From Chachezhania sediminis (lineage in GTDB: Bacteria; Pseudomonadota; Alphaproteobacteria; Rhodobacterales; Rhodobacteraceae), in NCBI RefSeq assembly GCF_009765275.1, contig NZ_VOPH01000002.1:558001-622000 (forward strand): DNA of 64,000 bases, written 5' to 3'. The translations under genes were made by a program, and so were the position numbers. The notes beneath the pieces were generated by a model. The model was not told where the DNA came from. It saw only the letters and a list, made by a program, of their open reading frames with translations, and did not search any database. This document shows positions 1 to 64,000 of the stretch, piece after piece (positions within the stretch are counted from its first letter, which is position 1; every line of letters begins with the position of its first letter).

Positions 1-849
1 CCGCTGGCCGGTTGGCGTGGCGAGGACGGAAGCAGGGAAGGGCGCGGCGCACCGAACCCGGATCAGCTGCAACGCTATATCGACAATGGCGGCTTCTGGG
101 TCGGGCACATGCCGGACGAGGCGCGGTTCTTCAAGCCGTGGAACAGGGCCTACCAGGACTGGGCGGTGAAGATGGGGTTCTATGACGCCCCGCAGCCCTA
201 TCTTTTTTCGCTTTACTGCGAACCGTTGCGGCGGTTCCAGCTGGCGGCCGAAGGTCATGGCGAGCGTCAGCCGCCCGAACGCCTGCGCGCCCGGATCAAG
301 GCGCAACTGGACCCGCTGCCGCTTTGGTACCGGGCCGAGGCGGAAGGCGACACCGACTATCCGATCCACGCCCTGACCCAGCGGCCGATGGCCATGTACC
401 ACAGCTGGGGCAACCTGAATGCCTGGCTGCGTCAGATCCACGGGGCCAATCCGCTTTACGTCCCGCTGGAGATCATGGAACAGCACGGCCTGAAGGACGG
501 CGACTGGGCGCACGTGACTTCGCCCCACGGGCGGATCACGGTGCCGGTCGTGGGGATGGCGGCGGTCAACGGGAAAACCGTCTGGACCTGGAACGCCATC
601 GGCAAGCGCAAGGGCGCCTGGGCGCTGGACGACGGCGCGCGCGAAGCGACCGAAGGGTTCCTGTTGAACCACCTGATCCACGAATTGCTGCCGCCCAAGG
701 GCGACGGGCAGCGCTGGTCGAATTCCGATCCGGTCACCGGGCAGGCCGCATGGTTCGACCTGAAGGTCCGGATCGAGAAGGCCGCGGTCCAGCCCGAATC
801 CCAGCCCGCCTTTCCGCCCCTGAAACGCCCGCCGGGGATCCGCCCATGA
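1..849 (+). CDS. soeA: Molybdopterin oxidoreductase, catalytic subunit (SoeA-like), C-terminal part
   Basis: C-terminal 282 residues of a large molybdopterin oxidoreductase of the DMSO reductase superfamily; the frame is open from base 1, so the start lies outside the window. Visible are the segment EIMEQHGLKDGDWAHV and the following GKTVWTWNAIGKRKGAW, which fit the C-terminal molybdopterin-dinucleotide-binding domain. It is followed by an overlapping Fe-S subunit (ATGA overlap at 846-849) and an NrfD/DmsC-like membrane anchor, the three-subunit layout of cytoplasmic sulfite dehydrogenase SoeABC and of polysulfide/DMSO reductases. The Soe assignment is inferred from this layout and from how common soeABC is in Rhodobacterales; with the catalytic N-terminus absent, another substrate cannot be excluded. 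Confidence 0.75.
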   Translation, partial: PLAGWRGEDGSREGRGAPNPDQLQRYIDNGGFWVGHMPDEARFFKPWNRAYQDWAVKMGFYDAPQPYLFSLYCEPLRRFQLAAEGHGERQPPERLRARIKAQLDPLPLWYRAEAEGDTDYPIHALTQRPMAMYHSWGNLNAWLRQIHGANPLYVPLEIMEQHGLKDGDWAHVTSPHGRITVPVVGMAAVNGKTVWTWNAIGKRKGAWALDDGAREATEGFLLNHLIHELLPPKGDGQRWSNSDPVTGQAAWFDLKVRIEKAAVQPESQPAFPPLKRPPGIRP

Positions 850-1580
850 CCTGCCTGCCGACGACAACCGACCGCAAGCTGGGTCTGGCCATCGACCTGG
901 ATACCTGCGTCGGCTGCCATGCCTGCGTGATTTCCTGCAAGGGCTGGAACGCGGGCGATGACGGCGCGGGGCTGGGCGATGCCGACCCCTATGGCGCCGA
1001 TCCCCTGGGTGCCTTCCTGAACCGGGTCCACACCTTCGAGGTTCAGCCAGAGGATGCGCCGGCCCAGATCGTCCACTTCCCCAAGTCCTGCCTGCATTGC
1101 GACGACGCGCCCTGCGTCACAGTCTGTCCCACCGGCGCCAGCCTGAAGCGGACCGAGGACGGGATCGTTCTGGTGAACGAGGCCGACTGCATCGGTTGCG
1201 GCCTGTGCGCCTGGGCCTGCCCCTATGGCGCGCGCGAAATGGACCCGGTGGCCAAGGTCATGCGCAAGTGCACGCTGTGCGTCGACCGGATCTACAACGA
1301 CGCCCTGCCCGAGGAAGATCGTATTCCGGCCTGCGTCCGCACCTGCCCGGCCGGCGCCCGGCATTTCGGCGACTTCGCGGATCCCGACAGCCATGTCAGC
1401 CGCCTGACCGCCGAACGCGGCGGGTTCGCCCTGATGCCGGAACAGGGGACCCGGCCGGTCAACCGCTATCTGCCGCCCCGGCCCCGCGACCGGGCGCCCG
1501 AGGTGCCGATGCTGACGCCGGTGGCCGAGGAACCGACCGGTTTCCTCGCCTGGCTCGACCGCGCGCTGGAGAAGCTCTGA
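846..1580 (+). CDS. soeB: 4Fe-4S ferredoxin subunit of the molybdoenzyme (SoeB-like)
   Basis: A 244-residue electron-transfer subunit. It has clustered cysteine motifs typical of the DmsB/PsrB/SoeB family: CVGCHACVISC near the N-terminus, then CLHCDDAPCVTVCPTGA, CIGCGLCAWACPYGA and CTLCVDR with a late CVRTCPAGA, which together can ligate four [4Fe-4S] clusters. The ATG at 846 overlaps the TGA of the upstream molybdenum subunit (ATGA), so the two are translationally coupled. It would pass electrons from the molybdenum site to the membrane anchor encoded immediately downstream. The family is clear; the Soe subtype rests on operon layout. Confidence 0.85.
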   Translation: MTCLPTTTDRKLGLAIDLDTCVGCHACVISCKGWNAGDDGAGLGDADPYGADPLGAFLNRVHTFEVQPEDAPAQIVHFPKSCLHCDDAPCVTVCPTGASLKRTEDGIVLVNEADCIGCGLCAWACPYGAREMDPVAKVMRKCTLCVDRIYNDALPEEDRIPACVRTCPAGARHFGDFADPDSHVSRLTAERGGFALMPEQGTRPVNRYLPPRPRDRAPEVPMLTPVAEEPTGFLAWLDRALEKL

Positions 1581-2447
1581 ATGCACCCCGCACCGTCCGT
1601 GATCCTGTTCACCTCGCTCAGCGGGCTGGGCTTCGGCCTGCTGGTGTTCCTGGGCCTTGGCCTGCCGCCCGTCACCGGCTGGGTCGCCTTTGTCTTCTGG
1701 CTGATCGGCTACGTGCTGGCCTGTGGGGGGCTGATCGCCTCGACGTTCCATCTTGGCCACCCGGAACGGGCGCTGAAGGCCTTCACCCAGTGGCGGTCCA
1801 GCTGGCTGAGCCGCGAGGCCTGGGGATCCGTGATTGCCCTTGTGCTGATGGCCATCACCGGCATCGGCGCCGTCTTCCTGGGCGCGCGCTGGGCGCTGCC
1901 CGGCGTGCTGGGCGCACTGGTCTGCCTGGGGACGGTCTTCATCACGTCCATGATCTATGCACAGCTGAAATCCGTGCCCCGCTGGCACAGCGCATGGACT
2001 CCGCTCCTGTTCCTGGCGATCTCGCTTGCCGGCGGGGCGCTGTTGGCCGGGCAGGCATCCGTCGCGGTGCCGCTGCTGCTTTTGGCCGGTGCCGTGCAGA
2101 TCGTGGCCTGGTTCGCGGGCGACAGGGCGATGGGTCGGTCAGGCACGACGCTGGCAACGGCCACCGGCCTTGGCCCCAAGGTTCGCCTGCTGGCGCCGCC
2201 CCATACCGGCCCGAACTACCTGACGCAGGAAATGGTCTTCGTCATCGGCCGCAAGCACGCCACGCGCCTTCGGGCCATCGCGCTGCTTCTGATGAGCGTC
2301 CTGCCCGTGATCCTGCTGCTTTTGCCGTTCCACCACCTTCTGGGCCTTCTGGCCGTCCTGTTCCACGTCGCAGGCGTCGTCGTCTCGCGCTGGCTGTTCT
2401 TCGCGGAAGCGGAACATGTCGTTGGCCTTTACTACGGGCAACGCTGA
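1581..2447 (+). CDS. soeC: Membrane anchor subunit, DmsC/NrfD-like (SoeC-like)
   Basis: A 288-residue integral membrane protein with about eight hydrophobic segments (for example VILFTSLSGLGFGLLVFLGL at the N-terminus and ALLLMSVLPVILLLLPF near the C-terminus). It resembles the DmsC-type anchor that passes electrons from an Fe-S subunit to the quinone pool. Its ATG follows the soeB stop codon with no gap, so the three genes form one transcription and translation unit. In known SoeABC the complex oxidises sulfite in the cytoplasm and feeds quinone. No regulatory signal is visible inside the operon part seen here. Confidence 0.8.
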   Translation: MHPAPSVILFTSLSGLGFGLLVFLGLGLPPVTGWVAFVFWLIGYVLACGGLIASTFHLGHPERALKAFTQWRSSWLSREAWGSVIALVLMAITGIGAVFLGARWALPGVLGALVCLGTVFITSMIYAQLKSVPRWHSAWTPLLFLAISLAGGALLAGQASVAVPLLLLAGAVQIVAWFAGDRAMGRSGTTLATATGLGPKVRLLAPPHTGPNYLTQEMVFVIGRKHATRLRAIALLLMSVLPVILLLLPFHHLLGLLAVLFHVAGVVVSRWLFFAEAEHVVGLYYGQR

Positions 2448-2477
2448 AGCCTCTTGCGCCACAGATTGATTCTATAT

Positions 2478-2503
2478 AACTAGGTTACTAGTTTTATGGA
2501 GGT
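2478..2503 (+). promoter_or_regulatory. Palindromic operator and strong Shine-Dalgarno before arsR
   Basis: AACTAG-GTTA-CTAGTT (2478-2493) is a perfect 6-4-6 inverted repeat in an AT-rich island (TATATAAC just before it). It lies immediately ahead of GGAGGT (2498-2503), an unusually perfect Shine-Dalgarno that fixes the arsR start at 2508. ArsR-type repressors bind such short AT-rich dyads over the promoter, so this is the likely autoregulatory operator for arsR and the permease. Confidence 0.55.
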
Positions 2504-2507
2504 GATC

Positions 2508-2852
2508 ATGGACTGGACGAAGGCGGCCGAAGGGTTTTCGGCCATGGGATCCGAAGCGCGCCTGCAGGTCCTGCGCGCGCTGATCCGGGCGGGCAGTGCG
2601 GGGCTGACGGTGGGCGACATCCAGACCCGCACCGGCATGGCGCCGTCCACTTTGGCGCACCACCTGAAGGCGCTGGCCGCCGGCGGTGTGGTCGAACAGG
2701 AAAAGCAGGGCCGGACGGTGATCAACCGCGCGTCCTATGCCCGGCTGAACGCGCTGGCGCAGTTCATCCTGTCGGAATGCTGCGCGGACGAGGCGCTGCT
2801 GGCGGGGGCCTTGTGCGGTGGCTCCGAAGCAAAGGAACCGGCAGATGGCTGA
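2508..2852 (+). CDS. ArsR/SmtB-family transcriptional repressor
   Basis: A 114-residue winged-helix regulator. The recognition helix region is TGMAPSTLAHHLKALAAGGV, typical of ArsR proteins. It lacks the classical ELCVCDL metal site in helix 3; instead Cys91-Cys92 (SECCADE) and Cys103 lie in the C-terminal helix, a layout reminiscent of ArsR proteins that bind As(III) or organoarsenicals through a C-terminal CC plus one further Cys. An ATG at 2496 is in frame but lies inside the Shine-Dalgarno; 2508 is preferred because GGAGGT precedes it by 4 nt. It overlaps the permease gene by 8 nt, so it probably controls that gene. The ligand (arsenical, sulfide/persulfide or other) is not settled by sequence. 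Confidence 0.85.
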   Translation: MDWTKAAEGFSAMGSEARLQVLRALIRAGSAGLTVGDIQTRTGMAPSTLAHHLKALAAGGVVEQEKQGRTVINRASYARLNALAQFILSECCADEALLAGALCGGSEAKEPADG

Positions 2853-3894
2853 CATCTCGCATGAGGCAGGTTCCGCGCCCCGGAAAGGCCCGGGGCTGGG
2901 CGCGCGGCTGAAACTGCTGAATTCGCCCCTGACGGCCATCGTGGCGATTTTCGCCGCCGTGGCCATCTGGGACGGGCACAATCTGGGCGACGTCTTCGGG
3001 ATCGCCATCGGATCGCTGATCGGGACCGCGCCCTATATCTTCTTTGCCGTGCTGCTGCTGGCCTATCTGAAGGCCACGGGGGCGGAAACCGCGCTGTCCA
3101 AGGCCTTTGAGGGGCGAGAGACCCGGATGATCGTACTGGCCGCGATCTTCGGCGGGCTGGCGCCGTTCTGTTCCTGCCAGGTCATCCCCTTCATCGCCGG
3201 GCTTCTGGCGCTGGGCACACCCCTGTCGGCAGTGATGGCCTTCTGGCTGTCGTCGCCGCTGATCGACCCGCCGACGCTGCTGATCACGGCCGGTGCGCTG
3301 GGCTGGCCCTTTGCCATCGGCAAAGCCGTCGCGGCCGTGGGGCTGGGGCTTGCGGGTGGCTTCATCATCCGGGCGCTGATGCGCACCGGCGCCTTTGCCG
3401 AGCCGCTGAAGATCCAGCAACGCACCCGCTGCGGCTGCGGCGCCAAGACCAACGGCAAGCCGGAATGGCGCTTCTGGACCGAAGCCCCGCGGCGCGAGAC
3501 CTTCCGCCACGAACTGGTGACCAACGCGCTGTTCCTGCTGAAGTGGCTGGCGCTGGCCTATACGCTGGAAGGGATCATGATCGAATACATGCCCGCCGAC
3601 CTGATCGCCCGCGTGGTGGGCGGCGAAGGCGTGGTGCCCGTGGTGATCGCGGCGCTGGTGGGGATGCCGGCCTATCTGAACGGCTATATTGCCCCGCCGC
3701 TTCTGGCCGGATTGATCCAGCAGGGTATGTCCATCGGTGCCGCCATGGCCTTCGTGATCGCGGGTGCCGTGTCGTCGATCCCCGCCATGGCCGCCGTCTG
3801 GTCGCTGGTTAAACCCCGCGTCTTCGCCGCCTATCTGGGGCTGGGGATCGTCGGTGCCATCGTGTCGGGCCTGATCTTCCAGGCGGTGGTCTGA
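2845..3894 (+). CDS. ArsP/DUF318-family permease
   Basis: A 349-residue membrane protein with about eight transmembrane segments. The motif APFCSCQVIPF and the repeated small-residue helices match the ArsP_1 (DUF318) permease family, some of whose members export trivalent organoarsenicals. A cytoplasmic loop carries RTRCGCGAKTNGK, an extra Cys cluster that could bind a soft metal or thiophilic ligand. Translation is taken from ATG 2845 with AAGGA upstream; the gene overlaps arsR by 8 nt. Its place directly behind a sulfite-dehydrogenase-like operon also allows export of a sulfur compound. Specificity is therefore open. Confidence 0.8.
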   Translation: MADISHEAGSAPRKGPGLGARLKLLNSPLTAIVAIFAAVAIWDGHNLGDVFGIAIGSLIGTAPYIFFAVLLLAYLKATGAETALSKAFEGRETRMIVLAAIFGGLAPFCSCQVIPFIAGLLALGTPLSAVMAFWLSSPLIDPPTLLITAGALGWPFAIGKAVAAVGLGLAGGFIIRALMRTGAFAEPLKIQQRTRCGCGAKTNGKPEWRFWTEAPRRETFRHELVTNALFLLKWLALAYTLEGIMIEYMPADLIARVVGGEGVVPVVIAALVGMPAYLNGYIAPPLLAGLIQQGMSIGAAMAFVIAGAVSSIPAMAAVWSLVKPRVFAAYLGLGIVGAIVSGLIFQAVV

Positions 3895-3917
3895 GGGGTC
3901 AGCCCTGCGCAGGCCAT

Positions 3918-3955
3918 GAAAAAGGCGCCCCGGCAAGCCGGGACGCCTTCTTTCG
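3918..3955. terminator. Bidirectional terminator between permease and tpa
   Basis: AAGGCG (3922-3927) pairs with CGCCTT (3944-3949), and the inner CCCGGC/GCCGGG extends the stem. It is flanked by A-rich sequence on the left and TTCTTTCG on the right, so it can serve both convergent genes. Confidence 0.75.
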
Positions 3956-3973
3956 TTTCCGAACGGCTGACGA

Positions 3974-5365
3974 TCAGCCGAAGACCTTCGTCAGCGCCTT
4001 GTCGAGCGTCGACGTGATCAGGTCGATGTCGTCCTTGGTGGCGATCAGCGCGGGCGAGAAGCAGAGCGTGTTGTTCTTGCCCGGGATCGACCGGTTGGTG
4101 ACCCCGATCAGCACGCCTTCGGCCGCGCAGGCGCCGACAACGGCCTGGGCGTCCTTTTCGGCCACCGGTTCCTTGGTCCCGCGGTCGGCCACCAGTTCGG
4201 CCCCGCAGAACAGGCCCGCGCCGCGGACGTCGCCGATGACGGAATGCTTGTCCATCAGCTCGGCCAGGTTGTCCATCATGCGCGCACCCATGGCGGTGCA
4301 GTTGTCCAGAAGCTTCTCGTCCTCGATGATCCGCATGTTCTCGATCGCGGCCGCCGGGCCGGCCGTGCAGCCGCCGAAGGTCGAGATGTCGCGGAAATAG
4401 TTCAGCGGGTCGGACGGATCGTCCTTGAAGCCGTCGAAGACGGATTCCTTCGTCACCAGGCAGGCGATGGCCGCATAGCCGGAGGCCACGCCCTTGGCCA
4501 TGGTCACCATGTCGGGTTCGATCCCGTAGTTCTGGTAGCCGAACCATGTGCCGGTTCGGCCGACGCCGCAGACGACCTCGTCGATGTGCAGCAGGATCTC
4601 GTACTTCTTGCAGATCTCCTGGACCTTCTGCCAGTACCCGTCGGGCGGCACGATGACGCCGCCGCCGGCGGTGACGGGCTCAAGGCAGATGGCGCCCACG
4701 GTGTCGGGCCCTTCGGCCAGGATCACCTTTTCGATCTGTTCGGCCGCCCAGACGCCATAGTTTTCGACCGGGGCGCCGTCCTGTTCGTGCTTGCGGTATT
4801 CCAGGCAGTGCGGGACGCGCACGAAGCCGTCCAGGAAGGGGCCGTATTGCGCGTTGCGTTCGTCCTGGCCGCCGGCCGACAGGGCGCCGATGGTGGTGCC
4901 GTGATAGTCGCGGTCGCGGTAGAGGATCTTCCACTTCTTGCCGCCATGCTTGGCATGAGCCAGCTGGCGGACCATCTTGAAGGCCTTCTCGTTCGCCTCG
5001 GACCCGGAGTTGGTGTAGTAAACCCGCTTCAGGCCCGGCATCTTCTCGATCAGCTTTTCGGCGAAGATCGCACCGGGAACGGACCCCGCGGCACCGGCGA
5101 AATAGTTCAGCTTCAGAAGCTGGTCGCGGACGGCATTGGCGATGGATTCGCGGCCATAGCCCACGTTCACGGTCCAGACGGCGCCCGACACGGCATCCAG
5201 GAATTCCTTGCCGTTCTGGTCCCAGACCCGCATGCCCTTGCCTTCGACGATGATCCGCGGATCCGACGTCTCGAAGGGTTTGTGCTGGGTCAGGTGGTGC
5301 CAGACATGGGCCTTGTCGGCCTCGACCACGTGGCTGATGTCATTCTGGGAAAGTTGTCCGTCCAT
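3974..5365 (-). CDS. tpa: Taurine:pyruvate aminotransferase (class III)
   Basis: A 463-residue PLP-dependent class III aminotransferase. Long stretches follow the Tpa family pattern, for example HVWHHLTQHKPFE near the N-terminus, LDAVSGAVWTVNVGYGRE, YTNSGSEANEKAFKMVRQ, YRDRDYHGTTIGALSAGGQ, EPVTAGGGVIVPPDGYW and the PLP-lysine segment TMAKGVASGYAAIACLVT. Tpa moves the taurine amino group to pyruvate, giving sulfoacetaldehyde and alanine; sulfoacetaldehyde acetyltransferase (not in the window) then releases sulfite. The start at 5365 follows AAAGGA; a longer frame to 5455 is open but has no family similarity. Sulfite from this pathway would be the substrate of the nearby Soe-like enzyme. Confidence 0.85.
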   Translation of the reverse strand: MDGQLSQNDISHVVEADKAHVWHHLTQHKPFETSDPRIIVEGKGMRVWDQNGKEFLDAVSGAVWTVNVGYGRESIANAVRDQLLKLNYFAGAAGSVPGAIFAEKLIEKMPGLKRVYYTNSGSEANEKAFKMVRQLAHAKHGGKKWKILYRDRDYHGTTIGALSAGGQDERNAQYGPFLDGFVRVPHCLEYRKHEQDGAPVENYGVWAAEQIEKVILAEGPDTVGAICLEPVTAGGGVIVPPDGYWQKVQEICKKYEILLHIDEVVCGVGRTGTWFGYQNYGIEPDMVTMAKGVASGYAAIACLVTKESVFDGFKDDPSDPLNYFRDISTFGGCTAGPAAAIENMRIIEDEKLLDNCTAMGARMMDNLAELMDKHSVIGDVRGAGLFCGAELVADRGTKEPVAEKDAQAVVGACAAEGVLIGVTNRSIPGKNNTLCFSPALIATKDDIDLITSTLDKALTKVFG

Positions 5366-5591
5366 GGCCGGTCCTTTCGAACGTCGCGCCGCCGCCGAAG
5401 CGCGGGGCGCGGAGAGGGGAATAAATACCAGGAGCAGATCACAACATGGGGACACGCGCCAGTCCCATCGCGCGGTGTGGCCTCATGTCGATGCCATGGA
5501 TTTTTGGCAGGTCTCCGGGCATGGATCCCTACACAAGCGGGCCTGCGCGGGATAGAAGGCGAGCCTTGAGGAACGGGAACGGGCAGGGCGC

Positions 5592-6401
5592 ATGGCGCAT
5601 ATCATCGTCGTCGGCAACGAGAAGGGCGGGGCGGGGAAATCCACCGTCTCCATGCATGTGGCTACGGCCCTGTCGCGGCTGGGCAAGACGGTTGCCGTGC
5701 TGGACCTGGACCTGCGGCAGCGGTCGCTGCTGCGCTACATGGAAAACCGGCAGGATTTCATCAAGCGTTCGGGGATCGAGCTTCCGACGCCCACCTATCA
5801 CGAACTGCCGGAGATCGACCCGTCGACCCTGGCCGAGGGCGAGAACGTCTTCGACAAGCGCCTGACGGCCGCGGTCGAGGGCGTGGCGCCGGATTGCGAC
5901 TTCATCCTGATCGATTGCCCGGGTTCCCATACGCGGCTCAGCCAGATGGCGCATTCGCTGGCGGATACGCTGATCACGCCGCTGAACGACAGTTTCGTCG
6001 ATTTCGACCTGCTGGCGCGGATCGACCCCAAGGCGGAAAAGATCCTGGGCCCGTCGGTCTATTCGGAAATGGTCTGGAACGCGCGGCAATGGCGGGCGCA
6101 GGCGGGGCTGCAGGCGATCGACTGGATCGTGGCGCGCAACCGGGTCGGCAGCCAGCGGATGCTGAACAAGGACAAGATGGCCAAGGCGGTGTCGATGCTG
6201 GCCAAGCGCATCGGTTTCCGAGTGGCGCCGGGCTTCAGCGAAAGGGTGATCTTCCGCGAATTGTTCCCGCGCGGCCTGACGCTTCTGGACCTGAAGGACA
6301 TCGGGATCAAGCAGCTGAACATCTCGAACATCGCGGCCCGGCAAGAGATGCGGGACCTGATGAAGGCCCTGAACCTTCCCAACGTCATGATCGACTTCTA
6401 G
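5592..6401 (+). CDS. mipZ: MipZ, ParA-like division-plane positioning ATPase
   Basis: A 269-residue P-loop ATPase with the deviant Walker A NEKGGAGKSTVS at the N-terminus, IDCPG in switch II position and the MipZ-typical DSFVDFDLLARIDP. In Caulobacter MipZ binds the ParB-parS complex at the poles and inhibits FtsZ polymerisation, so the Z ring forms at midcell. The length is normal for the family. It stands alone between divergent tpa and the convergent copper cluster; the 226 bp before it must hold its own promoter, but no convincing -35/-10 pair stands out. Confidence 0.9.
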   Translation: MAHIIVVGNEKGGAGKSTVSMHVATALSRLGKTVAVLDLDLRQRSLLRYMENRQDFIKRSGIELPTPTYHELPEIDPSTLAEGENVFDKRLTAAVEGVAPDCDFILIDCPGSHTRLSQMAHSLADTLITPLNDSFVDFDLLARIDPKAEKILGPSVYSEMVWNARQWRAQAGLQAIDWIVARNRVGSQRMLNKDKMAKAVSMLAKRIGFRVAPGFSERVIFRELFPRGLTLLDLKDIGIKQLNISNIAARQEMRDLMKALNLPNVMIDF

Positions 6402-6519
6402 GCGGCCGGCCGCCGCATCGAAGGCGACTTAAAGCGCCTTCCGTGGGGTGGCGCGGACCCTGCAGGCCCGCGCAGGCCAAGCCGCCGGAAGGAAGCGGCC
6501 TGGCCCAGGCCGGACCCGG

Positions 6520-7110
6520 TCAGAGCACGTTGCGGATCTTGGCCAGAGCCTCGTCCTGGGACGAGCCATAGCTGATCGGCTGGTCGAAACGGCCTTTCGC
6601 ATCGAAGAGCAGCACATAGGCCGTGTGGTCCATCGTATAGCCGCCGCCGTCGATGGGGACCTTGCGGGCATAGATCCGGAAGGCCTTGATCGCCTTGTCG
6701 ATCTCGGCCCGTGACCCGGACACGCCGACCACTCCGGGGACCCAGCCGACATAGTCGCCCAGCATTTCCGGCGTGTCCCGTTCCGGATCGACGGTAACGA
6801 AGAAGACGCGCAGTTCCTCTCCGTCCTCGGCCAGCTCTGCCTGCCAGCCGGCGACTTCGCCCAGCGTGGTCGGGCAGACCTCCGGGCAATGGGAGAAGCC
6901 GAAGAACACGGCCGAGGGCGCGCCTTTCAGCGTGTCCTGGGTGAAGACCGTCCCGTCGGTGGCCACCAGTTCATAGTCGCCATGGCCCAGCTGGTCGGCG
7001 ATCGTCCGGTTCAGCTTCGGCTCCAGCCATGCGACCCAGATAGCGGCGAGGAAGGCCAGGACCCCCAGCCCCCCCGCTGCCACCAGCACCAGCTTGCGTG
7101 CGGTTGTCAT
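6520..7110 (-). CDS. SCO1/SenC-family copper chaperone
   Basis: A 196-residue protein with an N-terminal membrane anchor (residues ~7-27, LVLVAAGGLGVLAFLAAIWV) and a thioredoxin-like domain with the copper ligands of Sco proteins: the Cys pair in GFSHCPEVCPTTL and a later His in MDHTAYVLLFD. Sco proteins deliver copper to the CuA site of cytochrome c oxidase. The start at 7110 is 7 nt after the stop of the upstream YcnI-PCuAC gene; starts at 7128 or 7149 are possible but would overlap that gene. Last gene of a copper operon. Confidence 0.9.
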   Translation of the reverse strand: MTTARKLVLVAAGGLGVLAFLAAIWVAWLEPKLNRTIADQLGHGDYELVATDGTVFTQDTLKGAPSAVFFGFSHCPEVCPTTLGEVAGWQAELAEDGEELRVFFVTVDPERDTPEMLGDYVGWVPGVVGVSGSRAEIDKAIKAFRIYARKVPIDGGGYTMDHTAYVLLFDAKGRFDQPISYGSSQDEALAKIRNVL

Positions 7111-7117
7111 GGCTGTC

Positions 7118-8092
7118 TCAGTTCGAGCCATGGCCGGCATGGTTGCCATGACCGCCCGACTTCACGTCCTTGCGGTCCTTCACCGGGAAGGTCATCGAAA
7201 CCTTGCCCGCCTTGGCGAAGTCCAGCGTGACCTCGACCTCTTCGCCGGCGACCAGGGGCTGCTTCAGGTCCATGAACATGACGTGATAGCCGCCCGGCTT
7301 CAGGTTGACTGTCTCGTGCGCCTGGATCGGCAGGCCGCCGGGCAGCTCCCGCATCTTCATGACGCCGTCTTCCATCTTCATCTCGTGGATCTGCATCTCG
7401 CCCGCGACGGGGGATGAGGCGCCCACCAGCACGTCGCCTTCGGCGCCGGTGTTCGAGATCGTCACGAACCCGCCCGCAACCGGCTGGTTCGGCAGGGTCG
7501 AGATGGTAAAGGGCCCGGACAGTTCCAGTGCTCCCAGCGTCACCGGGGCCATGGCCATGCCGTGGCCGTGGTCTGCGCCACCCGCGCCAGCGACCAGGGT
7601 CAGCTTCGGCGCCGGATTCGGCACGTCATGGGACCCGCTGGTGTCGGTCCAGTCGGCCACGCCGTTGGCGCAGGTCTGCAGCGACGGGAAGAACAGCACC
7701 GTGCCGGGTTCCATGTTCGGACCGACCGTGCCGCGGACGGTGAACTCGTCGTACCAGGCATCTTCCAGGTGGCCGCCGGACCAGGTGACCACCTTCGGGC
7801 CTTCGGTCATCTGCGTGCCGTGGTTGTCATAGGGCGTGGCATAGGCGCCGGTCTCGATCGCCAGGTCCCAGCCGGGCTTGGGCATCGGCTTCACGGCATA
7901 AAGGCCTTCGGGGATCTCGATCCGGACGGTATGGGTCGCCTCGCCCTTGCAGCCGTGAGGCACGCGCAGGGTGACCTTGGTGGTGGTGCCGATGGCGGCT
8001 TCCTTCTGTTCCAGGGTGGCATGGGCCAGCGCGGATCCGGCGGTTGCGCAAAGTGTCAGGGCCGCGATGGCGGCGGATTTCAGGATGGTCAT
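7118..8092 (-). CDS. YcnI-PCuAC fusion, periplasmic copper protein
   Basis: A 324-residue secreted protein. A signal peptide (residues 1-22) is followed by HATLEQKEA, whose N-terminal His is the copper ligand of YcnI (DUF1775) domains; that domain runs to about residue 160. A His-rich linker (GGADHGHGMAMA) leads to a PCuAC domain (DUF461, about residues 175-300) with the Met/His copper ligands MQIHEMKMEDGVMKM and HVMFMDLKQPL. The tail is His-rich again. PCuAC proteins collect periplasmic Cu(I) and hand it to Sco and CuA. Starting at 8092 (GGAGA upstream) rather than the TTG at 8104 fits the signal peptide. The fusion puts two copper-handling steps in one chain. Confidence 0.9.
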   Translation of the reverse strand: MTILKSAAIAALTLCATAGSALAHATLEQKEAAIGTTTKVTLRVPHGCKGEATHTVRIEIPEGLYAVKPMPKPGWDLAIETGAYATPYDNHGTQMTEGPKVVTWSGGHLEDAWYDEFTVRGTVGPNMEPGTVLFFPSLQTCANGVADWTDTSGSHDVPNPAPKLTLVAGAGGADHGHGMAMAPVTLGALELSGPFTISTLPNQPVAGGFVTISNTGAEGDVLVGASSPVAGEMQIHEMKMEDGVMKMRELPGGLPIQAHETVNLKPGGYHVMFMDLKQPLVAGEEVEVTLDFAKAGKVSMTFPVKDRKDVKSGGHGNHAGHGSN

Positions 8093-8186
8093 GTCTGTCT
8101 CCAAGGGGTCCCGCAGTGCCGGCAGGGCCGGATCACGTCACGGGGCCGGCCAGTTGCGGCCGGTCATTGATCTGATGAGCGAAAGG

Positions 8187-8540
8187 TCAGATCAGCCGCG
8201 GTGGTGCGCGGACGGAGACGTGGGAAAGCGTGTATTGCGGCCCCGACACCAGGTCGCGCCCGGTATCGGAAGCGACAGAGTAGACGGCCGGATGGGCGCG
8301 GTCGGGCGCCTGCGCCTGCGGCGGGGTCGGCAGCTTGTGGCAGAACGGGCAGTCGTGGTCGTGGTGGCCGTGACCGTCGACGGCACAGAGATCATCGACC
8401 GTGGCCCCCATGGCCAGCATCTGTTCCATGCCGGCATCGGACCGGTCGGGCGCCATCAGGGACGCCGACACGACACTGAACGCCGCCAGCATCAGCACGG
8501 CGGCAATCGCGATCAGGGTCTGGCGGAACGAACGGTCCAT
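8187..8540 (-). CDS. DUF2946-like His-rich membrane-anchored protein
   Basis: A 117-residue protein with an N-terminal hydrophobic segment (residues 7-28) and a metal-binding-like middle segment DGHGHHDHDCPFCHKL, then a Pro-rich part. This pattern is like DUF2946 proteins that sit near copper and cytochrome-oxidase assembly genes. It is the first gene of the minus-strand copper cluster, 94 bp before the YcnI-PCuAC gene. A role in periplasmic copper binding is inferred from context and composition; no enzymatic motif is seen. Confidence 0.7.
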   Translation of the reverse strand: MDRSFRQTLIAIAAVLMLAAFSVVSASLMAPDRSDAGMEQMLAMGATVDDLCAVDGHGHHDHDCPFCHKLPTPPQAQAPDRAHPAVYSVASDTGRDLVSGPQYTLSHVSVRAPPRLI

Positions 8541-8606
8541 GCGCCTGTTTACTCCTCCGTCAGGGCAGGCGCAAAGGGGTGCGGCTGTCGCAGGGCAGGG
8601 GTGGCC

Positions 8607-11600
8607 TCAGGCGACCAGCGCCTCGGCCTTCTTCAGATCGACGGAAACCAGCTGCGACACGCCCTGTTCCGCCATCGTCACGCCGAACAGGCGATCCATC
8701 CGCGCCATGGTTACCGCGTGGTGGGTGATGATCAGGAAGCGGGTGGCGGTCTGGCGGCACATCTCGTCCAGAAGGTCGCAGAACCGGGTCACGTTGGCAT
8801 CGTCCAGCGGCGCGTCGACCTCGTCCAGGACGCAGATCGGGGCCGGGTTGGCCAGGAAAACGCCGAAGATCAGCGCCATCGCGGTCAGGGTCTGTTCCCC
8901 GCCCGACAGAAGCGACAGCGTCGACAGCTTCTTGCCCGGCGGCTGGCACATGATTTCCAGCCCGGCATCCAGCGGATCGTCGCTTTCGACCATGACCAGG
9001 TTCGCCTCGCCCCCACCGAAGAGGTGCTTGAACAGCATCGTGAAGTTCGAATTCACCTGTTCGAAAGCGGTCAGCAGCCGTTCGCGCCCTTCGCGGTTCA
9101 GGCCCGCGATCCCGCCGCGCAGGGTGCGGATCGCCTCTTCCAGGTCCAGCTTTTCGGTCCTGAGCGTATCGTGTTCGGTCCGCACCTCGCGCGAGTCCTC
9201 CTCGGCCCGCAGGTTTACCGCCCCCAGCGCCTCGCGCTGGCGCTTGTGGCGGCCGATCTCGTTTTCCAGGCTTTCCGCATCGGGGATCCGGTCAGGGCCG
9301 ATCTCCAGCCCTTCCAGCAGGGCTTCGGGTGTCAGATCCTGTTCCTCGGCAATGCGCTCGGCGGCGGCTGCAACGGTCTCGCGCGCGGCGTCGCGGCGGG
9401 CCTCGGCCCGGGCCCGCGCCTCGCGCGCGTCCGAGGACAGTCGTTCCGCATCGCGTTCCGCCTGAACGGCGGTGCGCAGGGCGGCTTCGGCGCCGGCCAG
9501 CTTGTCCTTGGCGGCGGCCATCCGGGCCTCGGCATCGCGGATCGCGCCCGACATCTCGTCCCGCTTGGCGGCGATTTCGGCCGGGGCGGCGGCGGCCTCC
9601 TTCAGTTCGGCCTGGCTTTCGGTGCGCCGTTCGGTCAGTTCCGCGATCCGCTTGCCGGCGGTCTCGCTCCGATGCCGCCAGCCGCTGATTTCCTTGGTCA
9701 CTTCCTGCTGACGCTTGGTCCGGGCCTCGCCCTCGCGGCGCAGCTCGTCATGGGTCGACCGGCGGGTCATCATCGTGATCCGGCTGGCATCGACGGCGCG
9801 CTTGATCTCCTCGACGCCGGCGCGGGCCTGGTCCAGATCCTCAAGCCCGCGCTGGGCGGTTTCGGCTTCGGTCAGCTGGGCCTTGGCGGCCAGCGCTTCC
9901 TCGCGGTGGCGGGCGACGGCCAGGCCCAGCGTCTCCTGCCTGCCGCGGGCCAGGTTCAGATCCGATTCCGCGCGGGACATGGCGCGCGAGGTTTCGGCCA
10001 CCCTTGTATCCGCGGCGCGGCGGGCGGCGCGGGCGTCCTTGTCGGCCTGGGTCTTTTCGGCCAGATCGCGGTTCAGCGTATCATGTGCCTCGCGCGCGGC
10101 GGTGGCGCGGGTTTCGGCGGCTTCCAGGTCGGCACGCATGGCAGTCAGGCGGTTGATCTGTTCCAGCCGCAGGGCGGCCGCGTTGGGCGTATCCTCGGCC
10201 CAGGCGCGATAACCGTCCCAGCGCCACAGGTCGCCGTCGCGCGACACCAGCCGCTGGCCTGGCTTCAGCTGGGCCTGAAGTGCCGGGCCCTGGTCTTTCG
10301 ATACGATACCGACTTGCGCCAACCTGCGGGCCAGGGCGGACGGCGCCTCGACCTGCGGTGCCAAGGGTTCGGTGCCTTTCGGCAGCGGATAGTCCTCGTC
10401 ATAGCCCGGCAACGTGACCCAGCCGGAGGGGCCTTCGACCTCCACCAGCGGTGCGCGCAGGTCGTCGACCATGGCCGCCCCAAGCGCCTTTTCGAAGCCG
10501 GCCGCGACCGAGACCTGATCAAGCACCTGACCCCCGGTGCCGCTGTCGCGAGCCACCAGTTTGGCCAGGGCGCCCACTTCGGCGCGCAGGGCGCTGGCCT
10601 CGCCTTCGGCCTCTGACCGGGCGGCGCGGGCGTCGGTTTCGCGCGATTGCGCTTCGGTCCGGGCGGTTTCGGCGCGGGTCAGGGCGGCTTCGGCCTCTTC
10701 GGCCTCGCGCACCGCATCGGCTTCGGCCGCGCGGGCGGTGGTGAAAGCCGCATCGGCAGAGGTCGCGGCCTCCTCCGCGGCCCTGACGGCGGCGCGGGCC
10801 TTTTCGGCCTCCTGCTCTGCCCGGTTCAGGGCGGTGCGGTTGTCCTGCACAAGACGCTGGGCGGATTGGTGGCGGGCCGACAGGCGGGCCACGTCCTCTG
10901 TCACCTGGGACAGGTGGCTTTCGCGGTCCTGCAGGACCGATCCGGCCTCGCGGGCCGCGATCTCTGCATCGGCCAGCGTTTCATTGTGACCGGCGCCAGC
11001 CTGTTCCAGCGCCTGGGCTTCCCATTCCAGCTTCTCGATCGTTTCGCCCGCGTCGCGGCTCAGCCCTGTCTCGCGTTCGATGTCCTTGCCCAGTTGATCG
11101 ATCCGCGCGGTCAGCGTCTCGATGATCTCTCTCGCGCGGGTTTCCTGATCGTCCAGCGTGTCGCGCTGGACCACCAGACGCTGCAGGATTGCGGCGGCGA
11201 TGGCCTCTTCTTCCCGCAGGGGGGGCAGGGCGTCTTCGGCCGCGGCGCGGGTCTTGACCGACTGGCGCACGGCGGCTTCGGCCTGCGATGCCTCGACCAC
11301 GCGTTCTTTCAGGGCGGCATCGGCGGCCAGCCGCGCCGTCTCGGCCTCGGTCCAGCGGCGATAGAGCAGCATGCCTTCGGCCCGGCGCAGTTCGATGCCG
11401 ATCTTGCGATAGCGTTCGGCCTGCTTCACCTGCCGGTCCAGCTGGGTGATCTGCGCCGCAAGCTGTTCCAGCACGTCGTCGACGCGCAGCAGGTTGGTTT
11501 CGGCGTTCTTCAGCTTCAGCTCTGCCTCGTGCCGGCGCTGGTAAAGGCCCGAGATTCCGGCGGCCTCTTCCAACACGCGCCGGCGCGCCTTGGGCTTGGC

Positions 11601-12062
11601 ATTGATCAGTTCGGAAATCTGCCCCTGCCGCACCAGCGCAGGGGATTGCGACCCGGTGGAGGCGTCGGCGAACAGCATCTGCACGTCCCGCGCGCGGACG
11701 TCCTTGGCATTGGCCTTGTAGGCCGACCCCACGTCGCGGGTGATGCGCCGGATGATTTCCAGGCTGTCGCTGTCGTTGAAGGCGGCAGGCGCCAGCCGTT
11801 CGCCGTTGTCGATCTGCAGGACGACCTCGGCAAAGTTCCGGGCCGGCCGGGTCGAGGCGCCGGCAAAGATCACGTCCTCCATCCCGCCGCCACGCATGGC
11901 GGTGGGGCGATTTTCGCCCATGACCCAGCGCAGCGCCTCCAGCAGGTTGGACTTGCCACAACCGTTCGGTCCGACGATGCCGGTCAGACCATCGGCGATG
12001 ATCAGGTCGGTCGGGTCGACGAAGCTTTTAAAGCCCGAAAGGCGGAGGCGGGAAAAGCGCAC
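8607..12062 (-). CDS. smc: Chromosome segregation protein SMC
   Basis: A 1151-residue structural-maintenance-of-chromosomes ATPase. N-terminal Walker A GIVGPNGCGKSNLLEALRWV; long Ala/Glu/Arg-rich coiled coils (about 165-500 and 650-960) flank a hinge near residues 510-620; the C-terminal signature LSGGEQTLTAMALIFGVFL and Walker B ICVLDEVDAPLDDAN follow near residues 1060-1110. SMC with ScpA/ScpB (not in the window) organises and segregates the chromosome. No ATG fits the conserved start; GTG 12062 (VRFSRLRLSGFKSF) with AAGGA upstream is chosen, since upstream residues to 12170 look unrelated. Normal length. Confidence 0.95.
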   Translation of the reverse strand: MRFSRLRLSGFKSFVDPTDLIIADGLTGIVGPNGCGKSNLLEALRWVMGENRPTAMRGGGMEDVIFAGASTRPARNFAEVVLQIDNGERLAPAAFNDSDSLEIIRRITRDVGSAYKANAKDVRARDVQMLFADASTGSQSPALVRQGQISELINAKPKARRRVLEEAAGISGLYQRRHEAELKLKNAETNLLRVDDVLEQLAAQITQLDRQVKQAERYRKIGIELRRAEGMLLYRRWTEAETARLAADAALKERVVEASQAEAAVRQSVKTRAAAEDALPPLREEEAIAAAILQRLVVQRDTLDDQETRAREIIETLTARIDQLGKDIERETGLSRDAGETIEKLEWEAQALEQAGAGHNETLADAEIAAREAGSVLQDRESHLSQVTEDVARLSARHQSAQRLVQDNRTALNRAEQEAEKARAAVRAAEEAATSADAAFTTARAAEADAVREAEEAEAALTRAETARTEAQSRETDARAARSEAEGEASALRAEVGALAKLVARDSGTGGQVLDQVSVAAGFEKALGAAMVDDLRAPLVEVEGPSGWVTLPGYDEDYPLPKGTEPLAPQVEAPSALARRLAQVGIVSKDQGPALQAQLKPGQRLVSRDGDLWRWDGYRAWAEDTPNAAALRLEQINRLTAMRADLEAAETRATAAREAHDTLNRDLAEKTQADKDARAARRAADTRVAETSRAMSRAESDLNLARGRQETLGLAVARHREEALAAKAQLTEAETAQRGLEDLDQARAGVEEIKRAVDASRITMMTRRSTHDELRREGEARTKRQQEVTKEISGWRHRSETAGKRIAELTERRTESQAELKEAAAAPAEIAAKRDEMSGAIRDAEARMAAAKDKLAGAEAALRTAVQAERDAERLSSDAREARARAEARRDAARETVAAAAERIAEEQDLTPEALLEGLEIGPDRIPDAESLENEIGRHKRQREALGAVNLRAEEDSREVRTEHDTLRTEKLDLEEAIRTLRGGIAGLNREGRERLLTAFEQVNSNFTMLFKHLFGGGEANLVMVESDDPLDAGLEIMCQPPGKKLSTLSLLSGGEQTLTAMALIFGVFLANPAPICVLDEVDAPLDDANVTRFCDLLDEMCRQTATRFLIITHHAVTMARMDRLFGVTMAEQGVSQLVSVDLKKAEALVA

Positions 12063-12201
12063 GGGCGCCGGGTCCTTCTGATTCCTGCGAGGTCCGTACA
12101 GTGTGGGGACGTAATTCCCCAAGTCAACGGTGCACGCGCAGGATGTGGCGCGACCCCGGTCCTTTTCCACAAGATATTGACGCCCGGGTGGTCAGAAGTG
12201 C

Positions 12202-12618
12202 CTAGTGACCGGCCAGATCGCAGCGGTAGGGCGCCAGTTTCAGCTGTCCTTCGACCCAGTTGGGCAGGGGCAGACAGCGATAGCTGGCCCGCTGCAGCGG
12301 TTCCGGACGGACCAGTTTCGCCATGTCGCGACATTTCAGTCCCGCGGTGGTGATGATCCCGTCGCTGTAAACGTTCCTGACGATGCAGCCACTGACCATT
12401 TCCATCGCGACGGCCGCCCGGGCCATGGTGGCCCCCTTGCCCAGCATCAGGTCCTTGTCGACCCGGACTGCCTGTGCCTGTCGGCCGGCCAGCCGCACGT
12501 CATAGGTGCTGCCGTTGATCGTCAATTGCTGGACGGTGGCGCCGTCGAACATCTTGCTTGGCACCTCGCACGCTGGAAGCAGCATCAACGGAAGGAGAAG
12601 GAGGAAAACCCGTTTCAT
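12202..12618 (-). CDS. Putative lipoprotein of unknown function
   Basis: A 138-residue protein with a lipoprotein signal peptide: MKRVFLLLLPLMLLPACEVP, lipobox LPAC, so the mature chain should begin at Cys17. The rest has three further cysteines (SGCIVRN, LKCRDM, SYRCLP) and a late YRCDL, and no recognised domain. It lies between smc and the F0 ATP synthase genes on the same strand, with a terminator between it and atpF, so it is probably transcribed alone. I do not recognise a function. Confidence 0.7.
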   Translation of the reverse strand: MKRVFLLLLPLMLLPACEVPSKMFDGATVQQLTINGSTYDVRLAGRQAQAVRVDKDLMLGKGATMARAAVAMEMVSGCIVRNVYSDGIITTAGLKCRDMAKLVRPEPLQRASYRCLPLPNWVEGQLKLAPYRCDLAGH

Positions 12619-12673
12619 GCCGTCAGACTTGCGCCACGACGGTTAAGATCGGTTTACCAGCCTGGAACCGAAA

Positions 12674-12706
12674 ACGAAAAAACCCGGCCTTTGGGGCCGG
12701 GTTTCG
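12674..12706 (-). terminator. Rho-independent terminator after atpF
   Basis: AAACCCGGCC (12680-12689), loop TTTGG, GGCCGGGTTT (12695-12704): a perfect 10-bp stem. On the minus strand it is followed by TTTTTCGTTTT-like sequence, so it ends the F0 operon just before the lipoprotein gene start. Confidence 0.85.
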
Positions 12707-12747
12707 TACGGGGCGCGTGCGCGCCGGCCCCGAAGGTTCGATACAGA

Positions 12748-13326
12748 TCAGTGCAGCTTCTGGTCGACTTCGGCGATGCCGTCCTCGATCAGCTTGCCGG
12801 ACCGTTCCGGGGTCATCTTGTCCTGGATCACCCGGCCGGCGGCCGCGACCGAAATCGCGATGGCCTGGTCGCGGACTTCCTTCACGGCGGCGGCTTCGGC
12901 CGATGCGATCTGGTCTTCCGCGGTCTGCAGGCGACGGGCGATGGATTTCTTCAGCTCTTCCTTGGCCATGTCGGCCGCGGCGGCTGCGTCTTCCTTGGCC
13001 GTCTTGACGATCTGGTCGGCCAGGTCCGTCACTTCGGCATGCTTGCGCTCGAACGAAGCCAGCAGCGTCTGGGCTTCTTCCCGCAGGGCGCGGGCCTCGT
13101 CGAGCTCGGCCTTGATGGTCTTTGCGCGGTCGTCCAGCAAGTTTCCGACGATTTTCGGCACACCCACGTAAAGGATGATGCCGACGAAGATCAGGAACGC
13201 CAGAAGAACGATGAAGTTGGTGTTCGACAGCGAGAAGAACGGGCCGCTGGCGGCAAGGGCCGGACCGGAGGTCACGGCCAGGGCTGCGACGGCGCCAAGG
13301 GCGGTGCGAAGGGGCTGGGTGCGCAT
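12748..13326 (-). CDS. atpF: F0F1 ATP synthase subunit b
   Basis: A 192-residue stator subunit. After an N-terminal stretch that looks like a cleavable or lead-in segment (residues 1-26) comes the membrane helix NFIVLLAFLIFVGIILYVGV, then a long charged coiled coil (DDRAKTIKAELDEARALREE onward) to the C-terminus. Subunit b links the F0 a subunit to F1 delta/alpha. It is the last gene of the F0 operon; the b' gene ends 4 nt upstream. The F1 genes are elsewhere, as is usual in Rhodobacterales. Confidence 0.92.
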   Translation of the reverse strand: MRTQPLRTALGAVAALAVTSGPALAASGPFFSLSNTNFIVLLAFLIFVGIILYVGVPKIVGNLLDDRAKTIKAELDEARALREEAQTLLASFERKHAEVTDLADQIVKTAKEDAAAAADMAKEELKKSIARRLQTAEDQIASAEAAAVKEVRDQAIAISVAAAGRVIQDKMTPERSGKLIEDGIAEVDQKLH

Positions 13327-13330
13327 TCGC

Positions 13331-13900
13331 TTATCCTTTCATCCGGTCTTCGACGGCCTTGGCGATCACGGCATCGTCTGCCGAGGCACCAAGGGCTGCG
13401 ACCAGTTCTGCGGCCGTGGCGGTGGCCACCTCGCGGACGCTTTCGACGGCCGAGGCACGGATTTCGGCGATGGCTTTCTCGGACTGCGCGGCGCGTTCCG
13501 AAATTTCGGCATCGGCCTGTGCGATGGCCTCGTCCAGGTCGGCCTGAATCTCGGCGCGGGTGTCCGCGGCGATCTTCTGGGCCTCGGCCCGGGCGTCTGC
13601 CAGGGCCTGGTTATAGGCCGCATCGGCTTCTGCAGCCTTGGCCTTCAGGTCCTCGGCAGCGGCGAGGTCGTTGGCGATCGTGCCGTGGCGTTCGCTCAGG
13701 ATGCCTGCGATGCGGGGCAGGGCCACGCGCGACAGGATCAGGTAGAGCGCAATCAGCGCGACGATCAGCCAGAAAATGAGGTTGGGAAAAACGGCGGGGT
13801 CGAGTTGCGGCATCCCGGCCGACTCTGCGGCCACGGATGCCATGTCTGCGCCGCCATGTGCGGCATCAAGCGCGGCAGCGCCGTGCGTCTCCGTTGCCAT
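13331..13900 (-). CDS. F0F1 ATP synthase subunit b'
   Basis: A 189-residue second b-type subunit. An Ala/His-rich N-terminus of about 30 residues precedes [20 protein letters not shown] (membrane helix) and a long Ala/Glu coiled coil. Photosynthetic bacteria and alphaproteobacteria use a b/b' heterodimer as peripheral stalk, and this gene lies in the standard place between c and b. The next gene (b) starts 4 nt after its stop, suggesting coupled translation. Confidence 0.92.
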
Positions 13901-14047
13901 GTCGTCCTCCGATCAGGGTTGCCGGCCCGTGGTCCCGGGAGATCCGGACCCGATGGCCTTCGCTTCAGTGGACGGGGATTGAAGTCCGTCCCACCGGACG
14001 GGGCACGCGATGCGCCCCGTCCGGCCGTAAGGATGGGTGTTCGTGTC

Positions 14048-14284
14048 TTAGACTGCGAACATCAGCAGAAGCGCGACGAGGAACGAGAAGATCCCCAGGG
14101 CTTCTGCGAAGGCGATGCCGATGAACAGCGTCGCGGTCTGGCTGGCGGCTGCCGACGGGTTGCGCAGGGCGCCGGCCAGGAAGTTGCCGGCAACGTTGCC
14201 GACACCGAGAGCTGCGACGCCTGCGCCGAAGCCTGCGAGGCCTGCACCGATGAACTGGCCGAGTTGTGCGATATCGCCTTCCAT
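14048..14284 (-). CDS. atpE: F0F1 ATP synthase subunit c
   Basis: A 78-residue proteolipid with two transmembrane hairpin helices. Helix one holds the Gly/Ala repeat [21 protein letters not shown]; the polar loop carries RNPSAA; helix two holds the proton-carrying Glu in [11 protein letters not shown]. The c-ring translocates H+ and drives rotation. 157 bp separate it from atpB and 147 bp from b', wider than elsewhere in the operon; the gap before it holds short GC palindromes. Confidence 0.95.
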
Positions 14285-14328
14285 GTGTCTGTCTCCTTAC
14301 GATGGAATTGCTGATTGTCTTACGCGTG

Positions 14329-14424
14329 GCGGGGAAACCCGCCCTACGGGTGTCGTTCTTGCGGTCGGCGGTGGTCTTGTCCGCCGGACCCGGAAAGCTT
14401 GCGCAGTGCGGGGTTCACCCCGCC
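14329..14424. repeat. Two short intergenic palindromes between atpE and atpB
   Basis: GGCGGGGAAACCCGCC (from about 14329) and, inverted, AGTGCGGGGTTCACCCCGCC (14405-14424). The second matches, in reverse orientation, elements at 42277-42297 and 48400-48420. They look like a small dispersed REP-like family and may also act as mRNA hairpins that tune the atpB/atpE expression ratio. Confidence 0.55.
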
Positions 14425-14441
14425 GCTACCGTCAGGCCACG

Positions 14442-15197
14442 TCAGTGGCTGGGATGCAGTGCGTCCTTCAGGTAAACGCAGGTCAGGATCGTGAACACAT
14501 AGGCCTGAATGAAGGCCACCATGACCTCGAGCCCGTAGATCGCGACCACGCCGGCGATGGCGATGGGCGACACGGCGGCCACCTGTGCAAAGCCCGCGAA
14601 CACCTTGATCACCGCGTGGCCGGCCATCATGTTGCCGCCCAGTCGGACAGAGTGGGTGATCGGACGCACGAAGTAGGAAATCAGTTCGATGATCGCCAGG
14701 ATCGGGCGCAGCGCCAGCGGGGCGGAGGCGACCCAGAAGAGGCCCAGGAACTTGGTGCCGTTCAGCACGAAACCCAGCACGGTCACGGTCAGGAACACGG
14801 CCAGTGCCAGTACGCCGGTCACGGCCACGTGGCTGGTCGGCGTGAAGGCCATCGGGATCAGGCCCAAGAAGTTCGAGATCACGATGAACATGAACAGCGT
14901 CATGATGTACGGGAAGTACTTCAGGCCGTCCTTGCCGGTCACGTCTTCGATCATCTTGTGGACGAAGACATAGGCCAGTTCGGCGATCGACTGACCGCGG
15001 GTGGGCACCAGTGCGCGGCGCGCGGTCGGCAGCACCAGAAGCGCCACGACGGCCAGGATACCGATTGCCATCCAAAGGGTGGCGTTGGTGGGCGTGTACC
15101 AGGAAAACTCGTCGCCGCCAAAGATCGGCTTGACGATGAACTGGTCCATCGGGTGGAAGGAAAGCCCGGACCCTTCGGTATGCGCGTCGGTGGCCAT
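14442..15197 (-). CDS. atpB: F0F1 ATP synthase subunit a
   Basis: A 251-residue integral membrane subunit. The conserved essential Arg is in the fourth-helix segment [20 protein letters not shown]; the N-terminal [10 protein letters not shown] and [18 protein letters not shown] at the end are typical. It forms the proton half-channels against the c-ring. Located between atpI and atpE on the minus strand, as in other alphaproteobacteria. Confidence 0.95.
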
Positions 15198-15269
15198 GTC
15201 GATCCTAGCTCCGTCCTCTGTCTGGGTCTGCCCTCGTGCCGGGGTTGCCCATGGTCTGTTCCGCTTCGG

Positions 15270-15638
15270 CTACCCCTTGCGGGGCGCGTCGTCCTCGTCT
15301 TTGTCGTCATCGGGCATGTCAACCGCCCCGTCGAGGGAGGCTTCGCTTGCCTGTCTGACCTCTTCGGCGCTGCGCAGCATCGTCTTGATGCCGGCGGCGA
15401 AGCCGAAGAAAGTGAACACGATCATGAAGATCGGTTTCGTGCCGAACAGGGCATCAAGCCCGTATCCCATGCCGAAACCGATCCCAAGACCGGCCACCAG
15501 TTCCATCACCATGCGCCAGGCGAGTTGGGCCTGGGAATGCATGTCCTGCTGTTTGGGTTCCGGCTCTTGCGCCTTCCGGCGGGCTGCGAGCTTCTCCTCT
15601 AGCTGCGCCAGGCGCTGCCGTTGGTCGTCTTCACTCAC
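15270..15638 (-). CDS. atpI: AtpI/AtpZ-type protein
   Basis: About 122 residues: a charged N-terminal helix (DDQRQRLAQLEEKLAARRKA), two membrane segments (MVMELVAGLGIGFGMGYGLD and PIFMIVFTFFGFAAGIKTML) and an acidic tail ending DDDKDEDDAPRKG. AtpI helps c-ring assembly and may carry Mg2+/Ca2+. No ATG is available; GTG 15638 (VSEDDQ) has GGGAG upstream and fits family lengths, while GTG 15668 would add ten residues without similarity. First gene of the F0 operon. Confidence 0.8.
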   Translation of the reverse strand: MSEDDQRQRLAQLEEKLAARRKAQEPEPKQQDMHSQAQLAWRMVMELVAGLGIGFGMGYGLDALFGTKPIFMIVFTFFGFAAGIKTMLRSAEEVRQASEASLDGAVDMPDDDKDEDDAPRKG

Positions 15639-15810
15639 GTCCGCCGCACTCCCTGCAGGGTCGGGCACTTGCTATGCCGAGAGGGGGTGCGAGTCAATCG
15701 CGGTGAATGAATGATTAAGCGTCTGTATCTATTGAGCTAAATTCGAAAACCGGGGGTGAGGCCATTGTGCCGCATCGGTCTGTTACCGCTAGCGGCGGCC
15801 GAAAGCATAT

Positions 15811-15826
15811 TTAACCGAATGGTTGA
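15811..15826 (+). promoter_or_regulatory. Candidate ArsR operator TTAACC-N4-GGTTGA
   Basis: TTAACCGAATGGTTGA is a 5-of-6-bp inverted repeat located 32 bp ahead of the preferred start (15858) of the ArsR-family gene. It covers an upstream in-frame ATG (15819), which argues that this ATG is not the true start and that the dyad is the autoregulatory site. Confidence 0.45.
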
Positions 15827-15857
15827 CGATACTCGGGCAGCGGCGCTACGCGGGATC

Positions 15858-16205
15858 ATGTCCGATCCGCTCGATATCGTCTTTGCCGCGCTGGCCGACC
15901 CGACCCGTCGGGCGATCCTGGCCATGCTGTTGGAAGACGACATGGCCGTGACCGACGTGGCGGAACCGTTCGAGATGTCGCTGGCCGCGATTTCCAAGCA
16001 CCTGGCGATCCTGACCCGGGCCGGCCTGATCGCGCAGGAAAAGCGGGGTCGGGTCAAGTGGTGCAAGCTGGATCCGTCCGGCATGCGGTCCGCCAGCGTC
16101 TGGATGCAGGGCTTCGGCCAGTTCGAGCCGGTGCATCTGGATGCCTTCGAACGGTTCCTGGAGCGGGAACTGAACGAACCCTTCCCTGAAGCGGACACGG
16201 ACTGA
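15858..16205 (+). CDS. ArsR-family transcriptional regulator
   Basis: A 115-residue winged-helix regulator: DIVFAALADPTRRAILAMLL, then the recognition helix MSLAAISKHLAILTRAGLI and the wing EKRGRVKWCKLDPSGM. This subfamily (MarR-like ArsR without metal-binding cysteines) is usually next to an SRPBCC/AHSA1 gene; none is present here, and the next gene is a convergent transporter. Starts at 15756 and 15819 are possible in frame, but 15858 is preferred because the likely operator overlaps the others. Target unknown. Confidence 0.8.
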   Translation: MSDPLDIVFAALADPTRRAILAMLLEDDMAVTDVAEPFEMSLAAISKHLAILTRAGLIAQEKRGRVKWCKLDPSGMRSASVWMQGFGQFEPVHLDAFERFLERELNEPFPEADTD

Positions 16206-16408
16206 ACGATTTCGGTAGATTTCGGCGCTTGCCCTTTCCGGCATCTGCCATGTGACCCGGCATGGCTTTGCCTTGGCGCCAAGGCACGCGGTCCAGGGCA
16301 CGGGCCGTCATGCCGATACTTCGTTTGCCGTACCCGCGAATCCCGGCTGTGCCGCGGTTTTGCATCCGACCGGGGCTTTATCCTGCCCATCAGGGTGAAG
16401 GGGCCGCT

Positions 16409-17308
16409 TCAGGCGGTGCGCGGCACGGCTTCCTCGTCCCTGAGCAGCATCAGCAGGGCCGCGACGGTCAGGGCGACCCCGATCAGGACGGCGGGCGGCG
16501 GCAGGCCGTTGCCCAGGGCCGCCTCCAGCAGGATGACCCAGGACGGCGCCAGATAGGTATAGGCCATGACCTTGGCGGACGGGATCCGCAGCGCCGCGAA
16601 TTGCAGCAGCACGAAGGTGGCGGCGCTTGCGAAAAGCGCCAGATAGACGACGCCGGCCCAGAACAGCGGCGGCAATTCGGCCCAGTGGATCGCGCGCAGT
16701 TGAGGCCAGCCATAGGCCAAAAGGACCACCAGCCCCGCCAGCAGCATCCCGAAGGTGAAGACGACTGGCGGCTCGCCCCGGTTCAGCTTGCGCACCAGCG
16801 GAGTATAGATCGCGTGGGCCACGCAACCCAGGAAATAGATCGCCTCGCCCTCGCCGATCTGAAAGGCCATGGCATTGCCCCAGTCGGCGCGAAAGATCAC
16901 CCACAAGGCCCCCAGCCCACCGATGGCCAGCGCCAGCGCCATCCGCGGCGTCGTCACCTGCCGCAGCATGAAATAGCCCACGAAGGCGGTCACGATGGGT
17001 GTCAGGGTAAAGACGGCCGCGGCGCTGACCGCGGGCGTGGTCTTCAGCCCTTCGAACATCAGCACGAAATAAGTGGCGAAGGTGCCGCCCAGCAGCAGAT
17101 ACCGCCAGGGCGCCCGGAAATAGTCGCGCTTCAGCCCGACGGTCGAAACGGCGGCGACGCCGATCACCAGTGACGCGAGCGCAAAGCGCAGGGCATTGAT
17201 GGCGGCGGGACCCGCATCGTTGGCAATTCGCGACCCCAGCGAGAACGACCCGGCGACCAGAAGCGAAAAGGTCAGCATCGCCAGGTGACCCTGGGCGGAA
17301 CGTGTCAC
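16409..17308 (-). CDS. DMT-superfamily (EamA) transporter
   Basis: A 299-residue membrane protein with ten predicted helices in two EamA repeats (for example AINALRFALASLVIGVAAVS in repeat one, VYLALFASAATFVLLQFAAL in repeat two). Family members export amino acids or metabolites. The GTG start at 17308 overlaps the TGA of the upstream LysR gene (GTGA), so the two are translationally coupled and functionally linked. The substrate is unknown. Confidence 0.85.
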   Translation of the reverse strand: MTRSAQGHLAMLTFSLLVAGSFSLGSRIANDAGPAAINALRFALASLVIGVAAVSTVGLKRDYFRAPWRYLLLGGTFATYFVLMFEGLKTTPAVSAAAVFTLTPIVTAFVGYFMLRQVTTPRMALALAIGGLGALWVIFRADWGNAMAFQIGEGEAIYFLGCVAHAIYTPLVRKLNRGEPPVVFTFGMLLAGLVVLLAYGWPQLRAIHWAELPPLFWAGVVYLALFASAATFVLLQFAALRIPSAKVMAYTYLAPSWVILLEAALGNGLPPPAVLIGVALTVAALLMLLRDEEAVPRTA

Positions 17309-18183
17309 GTCTGCCACTCCTGCGCGCGGGACTTGAGGAATTTCAGGAAGGTCTGCACCTTGGTCGTGCGGTGCAGGTCGACATGGGTCACCAGCCACAG
17401 CGGCGATTCCCATTCCGGCCGCGGCGGCAGCACCTGGATCAGGTCGGCATCCTGGGTCGCGTCCCAGATCGGCAGGAAGCCCATGCCGGCGCCTGCGCGC
17501 ACGGCATCGCGCATGGAACTGTCGGCATTGGCGCGGAAGGCCAGCTGTTCGTCCGACACCTTGTCCCGCAGCCAGATGCTGAACGGCGCGCGGGTGTCGG
17601 GATCGTCGAAATCAACGAAGCGGTGGCCCATGAAGTCCAGTTCGTCCTTCGGCTGGCCGCGCTGGTTGATATAGCAGGTGCTGGCATAAAGCGCGACGCG
17701 CTGCCGGATGAAGGGCTGGACCACGTTGTCCGGCTGATCCGGGGCCGATCCCGCACGGATTGCCACATGGGCCTCGCCGTATTCCAGGCGGAACAGGCGC
17801 GGGCCGGCCAGGAAGCGGACGGTGACGCGCGGGTTCTCGTTCTGGAAGGCGGCCAGCGTCGGCACCAGAAGCGGGCTGAGTCCGGCCAGCGAGGTCACGA
17901 CAAGCTCGCCCGCGACGTCGTCGCCATGGCCCTTCAGCCGCGCGGTCAGCTGGCCGAACTGGTCTTCGGTCGCCTGCGCCACGCGCATCAGGTCGGCGCC
18001 GGCCTCGGTCGGCGTATAGCCGCGGGCATGGCGGTGGAACAGCCGGATGCCAAGGCGGGCCTCCAGCGCGTCGACATGGCGGATGACGGTAGCATGGTGC
18101 ACGCCCAGCACCTCGGCCGCGCCGCTGACGGTGCCGATCCGGGCGACCTGGAAGGCCGTGCGCACTTCGTCCCAGTTGTTCAT
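17305..18183 (-). CDS. LysR-family transcriptional regulator
   Basis: A 292-residue regulator. N-terminal winged helix (AFQVARIGTVSGAAEVLGVH, then HATVIRHVDALEARLGIRLF) and a C-terminal substrate-binding domain with RAGSAPDQPDNVV and MRDAVRAGAGMGFLPIW. It overlaps the following EamA transporter gene by 4 nt, which is unusual: LysR regulators are generally divergent from their targets, and here regulator and transporter share one mRNA, pointing to autoregulated control of export. Confidence 0.88.
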   Translation of the reverse strand: MNNWDEVRTAFQVARIGTVSGAAEVLGVHHATVIRHVDALEARLGIRLFHRHARGYTPTEAGADLMRVAQATEDQFGQLTARLKGHGDDVAGELVVTSLAGLSPLLVPTLAAFQNENPRVTVRFLAGPRLFRLEYGEAHVAIRAGSAPDQPDNVVQPFIRQRVALYASTCYINQRGQPKDELDFMGHRFVDFDDPDTRAPFSIWLRDKVSDEQLAFRANADSSMRDAVRAGAGMGFLPIWDATQDADLIQVLPPRPEWESPLWLVTHVDLHRTTKVQTFLKFLKSRAQEWQT

Positions 18184-18373
18184 TGGCCTCTCGTCCTCTG
18201 TCTTGCGGCCATCCGGAGGCGTCCCATTAAGGGTGCCGGGCCGCATCCGCGCTGGACAGGTTGCCGGACAGAAGTGCCAAGGCCGGGCCGTCGCCGCAAG
18301 GGAAATCCCGAAAAACCGGTACTTTCCGATGAACCGCGGTCGGATGAACCGCAGGGCGCGGGGTCCTGCCGGA

Positions 18374-18727
18374 TCAGACGACCCTGCGCGCCGCCGCGGT
18401 GGCCGTATTGCCGGTATTCGGCGTACCGGTAGGTTCGATCAGAAGAAGGTGGGTTTCCTGCCGCGCCACGGGCCGGTGTTCGACGCCTTTCGGGATCACG
18501 AACATCTCTCCCGGCTCCAGGTGCACGGTACGGTCGCGCATCTCGATATCCAGGGCGCCTTTCAGGACAAGGAAGAAGTCGTCGGTGTCGCGATGGGAAT
18601 GCCAGGTGAATTCGCCTTCGACCTTCACCACCATCACGTCGTGCCCGTTGAATGTCGTGACGGTCCGCGGCGACCAGCGTTCGTCGAAGGTGGACAGCTT
18701 GTCGGCAAGATTGAGGGCGTCGGTCAT
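18374..18727 (-). CDS. Cupin-domain protein
   Basis: A 117-residue single-domain cupin. Motif 1 is FTWHSHRDTDDFFLVLKG with the metal-binding H-x-H-x-x-E/D-like residues; motif 2 is PGEMFVIPKGVEHRPVA. A small mononuclear-metal beta-barrel, similar to proteins annotated as mannose-6-phosphate isomerase-like cupins. The start MTDALN is chosen (18727). It lies 34 bp after the glycosyltransferase gene on the same strand. Function is unknown. Confidence 0.8.
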   Translation of the reverse strand: MTDALNLADKLSTFDERWSPRTVTTFNGHDVMVVKVEGEFTWHSHRDTDDFFLVLKGALDIEMRDRTVHLEPGEMFVIPKGVEHRPVARQETHLLLIEPTGTPNTGNTATAAARRVV

Positions 18728-18760
18728 GGCGGGTCCCCCGTTCCGGACGACCTGCAAGGG

Positions 18761-19567
18761 TCACAGGCCGCTGTCAAAGCTTTCGTCGACATCGCCGAAG
18801 CGGGCGGCGGGATCAATACCGGCCGGCACCGGCCCGGGATGGCCGACATGGGCCTGCCATTCCCGACCCAGCGCCTCGCGCTCCAGCGCCGCGATTTCCT
18901 CGACCGTTGTCACCCGCTGGCCGCGTCCCCGCAGGTGCTGCAGCAGCCTGTGGGAATGCAGGATCGTGGGGCGCGCATCCAGCGGCTCCCACGCGTCGAG
19001 CATGGGCGTCCGGCGCAGGTTGAATTCGGGCGGCAGGACATAGAAGCGGATGTCGCTGTCCCACAGCAGGTCCTTCAGCGTGATCTGGTCCCGAAGGTGG
19101 CCAGCGGCGTCATAGCGGCGTTTCCATTCGGCGAAGAAGGCCGCCGTCTCCTCTCCCCGGCGATAGAGCAGCACGCCCGAATTCAGTTGCGGAAAGGCAT
19201 AGGGCGTTTCCGCCGCGTGGCCCTGCCGGACCAGCGGCGAGCGGCGGCGGACGTCATGGGCCATGGCCAGCGGGAACCGGTCGGCCACGGAAAACAGGTC
19301 GCCCAGGGGGCCCAGCACCAGCACGTCGGCATCCAGGTACAGCGTCCGGTCGAAGCGCGAGCGGGCGAAACAGTCCAGCTTGGCCCGCGGATGGGGCGCG
19401 GGGATCGGATGGACCTGGTCGAAGACATGATGCGGAGGCAGGGGACCGTCGGTGAAGATGTCGACCGGAAGACCCGGGTTCGACATGGCCAGGCTGGCCG
19501 CCGCCTGGCAGGCCAGGTCGCGGTAGCCGTTCCCCACGGCCACGAAGATCACACCGTCCTGTCCCAC
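18761..19567 (-). CDS. GT-A-fold nucleotide-sugar glycosyltransferase-like protein
   Basis: A 268-residue cytoplasmic protein. It begins VIFVAVGNGYRDLACQAAAS and carries the DxD motif in RTLYLDADVLVLGPLGDLFS, then QLNSGVLLYRRGEETAAFF, the arrangement of GT8-like and related nucleotide-diphospho-sugar transferases. The donor and acceptor are unknown; such proteins decorate surface polysaccharide or small molecules. Upstream of divergent ffh; downstream is the cupin gene. Confidence 0.7.
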   Translation of the reverse strand: MGQDGVIFVAVGNGYRDLACQAAASLAMSNPGLPVDIFTDGPLPPHHVFDQVHPIPAPHPRAKLDCFARSRFDRTLYLDADVLVLGPLGDLFSVADRFPLAMAHDVRRRSPLVRQGHAAETPYAFPQLNSGVLLYRRGEETAAFFAEWKRRYDAAGHLRDQITLKDLLWDSDIRFYVLPPEFNLRRTPMLDAWEPLDARPTILHSHRLLQHLRGRGQRVTTVEEIAALEREALGREWQAHVGHPGPVPAGIDPAARFGDVDESFDSGL

Positions 19568-19631
19568 CCGACTGCCCTTTCCGTCGCTCCGGCATCCGGG
19601 ATAATAGGGCGGCCGCCGGGCGCCGCCACTC

Positions 19632-19660
19632 TTGACAGCACTCCCCTGTCCCCGTATCCG
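19632..19660 (+). promoter_or_regulatory. Candidate sigma-70 promoter for ffh operon
   Basis: TTGACA (19632-19637), a consensus -35, is followed after 17 bp by TATCCG (19655-19660). It points toward ffh, whose start is 160 bp downstream, so the leader would be long. No better pair is visible nearer the gene. Confidence 0.45.
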
Positions 19661-19819
19661 CGCAGCTTATCTCCGGAAGTTTACCCGCTTCCGGTCCCGG
19701 CACGATTCGGGATCGCCACCAGTCAGCGCGTTGCGCCCACTGGTGCGTTTGTGCTTTGTGCCGCCGGCCCCTAACTAGGGGACAACCGGAGATACCTGAG
19801 TTGAGGAGCGCAGAGCGCC

Positions 19820-21325
19820 ATGTTTGAAAATCTGTCCGACCGCCTGGGTGGCGTTCTCGACCGGCTGACCAAGCAGGGTGCGCTGAGCGAGGACGACGTC
19901 AAGACCGCGCTGCGCGAGGTCCGCGTGGCCTTGCTCGAGGCCGACGTCTCGCTGCCGGTGGCGCGCGACTTCGTGAAGAAGGTGCAGGACCAGGCGACCG
20001 GCCAGGCGGTGACGAAATCGGTCACGCCGGGCCAGCAGGTCGTCAAGATCGTGCACGATGCGCTGGTCGACACGCTGACCGGGTCCGAAGATCCCGGCGC
20101 GCTCAAGATCGACAACCCGCCCGCGCCCATCCTGATGGTGGGCCTGCAGGGCTCGGGCAAGACCACGACCACCGCCAAGCTGGCCCGCCGCCTGAAGGAA
20201 CGCGAAGGCAAGCGCGTGCTGATGGCCTCGCTCGACACCAACCGTCCCGCGGCGATGGAACAGCTGGCGATCCTGGGCAACCAGATCGGCGTCGACACCC
20301 TGCCCATCGTGAAGGGCGAAAACCCGGTCCAGATCGCCAAACGCGCCAAGACGCAGGCGTCCCTGGGCGGCTACGACGTCTACATGCTGGATACCGCCGG
20401 CCGTCTGCATATCGACGAAGAGCTGATCCAGCAGGCCGCCGACGTGCGCGATGTCGTTTCGCCGCGCGAAACGCTGCTGGTGGTCGACGGCCTGACCGGC
20501 CAGGACGCGGTGAACGTCGCGACCGAATTCGACGACAAGATCGGCGTCTCGGGCGTGGTCCTGACCCGGATGGACGGCGACGGCCGCGGCGGTGCGGCAC
20601 TGTCGATGCGTGCGGTGACCGGCAAGCCGATCCGTTTCGTGGGTCTGGGCGAGAAGATGGACGCGCTCGAAACGTTCGAGCCGGACCGGATCGCGGGCCG
20701 CATCCTCGGCATGGGCGACATCGTGGCCCTGGTCGAGAAGGCGCAGGAAACCATCGAGGCCGAACAGGCCGAAAAGATGATGCGCCGGATGGCCAAGGGC
20801 CATTTCTCGATGAACGACCTGAAGATGCAGCTGGAACAGATGCTCAAGATGGGCGGCATGGAAGGCATGATGTCCATGTTGCCGGGCATGGGCAAGATGG
20901 CCAAGCAGGTTCAGGACGCGGGCTTTGACGACAAGATCCTGAAGCGCCAGATCGCGCTGATCCAGTCGATGACCAAGAAGGAACGCGCCAATCCGGGCAT
21001 CCTGCAGGCCAGCCGCAAGAAGCGGATCGCGGCCGGTGCCGGCATGGACGTGGCCGAACTGAACAAGCTTCTGAAGATGCACCGCCAGATGGCGGACACG
21101 ATGAAGAAGCTGGGCAAGATGAAGGGCGGCGCCATGAAGCAGGCGATGCGCGCGCTGGCCGGCAAGGGCGGTATGCCCGGGCTGGGCGGCGCCGGCGCGC
21201 CCGATGCCAAGGCGCTGGAAGCGGCGGCCAAGCAGATGTCGGGCAAGATGCCCGGCGGTCTTTCCGGTCTGGGCGGAGGCATGGGCCTGCCTTCGGGCCT
21301 GTCGGGGTTCGGCAAGAAGAAATGA
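19820..21325 (+). CDS. ffh: Signal recognition particle protein Ffh (SRP54)
   Basis: A 501-residue GTPase: N domain (residues 1-90), G domain with G1 GLQGSGKTTTTAKLA, DTAGRLHIDEEL and TRMDGDGRGGAALS, and a Met-rich M domain from about residue 320 (MGGMEGMMSMLPGMGKMAKQ) that binds signal peptides and 4.5S RNA. The C-terminus is a Gly/Met-rich tail. Ffh with FtsY targets nascent membrane proteins. Translation start 19820 follows GAGGAG. Head of the block that continues with the GNAT genes, rpsP, rimM, trmD and rplS. Confidence 0.97.
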   Translation: MFENLSDRLGGVLDRLTKQGALSEDDVKTALREVRVALLEADVSLPVARDFVKKVQDQATGQAVTKSVTPGQQVVKIVHDALVDTLTGSEDPGALKIDNPPAPILMVGLQGSGKTTTTAKLARRLKEREGKRVLMASLDTNRPAAMEQLAILGNQIGVDTLPIVKGENPVQIAKRAKTQASLGGYDVYMLDTAGRLHIDEELIQQAADVRDVVSPRETLLVVDGLTGQDAVNVATEFDDKIGVSGVVLTRMDGDGRGGAALSMRAVTGKPIRFVGLGEKMDALETFEPDRIAGRILGMGDIVALVEKAQETIEAEQAEKMMRRMAKGHFSMNDLKMQLEQMLKMGGMEGMMSMLPGMGKMAKQVQDAGFDDKILKRQIALIQSMTKKERANPGILQASRKKRIAAGAGMDVAELNKLLKMHRQMADTMKKLGKMKGGAMKQAMRALAGKGGMPGLGGAGAPDAKALEAAAKQMSGKMPGGLSGLGGGMGLPSGLSGFGKKK

Positions 21326-21331
21326 CCCTGT

Positions 21332-21354
21332 CTTCTTCTCTTTCCAAATACTCC
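21332..21354. repeat. Short dispersed element downstream of ffh
   Basis: CTTCTTCTCTTTCCAAATAC followed by TCC; related to the pair at 48461-48539 (GGAGTATTT...GAAGAAG in the opposite orientation). Located between ffh and the first GNAT gene. Confidence 0.45.
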
Positions 21355-21395
21355 AATACGACGCGGACCCGTTTCCGCGGGCGGAGGGTCCTGGC

Positions 21396-21911
21396 ATGAC
21401 TGCAGCCTCGCTGACGACAGACCGCCTGATCCTGTCCCCGCCGGGCGCGGAAGACGTGGATGCAATGCTGGCCTTCTTCGCCGCGCCGCGATCCGAGTTC
21501 TATGGCGGGCCCCTGAGCGCGGGCGCGGCATGGGAGAAATTCGCGGCCTATGTCGGCCAGTGGACGCTGACGGGCTATGGTCTCTTCGCCATCCGGCTGA
21601 AGGGCGGCGGCGAAACCATCGGGCTGGCCGGCCCGTTCCATCCGTCGCATTTCCCCGAGCCGGAGATGTGCTGGCTTCTTGCCTCGGACGAGCATGAGGG
21701 CCGGGGCTATGCCAGCGAGGCCTGCCGCGCGATCCTGGAATACCTGTTCACCGATCTGGGCTGGACCACCGCCGTCAGCTATATCGACATGGCGAATGTC
21801 CCGTCCCGTGCGCTGGCCCTGCGTCTGGGCGCGCGGCTGGATCCCGATGCGCCGGCGATGATCCCGAACTGCCAGACCTATCGTCACTCGGCACCGGAGG
21901 GGGCGGCATGA
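21396..21911 (+). CDS. GNAT N-acetyltransferase, tandem copy 1
   Basis: A 171-residue RimJ/RimL-type GNAT (acetyltransferase_3 fold). Opens SLTTDRLILSPPGAEDVDAM, with the acetyl-CoA pyrophosphate loop in DEHEGRGYASEACRAIL and the late LGWTTAVSYIDMANVPSRAL. GGAGG sits 9 nt before the ATG. First of four adjacent paralogues, each overlapping the next by 4 nt. This copy has the most divergent N-terminus (no ETERLILRGP). RimJ/RimL relatives acetylate N-termini of ribosomal proteins, but many act on small molecules or toxins; the substrate is unknown. Confidence 0.85.
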   Translation: MTAASLTTDRLILSPPGAEDVDAMLAFFAAPRSEFYGGPLSAGAAWEKFAAYVGQWTLTGYGLFAIRLKGGGETIGLAGPFHPSHFPEPEMCWLLASDEHEGRGYASEACRAILEYLFTDLGWTTAVSYIDMANVPSRALALRLGARLDPDAPAMIPNCQTYRHSAPEGAA

Positions 21912-22429
21912 CCTTCGCTGTCCAGATCCCGACCATCGAGACCGAGCGGCTGATCCTGCGCGGGCCGAAACTGGCGGATTTCGAACATTGGGCGGATTTC
22001 TTCGCCTCACCCCGCTCGGAGTTCGAACGTGGCCTGCAGAGCCGTGACCAGGCCTGGCGGATCTGGGCCTCGGACGTGGCGATCTGGTCGCTTCGGGGCT
22101 ATGGCCCCTTCGGCGTCGACGACCGCGAAACCGGCGCGTATCTGGGCGAGGTGGGCATCTATGAACCCGACGGCTATCCCGGGCCGGAGTTGGGCTGGTT
22201 CGTCGTGCCCGACGCCGAAGGCCGGGGCATCGCTGCGGAAGCCGCGCGCGCCGTGCTGACCTGGTCGCGGCAAAGCTTCGGCTGGGACCGGCTGATCAAC
22301 ATCATCGACCCGCGGAACGCCCGCTCCATCGCCCTTGGCCAACGGATCGGCGGCGTGATCGACCCGGATGCGGAAGGTGAAGATCCCGGCGACGTGGTCA
22401 TTGTGCACGACCTGAGGGCGCTTGCATGA
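21908..22429 (+). CDS. GNAT N-acetyltransferase, tandem copy 2
   Basis: A 173-residue GNAT that starts in the ATGA overlap with copy 1. It opens IETERLILRGPKLADFEHWA; the acetyl-CoA loop is DAEGRGIAAEAARAVL and the C-terminal motif IINIIDPRNARSIALG-like. Copies 2-4 share the same frame of motifs (ETERLILR, GGP/GLQ, WxxRGxG, IDPxNxxSI) and arose by tandem duplication. Substrate unknown. Confidence 0.85.
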   Translation: MTFAVQIPTIETERLILRGPKLADFEHWADFFASPRSEFERGLQSRDQAWRIWASDVAIWSLRGYGPFGVDDRETGAYLGEVGIYEPDGYPGPELGWFVVPDAEGRGIAAEAARAVLTWSRQSFGWDRLINIIDPRNARSIALGQRIGGVIDPDAEGEDPGDVVIVHDLRALA

Positions 22430-22968
22430 CCGTCACGCTCGCAAATACGCCGGTGATCGAAACGGAACGCCTGATCCTGCGCGCGCCGAAGGGCAGCGAT
22501 GCCGAAGCGTCGGTCGCCTTCTTCGGCACCGACCGGTCGCGCTATATGGGCGGTCCTCAGACCCGGGCCCAGGCCTGGCGCAGCTTTGCCGGCGTGATCG
22601 GCCACTGGGTGGTCCGGGGCTGGGGCCTGTTCGTCGTCTGCGAAAAGGGATCCGACACGCCCCTGGGCGCTGTCGGCCCGTGGATGCCGGAAGGCTGGAC
22701 CGACCGCGAGATCGGCTGGTCGATGTGGGACCCCTCGGTCGAGGGCAAGGGCTATGCGTTCGAGGCCGCGCAGGCGGCCCGGGCCTATGCATATGGCACC
22801 TTGGGCTGGACCACGGCGATCAGCTATATCGACCCGGAAAACGCCCGTTCCATCGCGCTGGCGAAACGGATGGGCTGCACGCTGGACGACGACCTTCCGC
22901 TGCCGGACCTGCCCGACTGGGACGGCACGCTGGTCTTCCGCCATCCGGGACCGGACGCGCTGGCATGA
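22426..22968 (+). CDS. GNAT N-acetyltransferase, tandem copy 3
   Basis: A 180-residue GNAT overlapping copy 2 by 4 nt (ATGA). Begins VIETERLILRAPKGSDAEAS, acetyl-CoA loop SVEGKGYAFEAAQAARAYA, late segment LGWTTAISYIDPENARSIAL. The GGP and RGWG segments in the middle match copies 1 and 4. Part of the coupled four-gene array between ffh and chorismate mutase; no start other than 22426 gives the conserved N-terminus. Confidence 0.85.
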   Translation: MTVTLANTPVIETERLILRAPKGSDAEASVAFFGTDRSRYMGGPQTRAQAWRSFAGVIGHWVVRGWGLFVVCEKGSDTPLGAVGPWMPEGWTDREIGWSMWDPSVEGKGYAFEAAQAARAYAYGTLGWTTAISYIDPENARSIALAKRMGCTLDDDLPLPDLPDWDGTLVFRHPGPDALA

Positions 22969-23570
22969 CCGAACTGGCGATCCCCGTCCTGGAAACCGAA
23001 CGGCTGATCCTGCGCGGGCCAGAGCCCGAGGATTACCCGGATTTCAAGGCCACCTTCACGTCCTACCGGGCGCGGTTCATGGGCGGGCCGCTGAATGCCT
23101 ACGAATCCTGGATGCTCTACGCGGCCGAGATCGGCCACTGGGCGATCCGTGGCTTCGGCATGTGGATGATCCGCGACCGGGTGACCGACCAGACCTATGG
23201 CATGGCCGGCGGCTGGAAGCCCGCGAAATGGCCCGAGGCGGAAATCGCCTGGGTGATCTGGCCGGGTGCCGAAGGCCGCGGCATCGCGCTGGAAGCGACC
23301 AATGCGGCGCGCCGGTATTTCTACCGCGAATGCGGCTGGGAGGGGGCGGTCAGCTATATCGACCCCAAGAACCTGGCCTCGATCCGACTGGCGGAACGGC
23401 TGGGCGCGAAGCTCGACAAGGCGGCGGCCGGCATCGATGGCAGCGACGCGGTCTATCGCCATCCGGGCCCTGCGGCTCTGGACGGGACCCAGCTGGCGCA
23501 TGGCATCGAAATGGAAATCCGGCACTATGCCGATCCGCTGTTCAGACCGAAAGGATGGGCACTTGACTGA
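22965..23570 (+). CDS. GNAT N-acetyltransferase, tandem copy 4
   Basis: A 201-residue GNAT overlapping copy 3 by 4 nt. Opens VLETERLILRGPEPEDYPDF, acetyl-CoA loop GAEGRGIALEATNAARRYFY, late segment AVSYIDPKNLASIRLAERLG. The C-terminus is longer by about 25 residues than the other copies. The chorismate mutase gene begins 16 nt after its stop, so the whole array may be cotranscribed into chorismate mutase. Confidence 0.85.
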   Translation: MTELAIPVLETERLILRGPEPEDYPDFKATFTSYRARFMGGPLNAYESWMLYAAEIGHWAIRGFGMWMIRDRVTDQTYGMAGGWKPAKWPEAEIAWVIWPGAEGRGIALEATNAARRYFYRECGWEGAVSYIDPKNLASIRLAERLGAKLDKAAAGIDGSDAVYRHPGPAALDGTQLAHGIEMEIRHYADPLFRPKGWALD

Positions 23571-23586
23571 GGGGGAGAGTCTGACG

Positions 23587-23883
23587 ATGACCGACGACAC
23601 CGCGCGCGCGGCCGCGATCCTGAAGGAACACCGCGAAAGCATCGACCGGCTGGACGCGATTCTGGTTTACACGCTGGGCGAACGCTTCAAGCACACCCAG
23701 GCGGTGGGCCGGCTGAAAGCGGCGCACGACCTGCCGCCCAGCGACCCGAAACGCGAGGAGGTCCAGATCGCCCGGCTGGAAGAACTGGCCCTGGCCGCGG
23801 ACCTCGACCCCGAATTCGCCAAGGCTTTCCTGAATTTCATCATCCAGGAAGTCATCCGGCACCACAAGAAACACCAGGCGTGA
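23587..23883 (+). CDS. Chorismate mutase, AroQ type
   Basis: A 98-residue all-helical protein of AroQ type: RESIDRLDAILVYTLGERF near the N-terminus, HTQAVGRLKAAHDLPPSDPK in the active-site helix and AKAFLNFIIQEVIRHHKKHQ at the C-terminus. It would convert chorismate to prephenate for Phe/Tyr synthesis. GGGGGAGAG precedes the ATG. Monofunctional, not fused to prephenate dehydratase. Same strand and close to the GNAT array. Confidence 0.88.
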   Translation: MTDDTARAAAILKEHRESIDRLDAILVYTLGERFKHTQAVGRLKAAHDLPPSDPKREEVQIARLEELALAADLDPEFAKAFLNFIIQEVIRHHKKHQA

Positions 23884-23919
23884 CGGCGGGCTAACCCCCG
23901 CCGCGCCGACACCAACCAC

Positions 23920-23935
23920 CGGGCGGACCCGCCCG
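23920..23935 (+). promoter_or_regulatory. GC-rich hairpin in rpsP leader
   Basis: CGGGCGG-AC-CCGCCCG is a perfect 7-bp dyad in the 120-bp gap between chorismate mutase and rpsP; a second, weaker one (GGCGGG...CCCGCC) begins at 23885. No T-run follows, so they may be leader or attenuation hairpins rather than terminators. Confidence 0.35.
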
Positions 23936-24003
23936 CCCGACAGAAGTTCAAGACACCGGCCGGGGGGAACCCCGCCGACCAAGCCATTCGAAGGAGAAAC
24001 ACA

Positions 24004-24390
24004 ATGGCAATGAAGATCCGGCTCGCCCGCGGCGGCTCGAAAAAGCGTCCCTTCTACCGTATCGTTGCAGCCGACAGCCGCATGGCACGCGACGGCCGCT
24101 TCATCGAGAAGCTGGGCACCTACAACCCGCTGCTGCCGAAAGACAGCGAAGAGCGCGTTAAGATGGACGTCGAGCGCATCCAGTACTGGATGTCGAAAGG
24201 CGCCCAGCCGACCGACCGTGTCGCCCGCTTCCTGGAAGCCGCCGGCGTGATCGCCAAGACCGAGCGTTCGAACCCCAAGAAGGCCGAGCCGGGCAAGAAA
24301 GCCCAGGAACGCGCTGAAGAGAAAGCCGCCAAGGCAGCCGCCGCAGCCGAAGCCGCTGCCGCTCCGGCCGAAGAAGCCGCAGCCGAGTAA
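24004..24390 (+). CDS. rpsP: 30S ribosomal protein S16
   Basis: A 128-residue protein. The S16 core is [20 protein letters not shown] through [10 protein letters not shown] (about residues 1-90); the C-terminus is an Ala/Glu-rich, low-complexity extension of about 35 residues ([20 protein letters not shown] onward) common in alphaproteobacteria. GAAGGAG precedes the start by 8 nt. Head of the rpsP-rimM-trmD-rplS group. Confidence 0.97.
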
Positions 24391-24429
24391 GGCCCGGCCT
24401 TCTAGCCCGGTAGCCAGAACGGCGCCCCT

Positions 24430-24579
24430 ATGGTCCGTCTCGTCTTTCTTGCCTTCATCTTCGGGGCCGGCTTCTATGCCGGCATGAAGCTGGAGCGCGG
24501 GCGGGTCGAGCAGAATTGCTCGGCCGCCGGCGGTATGCTGACGGTGCAGGGATACTGCGACCTGTCGGAAGGGGTCTGA
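24430..24579 (+). CDS. 49-residue single-pass membrane protein between rpsP and rimM
   Basis: A short gene: [20 protein letters not shown] is a single membrane helix, followed by [20 protein letters not shown] and GYCDLSEGV, with two Cys in a short exported or cytoplasmic tail. It sits 39 nt after rpsP and its TGA is separated from the rimM ATG by one base, so it is translated with rimM. Small proteins with this shape are found at this position in related genomes as far as I recall. Function unknown. Confidence 0.65.
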
Positions 24580-24580
24580 G

Positions 24581-25084
24581 ATGACGGAACTGGTCTGTGT
24601 GGGCGCCGTGGCCGGCGCCTATGGCGTCAGGGGAGAGGTGCGGCTGAAAAGCTTCTGCGCCGAGCCCGAGGCCATCGCCGACTATGCACCCCTTCAGACC
24701 GAGGATGGCGCCCACAGCTATTCCGTCGTGCTGACCGGGCAGATGAAGAACGGCTTCACCGCCCATCTGGGCGGTGTGGCCACGAAGGAACAGGCCGACG
24801 CGCTGAAGGGGCTACGCCTCTATGCCCCGCGCGATCGCCTGCCGGCACTGGAAGACGACGAATTCTACCATGCCGACCTGATCGGTCTGGAAGTCGTCGA
24901 TACCGGCGGCACCGTCCTGGGCCGCGTGAAGGCGGTGATGAACCACGGCGCGGACGACCTGTTGGAAGTCTACGGGCCGGGGATGAAGGCCACGGTCCTC
25001 ATCCCCTTCACCCGCACCGTCGTCCCGACAGTCGACCTGACCCTGGGCCGGATCGTTGCCGATCCGCCCGAAGGGCTGTTCTGA
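24581..25084 (+). CDS. rimM: 16S rRNA processing protein RimM
   Basis: A 167-residue ribosome maturation factor for the 30S head. N-terminal barrel: [23 protein letters not shown]-barrel C-terminal domain: [20 protein letters not shown] and [20 protein letters not shown]. The start is 24581, preceded by AAGGGG. It interacts with S19 and 16S helices. Followed 14 nt later by trmD. Confidence 0.95.
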
Positions 25085-25098
25085 ATGCAAAGAGCCTG

Positions 25099-25929
25099 AT
25101 GCCCGATTCCGACGATATCCCGGCCCGCCCCGTCCAGGCGCCGGCACGATCCCATGGCCGCAAGTCGATCAGCGCCTCGGTCCGTCCGCGCGACCTGATG
25201 GCGACGCCGGACCTTGTCGGTGTCTGGAAGGCCAAGGTCATCACCCTGTTCCCCCACGCCTTTCCGGGCGTGCTGGGGGAAAGCCTGACCGGCAAGGCGC
25301 TGCAGATGGGTTTGTGGCAACTGCAGACATTCGACCTGCGCCAGTACGGCGTGGGCAAGCACCGCAATGTCGACGACACGCCTGCGGGCGGTGGCGCCGG
25401 CATGGTGCTGCGCGCGGACGTTCTGGGCCATGCCATCGCCGATGCGATGGCCGGGACGCCGCAGGGCTGGCCGCTGATTTACCTGTCCCCCCGCGGCCGG
25501 CCGATGACCCAGAACCTGATGCGCGGCCTGGCCGCCGCACCCGGTGTCACACTGCTCTGCGGTCGGTTCGAAGGGGTGGACCAGCGCGTGCTGGACCATT
25601 TCGGCATTGCCGAGGTCAGCCTTGGCGATTTCGTCATGACCGGCGGAGAGATTGCCGCCCAGGCCCTGATCGACGCGACCGTGCGGCTGATTCCGGGCGT
25701 GCTGGGCAACGAAAGCTCGACCGAGGAAGAAAGCTTTTCGGCCGGGCTGCTGGAACATCCCCAGTACACCCGTCCGGCGGAATGGCAGGGGCTGGAGATC
25801 CCGGAGGTGCTGATGTCCGGCCATCACGGCCGCATCGCGGACTGGCGCAAGGCGCAATCGGAAGAGATCACCCGGCAACGCCGACCCGACCTTTGGGAGG
25901 CCTGGCGGCGTGCCAAGGGCGAAAGCTGA
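25099..25929 (+). CDS. trmD: tRNA (guanine-37-N1)-methyltransferase TrmD
   Basis: A 276-residue SPOUT methyltransferase: WKAKVITLFPHAFPGVLGES, the knot region YLSPRGRPMTQNLMRGLAAA, LLCGRFEGVDQRVLDHFGIA and SLGDFVMTGGEIAAQALIDA. It makes m1G37 in tRNAs that read CNN codons and prevents frameshifting. The N-terminus carries about 40 extra residues before the usual start (SHGRKSISASVRPRDLMATP); ATG 25099 is kept because an internal Met (MATPDL) is the only alternative and GAGCC-type signals are weak at both. Confidence 0.93.
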   Translation: MPDSDDIPARPVQAPARSHGRKSISASVRPRDLMATPDLVGVWKAKVITLFPHAFPGVLGESLTGKALQMGLWQLQTFDLRQYGVGKHRNVDDTPAGGGAGMVLRADVLGHAIADAMAGTPQGWPLIYLSPRGRPMTQNLMRGLAAAPGVTLLCGRFEGVDQRVLDHFGIAEVSLGDFVMTGGEIAAQALIDATVRLIPGVLGNESSTEEESFSAGLLEHPQYTRPAEWQGLEIPEVLMSGHHGRIADWRKAQSEEITRQRRPDLWEAWRRAKGES

Positions 25930-25933
25930 CGTG

Positions 25934-26419
25934 TCAGCAGCCGTGCCCGGACCGGTCGAAGCGGAATTCCTTCGGCGCGGAACAGGCTTCGCGCGTGTAG
26001 GGTACCTGGCCCGTCGACAGTTTGTAGGGATCGCCCGGCAAGCGGGCGACGATGCCGCTGCGCGCCAGTTTCAGTGAATTGCACTGGAAATCCCGGCCAA
26101 GCTCGGTGTCCGATCCTTGCGGATGACGCCAGCAGATCATGTCCATGGAACCGCTGCGGCCCAGGCGCCATTCCTCGGCGATGCCTTCGGCAATGCCGGG
26201 ATACCACAGCCAGGCCTCGCCATTGGGCGCGATATAGTTCACCTGATAGCCGATCCCGTCCCGGTACGTCAGATAGGTAGTTCCGGGTTCGGGATAGCTT
26301 TGCGCACTGCTCATGCGGGACGGACTGTCCGTCCCGATATCGGTCGCGGCGGTCGTGTCGGTGGCACAGATGGCCAGGCCCAGGATCGAGCCGGCCAGAA
26401 GCAGGCAGTTCTTAAGCAA
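25934..26419 (-). CDS. Exported protein of unknown function
   Basis: A 161-residue secreted protein. A start at TTG 26419 is preferred because GAGGAG lies 7 nt upstream and gives a signal peptide (LKNCLLLAGSILGLAICATD, cleavage near ATTAATD). Mature part: YLTYRDGIGYQVNYIAPNGE, AWLWYPGIAEGIAEEWRLG, ICWRHPQGSDTE, then a Cys-containing end KEFRFDRSGHGC. The frame stays open to 26935 but upstream residues are Arg-rich and unlike a protein. Convergent with trmD with 4 nt between stops. I do not recognise the family. Confidence 0.6.
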   Translation of the reverse strand: MLKNCLLLAGSILGLAICATDTTAATDIGTDSPSRMSSAQSYPEPGTTYLTYRDGIGYQVNYIAPNGEAWLWYPGIAEGIAEEWRLGRSGSMDMICWRHPQGSDTELGRDFQCNSLKLARSGIVARLPGDPYKLSTGQVPYTREACSAPKEFRFDRSGHGC

Positions 26420-26623
26420 TTTTCGCTCCTCGTTAAGAATTTGCCAATGGTTTCGGCGTTGGCAGGTGAAGTCAACGCAGGTCGGACCGGGCGGCACGTT
26501 GCTGCCGTGAAAGCCCTTGCATGCAGGATCCCGATGGCCAATCTGGCAGCAGGGCCGATCTGGTACGGGGGACCCGGCCCGCATGCCCAAGCCGACTGCC
26601 GACCCCCTGACGGAGTGTCCCAA

Positions 26624-26911
26624 ATGACCGATATCGAGATCACTCGCGAGGAAAACGAAACCCGCGGCCGCTTCGTGACGATCGTCGAAGGGCAGGAGGC
26701 GGAGCTGACCTTTTCCAAGACCAACCCGACCCTGATCATCGCCGACCATACCGGGGTGCCGGAGGACCTGGGCGGACGCGGCATCGCCAGGAAGCTGGTC
26801 GAGGCGCTGGTAGCCGATGCCCGCGAAAAGGGGTACAAGGTGATCCCGCTTTGTCCTTACGTGAAGGCGCAGTACCAGCGGCATCCGGAATGGGCGGACG
26901 TGTTCGCGTAA
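26624..26911 (+). CDS. Small GNAT-fold N-acetyltransferase (YjdJ-like)
   Basis: A 95-residue protein matching the short Gcn5-related acetyltransferase family (PF14542-like): TREENETRGRFVTIVEGQEA, LIIADHTGVPEDLGGRGIA and KVIPLCPYVKAQYQRHPEWA. The signature GGRGIARKLVEALV holds the acetyl-CoA loop. Start ATG 26624 with GGAG upstream. Alone between a divergent exported-protein gene and rplS. Function unknown. Confidence 0.85.
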   Translation: MTDIEITREENETRGRFVTIVEGQEAELTFSKTNPTLIIADHTGVPEDLGGRGIARKLVEALVADAREKGYKVIPLCPYVKAQYQRHPEWADVFA

Positions 26912-26942
26912 GGCCCTCGCCCGGCGGGGCCGCAAGGCCCTG

Positions 26943-26992
26943 CAAGCCCTTTGGACAAAGGGCTTGATCCGCCTTCCGACTCCTCCTATACC
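26943..26992 (+). promoter_or_regulatory. Hairpin and candidate promoter upstream of rplS
   Basis: CAAGCCCTTTG (26943-26953) and CAAAGGGCTTG (26956-26966) form a perfect 11-bp dyad; its right arm overlaps the -35 TTGATC (26964-26969), followed 17 bp on by TATACC (26987-26992). The promoter points to rplS, 220 bp downstream; the dyad may be an operator or a terminator for the preceding gene. The rest of the 300-bp gap before rplS holds no other recognisable gene. Confidence 0.5.
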
Positions 26993-27211
26993 GCCGGCGT
27001 TCGGGTCCTTTCGGGGTCACCGGACCGGGTGCCTTTTGTCCATCCCCCGGCCTTCTTCCGCTAGGGGTCCGCAAGGGGCCGGACGATCAAGAAACGTGAC
27101 CTGAAACCTCCTGCGGGCGTCCCGATCCATCGGGCCGGACCCGGACGAAGACCGGAGCTCTGAGGCACAGCACCTTCCCGGAATAACCGGGGGCAGAAAA
27201 GGAGTAGGTCA

Positions 27212-27604
27212 ATGGACCTGATCGCACAGCTGGAGGCGGAACAGATCGCTTCCCTCGGGAAAGAGATTCCCGACTTCAAGGCCGGCGACACCGTGCGTGT
27301 CGGCTTCAAGGTGACGGAAGGCACGCGGACCCGTGTGCAGATGTACGAAGGCGTCTGCATCAGCCGCAAGAACGGCAAGGGCATCGCCGGTTCGTTCACC
27401 GTCCGCAAGATTTCCTTCGGTGAAGGCGTGGAACGTATGTTCCCGCTGTATTCGACCAACATCGATTCGATCACCGTCGTTCGTCGCGGCAAGGTGCGTC
27501 GCGCCAAGCTGTATTACCTGCGTTCGCGCCGCGGCAAGTCGGCCCGGATCGCAGAGGTCTCCAACTACAAGCCGAAGGCCGATGCGGCCGGGGCCCAGGC
27601 ATAA
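27212..27604 (+). CDS. rplS: 50S ribosomal protein L19
   Basis: A 130-residue ribosomal protein: [40 protein letters not shown] and the core [20 protein letters not shown] with [28 protein letters not shown] lies upstream of the start. It is encoded 11 nt before rpmE. The C-terminal tail is short and Ala-rich. Confidence 0.96.
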
Positions 27605-27615
27605 GGACGCGCGCG

Positions 27616-27837
27616 ATGAAAAAGGATACGCATCCCGATTATCACATGATCGACGTCAAGCTGACCGACGGCACGATCTACAAGATGAAATCGACCTGGG
27701 GCAAGGAAGGCGACACCATGACGCTCGACATCGACCCCACCGTGCACCCGGCCTGGACCGGTGGCGGCGCGCGCCTGACCGACTCGGGCGGCCGTGTGTC
27801 GAAGTTCAAGAAGAAATACGAAGGGCTCGGTTTCTGA
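27616..27837 (+). CDS. rpmE: 50S ribosomal protein L31
   Basis: A 73-residue L31: [40 protein letters not shown] and [17 protein letters not shown]. It lacks the zinc-binding CxxC of the zinc-containing L31 type; this C-minus form is usual in Rhodobacterales. Starts 11 nt after rplS; followed by a strong terminator at 28040. Confidence 0.94.
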
Positions 27838-28039
27838 GCATTCGCGGTTCCGGCGTGGCAAAAGCTGCGCCGGTCCGACCGTGTCGGTCAGAATGGCCGG
27901 ACCTGGCGCGCAGAACGCGCTGACTTCCACGATCCATATCCTATGGTCCGCCCGGCCGATTCTTCGGTTGCGCAGGTACTGCAGGACAGGCTTTGCGTGG
28001 GAGAGCCCGCAATTAGGCTTCGGCCGACCTCTCACGCAG

Positions 28040-28086
28040 CCGGGACGCTGCAGGCGACTGCAGCGTCCCGGATCTGCGCATTTTTC
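28040..28086 (+). terminator. Rho-independent terminator after rpmE
   Basis: CCGGGACGCTGCAG (28040-28053), loop GCGA, CTGCAGCGTCCCGG (28058-28071) make a perfect 14-bp stem followed 10 nt later by TTTTT. It lies in the 332-bp gap 27838-28169, which otherwise contains no gene I can support. Confidence 0.75.
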
Positions 28087-28102
28087 GAAGAACGACATCA
28101 TG

Positions 28103-28134
28103 AAACCCGGACGCGCTGCCGCGCGCCCGGGTTT
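28103..28134. terminator. Second hairpin upstream of a GNAT gene
   Basis: AAACCCGG (28103-28110) pairs with CCGGGTTT (28127-28134) and GCGC with GCGC inside, giving a long GC stem. It ends 36 bp before the GNAT start at 28170, so it is either a second terminator or a leader hairpin. Confidence 0.45.
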
Positions 28135-28169
28135 CGCGCATTTGTCAGCCGTCGCGGAGGAGTTGCCCC

Positions 28170-28628
28170 ATGCTGATCCGAACCCCCACGCTTGACGAAT
28201 TGCCGGCCCTGACGGCGCTGTGCCGCCGGTCCAAGGGGTACTGGGGCTACGACGAGGCCTTTCTGGACGCTTGCAGGGACGAACTGGCGCTGCGCCCCGA
28301 GGATTTCGACCACGATTTCGCCCTGGCCGAGGTGGACGGGGTGCTGGCCGGCCTGGCATTGGTCGAGACGAAGGGGGACGAGGCAGAGCTTCTGTCGCTG
28401 TTCGTCGACCCTTCCTTCATCGGGAAAGGCGTGGGCGCGCGTCTGCTGCGCTGGGGCATCGATGTCGCGCGGGCGGCAGGGGCGGCGCGGATGATGATCC
28501 AGGCGGATCCCAACGCCGTGCCCTTCTATGTGGCGAAAGGGGCGGTGCAGGTGGGCGAGGTGCCGTCGGGCGCGATGCCTGGCCGCTCGCTGCCATTGAT
28601 GCAGCTGGGCCTGGCCCAGGAGGCCTAG
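28170..28628 (+). CDS. GNAT-family N-acetyltransferase
   Basis: A 152-residue GNAT: LIRTPTLDELPALTALCRRS, YDEAFLDACRDELAL and the acetyl-CoA loop LFVDPSFIGKGVGARLLRWG, then MIQADPNAVPFYVAKGAVQV. Its TAG at 28626-28628 shares the four bases CTAG with the stop of the convergent EamA gene. Substrate unknown. Confidence 0.85.
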   Translation: MLIRTPTLDELPALTALCRRSKGYWGYDEAFLDACRDELALRPEDFDHDFALAEVDGVLAGLALVETKGDEAELLSLFVDPSFIGKGVGARLLRWGIDVARAAGAARMMIQADPNAVPFYVAKGAVQVGEVPSGAMPGRSLPLMQLGLAQEA

Positions 28629-29578
28629 GCCTGGGCCTGCACCCGACGGCGGTCCAGCGCGCCCAGGCCCACGGTCAGGCCAAGGCTGGCCAGCAGCGCG
28701 CCCAGGGCTTCGGTGGTGGTCGGGAATTCTCCGGTCACGGGGATGCCCACGGCCAGCGTGGCGGCGGGGACGATGCCCGGGAACAGGGCCGCACGGGCAG
28801 TGCCCAGGTCGGTTACGGCACGGGTGAAGGCGGCGATGGCGATGATCCCGGCGCCCAATCCCTGAAACAGGGCCTGACCCGCGATGGCGTGCCAGGGCAG
28901 GGCGGCCAGCCGGTCGAAGGTGCCCAGCATCAGGAAACCGGGAAGAACGATGGCAGCCGACAGGACGGCGACGATAGAGGCCGCGGCCATCGATCCGATC
29001 TTCCATTGCCGCACGGCCACGGTGAAGCCCACCCAGCACAGGCCCGCACCCACGAAGATCAGGTCGCCGATCCAGGCATCCGGCATCGCTTCGGCCATCA
29101 TCAGCGACCGCGAGGCGATCAGCGCCACGCCGGAGACGACCAACAGGGTGCCGATGGTGCGGGAAGACGTCATGCGTTCACCCAGGAACAGCCATCCGAC
29201 CAGAAGGCCGCCAAGGGACGCGGTGGAGGGCTGGATGACGGCGCCATGGGACAGCGGCGTGAACATGTAGCCAGCCGCGCCGAGGAAGACGAAGCCGACC
29301 CCGGCACACAGCGTCAGGGCGATGCCCCGCGGCCAGCCGACGCCGGCCAGGTCGCCGATCCCGGCGCGCAGCAGCCAGGGCAGCAGGACCAGACCCGACA
29401 CGCCGAAGCGGATGACAAGGATATCGGCAGGCGACAGGCCCATCTGGATGCCCTGCCGGGAATAGGCCATCGACCCGGCCCACAGCAGCACCGCCAACAG
29501 ACCGAACAGGACCCCGCGCATCATGCGCACCGGCGCCTCGGCCGGGGCGCTTTGCAGGATCGGGGTGGTATCGGTCAT
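28625..29578 (-). CDS. DMT-superfamily (EamA) transporter
   Basis: A 317-residue membrane protein with ten helices in two EamA repeats: MMRGVLFGLLAVLLWAGSMA, ADILVIRFGVSGLVLLPWLL, and late AIAGQALFQGLGAGIIAIAA. Start chosen at ATG 29578 (MTDTTP), since the open frame beyond it is Pro/Arg-rich. Convergent with the GNAT gene; the upstream 278 bp hold no other gene I recognise. Substrate unknown. Confidence 0.85.
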   Translation of the reverse strand: MTDTTPILQSAPAEAPVRMMRGVLFGLLAVLLWAGSMAYSRQGIQMGLSPADILVIRFGVSGLVLLPWLLRAGIGDLAGVGWPRGIALTLCAGVGFVFLGAAGYMFTPLSHGAVIQPSTASLGGLLVGWLFLGERMTSSRTIGTLLVVSGVALIASRSLMMAEAMPDAWIGDLIFVGAGLCWVGFTVAVRQWKIGSMAAASIVAVLSAAIVLPGFLMLGTFDRLAALPWHAIAGQALFQGLGAGIIAIAAFTRAVTDLGTARAALFPGIVPAATLAVGIPVTGEFPTTTEALGALLASLGLTVGLGALDRRRVQAQA

Positions 29579-29856
29579 GGAAAGGGATCTCTGGTCGCTG
29601 GGTCCGGGTACCAGAAAGGCCGGGTGCCGCCGCGACAACGCTGACGTTACGGCACGGATTTTGTTGTCTGTGGCGGTGGGGGGGGAGGTCGGTGCCGGTT
29701 GGGCGCCCACCCGGCAGCAGGCCGGGTAGGGGCCGACCCGCCCCCCAGCCGACGGAACAGGGGGCGGCCGCTTTGCGACCACCCCGCCGGACGGCCGCTA
29801 CCCTAATAGCTTTAAGGTCAGACGTCCCGCCGGATTGCTTGGGGAGAATTAGGAAC

Positions 29857-31233
29857 CTAGCGCAGCCGTTGCAGCACCGCCATCGACGGGAACCCGTCCG
29901 GAACCATCCCGGCGGCCTGCTGATAGGCGCGCACCGCGCTGACGGTCTTCGGACCGATCCGGCCGTCGATCCCCAAAGTGTCGAAGCCGCGGGCGGTCAG
30001 AAGGGCCTGCATCTCCTTCCGTTCCGACAGCGACAAGGTGCGGTCGCCGGTCGGCCAGCCATGCTGGATCGCGGGCCCGCCCTTGATCCGGTCGGACAGG
30101 TGCCCCACCCCGATCACATAGGCATCGGCAGAGTTGTAGCGTTCGATCACCGCGAAATTGTCGAAGATCATGAAGGCCGCGCCGCCCCCGCCTGCCGGCA
30201 GCAGAATCGAGGCCGCACTGTAATTCGGAATCGACCGGCCGTTGTAGCCCGCCACGCCCAGCCGCGCCCATTCGGACGGCGTTTTCTTCACCTTGCGGTC
30301 GGCCTGGGTGTAGTCGAAGCCGCGGGGCAGCTTCACCTCGACCCCCCAGGGCTGACCCTTGGTCCAGCCGTGCCGCTTCAGGTAGGCGGCGGTCGAGGCG
30401 AGCGCGTCCGCGGGATCTTCGCCCCAGATATCGCGCCGGCCGTCGCCGGTATAGTCGACGGCATATTCCAGGAACGAGGTCGGCATGAACTGGGTATGGC
30501 CCATCGCGCCTGCCCAGCTGCCCTTCATGCTGGCGGGCACCGTGTCGCCGGCCTGCAGGATCTGAAGCGCCGCGATCAGCTCGCCCTCGAAGAAGGACGA
30601 CCGGCGGCCTTCAAAGGCCAGCGTGGCCAGCGAATCGATCACGCTGTTACGGCCGCGATAACCGCCATAGTTGGTTTCCATCCCCCAGATCGCCAGGACG
30701 ACTTCCTTGTCGACGCCATAGCGGCTTTCGACTCCGGCCAGAGTGCGCGACTGGGCGGCCAGCGCGGCCTTGCCATTGGTGATGCGGGAATCGGATACCG
30801 CGCCGTCCAGGTATTCCCAGATCGGCTTGCTGAACTCGGCCTGGCTGCTGTCCAGCCGGATCACGTTCGGGTCGAACTGGACGTTCCGGAACGCGGAATC
30901 CAGTGTGGCGGGGCGGATGCCCTGTGCCTCGGCCCGGGGACGGAAGGCGCGGATCCAGGCGTGGAAGCGCGCGTTTTCGTCCGCGGTGTCGGACAGGCTG
31001 GCCACGACATTGGCCGCCTCTGGCCGGGTCGCGGGCCGCGCGATGGGGCGCGGCGACTGGTTCACCGCCAGCGACGCCATGCGGACGCTGGGGGCAGAGG
31101 TCGCGGCGCGGCCGACGGCAATGCTGTCGGGGCGGGTTTTCGGGCGCAGGTCCGTGGTGCCAGCCGTTCCGGCCATTGAAATTGCCGGAAGGAACAGCAC
31201 CACAGCGCCCGCAAGGGCGTTGTGACGAAACAT
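29857..31233 (-). CDS. Lytic murein transglycosylase (MltB-type) with peptidoglycan-binding domain
   Basis: A 458-residue secreted enzyme. A signal peptide (to about residue 21, LFLPAISMAGTA), a transglycosylase domain about residues 70-380 (FHAWIRAFRPRAEAQGIRPA, with catalytic Glu in IWGMETNYGGYRGRNSVIDS) and the SLT_2 pattern AMGHTQFMPTSFLEYAVDYT. A C-terminal PG_binding_1 domain (LLTARGFDTLGIDGRIGPKT). It cleaves peptidoglycan to anhydro-muropeptides. Next gene upstream is the asparaginase, 103 bp away. Confidence 0.9.
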   Translation of the reverse strand: MFRHNALAGAVVLFLPAISMAGTAGTTDLRPKTRPDSIAVGRAATSAPSVRMASLAVNQSPRPIARPATRPEAANVVASLSDTADENARFHAWIRAFRPRAEAQGIRPATLDSAFRNVQFDPNVIRLDSSQAEFSKPIWEYLDGAVSDSRITNGKAALAAQSRTLAGVESRYGVDKEVVLAIWGMETNYGGYRGRNSVIDSLATLAFEGRRSSFFEGELIAALQILQAGDTVPASMKGSWAGAMGHTQFMPTSFLEYAVDYTGDGRRDIWGEDPADALASTAAYLKRHGWTKGQPWGVEVKLPRGFDYTQADRKVKKTPSEWARLGVAGYNGRSIPNYSAASILLPAGGGGAAFMIFDNFAVIERYNSADAYVIGVGHLSDRIKGGPAIQHGWPTGDRTLSLSERKEMQALLTARGFDTLGIDGRIGPKTVSAVRAYQQAAGMVPDGFPSMAVLQRLR

Positions 31234-31336
31234 GTGGAATCCGATTTTACTGCTCTGGTTTTTTCAGCAGTCTACCGCGAATCCCCGACCCGACAAAGCC
31301 CCAACGTGAGGGTGCCCGGCCCTGTGGCCGGATCGC

Positions 31337-32338
31337 TTACAGCGACAGCCCGGACGCCGGCGCGATGCGCGCCGCCGGGATCCCGCGTCGGTTCAGTTGC
31401 GGCGGGCACATCAGCGATTGTGCCACCGGGTCTTCCGCCGCGATCAGGCCCAGTTCGACCAGGATCGTGGCAAGCGCGGCCTCGGACGCGCGGGTGGCGC
31501 CATCGGTGATCTTCAGCGCAATGCCCAGCCGGCGTTCCGGCACGATGGCGATGAAGACGCCTTCGGCCCCGGTCTTGACCGCGACCTTGCCGCCCATGGC
31601 CCGCATCAGCCGGGTGCAGGCGCGTTCCTCGCCCGCGACCAGTTCCGGGTGGGTCACCATCGCCGCGACCAGGCGGGCGGCGGCGTTGCTCTGGCTGTCG
31701 TTGCGGTCGGTCGCCGTAGCGAACCAGGACATGGCGCGGGCCAGTCCGTGCAGCGTTGTCTGGAAGTTCGGGGCGGAACAGCCGTCGATGCCGAAGCCCG
31801 GGCTTTCCATGTCGGTCGCGTCCTCGAACGCCGCGCGCACGGCCAGCTGGACCGCGTGGTCGGGTTCGACATAGTCGGGGCCCGCGCCCAGGTGCTTGTT
31901 CAGCGTCAGAAAGCCCGCATGCTTGCCGGAACAGTTGTTGTGGATCTGGCAGGGGCTTTCGTTGGCGCGGATCATCGCCTCCATCGCGGGACGGTCCGTC
32001 GGTTCCTGCGGGCCGCAGCGCAGGTCGTCGTCGGTCAGGCCCAGGTCGGCCAGCCACGAGGCGACGCGCGTCGTGTGAATCGCCGCCCCCGAGTGCGAGG
32101 CGCAGGACAGTGCCAGCTGTTCGGTGGTCAGCCCATGGGCATCCGCTGCACCGGAAGTAATAAGCGGCAGCGCCTGGATCATCTTGCACGAGCTTCGGGG
32201 GTAGATCAGCGCCTGCGGGTCGCCCCAGCTGTGCAGGATTTCGCCACCGGCGTCACAGACTACCGCATGCCCGAAATGCAAGCTTTCCAAGAGGTCCGCA
32301 CGCCACAGCTCCACCATCGGCACCGCATCTTGCGTCAT
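31337..32338 (-). CDS. Asparaginase (L-asparaginase II, PF06089 type)
   Basis: A 333-residue enzyme of the thermolabile asparaginase family (not the EcAI/II fold): RADLLESLHFGHAVVCDAGG, YPRSSCKMIQALPLI, SCASHSGAAIHTTRVA, HNNCSGKHAGFLTLNKHLG and NFQTTLHGLARAMSWFA. It hydrolyses asparagine to aspartate and ammonia. Start at 32338 (MTQDAV), GAGGGTTC-type signal upstream; the open frame extends to 32386. No operon partner; divergent to the IalB gene. Confidence 0.88.
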   Translation of the reverse strand: MTQDAVPMVELWRADLLESLHFGHAVVCDAGGEILHSWGDPQALIYPRSSCKMIQALPLITSGAADAHGLTTEQLALSCASHSGAAIHTTRVASWLADLGLTDDDLRCGPQEPTDRPAMEAMIRANESPCQIHNNCSGKHAGFLTLNKHLGAGPDYVEPDHAVQLAVRAAFEDATDMESPGFGIDGCSAPNFQTTLHGLARAMSWFATATDRNDSQSNAAARLVAAMVTHPELVAGEERACTRLMRAMGGKVAVKTGAEGVFIAIVPERRLGIALKITDGATRASEAALATILVELGLIAAEDPVAQSLMCPPQLNRRGIPAARIAPASGLSL

Positions 32339-32503
32339 TGAACCCTCCTGTCGGGTTGGAAAATTTTCGGCAACGGCCTTTCGCAATGCGGGATAATTAC
32401 GCTAGTGTACGCGCGTCAGCAAGCGAGGCACCGGGACAGGTGCCCAGTGAGGCAACCGGCAGCCAAAGCCGGACGAGTAGGCTTGACGGAGAGGCGCAGG
32501 AAT

Positions 32504-33073
32504 ATGGCGGTGCAGTTTCTGGTAACGGGCACGAACGAACGGCGTTGGGGTTTGAAGGCAGTCATTGCCGCTGTGGGTCTGGCGGGCGCATTGGCGCAAC
32601 CGGCCGTGGCCCAGTCCACGACCGACAACCGGGTGGCTGCCGAGACCGACTGGAGCGTCTTCGTCGAGGACAATCCCAAGGAATGCTGGAGTGCGTCCGC
32701 GCCCAAGGAAACCGTGAACACACGCGATGGCCGCGTGGTGCCGGTGCGGCGCGGTGACATCCTGCTGATGGTCTTCTTCCGGCCCGATGCCGGGGTGAAG
32801 GGCCAGGTGACCTTTACCGGCGGCTATCCCTTTGCCCGCGGGTCGAACGTGTCGCTTCAGATCGGCGATTCCACCTTCAATCTTTTCACCGATGGCGAAT
32901 GGGCCTGGCCGACTTCGGAAGGCGAGGACGCCAAGATCGTCGCCGCCATGAAGGCCGGCGCGACGGCCGTCCTGACCGCGCGGTCGACCCGCGGCACCCA
33001 GACCAAGGACACGTTCTCGCTGTCCGGGTTCACGGCAGCCACGGAAGACGCACAGAAACGCTGCGGCGGCTGA
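32504..33073 (+). CDS. Invasion-associated locus B (IalB) family protein
   Basis: A 189-residue exported protein. A signal peptide (about residues 1-36, VIAAVGLAGALAQPAVAQ) leads to the IalB-like domain: DWSVFVEDNPKECWSASAPK, RGDILLMVFFRPDAGVKGQV and FNLFTDGEWAWPTSEGEDAK. Proteins of this family carry a small beta-rich domain and were named from Bartonella; in free-living relatives the role is unknown. AGGA sits before the ATG. Confidence 0.8.
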   Translation: MAVQFLVTGTNERRWGLKAVIAAVGLAGALAQPAVAQSTTDNRVAAETDWSVFVEDNPKECWSASAPKETVNTRDGRVVPVRRGDILLMVFFRPDAGVKGQVTFTGGYPFARGSNVSLQIGDSTFNLFTDGEWAWPTSEGEDAKIVAAMKAGATAVLTARSTRGTQTKDTFSLSGFTAATEDAQKRCGG

Positions 33074-33192
33074 CGGGACTTCGGGCGCATCGCCGGACGA
33101 ATAGGGTTTTGCAGACGGGCTTCCTTCCTATATAGGAGCCCATCCCCCGCCCCTGTCCGCATTCCATGCCCGCAAACCCGAGTATTCGCCCC

Positions 33193-34392
33193 ATGTCCGC
33201 CCCCCAGCCGATCGCCCCCATCACCCAGGATGTCCTGACCGTTCCCCGGAAACTGCCCGAGGGGCCGGTGAACCTTGTCGGCCTGACCCGGGCGGCCATG
33301 CTGGACGCGCTGATTGCCGCCGGTACGCCGGAAAAGCAGGCGAAGATGCGGGTGAACCAGGTCTGGCAGTGGATCTATCAGTGGGGCGTGCGCGACTTTT
33401 CGGCGATGACGAACCTGGCCAAGCCCTATCGCGCGCTTCTGGCCGAGAACTTCACGGTGGCCATCCCCGAGATGGTATCCAAGCAGGTGTCCACCGACGG
33501 CACCCGCAAGTACCTGGCCCGCATCGCCGGCGGGCACGAGGTCGAGGTGGTCTATATTCCCGAGGAAGACCGCGGCACGCTCTGCGTCTCGTCCCAGGTG
33601 GGCTGCACGCTGACCTGTTCCTTCTGCCATACCGGCACGCAGAAGCTGGTCCGGAACCTGACGGCCGGGGAAATCGTGGGCCAGATCATGATGGTCCGCG
33701 ACGACCTGAACGAATGGCCGACCCCCGGCGCGCCCAAGGATGAAACGCGCCTTCTGTCCAACATCGTGCTGATGGGGATGGGCGAACCGCTGTACAATTT
33801 CGACAATGTCCGCGACGCGATGAAGATCGCGATGGACCCGGAAGGGATCCAGCTGTCGCGGCGCCGGATCACCCTGTCGACCTCGGGCGTGGTGCCCGAG
33901 ATTGCGCGCGCGGCGGAAGAAATCGGCTGTCTGTTGGCCGTGTCCTTTCACGCGACGACGAACGAGACACGGGACAAGCTGGTCCCGATCAACAAGCGCT
34001 GGAACATCGAGACGCTGCTGAACGCACTGCGGGAATATCCGAAACTGTCGAATTCGGAACGGATCACCTTCGAATACGTGATGCTGAAGGATGTGAACGA
34101 CAGTGACGAGGATGCGCGGCGGCTGGTGCATCTGATCCAGGGCATCCCGGCCAAGATCAACCTGATCCCGTTCAACGAATGGCCCGGCGCGCCTTACAAG
34201 CGGTCGTCGAACAACCGCATCCGGGCCTTCGCCGACATCATCTACAAGGCAGGCTATGCCAGCCCGATCCGGACGCCCCGTGGCGAAGACATCATGGCCG
34301 CGTGCGGCCAGCTGAAGTCCGCCACCGAACGCGCCCGGAAATCGAAGGCCCAGATCGAAGCCGAAGCCGGCCTCGGGGGTTCGGGCAACTGA
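33193..34392 (+). CDS. rlmN: 23S rRNA (adenine-2503-C2)-methyltransferase RlmN
   Basis: A 399-residue radical SAM enzyme. The Fe-S motif is [11 protein letters not shown] (CxxxCxxC); the mRNA-like helpers [32 protein letters not shown] and [20 protein letters not shown] are typical. A conserved cysteine near the end (AACGQLKS) is the methylated one. It methylates A2503 and also tRNA A37. The start 33193 (MSAPQP) is preferred to the in-frame ATG at 33166. Followed by a terminator. Confidence 0.94.
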
Positions 34393-34442
34393 CGGTCCCC
34401 TGGGCAGGGGGCCGGGGGGCGGCAGGCCCCCCGCTTTGCCGG

Positions 34443-34464
34443 GCGCCGCACGCAGGTGCGGCGC
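34443..34464. terminator. Hairpin between convergent rlmN and cbpM
   Basis: GCGCCGCAC (34443-34451), loop GCAG, GTGCGGCGC (34456-34464): perfect 9-bp stem in the 80-bp gap between convergent genes, likely shared by both. No strong T-run. Confidence 0.5.
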
Positions 34465-34472
34465 AACAGCAC

Positions 34473-34811
34473 TTAGCCGGCGCGCGCAGCCTTCAACAGC
34501 TCGACCACCCGCGCCCGGGTTGCATCGTCTTCCGCCTCCAGGGCCGACAGAACCGCCTTTAGTTCGGCACGCACGCCGTGCAGCTGGTCGACCAGCCCCA
34601 TGACCATGGCCAGCGCGTCGGGTTCCAGCGCATAGGTCTCGGTCAATTCGCACAACAGTTCCATCCGGACCACGTCCAGCCTGCGATAGACACGGCCCGT
34701 GGCGCCTTCCATCGGGGCCACGACTTCGGCCTCGACGAAACGGGTCAGCTGGACCCGTGTCAGGGGCGCTACCGCCTCCAACACGTCTTCTTCGGTCAGG
34801 AATCCGTTCAT
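34473..34811 (-). CDS. CbpM-like chaperone modulator
   Basis: A 112-residue helical protein: FLTEEDVLEAVAPLTRVQLT, GRVYRRLDVVRMELLCELTE and YALEPDALAMVMGLVDQLHG. This is the MerR-like CbpM/ChpM shape whose members bind the J domain of CbpA and control it. Its start (ATG 34811) shares one base with the TGA of the preceding DnaJ-type gene (TGATG), so translation is coupled; the pair forms a chaperone/modulator operon. Confidence 0.78.
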   Translation of the reverse strand: MNGFLTEEDVLEAVAPLTRVQLTRFVEAEVVAPMEGATGRVYRRLDVVRMELLCELTETYALEPDALAMVMGLVDQLHGVRAELKAVLSALEAEDDATRARVVELLKAARAG

Positions 34812-35809
34812 CACATCTTTCCTCCCCGCGGGTCATAGCGGTGGTCCTTTGCCCACCGCTCCATGAACTCGGCCAGGTCCGTGTCGACGGTCTTGGGCAT
34901 CCGGATCGACAGTTCCACGAACTGGTCGCCCCGCCCGGAATCCTTGCCGCGCTTCTTTGCGCCGCGGCCCCGCAGGCGCAGGGTCTGGCCGCTCGATGCA
35001 CCTTTCGGGACCGTCAGGCCCACCGGCCCGTCGATGGTCGGCGTTTCGACCTTGCCGCCTAGCACCGCCTCGTCGATCGAAATCGGCAGCACGATGCGGA
35101 TGTCGTCGCCATCGCGCGTAAAAACGTCATGCGGCCGGACCGACACGGTGATCAGCGCGTCGCCTGCGGCCCCCTTGCCATAGCCCTTGCCGCCCTTGCC
35201 GCGCAGCCGGATCACCTGGCCGTCGCGGGTGCCTTCCGGGATCTGAACCGCGATGGCGCCGCCTTCGGGCAGCACGATCTCGGTCTTGCCGCCCTTGACC
35301 GCATCCAGAAAGTCGACCTCCAGCGCATAGTGACGGTCCTGTCCCGGCATGTCGAAGTCGGCCTCCCAGCCGCGGCGGCCGCCCGTGCTACCCGTTCCGC
35401 CCATGCCGGCGCCGGCGCCCGCCGCCTGGCGGCGCAGGAATTCGGCAAAGATGTCGGATGCGTCGCCGAAATCCGGGTCCTGGGCCCCGGCGCCCGTGCT
35501 GGACCAGCGGGTGTTCCGGGACCGGTACGGGTTGCCCGGCTGTTCGGCATAGTCGCGATAGAAGTTCCGTTCCTGCCGCTGCTCCTGTCCCGAGGCGTCG
35601 ATTTCGCCCCGGTCGAAGCGCGCGCGCTGTTCGGGATCCTTCAGAAGGTCATAGGCCGCGGACGCCGCCTTGAAGCGGGCCTCGGCGGCCTTGTCGTCGG
35701 GGTTCAGGTCCGGGTGGCAGGTCTTGGCGATCTTGCGATAGGCCTTCTTGATCTCGTCGGCCGTGGCGGTTTTCGTCAGTCCCAGCGCCGCATAGGGATC
35801 GGTGCTCAT
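34811..35809 (-). CDS. DnaJ C-terminal-domain chaperone (CbpA/DnaJ type)
   Basis: A 332-residue cochaperone. N-terminal J domain: YAALGLTKTATADEIKKAYR and the HPD loop CHPDLNPDDKAAEARFKAAS; a Gly-rich linker (AAGAGAGMGGTGSTGGR); C-terminal substrate-binding beta-sandwich domains with GQVIRLRGKGGKGYGKGAAG and LRLRGRGAKKRGKDSGRGDQ. No zinc-finger CxxCxGxG repeats, so it is CbpA-like rather than canonical DnaJ. It stimulates DnaK; cbpM follows in the same operon. Confidence 0.9.
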   Translation of the reverse strand: MSTDPYAALGLTKTATADEIKKAYRKIAKTCHPDLNPDDKAAEARFKAASAAYDLLKDPEQRARFDRGEIDASGQEQRQERNFYRDYAEQPGNPYRSRNTRWSSTGAGAQDPDFGDASDIFAEFLRRQAAGAGAGMGGTGSTGGRRGWEADFDMPGQDRHYALEVDFLDAVKGGKTEIVLPEGGAIAVQIPEGTRDGQVIRLRGKGGKGYGKGAAGDALITVSVRPHDVFTRDGDDIRIVLPISIDEAVLGGKVETPTIDGPVGLTVPKGASSGQTLRLRGRGAKKRGKDSGRGDQFVELSIRMPKTVDTDLAEFMERWAKDHRYDPRGGKM

Positions 35810-35906
35810 GGGGTCCTCGTGAAGCGTACTGTTGCCTAAAAATAAAGCATTTTTCGCCCGATTTTCAAGAGGCAGGCGGGCACAGGGGCCCGCCCGTCCC
35901 TTGGAT

Positions 35907-36749
35907 CTAGCGTCCGGGAATGACCGAGCGGACGGTCGCGGGTTCCCAGCCTTCGATCAGGGCCATCGCCTCGTCCGCCGTGTCGACGAAGCGGAACAGG
36001 TCCAGATCCTCGTCCGCGATGGTGCCCGAGGCCGCCAGTTCCTTCCAGTTGATGATCCGCGTCCAGTAATCCGTGCCGAACAGCAGGAAGGGTACGCGTT
36101 CCATCCGGCCGGTCTGGATCAGGGTCAGCGCCTCGAACATCTCGTCCATGGTGCCGAAGCCGCCGGGGAAGACGCAGACCGCCTTGGCGCGCATCAGGAA
36201 ATGCATCTTGCGCACGGCGAAATAGTGGAAATTGAAGCTGAGGTCCGGCGTCACGTACTCGTTCGGCGCCTGTTCGTGCGGCAACACGATCGACAGGCCG
36301 ATCGAGATGCCCCCGGCCTCGGCCGCGCCGCGGTTGCCGGCCTCCATCACGCCGGGGCCGCCTCCGGTTGCGATCACCCAGTCGCGGCAGCCGGACATCA
36401 GCGACTTTTCGGTCATCAGCCGGGCGAACTTGCGGGCCTCGTCGTATTGCGCCGACAGTTCGGCCAGCATTGGCGTCCGGGCGCTGTCCTTGTTGGCGGG
36501 TTCGGGGATCCGGGCGCCGCCGAAAAGCACCACGGTGCTGTCGATGCCGCGTTCGTCCATCAGCAGGCCGGCCTTCAGCAGTTCCAGCTGAAGGCGCACC
36601 GGGCGCAGATCCTCGCGGCACAGGAAGGATTCGTCCGCGAAGGCCAGGCGATAGGACGGCGAGGCCGACTGTTCGGTCTGCGGCACGTGGCGCGCGGCAT
36701 CGATATCGGTCGGTGCGTCCCGGAAGGGATGGTTCCGTTCGTCTTTCAT
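35907..36749 (-). CDS. LOG-family (TIGR00730) Rossmann-fold protein
   Basis: A 280-residue protein. A lysine-decarboxylase-like/LOG fold: VVLFGGARIPEPANKDSART, GCRDWVIATGGGPGVMEAGN and the signature CVFPGGFGTMDEMFEALTLI (PGGxGTxxE-like). Plant LOG enzymes release cytokinin bases from nucleotide monophosphates; bacterial relatives hydrolyse AMP-type nucleotides. Start at 36749 (MKDERN). The N-terminal 90 residues are longer than in small LOGs. Confidence 0.85.
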   Translation of the reverse strand: MKDERNHPFRDAPTDIDAARHVPQTEQSASPSYRLAFADESFLCREDLRPVRLQLELLKAGLLMDERGIDSTVVLFGGARIPEPANKDSARTPMLAELSAQYDEARKFARLMTEKSLMSGCRDWVIATGGGPGVMEAGNRGAAEAGGISIGLSIVLPHEQAPNEYVTPDLSFNFHYFAVRKMHFLMRAKAVCVFPGGFGTMDEMFEALTLIQTGRMERVPFLLFGTDYWTRIINWKELAASGTIADEDLDLFRFVDTADEAMALIEGWEPATVRSVIPGR

Positions 36750-37102
36750 TCCATACTCCGCGCCGGTCGCGTCATGCCCGGCGACATGTCTGTCACATGG
36801 TCCCGGGGCGGGACAAAATCCAGACCGGGGATCCTGCCATGCCACGGTTAAGGATGCCCTTCCGGGCCAGAGTCACGCCATCGCCCAGCCCGTGGTCGGG
36901 CCCCCAATCCCGTCAGGGCGCCGCCGCGCCGGGTGAAATCGCCGAAATCAGCGGCAACAAGGGTGGGGCTGCCAAGAAATGCGCCAAATCCGAAGGATCC
37001 GCAACCGGCGGCTGCCGGTGTCATGGGCTTGTGCCATGGGCTTGCATCCGCCGCGGCCCGCGGCAAAGGTCGCGCCGGCAGATACCGGACAGGAGCATCG
37101 AC
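36750..37102. other. 353-bp intergenic gap with a short direct repeat
   Basis: Between the LOG gene and the threonine-dehydratase-like gene I see no coding region. CATGGGCTTG occurs twice within about 20 bp near 37022-37047. The divergent promoters of both neighbours must be here. Confidence 0.3.
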
Positions 37103-38026
37103 ATGGGCTGGCAGGACGAGATCGAGGCCGCGGCAGCGCGGATCCGGGGCCATGTGGTGCGGACGCCGGTGCTGGAGTTCGACGGCTTCGGGCTGGACCG
37201 GCCGGTCGCGCTGAAGCTGGAACAGATGCAGCATACCGGCAGCTTCAAGGCCCGTGGCGCGTTCAACACGCTGCTCAGCCTGGATGTGCCGGAGGCGGGG
37301 ATCGTCGCGGCCTCGGGCGGGAACCACGGTGCGGCGGCGGCCTATGCGGCCTCGCGCCTGGGTCACCCGGCCAAGATCTTCGTGCCGGAAATGGCGGGCG
37401 CGTCGAAGATCGCACTGATCGAACGGGCCGGCGCCGACCTGACCGTGGTGTCCGGTGCCTATGCCGACGCGCTGGAGGCGGCGCTGGAACACGAGGCCCG
37501 CACCGGCGCGATGCAGATCCACGCCTATGACGCCCAGCCGACGGTCGCGGGGCAGGGGACATGCTTCCGCGAGTGGGAGGAACAGGGGCTGGAGGCCGAC
37601 ACCGTCCTGATCGCGGTCGGGGGCGGCGGCCTGATCGGTGGCGCGCTGGCCTGGTTTGCAGGACGACGGAAGGTGGTGGCGGTGGAACCCCGCACCTCCT
37701 GCGCGCTGAACGCGGCGCTGGAAGCGGGTGGGCCGGTGGATGTCGAGGTCTCGGGCATCGCCGCCAATGCGCTGGGGGCCAGGCGGATCGGATCGATCTG
37801 TTACGATCTGGCGGTCGAATACGGTGCGGTTCCGGTGCTGGTGGAAGACGATGCCATTGCCGCAGCCCAGCTGGCCCTGTGGCAGCAATTGCGGCAACTG
37901 GTGGAGCCTGCAGGCGCCGCGGCGCTGTCGGCGCTGATGTCGGGGGCCTATGTACCCGAACCGGGCGAGAAGGTTGCCGTTCTGGTCTGTGGTGCCAATC
38001 CGGCGCCGGATCCGCTTGGGGTGTGA
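37103..38026 (+). CDS. Threonine/serine dehydratase-like PLP enzyme
   Basis: A 307-residue beta-family PLP enzyme: ALKLEQMQHTGSFKARGAFN with the PLP lysine, VAASGGNHGAAAAYAASRLG, VGGGGLIGGALAWFAGRRKV (phosphate-binding Gly loop) and AAAALSALMSGAYVPEPGEK-like end. It lacks a regulatory ACT domain, so it is a short catabolic-type threonine/serine dehydratase or a related eliminase. AGGAG lies 8 nt before ATG 37103. Monocistronic; a GST gene follows. Confidence 0.85.
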   Translation: MGWQDEIEAAAARIRGHVVRTPVLEFDGFGLDRPVALKLEQMQHTGSFKARGAFNTLLSLDVPEAGIVAASGGNHGAAAAYAASRLGHPAKIFVPEMAGASKIALIERAGADLTVVSGAYADALEAALEHEARTGAMQIHAYDAQPTVAGQGTCFREWEEQGLEADTVLIAVGGGGLIGGALAWFAGRRKVVAVEPRTSCALNAALEAGGPVDVEVSGIAANALGARRIGSICYDLAVEYGAVPVLVEDDAIAAAQLALWQQLRQLVEPAGAAALSALMSGAYVPEPGEKVAVLVCGANPAPDPLGV

Positions 38027-38224
38027 CAGCCGATACAGAAGATTGCCGACCCGTCCGGCCGCCCGCCGGGCAGCGGCCGACCCGTCCCCGCCGTTTCAAC
38101 AAATGCCGGCCGGTCTGCGACCGCTCCGCTGGCCGCCCGCTGCCCTTCTTGCTGTTCGACCGACGTTCCGCGACCTAGGGTGCGCTTGCCCGAGACAGAT
38201 GTCGCGAAAGGGAGCGCCCGGCCG

Positions 38225-38845
38225 ATGACACTTCGCCTGCATGTCTACCCGCCCAGCGTCTATTGCCAGATCGCCCGGATGACGCTGGCCGAATGCGGGG
38301 TGCAGGCAGAGTTGGTTCCCTGCGATCCCTTCAGCGGGACCGTTCCTGAACATCCCTTCAACCGCGTGCCGGTGCTGGACCATGACGGCATCCGGATCTT
38401 CGAGACGACGGCGATCCTGCGCTATCTCGACAGTCGCTTCGCCGGCGGGCGGCTGACGCCGGCCGAACCGCTGGCCGCGGCGCGGATGGTACAGGTGCAG
38501 GCCGTGGTCGATTGCTACGGCTATTGGCCCATGGTCCGGCAGGTTTTCGTCCATGGCGCCAATCACTCTGGGGATGCGGACAGGGCGGACCTGGCCGAAG
38601 GGCTAGGCGGTGCGGCCAGGGTGCTGGACGTGTTGGAGCGGATCGCGGCCGAAGGGCGGGTCCTGACCGGGGCCGGGATCACGTTGGCCGACTGCCATCT
38701 GGCGCCGATGATCGGGTTTCTGGCCCGGGCGCCCGACGGCGCGGCGCTGCTGGCGGCCCGTCCCATGCTTTCGGCCTGGTTTTCCCGGGTGAGAACCCGT
38801 GACAGCTATCACCTGACCGACCCCAACCGGGTCATGAAGGGATGA
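38225..38845 (+). CDS. Glutathione S-transferase family protein
   Basis: A 206-residue GST. N-terminal thioredoxin-like domain: LHVYPPSVYCQIARMTLAEC, HPFNRVPVLDHDGIRIFETT (cis-Pro) and AILRYLDSRFAGG; C-terminal helical domain: CYGYWPMVRQVFVHGANHSG and ADCHLAPMIGFLARAPDGAA. It probably conjugates glutathione to an electrophile. The start 38225 is chosen because the upstream in-frame residues are not conserved-looking. Gene before dapD. Confidence 0.85.
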   Translation: MTLRLHVYPPSVYCQIARMTLAECGVQAELVPCDPFSGTVPEHPFNRVPVLDHDGIRIFETTAILRYLDSRFAGGRLTPAEPLAAARMVQVQAVVDCYGYWPMVRQVFVHGANHSGDADRADLAEGLGGAARVLDVLERIAAEGRVLTGAGITLADCHLAPMIGFLARAPDGAALLAARPMLSAWFSRVRTRDSYHLTDPNRVMKG

Positions 38846-38929
38846 GGTCTTAGCAGGTTGTCGGTTGGCCCGCGGCGCTCTATAGCCGGGCCGAAGCAGA
38901 TCTGCCGTAGATTTCCAGGGGAGTGAACC

Positions 38930-39757
38930 ATGTCGAACGCCCAGCTCGAAACTGCCATCGAAGCCGCCTGGGAGGCGCGCGATACCATCACCCCCGCGAC
39001 CACGGGCGAAATGCGCGAAGCCATCGAGGACACGCTGAACGCGCTCGACGGCGGCACCCTGCGCGTCGCTGAAAAGCAGGATGACGGATCCTGGCACGTG
39101 AACCAGTGGGCCAAGAAGGCGGTGCTGCTGGGCTTCCGGATCAAGGACATGGAACCCCACACCGGCGGGCCGCAGGACGGCACCTGGTGGGACAAGGTCG
39201 ACAGCAAGTTCAAGGGCTGGGGCGACAACCAGTGGAAGGCCGCGGGCTTCCGCGCCGTGCCGAACTGCGTCGTGCGCAAGTCGGCCTATATCGCCCCCGG
39301 CGTGGTGCTGATGCCGTCCTTCGTGAACCTGGGCGCCTATGTCGACAGCGGCACCATGGTCGATACCTGGGCCACCGTCGGGTCCTGCGCGCAGATCGGC
39401 AAGAACGTGCACCTGTCGGGCGGCGTCGGCATCGGCGGCGTGCTGGAACCGATGCAGGCCGGTCCTACGATCATCGAGGACAACTGTTTCATCGGTGCCC
39501 GGTCCGAGGTTGTCGAGGGCGTGATCGTCCGCGAAGGTTCCGTCCTGGGCATGGGTGTCTTCCTGGGCCAGTCGACCAAGATCGTCGACCGCGCCACGGG
39601 CGAGGTCATGTATGGCGAGGTGCCGCCCTATTCGGTGGTCGTCTCAGGCTCCATGCCGTCGACGGGCGGCGTGAACCTCTATTGCGCGGTGATCGTGAAA
39701 CGCGTCGATGCGCAGACCCGGTCGAAAACCGGCATCAACGATCTGCTGCGGGACTGA
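38930..39757 (+). CDS. dapD: 2,3,4,5-tetrahydropyridine-2,6-dicarboxylate N-succinyltransferase
   Basis: A 275-residue DapD of the succinylase lysine/DAP pathway. N-terminal helical domain ([20 protein letters not shown]), then the left-handed beta-helix of hexapeptide repeats ([60 protein letters not shown]) with the acyl-acceptor site [18 protein letters not shown]. It uses succinyl-CoA. Monocistronic. Family and length are normal. Confidence 0.96.
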
Positions 39758-40041
39758 TCCCGAATTGCCGGATGGCGGGTCCGTCGCGGGCCCGCCGACC
39801 GGACGGACAAGATGCGGGGACGGGGCCGGCCAATTACCGGTCCGCTGCGTGCGACGCGGACCGTCCGTAAGATGCCGCCGGGCCGGGCTTGTGACCGGTC
39901 CACCGGCGCCATGACGCCGCTGCCATGGGCACAGGCGATGGCCGCCCGGGCGCGGTGGCCTGGGTCCGGCGGAAGACTGTCGAACAGACCGTGAAATTGA
40001 TCGTGAAACAGGCCGCCGCTGCCGGTGCCCCCGGGCTGCGG

Positions 40042-40599
40042 TCAGACCCGCAATCCGGCGCGATAAAGCTGTGCCAGCCGTTCGAAGGGCCGGGCATTCT
40101 GTTCGGCGACGGCCAGCAGCCAGGCGCCTTCCATCTGCATCAGAACCAGGTCGGCCACGTCATGCGGTGTCGGATGACCCAGCCGAGCCGCGTGCATCAC
40201 CAGGCATTCGCCCCAGCTTTTCAGCACCTGTCGCGCCGCCTCGCGCAGCTCCGGCTCTGACGTCGAGGCCTGCAGGACGCTGGCCACCGGGCAGGCCTCG
40301 ATCATCTTGCCGGGTTGCAGGAAGTCCGCGATCTCGTCACAGAAGGCCGCGGCGCCGGCACCGAAACTGTCCGCGTCCCCGAAGGCGCGGTTGACGATCT
40401 TCTCGACCGTCCGGCCGGCGGCCAGCGTCGCCTGCGTGGCCAGGTCCCGCTTGCCCCCCGGGAAGTGATAGTAGAGCGACCCCTTTGGCAGGTCGGCGGC
40501 CTTCAGGATCTCGGCCAGGGCCACGCCGTGATAGCCCCTCTGCCGGAACAGCAGCGCGGCGGCACGGATCAGGGCGTTTCTGTTTTCCGAAGTGACCAT
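40042..40599 (-). CDS. TetR-family transcriptional regulator
   Basis: A 185-residue regulator: N-terminal HTH NALIRAAALLFRQRGYHGVA and EILKAADLPKGSLYYHFPGG, C-terminal ligand domain about 50-185. The start is ATG 40599 (MVTSEN). It is divergent from an alpha/beta-hydrolase gene, and two tandem operator-like dyads lie in the 86 bp between them, so it likely represses itself and the hydrolase. Ligand unknown. Confidence 0.9.
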   Translation of the reverse strand: MVTSENRNALIRAAALLFRQRGYHGVALAEILKAADLPKGSLYYHFPGGKRDLATQATLAAGRTVEKIVNRAFGDADSFGAGAAAFCDEIADFLQPGKMIEACPVASVLQASTSEPELREAARQVLKSWGECLVMHAARLGHPTPHDVADLVLMQMEGAWLLAVAEQNARPFERLAQLYRAGLRV

Positions 40600-40617
40600 A
40601 GGTCCATTTTGCACCCT

Positions 40618-40660
40618 GTAGACCACATGGTCTACGGTCTTCCTGGACCATGCGGTCTAC
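40618..40660. promoter_or_regulatory. Two tandem TetR operator candidates
   Basis: GTAGACCACATGGTCTAC (40618-40635) is a perfect 8-2-8 inverted repeat; CTGGACCATGCGGTCTAC (40643-40660) is an imperfect second copy offset by 25 bp. Both lie between the divergent TetR gene and the hydrolase gene and are the likely binding sites of the TetR protein. Confidence 0.75.
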
Positions 40661-40685
40661 AGCGAGTCGCGAAGGATTGCACGCC

Positions 40686-41537
40686 ATGTCGGACAGGACG
40701 CAAAGGATCGAGATCGAGGCCGAAGGCGCCAGGCTGGCGGGCCGGTACATGCCGCCCGAAGGCGACGTCCGGGCGAACCTTGTCCTGCACGGGGCGACGG
40801 GCGTGCCGCAGCGGTTCTATCGCAGCTTTGCCGACTGGGCCTCGGGGCAGGGCATCGGAGTCCTGACCTATGATTACCGGGATTTCGGCGAGTCGCTGCA
40901 CCGCAGGCTGAAGCACAGCGACACGACCTTCGCCGACTGGATCCTGCGCGACCAGGCCGCGGCCGAGGCGGCACTGGCGGACATCGCGCCGGACGGGCCC
41001 TTGTGGATCCTGGGCCATTCGCTGGGCGGCTTCGGCACAGCCTTCCGCGACTATGACCCGCGGGTCGAACGGATTGTGACCGTTGGAACGGGACGCGTCC
41101 ACGTGACCGACCATCCGTGGAGCTATCGCCCGCTGGTCATGGCGTTCTGGTTCGGGATCGGGCCGCTGGCGACGACGATTGCCGGTTATCTGCCGGGCCG
41201 TAGGATCTTGTTCGGGGCGGACCTGCCGGCGGGCGTCTACTGGCAATGGCGCCGCTGGTGCGTGCGACGCGAGTTTTTCTATTCAGATGTCGGCCGCAGC
41301 CTGCCGGAACCGGACTTCGCCCGTTCCGGCCCGGAAATCCGCCTGTTCACCATGTCCGACGACGTGGTCGCCCCGCCGGTGTCCGTCCGCCGCTTTGCCG
41401 ATGCCTTCGCCCCGGGCCGCGCGGCCTATCGTGAGCTGAAACCGAAGGAATTCGGCATCCCTGCGCTGCGCCATATCGAGGTGCTGTCCCGTCTTGGCGC
41501 CCCCGCCTGGCCCGCGCTGCTGGGGGTCGAAGACTGA
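40686..41537 (+). CDS. Alpha/beta-hydrolase
   Basis: A 283-residue serine hydrolase: LVLHGATGVPQRFYRSFADW, YDYRDFGESLHRRLKHSDTT and the nucleophile elbow LWILGHSLGGFGTAF (GHSLG). The C-terminal half contains MSDDVVAPPVSVRRFADAFA, with Asp and later His (LRHIEVLSR) likely completing the triad. It resembles predicted esterases. Start 40686 (MSDRTQ). Probable target of the TetR regulator. Confidence 0.8.
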   Translation: MSDRTQRIEIEAEGARLAGRYMPPEGDVRANLVLHGATGVPQRFYRSFADWASGQGIGVLTYDYRDFGESLHRRLKHSDTTFADWILRDQAAAEAALADIAPDGPLWILGHSLGGFGTAFRDYDPRVERIVTVGTGRVHVTDHPWSYRPLVMAFWFGIGPLATTIAGYLPGRRILFGADLPAGVYWQWRRWCVRREFFYSDVGRSLPEPDFARSGPEIRLFTMSDDVVAPPVSVRRFADAFAPGRAAYRELKPKEFGIPALRHIEVLSRLGAPAWPALLGVED

Positions 41538-41558
41538 GGCCGGCGCGGACTGCGCAAT

Positions 41559-41703
41559 TATTTTTACCATCTGGTCAAGAGTCCACTGTGCCGGCGGAAC
41601 GCCGTATTCCAAAATTTGACCAGGCGATAAAAATTCTAACGGGACCTTTCCCATTGCGCCGGCCATTCGTGATCATCGCCAATTTTGACCAATCGATCAA
41701 AAT
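41559..41703. promoter_or_regulatory. Three copies of a TTGACCA-N2-CGAT operator-like motif
   Basis: Site A is inverted at 41559-41578 (minus strand: TTGACCAGATGGTAAAAAT); site B at 41616-41634 reads TTGACCAGGCGATAAAAAT; site C at 41685-41703 reads TTGACCAATCGATCAAAAT. All share TTGACCA-N2-YGRT-N-AAAA and lie in an AT-rich patch upstream of the acidic hypothetical gene. The core GACCA-N2-TGGT is shared with the TetR dyads at 40618-40660. Confidence 0.55.
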
Positions 41704-41805
41704 CCCATTGCCTTGAACCTGCCTGGTCGGGGACATGCCCTTTCCGGCCCTTCCGCGGGCAGTCCAAATCCTGTACGGCGGGGGCGCGCAAGGATGGGGC
41801 GAGAG

Positions 41806-42171
41806 ATGTCCGAGAAGGTGAAACGTCCGCAGGAGGTCTTTACCCTGCTGGTACAACTGGGCCGCAAGGCCGGCGATGGCCTGCCCGAAGGGGCGACAGG
41901 CGCGGCGCTGATGGTCTATGCCTCGGGCGTGGACGAGGCCGAGGCGGTGCGCGAGACGGTGGCGATCCTGAAACAGGCCGACACAGCACCCCTGGACGTG
42001 ACCGGATACGGCACGCTGGCCGAGCGCGAGGCGCAGGGCCACGAGATCGACGAGGAAGAGCGCGCGCTGATGGACCGTGCCCTGGCCGAGAATTCGGTGA
42101 TCGTGGCCCAGATGACGCCGTTCTTCGGGGATGACGGATTCGACGACGAGGACGACGACGAAGACGAATAG
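41806..42171 (+). CDS. Hypothetical acidic protein
   Basis: A 121-residue protein of unknown family: MSEKVKRPQEVFTLLVQLGR, a central region VYASGVDEAEAVRETVAILK and a highly acidic C-terminus GDDGFDDEDDDEDE. No signal peptide or membrane segment. Start 41806 is chosen (an in-frame ATG at 41794 is also possible). The upstream gap holds the three repeated operator-like sites, so expression is probably regulated. Confidence 0.6.
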   Translation: MSEKVKRPQEVFTLLVQLGRKAGDGLPEGATGAALMVYASGVDEAEAVRETVAILKQADTAPLDVTGYGTLAEREAQGHEIDEEERALMDRALAENSVIVAQMTPFFGDDGFDDEDDDEDE

Positions 42172-42276
42172 GCGGTGCCGTGCGTGGGGACCACGCACCC
42201 CGCGGGACCGCCCCGGCGGTGTTGCGGTGTTGCAGTGTAGGACGGGGTTTACCTACCGTCCCCGGTCAGGCCGCGC

Positions 42277-42297
42277 GGCGGGGTAAACCCCGCACTA
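42277..42297. repeat. Dispersed palindrome supplying a stop codon
   Basis: GCGGGGTAAACCCCGCACTA (42278-42297), a near copy of the elements at 48400-48420 and 14405-14424 (there inverted). The terminal CTA of this copy is the stop codon (TAG on the minus strand) of the DUF454 gene. Confidence 0.65.
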
Positions 42298-42702
42298 TGC
42301 GGTGTCTCCCGGGCCGTTTGGCCTGGTCAGCACGAAGGTCGCGGCGCCGCCCAGGCAGATGCCCTGGATCAGCAGGATCCACCATTTCAGGCCCATGACC
42401 AGGCTGAGCAGGAAGACGGCGCCCATCATGGTGCAGGCCAGCGCCTTGGATCTTGGCGCGATGGCGCCGTATTTTTCCCAGTCGGTGATCAGCTTGCCGA
42501 AGATGTGGTGATCGACCAGCCATTGCCGAAGGCGCGGAGAGCCCTTGCCAAAGCAGAAGGCCGCCAGGATCACGAAGGGCGTCGTCGGCAGGACCGGCAG
42601 GGCGACGCCCAGTATTCCCAGCCCCAGGGCCACGAAGCCCAGCGCCAACCAGACCGCGCGCCGGATATGGGGCAGGGCCGGTTTGACATGTTTCAGCGGC
42701 AA
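42295..42702 (-). CDS. DUF454 (YbaN-like) membrane protein
   Basis: A 135-residue protein. Four short membrane segments, AVWLALGFVALGLGILGVAL, LPTTPFVILAAFCFGKGSPR, and a later pair near CTMMGAVFLLSLVMGLKWWI. DUF454/YbaN proteins are small inner-membrane proteins of unknown function. No ATG is suitable; TTG 42702 has GAAGGAG upstream and is preferred to the TTG at 42735. Confidence 0.72.
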   Translation of the reverse strand: MPLKHVKPALPHIRRAVWLALGFVALGLGILGVALPVLPTTPFVILAAFCFGKGSPRLRQWLVDHHIFGKLITDWEKYGAIAPRSKALACTMMGAVFLLSLVMGLKWWILLIQGICLGGAATFVLTRPNGPGDTA

Positions 42703-42949
42703 GGTCCGACTCCTTCGCGGCGGGCGCTGCGGCAAAGTCTAATGCCTTTCCGGGACGACATGCACCGGCTTTCGTGCCGTGTCGCGGGATTGCGCCCGCG
42801 GCAGTGCGGATCGGAACCGGGCGGAACGGTCGGGGGCGGGTGCCGCCCTCGTGCCCGCCCGGGCTACGCCGCGCGCGGGCAGATGAAGGCTTTCGGCAGG
42901 GCCGCGGCCGTGTCAGAACACATTGGTTAACGAACTGGAGGAAGAGGCC

Positions 42950-44500
42950 ATGCCGAACGGGGCCGATCTGCTGTGCGATACGCTGCTGCTGAATGATGTC
43001 GATGTCTGCTTTGCCAATCCCGGCACGTCCGAGATGCACTTCGTGGCCGCGCTGGACCGCAAGCTGGACATGCGCTGTGTGCTGGGCCTGTTCGAGGGCG
43101 TGGTGACGGGGGCGGCCGACGGCTATGCCCGCATGACGGGGAAGCCGGCGGCGACGCTGCTGCACACGGGGCCCGGCCTGGCGAATGCGCTGGCCAACAT
43201 GCACAATGCGCGCCGCGCCAATACGCCGATGGTGAACGTGGTTGGGGACCATGCGTCCTACCACCTGCCCTTCGATGCGCCGCTGACCTCGGATATCGAG
43301 GGGCTGGCCCGGCCGATGTCGCGTTTCGTGCGCCGGATCGCCGGGGCCGACGACGTGGCCACCGCAACGGCCGAGGCGATTGCCGAGGCGCAGCGCCCGC
43401 CGGGGGGCGTGACGACCCTGATTCTGCCGGCGGACGCGGCCTGGACCGATCCGACCGTCTATCGCCCGGTGAAGGCCGACCTGCGGGCGCCGGCGGCCCC
43501 GGATGCCAGCCGGGTCGCGGCTGCGGCCGCGGCGCTGCGCGCTGAAGGTTCGGCAACCGTCCTTCTGCTGTCGGGAGATGCGCTGCAGCCGGGGGCGCTG
43601 GACCATGCCTTTGCCATCGCCGCGGCGACGGGGGCCGAGGTGCTGGGCCAGCAGGCGAATGCCCGGCTGGAACGGGGAACGGGCCGTCACCCGCTGGAAC
43701 GTGTGCCCTATGTCGTCGACATCGCGGTGAAGCGCTTTGCCAAGGTCCGGCAGGTGATCCTGGTCGGAGCTGCGGCCCCGGTCGCCTTCTTTGCCTATCC
43801 GGGCAAGCCGTCTTCGATCCTGCCGCCGGACTGTGCCGTCACCACACTGGCCGCGCCCGAAGACGATACGCGCGCGGCCCTGGCGCAGCTGGCGGACACG
43901 CTGGGTGTCGCACCCGCGCCCGCATCTGCACCCGAGCCGATGGCGGACCTGCCGACCGGCGCGATCACGCCGCTGAGCCTGGCGATTGCCGTGGGACGGG
44001 CGCTGCCCGACAACGCGATCCTGTGCGACGAATCCGTCACTTCGGGCCGGGACCTCTTTGCCCATACCCACGGTGCCGCGCCGCATACCCATCTGCAACT
44101 GACTGGTGGCGCCATCGGGGAAGGCCTGCCGCTGGCCGTGGGCGCGGCAGTGGCCTGCCCGGACCGCAAGGTCTTTGCCCTACAGGCGGATGGCAGCGCG
44201 ATGTACACGAACCAGGCGCTTTGGACGATGGCGCGCGAAAACCTGGACGTCGTCGTCATCCTGCTGTCGAACCGCCGCTATGCCATCCTTCAGGGCGAAC
44301 TGGCGGCCGTGGGTGCCGGCACGCCGGGCCGCAACGCCCAGCGGATGCTGGACCTGGACCAGCCGGCGATCGATTGGGTCTCGCTGGCGCGGGGCATGGG
44401 CGTCGACGGCGCGCGCGTGGAAACGACCGAGGCGCTGGCCGACAAGCTGGCCTATGCCACGGCGCAAAAGGGCCCGTTCCTGATCGAGGTCATGATCTGA
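42950..44500 (+). CDS. ThDP-dependent enzyme, acetolactate synthase/benzoylformate decarboxylase-like
   Basis: A 516-residue thiamine diphosphate enzyme with three domains: N-terminal PYR domain (DVCFANPGTSEMHFVAALDR, GLFEGVVTGAADGYARMTG with the catalytic Glu), central domain, and C-terminal PP domain with QADGSAMYTNQALWTMAREN. Related to acetolactate synthase large subunit and to decarboxylases acting on 2-oxo acids. The start at 42950 follows GGAGG by 8 nt. It has no partner small subunit nearby, so it is unlikely to be biosynthetic AHAS. Its next neighbour downstream is recO. Substrate unknown. Confidence 0.8.
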   Translation: MPNGADLLCDTLLLNDVDVCFANPGTSEMHFVAALDRKLDMRCVLGLFEGVVTGAADGYARMTGKPAATLLHTGPGLANALANMHNARRANTPMVNVVGDHASYHLPFDAPLTSDIEGLARPMSRFVRRIAGADDVATATAEAIAEAQRPPGGVTTLILPADAAWTDPTVYRPVKADLRAPAAPDASRVAAAAAALRAEGSATVLLLSGDALQPGALDHAFAIAAATGAEVLGQQANARLERGTGRHPLERVPYVVDIAVKRFAKVRQVILVGAAAPVAFFAYPGKPSSILPPDCAVTTLAAPEDDTRAALAQLADTLGVAPAPASAPEPMADLPTGAITPLSLAIAVGRALPDNAILCDESVTSGRDLFAHTHGAAPHTHLQLTGGAIGEGLPLAVGAAVACPDRKVFALQADGSAMYTNQALWTMARENLDVVVILLSNRRYAILQGELAAVGAGTPGRNAQRMLDLDQPAIDWVSLARGMGVDGARVETTEALADKLAYATAQKGPFLIEVMI

Positions 44501-44554
44501 GTTGACCTTGGCCCCTGCCCGCGTCCCTATGGGGCGCCGGGCAGGGAGTAGACG

Positions 44555-45289
44555 GTGGACTGGCGTGACACGGGCATCCTTCTGACGGTGCGCCGCCATG
44601 GCGAGGCGGCTGCAATCATCGATGTCTTCACCGAAAGCCACGGCCGCCACGCGGGCGTGGTGCCGGGAGGCGCGGGCCGCCGCCTGTCGCCCCTGCTGCA
44701 GCCCGGGGCCCAGCTGGACGTCAGCTGGCGCGCGCGGCTTGAAGACCATATTGGCACCTACACGGTCGAACCCCAGCGCAGCCGTGCGGCGGCCGCCCTG
44801 TCGGGCAGGCTGGCGCTGGCAGGCTTGAACGCGGTGACGGCGCTTCTGGCCTTCACCCTGCCGGAACGCGAGGTCCATCCCGCGCTTTATGCCCGGACCG
44901 AACCGCTATTGGATCTGCTGGGCAATGACGACCTGTGGCCGCTGGCCTATCTGCGCTGGGAGCTGGCTTTGCTGGAGGAACTGGGGTTCGGTCTGGACCT
45001 GACCGCCTGCGCGGTAACCGGCGCGACCGAAGGGCTGGCCTATGTCTCGCCCCGCACCGGCCGGGCGGTGTCACGGGCCGGGGCGGGCGACTGGGCCGAC
45101 CGGCTGCTGCCCCTGCCGCCGATCCTGCGCGGCGAAGGCGACGCCGGGGATGCCGAGATTGCCGAGGCCTTCCGCACCACCGGCCATTTCCTGGAACACC
45201 GCGTCGCCCCGGCGTTGGGCAACAAGCCGTTGCCGGAGGCGCGCGCGCGCTTCGTCGACCTGTTCAGCCGGCGGTCGGCGCGGTCCTGA
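44555..45289 (+). CDS. recO: DNA repair protein RecO
   Basis: A 244-residue RecO: N-terminal OB fold ([40 protein letters not shown]), helical middle ([20 protein letters not shown]) and C-terminal region. It promotes annealing and loads RecA with RecR. The start is a GTG (44555) preceded by AGGGAG. Followed by convergent META-domain gene. Family recognised from several conserved segments. Confidence 0.9.
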
Positions 45290-45322
45290 AACCGGCCGGG
45301 TCCGCTCAAACGCCGAAGCGGG

Positions 45323-45718
45323 TCAGTCGACCCCGGGCCGGGCCCCGAAGACCATCGAGAAATCGTCGGGCCCGTTCAGGACCATGTTGTTGCCATCGAG
45401 GGTCATCGACGTCACGACGCCCAGGGCGTTGAAGAACGCCGTCTCCTCCTGCATCTCCGGGCAGGCCATGCGGGTCGAGGCGATCGGACCGACCTGGAAG
45501 GCGGGAGGCTGCGACTGAAGTTTGGCACTGTACTGGTTGCAGGGTGCCGCGCCGCTGATGCGGCCGTCGTCGCCGAAGATCAGCGTCGCCTCGGACGGCG
45601 GGAAGGCTTCGCCGTTCAGGGCCTGAAGGACCCAGGTCTTGCCGGTCAGGTCGTCGGCAAAGGCCGCTCCGGCGGTCAGGATGCAGGCAAGGCCCAGGGC
45701 GGGAAAAAACTTGTACAT
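45323..45718 (-). CDS. META-domain (HslJ-like) exported protein
   Basis: A 131-residue protein with a signal peptide (MYKFFPALGLACILTAGAAF) and a META domain (about 24-125) with GRISGAAPCNQYSAKLQSQP and ASTRMACPEMQEETAFFNAL. META/HslJ proteins are small beta-rich, often stress-associated, some in the periplasm. The gene ends 3 nt upstream of nothing known; it lies next to the sulfite-exporter-like gene on the same strand (3-nt gap). Confidence 0.78.
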   Translation of the reverse strand: MYKFFPALGLACILTAGAAFADDLTGKTWVLQALNGEAFPPSEATLIFGDDGRISGAAPCNQYSAKLQSQPPAFQVGPIASTRMACPEMQEETAFFNALGVVTSMTLDGNNMVLNGPDDFSMVFGARPGVD

Positions 45719-45721
45719 GGT

Positions 45722-46498
45722 CTATCCGATCAATCCGCGACGCACGAGGTTGAAGCCCGCCACCGTCAGCACGACAAGCGTGATCTTGCGGAAGGTCTCC
45801 TGTTCGATCCTGTCATGGATGCGCCCGCCGATCCACATGCCCGCCAGCGCAGGTGCCAGCAACGCGATGGACAGCGGCAGCGTGGCCCAGCGCAGCACGC
45901 CCGACCCGATATGTGCGATCAGCAGCGCCACGGCGCCCAGACCGTAGATCACGCCCTGGATCCGCACCTGGTCCGATTTCGGCGTGTTCAGCGCCGTCAG
46001 GTACAGCACCGTCGGCGGCCCCCAGACCCCCGACAGGCCGCCGATGAAACCGGCGATCCCGCCGATCGCAGCCTCGATCCAGGCCTTGGGTTCGTCCAGC
46101 GAGAAGCGCAGCCCCAGAAGCTGGATCAGCGCGAAGAAGGAAATCGGGACGCCGATCAACAGCAGCAGCGCCTGCACCGACAGGACGGTCACCAGCTGCG
46201 CGCTGAGAAACAGGAAGATCCCGCCCACGATCAGGAACACCCGGAACCGCCCGACCGAGGACCAGGCTGCCGCCGGCCCCTGCCGCAGCGCCTGCAACGC
46301 ATTGGTTGCCACCGTCGGCAGCAGCAGGCCCGCCAGTGCCAGCTCGGGCGGAAGGAACAGCGTCAGGCCCGAGATCATGATCATCGGCATGGCAAAGCCT
46401 ACCATGCCCTTGATCAGCCCGGCCAGAAGCGCGATGCCGAAAGCCATGACGATTTGCAGCGGAGTGATGAGGTCGAGAAGTCCGGTCATGCCTTCCAT
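45722..46498 (-). CDS. TSUP (TauE/SafE) family transporter
   Basis: A 258-residue membrane protein with about eight helices: TPLQIVMAFGIALLAGLIKG, MVGFAMPMIMISGLTLFLPP and late LPLSIALLAPALAGMWIGG. TauE/SafE proteins are often sulfite or sulfoacetate exporters. The start at 46498 (MEGMTG) is chosen; MTGLLD (46489) is equally possible. The open frame continues far upstream over the mcd gene on the opposite strand but is not coding. Divergent from mcd and with a 135-bp gap. Confidence 0.82.
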   Translation of the reverse strand: MEGMTGLLDLITPLQIVMAFGIALLAGLIKGMVGFAMPMIMISGLTLFLPPELALAGLLLPTVATNALQALRQGPAAAWSSVGRFRVFLIVGGIFLFLSAQLVTVLSVQALLLLIGVPISFFALIQLLGLRFSLDEPKAWIEAAIGGIAGFIGGLSGVWGPPTVLYLTALNTPKSDQVRIQGVIYGLGAVALLIAHIGSGVLRWATLPLSIALLAPALAGMWIGGRIHDRIEQETFRKITLVVLTVAGFNLVRRGLIG

Positions 46499-46633
46499 TG
46501 GAGCATCGCCGCGGCCAAGTGCAAGCGAATAGAGCGCGCAACTATAATTCGCATTTGCGTTGCGGGTTGTGTTTATGTTGCGCTGCACCTGCGAAATGCT
46601 TAGGTCCAACGTGATGAACAAAGGATGTGATTC

Positions 46634-48322
46634 ATGGCCCATGACGGACAGGACGTAACTCTTTCTGCCGGCGATCCGGCGCTTCCCGATCTGATCGAGC
46701 TGACCCGCGCGGCTGTCGCGCCGGCCGAGGCGATTCTGGATGCTGCAACTGCAAGACTGAAAGAGGAGGTCAGCGTCGAGGGCCGGGTCTCTGTCGCGCG
46801 GGTCGAGGCGGAACAGACCGCGACTCACGGGCTGGCATGGCTGGCCACTTATGTCGAAAGCCTGCGTCAGATGCAGGCCTGGGCCGACCGCCTGTCCGGC
46901 ATGGGCAAGTTCGGCGAGGCGGAACAGCTGCTGCTGCAGATCGCCTTCGGGGAATACCTGGCGCAGATCGCGGGCGGCATCGCCATGAACCAGGGCGAGA
47001 TCGTGCGCCCGCAGGACATGGGTCTGGCCCAGTCGGATCTGGGTGCCCTGGCCGTGCCCGCGGTCGAGACGCTGATCGCCCGGGGCAACACCCAGGCCGC
47101 GCGTGCGCGGCTGGTCGAACTGCTGGTCGAACAGAGCGCCAATACCACCTTCGGGAATACCGGCCTCGACGAAGAGCTGGAGATGATCCGCGAACAGTTC
47201 CGCCGTTACGCGGTGGAGAAGGTCGAGCCCTTCGCCCATGAATGGCACCTGAAGGACGAGCTGATCCCGATGGAGACCATCGAGGAACTGTCGGAAATGG
47301 GTGTCTTCGGTCTGACCATCCCGGAAAACCTGGGCGGTCTGGGGTTGGGCAAGGCATCGATGTGCGTCGTGTCGGAAGAACTGTCGCGCGGCTATATCGG
47401 CGTTGGCTCGCTGGCAACGCGGTCCGAAATCGCGGCCGAGCTGATCCTGGGTGGCGGCACCGACGAACAGAAGGAAAAGTGGCTGCCGCTGATCGCCAGC
47501 GGAGAGATCCTGCCGACGGCTGTCTTCACCGAGCCCAACACCGGTTCGGATCTGGCCCAGTTGCGGACGCGGGCGGTGAAGGAAGGCGACGATTATTACA
47601 TCACCGGCAACAAGACCTGGATCACCCACGCGGCCCGGACCCATGTGATGACGGTGCTGGCCCGCACCGATCCGGCGTCCAAGGACCACCGCGGCCTGTC
47701 CATGTTCCTGGCGGAAAAGACGCCCGGCACCGACGAGGATCCGTTCCCGACCGAAGGCATGACCGGCGGCGAGATCGAGGTGATCGGCTACCGCGGCATG
47801 AAGGAATACGAACTGGGCTTCGACCGCTTCAAGGTGAAGGGCGAGAACCTTCTGGGCGGGGCCGAAGGCCAGGGCTTCAAGCAGCTGATGCAGACCTTCG
47901 AAAGCGCCCGCATCCAGACCGCGGCCCGCGCCATCGGCGTGGCCCAGGCGGCGCTGGACCTGGGCCTGCAATACGCGCAGGAACGCAAAGCCTTTAACAA
48001 GGCGCTGATCGAGTTCCCGCGGGTGTCGAGCAAACTGGCGATGATGGCGGTTGAGATCATGATCGCGCGCCAGCTGACCTATTTCTCGGCGGCCGAGAAG
48101 GACCAGGACCGGCGCTGCGATCTGGAGGCCGGCATGGCCAAGCTTCTGGGCGCGCGCGTGGCCTGGGCGGCGGCGGACAACGCACTGCAGATCCACGGCG
48201 GCAACGGCTTCGCGATGGAATACAAGATCAGCCGTGTCCTGTGCGACGCGCGCATCCTGAACATCTTCGAAGGCGCGGCCGAGATCCAGGCCCAGGTCAT
48301 CGCCCGGCGTCTGCTGGGCTGA
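46634..48322 (+). CDS. mcd: (2S)-Methylsuccinyl-CoA dehydrogenase
   Basis: A 562-residue acyl-CoA dehydrogenase family enzyme with an N-terminal domain of about 160 residues (PDLIELTRAAVAPAEAILDA, DRLSGMGKFGEAEQLLLQIA) that is the mark of Mcd, followed by the ACAD fold: MIREQFRRYAVEKVEPFAHE, TAVFTEPNTGSDLAQLRTRA, FESARIQTAARAIGVAQAAL and LQIHGGNGFAMEYKISRVLC. It oxidises methylsuccinyl-CoA to mesaconyl-CoA in the ethylmalonyl-CoA pathway for acetyl-CoA assimilation. The catalytic base (Glu) of ACADs is likely near the C-terminus and is not assigned here. Monocistronic; divergent from the TSUP gene. Confidence 0.85.
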   Translation: MAHDGQDVTLSAGDPALPDLIELTRAAVAPAEAILDAATARLKEEVSVEGRVSVARVEAEQTATHGLAWLATYVESLRQMQAWADRLSGMGKFGEAEQLLLQIAFGEYLAQIAGGIAMNQGEIVRPQDMGLAQSDLGALAVPAVETLIARGNTQAARARLVELLVEQSANTTFGNTGLDEELEMIREQFRRYAVEKVEPFAHEWHLKDELIPMETIEELSEMGVFGLTIPENLGGLGLGKASMCVVSEELSRGYIGVGSLATRSEIAAELILGGGTDEQKEKWLPLIASGEILPTAVFTEPNTGSDLAQLRTRAVKEGDDYYITGNKTWITHAARTHVMTVLARTDPASKDHRGLSMFLAEKTPGTDEDPFPTEGMTGGEIEVIGYRGMKEYELGFDRFKVKGENLLGGAEGQGFKQLMQTFESARIQTAARAIGVAQAALDLGLQYAQERKAFNKALIEFPRVSSKLAMMAVEIMIARQLTYFSAAEKDQDRRCDLEAGMAKLLGARVAWAAADNALQIHGGNGFAMEYKISRVLCDARILNIFEGAAEIQAQVIARRLLG

Positions 48323-48399
48323 CGCCCGCCGAAAGCCGGACGAACGACGATCCATGGGACCCCCGGGCTTCGGCTCGGGGGGCTGCGTTTCAGGGGCGC

Positions 48400-48420
48400 G
48401 GCGGGGTGAACCCCGCACTA
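48400..48420. repeat. Dispersed palindrome copy after mcd
   Basis: GCGGGGTGAACCCCGCACTA (48401-48420), nearly identical to the copies at 42277-42297 and, inverted, 14405-14424. Located in the 324-bp gap between convergent mcd and pckA and able to form a hairpin that could end mcd transcripts. Confidence 0.6.
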
Positions 48421-48460
48421 ATCAGAGTTCCAGCCGCGTCATCTTGCAGAGGCCGGACCG

Positions 48461-48539
48461 CCTCCGGCGGGAGTATTTTTGAAAAGAAGAAGCCGGACGC
48501 GCGCTTCTGACTTCTTTGGTCTTCAAATATCCCCGGGGG
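48461..48539. repeat. Inverted pair of a REP-like element
   Basis: Left copy CCTCCGGCGGGAGTATTTTT with GAAAAGAAGAAG (48461-48492); right copy in reverse, CTTCTTTGGTCTTCAAATAT then CCCCGGGGG (48511-48539). The copies are imperfect. A single related copy is at 21332-21354. Confidence 0.55.
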
Positions 48540-48590
48540 TGTCCGCCCAAAGGGCGGGCGGGCGCAGAGCCCCCGACCTGCAAGGGACGA

Positions 48591-48620
48591 AACGAAAACA
48601 CCCGGCCAGGTGGCCGGGTG
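48591..48620 (-). terminator. Rho-independent terminator after pckA
   Basis: CACCCGGCCA (48599-48608), GG, TGGCCGGGTG (48611-48620): a perfect 10-bp stem; on the minus strand it is followed by TTTTCG. It lies 26 nt after the pckA stop. Confidence 0.8.
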
Positions 48621-48646
48621 CATGATCTTTGACGAAGGGTGCGGCG

Positions 48647-50245
48647 TCAGCCGATGGCGACGGCCTTCACGTCGTCGTCGATGTAGGGGACATATTGTTC
48701 GAAATTGTCCGCGAACATCTGCACCAGCTTGGCCGCCTGCGCGTCATAGGCCGACTTGTCTTCCCAGGTGCGGCGCGGGTCCAGCAGGACCTCGGCCACG
48801 CCCTGGACTGCCACCGGAACCTCGAAACCGAAGTTCGGGTCCTTGCGGAACTCGGCCTCGGACAGCGACCCGTCCAGCGCCGCGGTCAGCAGGGCGCGGG
48901 TGGCGCGGATCGGCATGCGCGAGCCGGTGCCGTAGGCGCCGCCGGTCCAACCGGTGTTCACCAGCCAGCAGGTCGCGCCATGGGTCGCGATCTTGTCGCG
49001 CAGCAGGTTGCCGTAGACTTCCGGGCGACGCGGCATGAAGGGCGCGCCGAAGCAGGTCGAGAAGGTGGGTTCCGGCTCGGTCACGCCGCGTTCGGTCCCG
49101 GCCACCTTCGAGGTGAAGCCCGACAGGAAGTGGTACATCGCCTGCGCCGGCGTCAGCCGTGCGATCGGGGGCAGGACCCCGAAGGCGTCGCAGGTCAGCA
49201 TGATGATGTTCTTCGGATGCCCGCCAAGGCCGGTGTCCGATGCGTTCGAGATGTACTCCAGCGGATAGGCGCACCGCATGTTGGCCGTCAGCGAGTCGTC
49301 CTCGAAGTCGAGATCGAAGGTTTCCTCGTCGAAGACCATGTTCTCGATCACGGTGCCGAACTTCTGGGTCGTGGCATAGATCTCGGGCTCGGCCTTGGCC
49401 GAGAGCGAGATCGTCTTGGCATAGCAGCCGCCTTCGAAGTTGAAGGTGCCGCGGTCGGACCATCCGTGTTCGTCGTCGCCGATCAGCGTGCGCTTGGGGT
49501 CGGCCGACAGCGTGGTCTTGCCGGTGCCCGACAGGCCGAAGAAGACGGCGGTGTCGACCGGGTTGCCGATGGCGTGGTTGGCCGAGCAGTGCATCGGCAT
49601 GATGCCCTGTTCCGGCAGCAGGTAGTTCAGCAGGGTGAACACCGACTTCTTGTTCTCGCCAGCGTATTCGGTGCCGCCGATCAGGATCATCTTCTTGTCG
49701 AAGTTCAGCGCGATCACGGTATCGGTGCGGCAGCCGTGCTTGGCCGGATCGGCCTTGAAGTCGGGGCAGTTGATGATCGTGAAATCCGCCACGAAATCGT
49801 CCAGCTCGGCCCGGTCCGGGCGGCGCAGCAGGTGTCGGATGAACAGGCCGTGCCAGGCGAGTTCGGTCACCATGCGGACCTTGATCGAGCAGGTCGGATC
49901 GGCACCGCCCACCAGGTCCTGCACGAAATATTCGCCGCCCTTCATATGCTCCAGCATGTCGGCTTCGAGCACGTCGAAGGCGGCCGGTTCCATCGGGGCG
50001 TTGTTGTCCCACCAGATCTTGTCGGCGACGCCTTCGGTCTTGACGACGTGTTTGTCCTTGGGCGACCGGCCGGTGTACTTGCCGGTGGTCACGAGGAATG
50101 TGCCGCCCTTGCCGATCTGGCCTTCGCCGCGTTTGACCGCGGCCTGCATCAGCGCCGGCTCGATCAGGTTGTAGTGGACCGTTCCGATCCCTTCGATGCC
50201 CTGGTCTTCAAGGCGGAAATTCGGGTTGACCCGTCCGGATGTCAT
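48647..50245 (-). CDS. pckA: Phosphoenolpyruvate carboxykinase (ATP)
   Basis: A 532-residue ATP-dependent PEP carboxykinase: [20 protein letters not shown], the kinase-like P-loop [20 protein letters not shown], the metal/substrate site [20 protein letters not shown] and [20 protein letters not shown]. It makes PEP from oxaloacetate in gluconeogenesis. The start ATG 50245 follows CGGCACAGGAGACG-type SD. Divergent from chvI, with operator-like direct repeats between; the pairing pckA/chvI is widely conserved in alphaproteobacteria. Confidence 0.97.
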
Positions 50246-50383
50246 GCGCGTCGTCTCCTGTGCCGGCGTATTTACGTGTCGCGGGGACATGTCGGTCCTA
50301 CTCCTCCTCCCGCCAAAATGGCGGTGCGGGGACCGATAGACGGCTGCATAACATGTCGTCTCCGGCCATGAACAGGACGGTTT

Positions 50384-50423
50384 TTCGCAGTTAGCGCCAC
50401 CACTTCGCAGGTTAGCGCAACCA
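50384..50423. promoter_or_regulatory. Two direct-repeat sites between pckA and chvI
   Basis: TTCGCAGTTAGCGCCACCAC (50384-50403) and TTCGCAGGTTAGCGCAACC (50404-50422). The cores GTTAGCGCCACC (50390) and GTTAGCGCAACC (50411) are exactly 21 bp apart, i.e. on the same face of the helix. They resemble LacI-type operator halves GTTAGCGC and may control pckA, 145-166 bp before its start. The rest of the 468-bp gap 50246-50713 shows no gene. Confidence 0.5.
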
Positions 50424-50713
50424 CCCGGAACGGCCCGGTGCGGGTGGCGAAACCTTGCCCATCCTCCGTGTCCCGACCCGGGAAAATCCGTGTCGACCTT
50501 CAGGTCCTTGCGAAAAATGTAACACTTTCTTGGCGATATCGCGACGAAACTGGGACCGAAGCCCGGCGGCGAGATTGATTCGCAAAGGCAAAACACCGGT
50601 ATCGGGCAAAAATTGGGCAACCGCGCAGGAAGGCGCCAAAAAATATCGGATTGGCCGGATCCCGGGGGCAGGCGGGCCGGATCGATGACGTCTATGGTCA
50701 AGGGGCAAGGGTC

Positions 50714-51412
50714 ATGTCGAAGATCGCGCTGGTCGACGATGACAGGAATATCCTGACATCTGTCGCCATGACGCTCGAGGCCGAGGGTTTCGAGGTCGAG
50801 ACATTCAATGACGGGCAGGCCGCGCTGGATGCGTTCAGCCGGCGGCTGCCGGACATGGCCGTGCTGGACATCAAGATGCCCCGCATGGACGGAATGGACC
50901 TGCTGCAGCGGCTGCGGCAGAAATCCCGGATGCCGGTGATCCTGCTGACCTCGAAGGATGACGAGATCGACGAGGTGTTGGGCCTGCGGATGGGGGCCGA
51001 CGACTATGTGAAGAAGCCGTTCTCGCAGCGGCTGCTGGTGGAACGGATCCGCGCCCTGCTGCGCCGGCAGGACACCCTGATCGGCGAGGGGCAGGAGGCA
51101 GTGGCGGGCCCGGTGCTGGAACGGGGCGACCTGCGGATGGACCCGGCACGCCACGCCGTCAGCTGGAAGGGCGCGGACGTGTCGCTGACCGTCACCGAAT
51201 TCCTGTTGCTTCAGGCCCTGGCCCAGCGTCCCGGCTTCGTCAAGAGCCGCGATCAGCTGATGGATGTCGCCTATGACGACCAAGTCTATGTCGACGACCG
51301 GACCATTGACAGCCACATCAAGCGGCTGCGCAAAAAACTCCGGACGGTCGATGCCACCTTCTCGGCGATCGAGACGCTTTACGGAATCGGATACCGCTAT
51401 ACCGGGGCCTAG
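50714..51412 (+). CDS. chvI: Response regulator ChvI
   Basis: A 232-residue OmpR-type regulator. Receiver domain: [20 protein letters not shown], phosphoacceptor Asp in [20 protein letters not shown], conserved Lys in [16 protein letters not shown]-terminal winged-helix: [40 protein letters not shown] and [10 protein letters not shown]. Together with ChvG it answers acid and envelope stress in Agrobacterium/Sinorhizobium and controls many envelope and carbon genes. Followed 22 nt on by chvG. Confidence 0.93.
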
Positions 51413-51434
51413 CGCCTTGGCGGGCTATGCCGAT

Positions 51435-53168
51435 ATGTCCGCCGATCCGGACCAGGCCGGGCCGGCGCCGGTCGGCGGCACTGCGGACGACAGGAGAGCC
51501 GGCGACACTGGCGACAAGGCGGGGGCCGAAGATGCGGCAGGGGACGCCGGGACAGAGAGGCCGGAAAGACGCCGGATCTTTAGCCTGCATATCTCGCCGC
51601 TGACGCGACGGATCGTGACGCTGAACCTGATCGCGCTGAACGTGCTTGTGGCGGGGATCCTCTACCTGAATGCCTCGCGCGAGGGGCTGGTGCAATTCCA
51701 TGCAAGGCGCCTGACCGGCGAGGCGCAGCTGATCGCCAACGTGATCGAGGCCCGGTTGGCCCCTCCCGGCGGGATCAGGCCAGACGGCCGGGCAAAGGTC
51801 GACGGTGCGACCATGGCGGCGGCCCTGCAGGACCTGACCCTGCGGGAGGGGCTGGATGTCTTCGTCTACGACACGGACCGGCAACTCATGGGCCAGACCC
51901 GGGGCGCGGGCCTTCGGGGCAGGGCCGATCCGGGGGCAGAGGGCATTCTTGCGCCGGACGGTCTGGACCGGGCGGTGTCGGGTCTCTGGTCCGTGCTGTC
52001 GCGCCCGCAGGGGCCCGGGGCCCATCTGTCGCTAGATACGCAGTTGCGGCGCATGGTGGACCGGGCGCTGCCCAGCGATTCCCAGATCGGGATGGGGCTG
52101 GAAACCGATCGCGGCCGGGTGATCGCCAGCGTCGTTCCGATCCGCGGCGGCACGGGCCATGTCGGGGCCGTGGCCGTGATCAGCCCGACCGGGGAAATCG
52201 ATGCGCTGGTCCGGGTGGAACGGCAACGGGTGCTGCGGATGTTCATCGTGGCCCTGCTGGTGTCGGTCGGGCTCAGCCTCGCGCTGGCGTCCACCATCTC
52301 GAACCCGCTGGCCGCCCTGGCCGAGGCGGCAGAGTTGGGACGCGATCACGACCGGCGGCGGCGCAGGCCCGGCCGCATCCGCATCCCCGACCTGTCGGCC
52401 CGCCGGGACGAGATCGGGCGCCTGTCGGCGGCCCTGCGGGGCATGGTGGGCGCGCTTTACGACCGGATCGATGCCAACGAACAGTTCGCCGCCGATGTCG
52501 CGCACGAAATCAAGAACCCGCTGGCCAGCCTGCATTCCGCCGTGGGCACCCTGCGCATGGTCCGCGACGACCGGCAGCGCGACCAGTTGCTGGCCGTGAT
52601 CGAACACGATGTGCGCCGGCTGGACCGGTTGGTCAGCGACATTTCGAATGCGTCGCGGCTGGACGCGGAACTGGTGAAGGAAGACCAGCGGGAATTCGAC
52701 CTGCTGCGGATGCTGGGCAATCTGAATGCCTACCTGGCCGAGGACGCGGGCACGAAGGGCATCGACTATTTCACCGACCTGCCGTCGGAACCGATCCGCA
52801 TTCACGGGCTGGAGGCGCGGCTGGCGCAGGTCTTCGTCAACCTGATCGCGAACGCCATTTCCTTCTGCGAGGAAGGCGATGCGCTTCGCGTCTGGGTCCG
52901 TCGCCGCCAGAACCGCGTGTTGGTCGTGATCGAGGACACCGGCCCCGGCATCCCGGAGGAGGCGCTGTCGAACATCTTCAAGCGCTTCTATTCCCAGCGC
53001 CCGCCCCAGCATTTCGGCAATAATTCCGGGCTGGGCCTGGCCATTTCCAAGCAGATCGTCGAGGCGCATGGTGGCGTGATCTGGGCGGAAAACATCCGCC
53101 CCACCGACGCCGATATCGGTTCCGGCCCGATGGGGGCGCGGTTCGTGGTGGGCCTGCCCGCGGGCTAG
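51435..53168 (+). CDS. chvG: Sensor histidine kinase ChvG
   Basis: A 577-residue sensor kinase. A disordered N-terminus rich in Gly/Ala/Asp (residues 1-45) precedes a membrane segment (IVTLNLIALNVLVAGILYLN), a periplasmic domain (about 70-260), a second membrane segment (MFIVALLVSVGLSLALAST), HAMP, H-box ADVAHEIKNPLASLHSAVGT, and ATPase motifs IANAISFCEEGDALRVWVRR, DTGPGIPEEALSNIFKRFYS and NNSGLGLAISKQIVEAHGG. The start 51435 is chosen (MSADPD). Kinase partner of ChvI. The extended acidic N-terminus is a feature to check. Confidence 0.92.
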   Translation: MSADPDQAGPAPVGGTADDRRAGDTGDKAGAEDAAGDAGTERPERRRIFSLHISPLTRRIVTLNLIALNVLVAGILYLNASREGLVQFHARRLTGEAQLIANVIEARLAPPGGIRPDGRAKVDGATMAAALQDLTLREGLDVFVYDTDRQLMGQTRGAGLRGRADPGAEGILAPDGLDRAVSGLWSVLSRPQGPGAHLSLDTQLRRMVDRALPSDSQIGMGLETDRGRVIASVVPIRGGTGHVGAVAVISPTGEIDALVRVERQRVLRMFIVALLVSVGLSLALASTISNPLAALAEAAELGRDHDRRRRRPGRIRIPDLSARRDEIGRLSAALRGMVGALYDRIDANEQFAADVAHEIKNPLASLHSAVGTLRMVRDDRQRDQLLAVIEHDVRRLDRLVSDISNASRLDAELVKEDQREFDLLRMLGNLNAYLAEDAGTKGIDYFTDLPSEPIRIHGLEARLAQVFVNLIANAISFCEEGDALRVWVRRRQNRVLVVIEDTGPGIPEEALSNIFKRFYSQRPPQHFGNNSGLGLAISKQIVEAHGGVIWAENIRPTDADIGSGPMGARFVVGLPAG

Positions 53169-53292
53169 GCCCGGGGACAGGCAATGGGATGGGCCATGGG
53201 ATGGTCCACGGATCGGGCCGGCGGATCGGGCCTTCGCGCCGCAGGGGCCGGCGGCCCGACTTGCGCTAGGTTGCGCGGGGGAGGCCGGCACG

Positions 53293-53727
53293 ATGACCGA
53301 CGAGATCAGACAGGAGGTGGCCCATGCGACCACGGTGGCCTTCGACCAGGGCGCCGTGCTGATCCTGGGTGCCTCCGGGTCGGGCAAGTCCGGGCTTGGC
53401 CTGTCGCTGATGGCCCTGGGCGCGCGGCTCGTGGCCGACGACCGGACGGTGCTGACCGTTGACGGCAAGGAAATCGTGGCCTCCGCACCGCCGACGATCC
53501 GTGGCCTGATCGAGGCGCGGGGCGTCGGCATCCTGAATGCGCCCGTGGTGGACCGGGCGCCGGTCCGACTGGTCGTGGACCTGGACCGGACCGAGACCGA
53601 CAGGCTGCCGCCGGTGCGCCATCGCACAGTCGTGGGGCAATCTGTGCCCTTGCTTCACAAGGTGGACAGCGCCCATTTTCCGTCAGCCATTCTGCACTAC
53701 ATCGCCTGGGGGAGACGCGAGGAATGA
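53293..53727 (+). CDS. hprK: HPr kinase/phosphorylase (short alphaproteobacterial form)
   Basis: A 144-residue protein. It retains the P-loop [20 protein letters not shown] and [20 protein letters not shown] but lacks the large N-terminal domain of Gram-positive HprK. In alphaproteobacteria this short form phosphorylates HPr at Ser46. It ends in ATGA overlap with rapZ (53724). Next are rapZ, EIIA and HPr, which suggests a complete sensing module. Confidence 0.88.
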
Positions 53728-54611
53728 CGACGACCTTGTCCATGTCCAGCTCGAAACTCGTCCTGGTGACGGGACCCGCGGGGGCCGGCCGGTCGACGGC
53801 GATCAACGTCCTGGAAGACCTGGGCTTCGAGGCGATCGACAACATGCCGCTGGGCCTTCTGCCGCGCCTGTTCGACGGTCCGGTCCGCCCGGTGCAGCCC
53901 ATCGCGCTGGGCATCGACACGCGCAACCGGGATTTCGCGACCACGGCGCTGCAGGACCTGATCGTCGAACTGCGCGCGGTGGCGGGGACCGAGGCGACAC
54001 TTCTTTACCTCGACTGCGCGCCCGAGGTTCTGCTGCGCCGCTATTCCGAAACCCGCCGTCGCCACCCGATGGCCCCGGGCGAGACGCCGGAACTGGGCAT
54101 CCGGCGGGAACTGGACCTTCTGGCGCCCCTGCGGGAACGGGCGGACATCCTGATCGACACGTCCGAGCTGAACGTTCACCAGCTGCGGGACGAACTGAAG
54201 ACCTGGTTCGCCACCGGCGACGAGGGCATGCTGGCGCTTTCGGTCCAGTCCTTTTCCTACAAGCGGGGCTTGCCCAGGGGGGTCGACATGGTCTTCGACT
54301 GCCGCTTCCTGCGGAACCCCTACTGGAACGCCGCGCTGCGCGAGCTGGACGGGCGGGACCAGGCGGTGAAGGACCACGTGATGGGCGACGCCCGCTATGA
54401 CGGGTTCTTCGACCGCGTGCTGGACATGTCCCGGATGCTGCTGCCCGCCTTCCAGGAGGAGGGAAAATCGCACCTGTCGATTGCCTTCGGGTGTACCGGC
54501 GGGCAACATCGTTCCGTCACCCTCGCCGAAGCGCTGGCGAAGGCCCTTGCGGCTGACGGAAGACAGGTGTCAATTAGGCACCGGGAACTAGAGCGCCGGC
54601 AGAACGGATAG
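53724..54611 (+). CDS. rapZ: RNase adapter/nucleotide-binding protein RapZ
   Basis: A 295-residue protein with a P-loop [40 protein letters not shown] and the C-terminal RapZ region [40 protein letters not shown]. In E. coli RapZ binds RNase E and the sRNA GlmZ to control glucosamine-6-phosphate synthase; in alphaproteobacteria it lies in this block and its target is uncertain. ATG at 53724 overlaps hprK. Confidence 0.9.
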
Positions 54612-54616
54612 GCAGG

Positions 54617-55009
54617 GTGATCGGCATCGTCATCGTTGCACATGGCGGGTTGGCGCAGGAATACCTCGCCGCGGTCCAACACGTCGTTGGGCCCCAGACA
54701 GGCATGCGCGCGATTTCCATCGAACCGGACCATGACCGCCTGGCCAAGCAGTCCGAAATCTGCGAGGCCGCGGACCTTGTCGACGAAGGCGATGGCGTGA
54801 TCCTGGTGACGGATCTGTTCGGCGGGTCGCCGTCGAACCTTTCGCTTCGGGCCTGTGCGCCCGACAACCGGCGCATTGTCTATGGCGCCAATCTGCCCAT
54901 GCTGATCAAGCTGGCCAAGAGCCGCCGTCTGCCTGTATCCCAGGCGGTGGCCGGTGCCCTGGAGGCCGGTCGCAAGTACATAAATTCTCAGGATATCCGC
55001 GACGATTGA
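54617..55009 (+). CDS. PTS EIIA component, mannose type
   Basis: A 130-residue cytoplasmic EIIA: GIVIVAHGGLAQEYLAAVQH with His9 as the phosphorylated residue, ISIEPDHDRLAKQ and VTDLFGGSPSNLSLRACAPD. No EIIB/C transporter partners are in the window, so it is part of a regulatory PTS. The start is GTG 54617, preceded by a purine-rich stretch. Six nt after rapZ. Confidence 0.88.
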   Translation: MIGIVIVAHGGLAQEYLAAVQHVVGPQTGMRAISIEPDHDRLAKQSEICEAADLVDEGDGVILVTDLFGGSPSNLSLRACAPDNRRIVYGANLPMLIKLAKSRRLPVSQAVAGALEAGRKYINSQDIRDD

Positions 55010-55113
55010 AGCCGCGGTCTGCACGGGGCCGGCCGCGGGGAGGCGTGCCGGACCTCAACAGGGCGAAAACCGGGGAAAACCGGGTGCCCGATTGGGGGAG
55101 GAGAGGGGACAGA

Positions 55114-55383
55114 ATGGCGAATCGGACGCTGAAGATCGTCAACGAAAAAGGACTGCATGCGCGGGCCTCGGCCAAGCTGGTCGAGGTGGTCGAGCGGTTT
55201 GATGCCACGGCAAAGGTGTGCCGCGACGGTATGTCGACGTCGGGCGACAGCATAATGGGACTTTTGATGTTGGCAGCCTCCAAGGGAACGACTATTGACG
55301 TTCAAACGGATGGGCCAGAGGCCGACGCCCTGGCCGATGCGCTCGAGGCGCTTGTCTCGGACAAGTTTGGCGAAGGGTATTGA
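55114..55383 (+). CDS. ptsH: HPr-family phosphocarrier protein
   Basis: An 89-residue HPr: NEKGLHARASAKLVEVVERF has His15, the EI-phosphorylated residue; MSTSGDSIMGLLMLAASKG has Ser46, the HprK-phosphorylated residue. Start ATG 55114 with GGGGGAGGAGAGG upstream. It is likely to receive phosphate from EI (Ntr), not in the window, and to pass it to the adjacent EIIA. Last gene of the block. Confidence 0.93.
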   Translation: MANRTLKIVNEKGLHARASAKLVEVVERFDATAKVCRDGMSTSGDSIMGLLMLAASKGTTIDVQTDGPEADALADALEALVSDKFGEGY

Positions 55384-55562
55384 CCGGTGGCCGTCCGCGG
55401 TGCAGTGGCGGCGAAGGTCTGGCAGGGAATGCAGAACTGAACCGCTGATGGGATCCCGGAGATCTGCGCAGCGGCCGGATCGGAGAACGGTCGGACGGCA
55501 GCTAGGACGGATCCGGTGCACGGATCCCCATCGAAACGTCAGGCACATGAACTGAATGGTGA

Positions 55563-56537
55563 ATGCCCGTGGTTGACAGCTATCACAACTCGCCAGGCAT
55601 GGCGCGCCGCGGTCGTCCGGGGGGCAAGGGCCTTGGCACCGGCAAGTCCGTCGGCATTGGCAAGCCCAACCGCAAGACGGTCGAGGCACCCGTGATCACC
55701 GACACGGTTGATTTCAAGACCTATGACCGGCGCAGCCTGTCCTATGCCTCGACCTTCGACGACCCGTGGAAGGAACGCTTCATCCGCGTGATGGAGATGC
55801 TTACCGGCAAGCTGACGATCCTGCGGCTGATCAACAAGTTCGAAAAGCGCGGCGTGCCGCGGGGCCAGGACTTCTGGCGCGGCTGCCTGGATGTCATGGG
55901 CATCGAGCTGACCACGCCTCAGGAACAGCTGGAGCGGATCCCCTCCGAAGGTCCGGTGATCGTGGTGGCCAACCACCCGCACGGCATGGTCGACGGCATG
56001 ATCTTCGCCGATCTGATCGGCCGGGTGCGGCCCGACTATCGCATCCTGACGCGCTCGCTTCTGACCTCGCTGGACGAGGTCGCCGGAAGCTACATGATCC
56101 CGGTGCCGTTCCCCCATGACGAGGACGCGCAGCGCAAGGGCGTGGAAATGCGCGCCAAGGCGATGAGCCATCTTAAGGACGGCGGCGTCGTGGCGCTGTT
56201 CCCGTCGGGCGTGGTCGCGCATTCGCAAAGCTGGTGGGGCCCGGCGATCGAGGCGGAATGGAACGTCTTCACCGCCAAGATGATCCGCCGGTCCGGTGCG
56301 ACGGTGGTGCCGATGCGGTTCCCGGGCGCGAATTCGCGCATCTACCAGATTGCCAACCAGATCTCGCCCATGCTGCGGCAGGGTCTGCTGCTGCACGAGA
56401 TCGTGCATGCGCTGAACAAGCCCCAGGGCCCCATCGTCGGCCATCCGCTGTCGAAAGAGGTCGTGGACGGCTGGGCGGACGATCCGCGCGGCTTCATGGC
56501 GTGGTTGCGCGAATACACGCTGGCCCTGAAGAACTGA
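55563..56537 (+). CDS. Lysophospholipid acyltransferase family protein
   Basis: A 324-residue acyltransferase. A disordered, basic N-terminus (about 1-45, RRGRPGGKGLGTGKSVGIGK) precedes the LPLAT domain with motif I NHPHGMVDGMIFADL (HxxxxD-like) and motif III-type FPSGVVAHSQSW, GATVVPMRFPGANSR. It probably acylates a glycerol-phosphate or lyso-lipid and is membrane-associated. The identity of the lipid is unknown. Convergent with the hydroxybutyryl-CoA dehydrogenase gene; two hairpins separate them. Confidence 0.75.
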   Translation: MPVVDSYHNSPGMARRGRPGGKGLGTGKSVGIGKPNRKTVEAPVITDTVDFKTYDRRSLSYASTFDDPWKERFIRVMEMLTGKLTILRLINKFEKRGVPRGQDFWRGCLDVMGIELTTPQEQLERIPSEGPVIVVANHPHGMVDGMIFADLIGRVRPDYRILTRSLLTSLDEVAGSYMIPVPFPHDEDAQRKGVEMRAKAMSHLKDGGVVALFPSGVVAHSQSWWGPAIEAEWNVFTAKMIRRSGATVVPMRFPGANSRIYQIANQISPMLRQGLLLHEIVHALNKPQGPIVGHPLSKEVVDGWADDPRGFMAWLREYTLALKN

Positions 56538-56580
56538 TGCCCTGAAGAACCAGGGCGCGACGCCTGCCGTCCCGCCGTGC

Positions 56581-56624
56581 AACGGTTTTGAAAAACCGTT
56601 CCCAAGACCGTTCAGGAAACGGTC
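56581..56624. terminator. Double hairpin between convergent genes
   Basis: AACGGTTTT-GA-AAAACCGTT (56581-56600), then GACCGTT (56606-56612) with AACGGTC (56618-56624). The unit ACCGTT and its complement occur four times in 44 bp, which is more structured than a simple terminator. Confidence 0.6.
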
Positions 56625-56671
56625 CTGGTGAAACTTTGCATGCCTTGAACAGCTTCCGGCCGTCCGGTGCC

Positions 56672-57547
56672 TCAGCGGGTGGGAACCGGCACCTCGCCCC
56701 GATAGTCATAGAACCCGCGCTGGGTCTTGCGGCCCAGCCAGCCGGCCTCGACATATTTCGTAAGCAGTGGGCACGGCCGGTACTTGGTGTCCGCCAGCCC
56801 GTCGTGCAGCACGTTCATGATTGCAAGGCACGTGTCCAGCCCGATGAAATCGGCCAGCTCCAGCGGGCCCATCGGGTGGGCGGCGCCCAGTTTCATCGAG
56901 GTATCGATGCTCTCGATCGACCCTACGCCTTCGTAGAGCGTATAGACCGCTTCGTTGATCATCGGCACAAGGATCCGGTTCACGATGAAGGCCGGGAAAT
57001 CTTCGGCCGTGGCCGAGGTCTTGCCCAGCCTGGCGACCACTTCCTTGCAGGCGTTGAACGTGGCCTCGTCCGTGGCGATGCCGCGGATCAGTTCCACCAG
57101 CTTCATCACCGGCACGGGGTTCATGAAATGGAAGCCCATGAACCGTTCCGGCCGGTCGGTCCGGCTGGCCAGCCGCGTGATCGAGATCGAGGACGTGTTC
57201 GACGTCAGTATCGTGTTCGGCTTCAGGCTGGGCAGCAGATCCTCGAAGATCGCCTGCTTGATGCTCTCGCGCTCGGTCGCGCTCTCGATCACCAGGTCGG
57301 TCTGGCCGACATCGCTCAGCGTCATCGAGGTCGTCATCCGGCCCATCGCCGTCTTCATCTCGTCCTCGGAGATCGCCCCGCGCGAAACCTGGCGCACCAT
57401 GTTCTTCTCGATCGTGGCCCGGGCCTTGTCCAGCGCAGCCTGGCTGATGTCGTTCAGCAGGACGTCATAGCCCGCCAGCGCCATCACATGCGCGATCCCG
57501 TTGCCCATCTGACCGGCGCCGATCACGCCCACCGATTTGATCGTCAT
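56672..57547 (-). CDS. 3-Hydroxybutyryl-CoA dehydrogenase
   Basis: A 291-residue NAD-dependent enzyme. N-terminal Rossmann GxGxxG: IKSVGVIGAGQMGNGIAHVM, then VIESATERESIKQAIFEDLL and ILTSNTSSISITRLASRTDR, PERFMGFHFMNPVPVMKLVE with the catalytic His, and the C-terminal helical domain with VNRILVPMINEAVYTLYEGV. It oxidises (S)-3-hydroxybutyryl-CoA to acetoacetyl-CoA in butyrate/PHB metabolism. Monocistronic and convergent with the LPLAT gene. Confidence 0.92.
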   Translation of the reverse strand: MTIKSVGVIGAGQMGNGIAHVMALAGYDVLLNDISQAALDKARATIEKNMVRQVSRGAISEDEMKTAMGRMTTSMTLSDVGQTDLVIESATERESIKQAIFEDLLPSLKPNTILTSNTSSISITRLASRTDRPERFMGFHFMNPVPVMKLVELIRGIATDEATFNACKEVVARLGKTSATAEDFPAFIVNRILVPMINEAVYTLYEGVGSIESIDTSMKLGAAHPMGPLELADFIGLDTCLAIMNVLHDGLADTKYRPCPLLTKYVEAGWLGRKTQRGFYDYRGEVPVPTR

Positions 57548-57729
57548 CTTCCGATCCCTCGCGCCATCGCTCGCCGCGGTTCTGCGGCACGGGGAACCCT
57601 ATTGCCTGCGCCCCCTCCCGACAATAGCCCGCTATGCCGGGATTTTGCGGCAAAACCGCACTTTAGGGCCTTAGTAAGACCTTTGGGTCATCCTGACGCC
57701 CGGGTGAGAATCAAAATTGGTGGGGAACC

Positions 57730-58563
57730 ATGAGCTTTCATGCGCGGGGCGCGGGGGCGCCGGTTGACGAGTCGTGCCACTACGGTACGTCCAGGCTCGA
57801 ATGTCGTGGACCGCAGCGGTCGCTGGCCGCGCCGTATATCGCGGTTCTGGGCAGTTGCGAATCCTATGGCCGGTTCGTGGATGTGCCCTTTGCCGATCTG
57901 GTGGAACGGCGGGTGGGGCAGACGGTGGTTAATCTAGGCGCCGTTACGGCCGGGATCGACACTTTCCTGCGGGACCAGGTGATCCTGAAGATCGCACAGG
58001 ACGCCGACCGGGTCGTAATCCAGGCGATGAAGCCGGAGCACCTGTCGAACCGGCTCTACCGCGTGCACCCGCGCCGCAACGATCGTTTCCTGGCGCCGTC
58101 GGAACTGCTGCGGAAGCTGTATCCGGATGTCGATTTTACCAATATCCATTATACCGGCGACCTGCTGCGCCTTCTGCTCCAGCATTCGCCCGACCGGTTC
58201 GACGTGGTCCGGGCGGAACTGCGGAAGGCCTGGATGGCGCGGATGCGGACGCTTCTGGGTCATTTCCCGGGGCGCGGCATGGTTCTGTGGGCGCGTTATC
58301 GGAACCCGCTGGTCGGTCCGGCCGACGTTCGGGTGGACGAAGACATGATCGACTCGCTGGACGATTGCTGTGTCGGGGTGATCCGGGTGACTGTCGAGTC
58401 CGCCCAGGACGCGGGCGACTTCGATACCTTCACGATCGGCGCAATGCCGGTGCCGGCCGCCGCCTACCTGATCGGGGCGACCGGCCACCAGGCCATCGCC
58501 GACAAACTGACCAGGGTTCTGGCGCCGGCCCGTCTGTCGGTCCTCACGGCCAAAAGCGCCTGA
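57730..58563 (+). CDS. DUF6473-family protein
   Basis: A 277-residue protein of unknown function. It contains YIAVLGSCESYGRFVDVPFA followed by VGQTVVNLGAVTAGIDTFLR, an SGNH-hydrolase-like pattern (Gly-Ser-Cys, Asn), and IQAMKPEHLSNRLYRVHPRR. Members of this family occur near surface-polysaccharide and exported-protein genes in Rhodobacterales as far as I recall; the real role is not known. It may be a membrane-proximal enzyme, but no signal peptide is seen. Divergent from the dehydrogenase gene. Confidence 0.7.
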   Translation: MSFHARGAGAPVDESCHYGTSRLECRGPQRSLAAPYIAVLGSCESYGRFVDVPFADLVERRVGQTVVNLGAVTAGIDTFLRDQVILKIAQDADRVVIQAMKPEHLSNRLYRVHPRRNDRFLAPSELLRKLYPDVDFTNIHYTGDLLRLLLQHSPDRFDVVRAELRKAWMARMRTLLGHFPGRGMVLWARYRNPLVGPADVRVDEDMIDSLDDCCVGVIRVTVESAQDAGDFDTFTIGAMPVPAAAYLIGATGHQAIADKLTRVLAPARLSVLTAKSA

Positions 58564-58574
58564 GGCCGCCCGAC

Positions 58575-58790
58575 ACCGGCCGACACCGGGCGGCACCCCC
58601 AAAGGCATCCACAGGGTTCGAGGCCGCGATGGACCGCACCCACCGGACGGCCGAAGTGGGTATCGACATGCTGTTCGTCGTGGCCCCCGAAACCGTGGAG
58701 GAGATCTGCGCCATCGGCAGGATGGAGGCGCCGCATCTGGCGAACGTCGTCTTCGGCGGCCATAGGGTCCCCCGATCCGTCGAAGCGGCA
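58575..58790 (+). pseudogene. Remnant of a PEP-mutase/isocitrate-lyase family gene
   Basis: In one frame the 437-bp gap 58564-59000 encodes TGFEAAMDRTHRTAEVGIDM (from about 58611) and LFVVAPETVEEICAIGRMEA, followed by PHLANVVFGGHRVP, which matches the ICL/PEPM pattern of an Ala/Gly-rich helix, LFxxAPE and PLLANMVEGG. Both ends of the domain (metal-binding DDGE loop and C-terminus) are missing, so this is a fragment. Distant similarity only. Confidence 0.55.
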
Positions 58791-59000
58791 GCCGGACGGG
58801 ATGGGCGGGTCGTGCCTGTCGAAGGTCCGTGTCGTCGGGGCGCCACCACGGCCGGACGCGGACGTGGATTGCACCTTCGCGCCAGGTGGCCATGGACAGG
58901 GCCGTGGTGGATCAGGCCGGGAACTGCGGCAACATGGTTTGGGACAAGGGACCGGCGGCCTGGGGAACCGGGATATGTGGACGGTTCTGGTACGCCAGCC

Positions 59001-59708
59001 TCAGGCCGCGCTGCCATCCTTCCGGGCGGCTTTTTCAAGCGCCAGCTTGGCATGGATCCGCGCGTTCCGCAGATGGGTCCGCATCGCCGTTTCGGCCTTG
59101 TCCGGATCCTGGGCCGCCAGCGCGTCCACGATGGCGTGGTGTTCCGCCACAGCCTCGGCCGCGCGGCCGCCCATGGTGGACGACTTGTAGCGATAGACCC
59201 GCAACAGGTCATAGAGGTCGTCCGTCACCATCGAGATCAGGAATTCGTTCTGTGACGCCTTGGCGATCCGGAAATGAAAGTCGAAATCGCCGCTTTGCTG
59301 GTAATAGCCTTCTCCGGCCGCGACATCTTCGTGCCGGGCATGATCGTCGATCATCCGGCGCAGCTCGGCCACTTCGGCATCGGTGATCAGCTCGGCCGCC
59401 AGCCGGCAGGCCATGCCTTCCAGCGCCTCGCGCACGGTCAGCAGTTCATCCAGCCGCCGGGTCGACAGTTCGGCCACCCGGACGCCGATATTCGCGCGCC
59501 GTTCCAGCAAACGACGGCCTTCCAGCCGGCGGATCGCCTCGCGCAGCGGGCCGCGGCTGATGCCCATCTCAGCGGCCAGGACCTGTTCATAGATGCGCTC
59601 GCCCGGGGCCAGTTCCCCGGCGATGATCGCGTTCTCAAGCCGTTCCGCCACAGCGTCGACCAGAGACTTGGGAACGATCTTGTTCGAGGTTGTCGTATTT
59701 GGCGGCAT
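59001..59708 (-). CDS. GntR-family transcriptional regulator (FCD domain)
   Basis: A 235-residue regulator. N-terminal HTH: LENAIIAGELAPGERIYEQV and MGISRGPLREAIRRLEGRRL; C-terminal FCD effector domain about 85-225 with LTVREALEGMACRLAAELIT and AVAEHHAIVDALAAQDPDKA. FCD regulators usually sense small organic acids; it probably controls the nearby catabolic genes, several of which are broken. The start 59708 (MPPNTT) is chosen; the frame is open to 59837. Confidence 0.88.
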   Translation of the reverse strand: MPPNTTTSNKIVPKSLVDAVAERLENAIIAGELAPGERIYEQVLAAEMGISRGPLREAIRRLEGRRLLERRANIGVRVAELSTRRLDELLTVREALEGMACRLAAELITDAEVAELRRMIDDHARHEDVAAGEGYYQQSGDFDFHFRIAKASQNEFLISMVTDDLYDLLRVYRYKSSTMGGRAAEAVAEHHAIVDALAAQDPDKAETAMRTHLRNARIHAKLALEKAARKDGSAA

Positions 59709-59949
59709 GCTCGGCCCCTCGTTCTGAGGTTCCAATCTAGGTGCCGGATCGCTCACTGTAAACAATCCGGGCCGAAGGGGTATCAGCATGCTGAAAAACC
59801 GTGCTTTCCCGCGCGTGTCGTCCCGCTGAATGATCATGATGTGGCGTAGTCTTATGGGCGTTCAGCTGCTGACAATAAACCTGCAGGGTGCATGCCCTCG
59901 CTCACCCGGCGCGTTGGAGGGCGGGTGCCGAAATGTCGGCCTATGGCTT

Positions 59950-60562
59950 CTGCAACAGGCATGACGGCTCCGGATTTCAAGACGGTATTTCAAGACGGTG
60001 GCGAAGGTCCGACTTCAGACCGTTTCCACGTCGTGCGGGCCGCCGCACCCTTTTTCCGGGAACAAGTCAGGGGCGTGTGCGTTCACTTCTAGTCAACTTC
60101 GGGTCTTTTCGGGAACCTGGGGCAGGTGCGTGACGCCGTGGTCAAGACCGGCATCATCGGCTTGTCGAAAGGGGGGGTCGAAAGGGGATCGCGATGGACG
60201 TGGAACGCTTCGGCGTCCGGTTCCACCGCATTGCACCCTTTGCCCGGTCGCAACTGATCGGCACCATCCCGACGGATACGAAGGACGCCGCAAGACGCGT
60301 TGGAAAGCGGAAGGAAATGCGGTCGGTCGGGATCGTTCCACCGGATCGCTTCGCTGACCGCTTACCCGGCCGGCGACCTGACCGAAGCCGTTTCGGCGCC
60401 TGTCCAGGCTGGCAGGATGAACGAAACCTTGCCGTTCAGCGGGTCTGTCGCCGCGAAGGCCGGTCGTCCCGGGCCGGCGCGAAACGCGGAATAGTTGCAA
60501 TGGACCCGGGCTTCGACGGTCCGGACAGGACAAGCGAACTGATCGGCTGGGAACCGGTCTGA
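59950..60562 (+). pseudogene. Frameshifted SDR dehydrogenase gene
   Basis: Fragments of one short-chain dehydrogenase lie in several frames. FHVVRAAAPFFREQVRGVCV-HF is followed by an in-frame TAG (60090-60092), then STSGLFGNLGQVRDAVVKTG-IIGLSK (active-site region). After a frameshift at about 60170-60194: ERFGVRFHRIAPFARSQLIG-TIPTDT (from 60194); after another near 60320: IASLTAYPAGDLTEAV with NETLPFSG; and the C-terminus MDPGFDGPDRTSELIGWEPV ends at 60562. The N-terminal Gly-rich loop is absent. Occupies most of the 919-bp gap before the synthetase gene. Confidence 0.75.
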
Positions 60563-60627
60563 ACGAGACATCGCCCCACCGGCACGGACGCCGGCGGGGG
60601 ACAATCGGGTCAGGGACCCTTTCAGCA

Positions 60628-62211
60628 ATGGGCTTTAACAGCGATATTCGACACCCTTTCGACGGTCTGAACCTGGGCTGGCTTCTGGACAGCCACGCGC
60701 GCCAGAGGGGGGACCGCCCATTCCTGATCTACGAACCCTTCGGCGGCGCGCCCGTCCGGTTGAGCTATCGCCGGGCCGCCATGCTGGCCCGGCAGGTGGC
60801 CGGCGGGCTGGTGCATCGCGGCGTCCGTCCGGGCGACCGTGTCATCGTTCACATGGACAACGCGCCCGAATTCCTTCTGACCTTTCTGGGCTGCGCCCTT
60901 GCCGGTGCGGTGGCGGTGACGACCAACACCCAGGCCACCGCGGCCGAACTGGCCTATTTCATCGACCGCTCGGGCGCCCGGGCTGCGGTGACCCAGCCCC
61001 GTTTCGAGGACGTGGTCGAAGAGGCGGGCCCCGGCCTGTTCTGGATCGCGGTGACCGAAACCGATTGCGGCGAACCCGCGAACCGGCCGGGCACAGGTTT
61101 CAAGGCGTTGATGCGCGAGGGCGAGGGCATCGTCCTGCCCGAGATCCACGACATGGATCCGCTGTGCGTGCAGTTCACGTCCGGAACGACGGCGCGGCCG
61201 AAGGGAGCCGTGTGGACCCATGCCAACGCGTTGTGGGCAGGCCGGGTCGGTGCCGCGCACCAGGGGCTGACGCCGTCCGACGTACACCATTGCGTGATGC
61301 CGCTCTATCATGCGAACGGGCTGTCCTATTCGTGGCTGTCGACCTTGTGGGCCGGGGGCACCCTGCTGCTGCAGCCGCGCTTTTCGGCCAGCCGGTTCTG
61401 GGACGTCGCTGTGCGGAACTGCGCGACCTTGTCGTCGCTTACCCCATACTACTACAAGGCGCTTCGGGCGCATCCGCGGCCTGACGTGCACTGTTTCCGC
61501 CACTGGGGCGTGGCCCATTCCAACCCGCTGGTAAGCGAAGGTTTCGGCATTCCGCCCATCGGCTGGTACGGCATGACCGAGACGGTGACCCAGGTGCTGG
61601 TCGGCGTGCCCCAGATCGACACGCCCCATGGCGCCATCGGTCGCGTGGCGCCCGAATACCGGATCCGCATCCTGTCGGAAGACGGCCGCGCGGTGCGCGT
61701 GGGCGAAACCGGGGCCCTGTCGATCAAGGGACAGCCGGGCCTGTCGCTGTTCAAGGAATATCTGGGCGACGCCGCCGCCACCCGTGCCGCCTATGACGAC
61801 GATGGCTGGTTCGACACCGGCGACCGGATCACCGTGCTGGAAAACGGTTTCCTGAAATTCGCCGACCGGGCGAAGGACATTCTGAAATCCGGGTACGAGA
61901 CTGTTTCGCCATCGGAGGTCGAAGCGGTCATCAGGGCCATTCCCGGTGTTCTGGAATGTGCCGTCGTCGGCCGCCCGGACGCGATGCGGGGCGAGGTGCC
62001 CGTTGCCTTCGTCCGGGTCTCTCGGTCGCTGGCGGGTATGACGCAATCCGCCCTGCTCCGTTACGTGACCGTCGCCTGCAGCGAGCAGCTGGCGGGCTTC
62101 AAGGTTCCGCACGACGTGATCGTCGTGGACGAATTCCCGCGGGCCAATGTCGGCAAGATCGCGAAGGCAGAGCTGAGGGCCGGGCTGAAGATGCCGTCGC
62201 AGGCGGCCTGA
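60628..62211 (+). CDS. AMP-dependent acyl-CoA synthetase
   Basis: A 527-residue adenylate-forming enzyme: AMP motif FTSGTTARPKGAVWTHANAL, A5 YGMTETVTQVLVGV, A7 WFDTGDRITVLENGF and A8 KDILKSGYETVSPSEVEAVI with the hinge. It activates a carboxylic acid to its CoA thioester. Related to medium/long-chain and hydroxycinnamate ligases. The start is ATG 60628, just after the SDR pseudogene; immediately downstream comes a 271-bp gap then the dehydrogenase. Substrate unknown. Confidence 0.85.
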   Translation: MGFNSDIRHPFDGLNLGWLLDSHARQRGDRPFLIYEPFGGAPVRLSYRRAAMLARQVAGGLVHRGVRPGDRVIVHMDNAPEFLLTFLGCALAGAVAVTTNTQATAAELAYFIDRSGARAAVTQPRFEDVVEEAGPGLFWIAVTETDCGEPANRPGTGFKALMREGEGIVLPEIHDMDPLCVQFTSGTTARPKGAVWTHANALWAGRVGAAHQGLTPSDVHHCVMPLYHANGLSYSWLSTLWAGGTLLLQPRFSASRFWDVAVRNCATLSSLTPYYYKALRAHPRPDVHCFRHWGVAHSNPLVSEGFGIPPIGWYGMTETVTQVLVGVPQIDTPHGAIGRVAPEYRIRILSEDGRAVRVGETGALSIKGQPGLSLFKEYLGDAAATRAAYDDDGWFDTGDRITVLENGFLKFADRAKDILKSGYETVSPSEVEAVIRAIPGVLECAVVGRPDAMRGEVPVAFVRVSRSLAGMTQSALLRYVTVACSEQLAGFKVPHDVIVVDEFPRANVGKIAKAELRAGLKMPSQAA

Positions 62212-62482
62212 TCGTTCAGGCCCCCCGGGGGCGTCGCGGTTGTGGACGCGTTCGCGGCCTTCGACCCTTCGGTCACTATGTCGACCGGCGATTGCGCCCG
62301 GACCTTGCCGTGCGGTGAAGCGTTGGTGGCCCCTTCCCCTGGTCCCGGTCGCAGCATGTGGCCACCGCGACGCGCGCCGGATTGCCCGGTGCCGCATGAC
62401 GGCAAACCGGTGGCACGAACTATGTGTGCAAATTGCTGCCGACACGTCATGGTAGACCTGACGAGGGAGAGGGAGGTCCGGC
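62212..62482. other. 271-bp intergenic region
   Basis: Between the synthetase and dehydrogenase genes no coding region, clear hairpin or promoter can be supported. The segment may contain the promoter of the dehydrogenase; AGGGAG and GGGAGG near 62465-62477 are the Shine-Dalgarno. Confidence 0.3.
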
Positions 62483-63385
62483 ATGGGCACGAGGGTCGCG
62501 GTTGTCGGGACCGGGCTGATGGGGGGTGCGATGGCGCAATCCCTGGCAGCTTCGGGGGCCGACGTCATCGGATATGACGTGTCGGAAGACAGCGTTGCCA
62601 GGCTGGCCGCTCTGGGCATTCCCGCGACGACCGACATGGCGCAGGCCCTGCCCGGCGCGCAGGTGATCGTGTCGAGCCTGCCGAACTCCCAGATCGTCCG
62701 GGCTGCCTGGATGGCGGACGGGGCGGGGCTGGACCATGCCGACCCGGGCGCCATCGTCATCGAGATGAGCTCCATCGATCCGCAGACCATGAAGGACCTG
62801 GACGCGGCCTGCCAGGTCAGGGGCGTCGAGGCGCTGGACGTGCCCGTCAGCGGCGGCCCGGGGGAAGCGGCGACCGGCAATCTGGTCTTGATGATCGGCG
62901 GCGAGGATGCCGTGATCGCGAAGGCCAGACCCGTGCTGGACGCACTGGGCGCCACGCATCTGTTCACCGGCGCTGTCGGCACGGCCAAGGTCGTGAAGAT
63001 CGTCAACAACGTGATGACCATGGGCAACGTGCTGGTGGCGTCCGAAGCCTTTGCGCTGGGCACTGCCGCCGGAGTCGATCCCGAAAGGCTCTATGACGCG
63101 CTGTCGCAAAGCGGGGGGCGGTCGCATCATTTCACCAAGCGGTTCCCGAACGCGCTGCAGCAGAACTATGACCCGGGCTTCCGCATGGCGCTGGGCGAAA
63201 AGGACGTGGCCCTGGCCATCGACGTGGCGCGCGACCTGGGCCAGCCAATGCCCGCCGCCTCGCTCATCCGCGAGATGTACATGATGGCGATGGGGCTGGG
63301 CTACCGCGACAAGGATATCGTGGCGCTTCTGGACATGTATCAGCGGCTGGGCGCAGAGGGCGGTTTCACCCCGCCCGAGACGTGA
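62483..63385 (+). CDS. NAD-dependent 3-hydroxyisobutyrate-dehydrogenase-like enzyme
   Basis: A 300-residue beta-hydroxyacid dehydrogenase. N-terminal Rossmann VAVVGTGLMGGAMAQSLAAS, substrate motif VEALDVPVSGGPGEAATGNL, catalytic Lys in GTAKVVKIVNNVMTMGNVLV. The family includes 3-hydroxyisobutyrate, tartronate semialdehyde and 6-phosphogluconate-like dehydrogenases. GGGAGG precedes the ATG. Between a CoA synthetase and a crotonase remnant, so a step in CoA-linked acid breakdown is likely. Confidence 0.85.
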   Translation: MGTRVAVVGTGLMGGAMAQSLAASGADVIGYDVSEDSVARLAALGIPATTDMAQALPGAQVIVSSLPNSQIVRAAWMADGAGLDHADPGAIVIEMSSIDPQTMKDLDAACQVRGVEALDVPVSGGPGEAATGNLVLMIGGEDAVIAKARPVLDALGATHLFTGAVGTAKVVKIVNNVMTMGNVLVASEAFALGTAAGVDPERLYDALSQSGGRSHHFTKRFPNALQQNYDPGFRMALGEKDVALAIDVARDLGQPMPAASLIREMYMMAMGLGYRDKDIVALLDMYQRLGAEGGFTPPET

Positions 63386-63408
63386 TTTCGGAAGAGAGGG
63401 GGGGAGAA

Positions 63409-63516
63409 TTGACCGAAGTCCTGAATCAGGAGTTCGCGGACAAGGGCGCGGAAGCGGCCGAGGGCGTCGCGGCCTTCCATGAAAAGCGCGCGTCCGACTT
63501 CCGCAAGCTGGCCTGA
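63409..63516 (+). pseudogene. C-terminal remnant of an enoyl-CoA hydratase (crotonase)
   Basis: A 35-codon open frame from TTG 63409: NQEFADKGAEAAEGVAAFHE followed by KRASDFRKLA. This matches the C-terminal helix of crotonase family proteins (AxEGVAAFLEKRxPxF) and nothing else. A GGGGAG precedes it, so the fragment could be translated. The ligase gene starts 9 nt after its stop. Confidence 0.5.
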
Positions 63517-63525
63517 GGAGCGGAT

Positions 63526-64000
63526 ATGACCGACCTTCGTCGTGCCAACCTGGAACGTCTGCTACGCCCGTCCTCGGTCGCCGTTATTGGCGCGTCGGGC
63601 GATCCCGCGCGGATCGGCGGGCGGCCCGTGCGCTATCTGAAAGCGGCCGGTTTCGCCGGCCCGATCTATCCGATCAACCCGAACCGCGAGGAAATCCAGG
63701 GCCTGAAGGCCTACCCGTCCATCGCGGCCGTGGGGCGGCCGGTGGACGTGGCGGTGATCGCCGTCCCCGCCGCCGCAGCTGTCAGCGCCATCGCCGAATG
63801 CGCGGCGGCGGGCGTGGGCGGCTGTGTCGTCTTTTCCGGCGATTTTGCCGAATCCGGGCCGGAAGGCGCCGCGCGTCAGGCGGAACTGACCCGCATCGCG
63901 CACGACACCGGCATCCGCATTCTTGGCCCCAACTGCCTTGGCCTCTTCAACGCGTCGTCGGGGGCGTTCCTGACCTTCAGTTCCTTCTTCGACCGGGGGC
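63526..64000 (+). CDS. Acyl-CoA ligase (ADP-forming acetyl-CoA synthetase type), N-terminal part
   Basis: 158 visible residues, cut by the right edge. The N-terminal CoA-binding domain is typical of the ADP-forming/acetyltransferase ACS family: RPSSVAVIGASGDPARIGGR, PIYPINPNREEIQGLKAYPS, VDVAVIAVPAAAAVSAIAEC and IRILGPNCLGLFNASSGAFL. It would activate or release a carboxylic acid as its CoA ester. GAGGAG lies before the ATG at 63526. Confidence 0.85.
   Translation, partial: MTDLRRANLERLLRPSSVAVIGASGDPARIGGRPVRYLKAAGFAGPIYPINPNREEIQGLKAYPSIAAVGRPVDVAVIAVPAAAAVSAIAECAAAGVGGCVVFSGDFAESGPEGAARQAELTRIAHDTGIRILGPNCLGLFNASSGAFLTFSSFFDRG

Follow-up and report, generated by a model that had tools for sequence, protein, structure and literature searches.

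Three operator-like boxes lie in a 268-bp intergenic segment (41538–41805) between the end of an alpha/beta hydrolase gene (41537) and a conserved gene (41806–42171, plus strand) whose product of 121 amino acids has an acidic tail, raising the question of which regulator reads them and with what effect. In the window, meaning the whole 64-kb stretch of DNA analysed, the exact pattern TTGACCANNYGRTNAAAA occurs three times only, at 41561–41578 on the minus strand and at 41616–41633 and 41685–41702 on the plus strand, a number far above chance that bears out the first-pass annotation in its claim of three copies, one inverted, upstream of the acidic gene. With up to two mismatches the window holds five matches, all at the places of the triple, against an expectation of 0.12. 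The sites are better described as 20-bp near-palindromes with the RutR-type pattern TTTKAYCR-NN-YGRTMAAA. Box 1 (TTTTTACCATCTGGTCAAGA in plus-strand letters, 41561–41580) has its better arm on the minus strand and lies one mismatch from the palindrome TTGACCANNTGGTCAA; box 2 (ATTTGACCAGGCGATAAAAA, 41614–41633, plus strand) is a hybrid of rutR-type and preT-type half-sites; and box 3 (TTTTGACCAATCGATCAAAA, 41683–41702, plus strand) completes the triple. The palindromes are imperfect: box 1 departs from the E. coli consensus at one position, box 2 at three and box 3 at two. Their centres fall about 236, 183 and 114 bp 5' of the start codon of the acidic gene and are separated by 53 and 69 bp, so that of the spacings given previously (about 56 and 69 bp) the second stands and the first is slightly too long.

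The AT-rich setting described for these sites is likewise apparent, with 51% G+C in 41538–41712 compared to 66% across the window, and an A+T-rich segment could in principle generate such likenesses by chance. This explanation is extremely improbable: none of 3,000 dinucleotide shuffles of the intergenic region reached the best, second or third matrix score of the real sequence, and the three exact matches compare with 0.14 expected in 64 kb even when one mismatch is allowed. Other signals in the segment were also considered. A candidate intrinsic terminator (41543–41565) matches the consensus, but its folding is no better than that of shuffled sequences (z 0.24), and a structured RNA was rejected as the segment has no Rfam match. 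A simple scan for sigma-70-like promoters returned no match on the plus strand; the only match is on the minus strand and overlaps box 1.

The identity of the motif is most readily seen from its distribution in the family. Of 29 other genera, 26 have the sequence TTTGACCANNTGGTCAAA, or a close variant, upstream of the RutR orthologue, and these 26 boxes, with sequence from the genome under study excluded, provided a first matrix. Applied to the whole window, this matrix ranked box 1 (25.0 bits), box 3 (24.1) and box 2 (15.7) first, second and third, with the next site at 8.6 bits. A second matrix, built from the rutR boxes together with those upstream of preT (dihydropyrimidine dehydrogenase; family box ATTTTACCANTTGATAAAAA), gave 31.1, 25.5 and 25.4 bits for boxes 3, 1 and 2, followed by 7.3 bits elsewhere in the window. 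Among 42 genomes that have RutR, 40 carry the pattern TTKAYCRNNYGRTMAA without mismatch at preT, compared to 1 of 6 in which RutR was not detected (Fisher p = 7e-5, a value that is optimistic because the genomes are related); the single exception, G028, is an assembly only 86% complete. The half-sites TTTACC and GATAAA, found in boxes 1 and 2, also occur in the RutR-associated preT boxes, and these variants thus belong to the RutR motif. In several genera (L083, L084, L088, L089 and L102), the preT promoter has a pair of RutR-type boxes spaced by about 17 bp.

The consensus core of the E. coli RutR box is TTGACCA-NN-TGGTCAA, and the first matrix, applied to E. coli, recovers the carAB site TTTTGACCATTTGGTCCACT at 21.4 bits and gives the top site in the rutR–rutA interval 11.4 bits. 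carAB is an established target of RutR, which binds a palindrome of approximately 16 bp (PMC10891134). One RutR orthologue is encoded in the genome, on a contig other than that of the triple (C23:332171-332866). It matches solved RutR structures (E 4.6e-56), shares 92 of 178 residues (52%) with E. coli RutR, and has in common with it the SKxNLLYYFPSK segment, which is found in no other of the 30 TetR helix-turn-helix regions read from the 42 TetR proteins of the genome. Against the two NCBIfam models for RutR it scores 232 bits (curated cut-off 368) and 211 bits (curated cut-off 230), below the threshold in both cases and far above its scores against every other model. It lies beside genes of reductive pyrimidine catabolism, which, named from their translations, encode a beta-ureidopropionase/allantoate-type hydrolase, a hydantoinase, PreT and PreA.

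Proximity had instead favoured the YxaF/LmrA-like TetR regulator encoded at 40042–40602 on the minus strand. Its operators, TAGACCACATGGTCTA and TGGACCATGCGGTCTA, lie between tetR and the hydrolase gene (40617–40659, sites at 40619 and 40644) and are of the TAGACC-N4-GGTCTA type known for NemR, LmrA and YxaF; a search of the literature on the LmrA/QdoR box returned nothing decisive. The first-pass annotation equated the core of the triple with that of these dyads and proposed that the same TetR protein, or a relative, could act at both. The shared core GACCANNTGGTC is indeed present, but it is all that the two have in common, as the outer bases are TAGACC and GGTCTA at 40619 and 40644 and TTGACC or TTTACC at the triple, where none of the three boxes matches TAGACCNNNNGGTCTA within two mismatches. 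With the second matrix the local operators score -11 and -13 bits against 25–31 bits for the triple, and the recognition segment of the local protein, PKGSLYYHFPGGK, differs from that of RutR. Moreover, the one congener compared (G198) retains operators at the same place (TAGACCATACGGTCTA and TAGACCATATGGTCTA), whereas the triple is absent there. That this protein binds the triple in addition to its own promoter is therefore very improbable, despite the common core and its proximity, and it was rejected on operator sequence; the suggestion of a relative is the part that survives, as the operators are of a TetR-family type for which RutR is a possible reader. Given the TAGACC-type operators at its promoter, kept in the congener, the local TetR protein and the hydrolase gene most likely form a pair that is autoregulated through an operator unlike the triple.

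Another candidate would be a different regulator that recognises a similar palindrome and has no connection with pyrimidines. Pattern searches with TTKAYCRNNYGRTMAA, rather than a matrix scan, returned nine matches in the 5.6-Mb genome, three of them the triple (reversed control, one), while the congener has two, located 3.9 kb apart and identical in their letters to the preT and rutR boxes of this genome. Additional dyads at pstS, at a transketolase-like/GntR pair and at a transporter suggest a possible second reader, as perhaps also at clpB. Conversely, both half-site variants of the triple are found in RutR-associated boxes, and no second TetR protein with the RutR recognition segment is present among the 30 read, such that another regulator is an unlikely reader of the triple.

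Elsewhere in the genome, a strong RutR-type box (33.9 bits) lies approximately 140 bp upstream of pstS, which encodes a phosphate-binding protein (C1:148222-148241; L006:2023-2042), and could possibly link pyrimidine sensing to phosphate uptake. Upstream of clpB (C12:923612-923669; L008:2013-2070), three 20-bp dyads, ATTTGACCGATTGGACAAAC, CTTTGTCCAATCGGTCAAAC and CTTTGATCATTTGGACAAAA, are arranged head-to-tail with a 19-bp period; they are RutR-like, yet one arm of each reads TTTGTCC. A RutR-like dyad, TTTTGTCCGCTTGGTCAAAA, precedes a xanthine-dehydrogenase-like operon (C10:40052-40071; L007:2053-2072), and contig C29 carries RutR-type boxes at two places, one between a GntR-family regulator gene and transketolase-like genes (L010:2000-2019), the other preceding an operon for a peptide-type ABC transporter (L011:1985-2004).

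In the congener the tetR, hydrolase, acidic and DUF454 genes occur in the same order, with a hydrolase–acidic gap of about 64 bp that holds no box, so that a segment of approximately 200 bp carrying the boxes in the 268-bp gap of this genome is absent there. A BLAST search of the segment against 394 family genomes returned its own copy and a single 32-bp match, at chance level and in sequence without a box, and no RutR box was found upstream of the acidic-gene orthologue in the best relatives from 29 other genera. The triple is thus not conserved, an outcome that the first-pass annotation had named as refuting its reading, and the arrangement is lineage-specific, with comparison to a single congener compatible with gain or loss. 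A multicopy repeat or mobile element was rejected as the source, as no second copy of the segment, the 32-bp match aside, occurs in the genome or the relatives searched. Nine family-motif sites in this genome compared to two in the congener look like a recent expansion of the regulon.

These same observations lend some weight to the view that the boxes bind RutR but regulate nothing; the lineage-specific piece of about 200 bp would then carry either the remains of a promoter segment or a cluster of decoy sites. The segment is missing from the sister species and the other family genomes searched, the simple scan finds no plus-strand promoter match, and there is precedent for RutR boxes at places where the consequence is unknown (PMC10891134). 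Three good boxes nevertheless persist directly 5' of a conserved gene, and most of the other matches in the genome for which the surroundings were read are also intergenic; boxes without effect are accordingly a minority expectation, though a more serious one than a different regulator.

The gene downstream is real: of 198 family genomes, 178 have an orthologue, and in some relatives it adjoins dapD and/or dapE (named from translations). Its product matches no Pfam or NCBIfam family; a structure model (mean pLDDT 81.5) suggests a mixed beta/alpha domain and has no significant match in the PDB.

Taken together, the triple probably represents boxes of the uracil/thymine-sensing RutR, acting in trans on the acidic gene. 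It should be noted that several points count against this reading: the imperfect palindromes, the NCBIfam scores below cut-off, a target with no known link to pyrimidines, boxes that are not conserved at the orthologues and the lack of a plus-strand promoter match in the simple scan. In this reading, RutR would bind as dimers at the triple and would repress rather than activate the acidic gene, its presumed target, keeping transcription low. By analogy to E. coli RutR the gene may respond to uracil: as uracil or thymine builds up, it would bind RutR and release it from the DNA, and the acidic gene would be expressed. Each box could overlap the promoter or add occupancy, and several boxes might provide higher occupancy or tighter repression. 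Looping, as proposed in the first-pass annotation, is not supported because the coordinates would place box 3 on the other face of the helix; a spacing of 53 bp corresponds to roughly 5.0 helical turns and one of 69 bp to roughly 6.6, leaving only boxes 1 and 2 in phase, and a simple loop was rejected on this basis.

The best reading is that a gene both conserved and uncharacterised has been recruited to the RutR (uracil) regulon in a lineage-specific manner. The more specific scenario, in which a family-wide gene beside dap genes came under uracil control in one lineage through a cassette of approximately 200 bp with three RutR boxes, is a tentative one with the odds somewhat against it. The sites are of an ordinary kind, RutR boxes, at an unexpected and lineage-specific place; the operators reported previously are real and the regulator assigned to them was wrong. 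Orphan operators can in this way be assigned to a named trans regulator, which corrects the earlier guess that the adjacent TetR protein reads them. Uracil can also be offered as a testable signal for a conserved gene whose function is unknown; under the cassette scenario, if true, its product would add a new physiological output to those of pyrimidine sensing.

Comparison to known systems places the triple among, and somewhat apart from, familiar operators. With the operators of the NemR/LmrA/YxaF type it shares the GACCANNTGGTC core and the TetR family, while their TAG and CTA outer bases are absent. The likeness to the E. coli RutR boxes (carAB P1 and rutR/rutA) includes the 16-bp palindrome TTGACCANNTGGTCAA, a RutR orthologue in the genome and recovery of carAB by the same matrix. 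The triple differs from the E. coli boxes and from the regulons predicted across the Proteobacteria (PMC5343134) in having spaced boxes upstream of a gene without a pyrimidine or purine assignment and without conservation in relatives. The boxes of the family at rutR/hyuC and preT have the degenerate motif and the half-site variants in common with the triple, and several preT promoters also have two boxes in a row, but these are conserved across the family and lie about 17 bp apart when doubled, whereas the three boxes described here are 53 and 69 bp apart.
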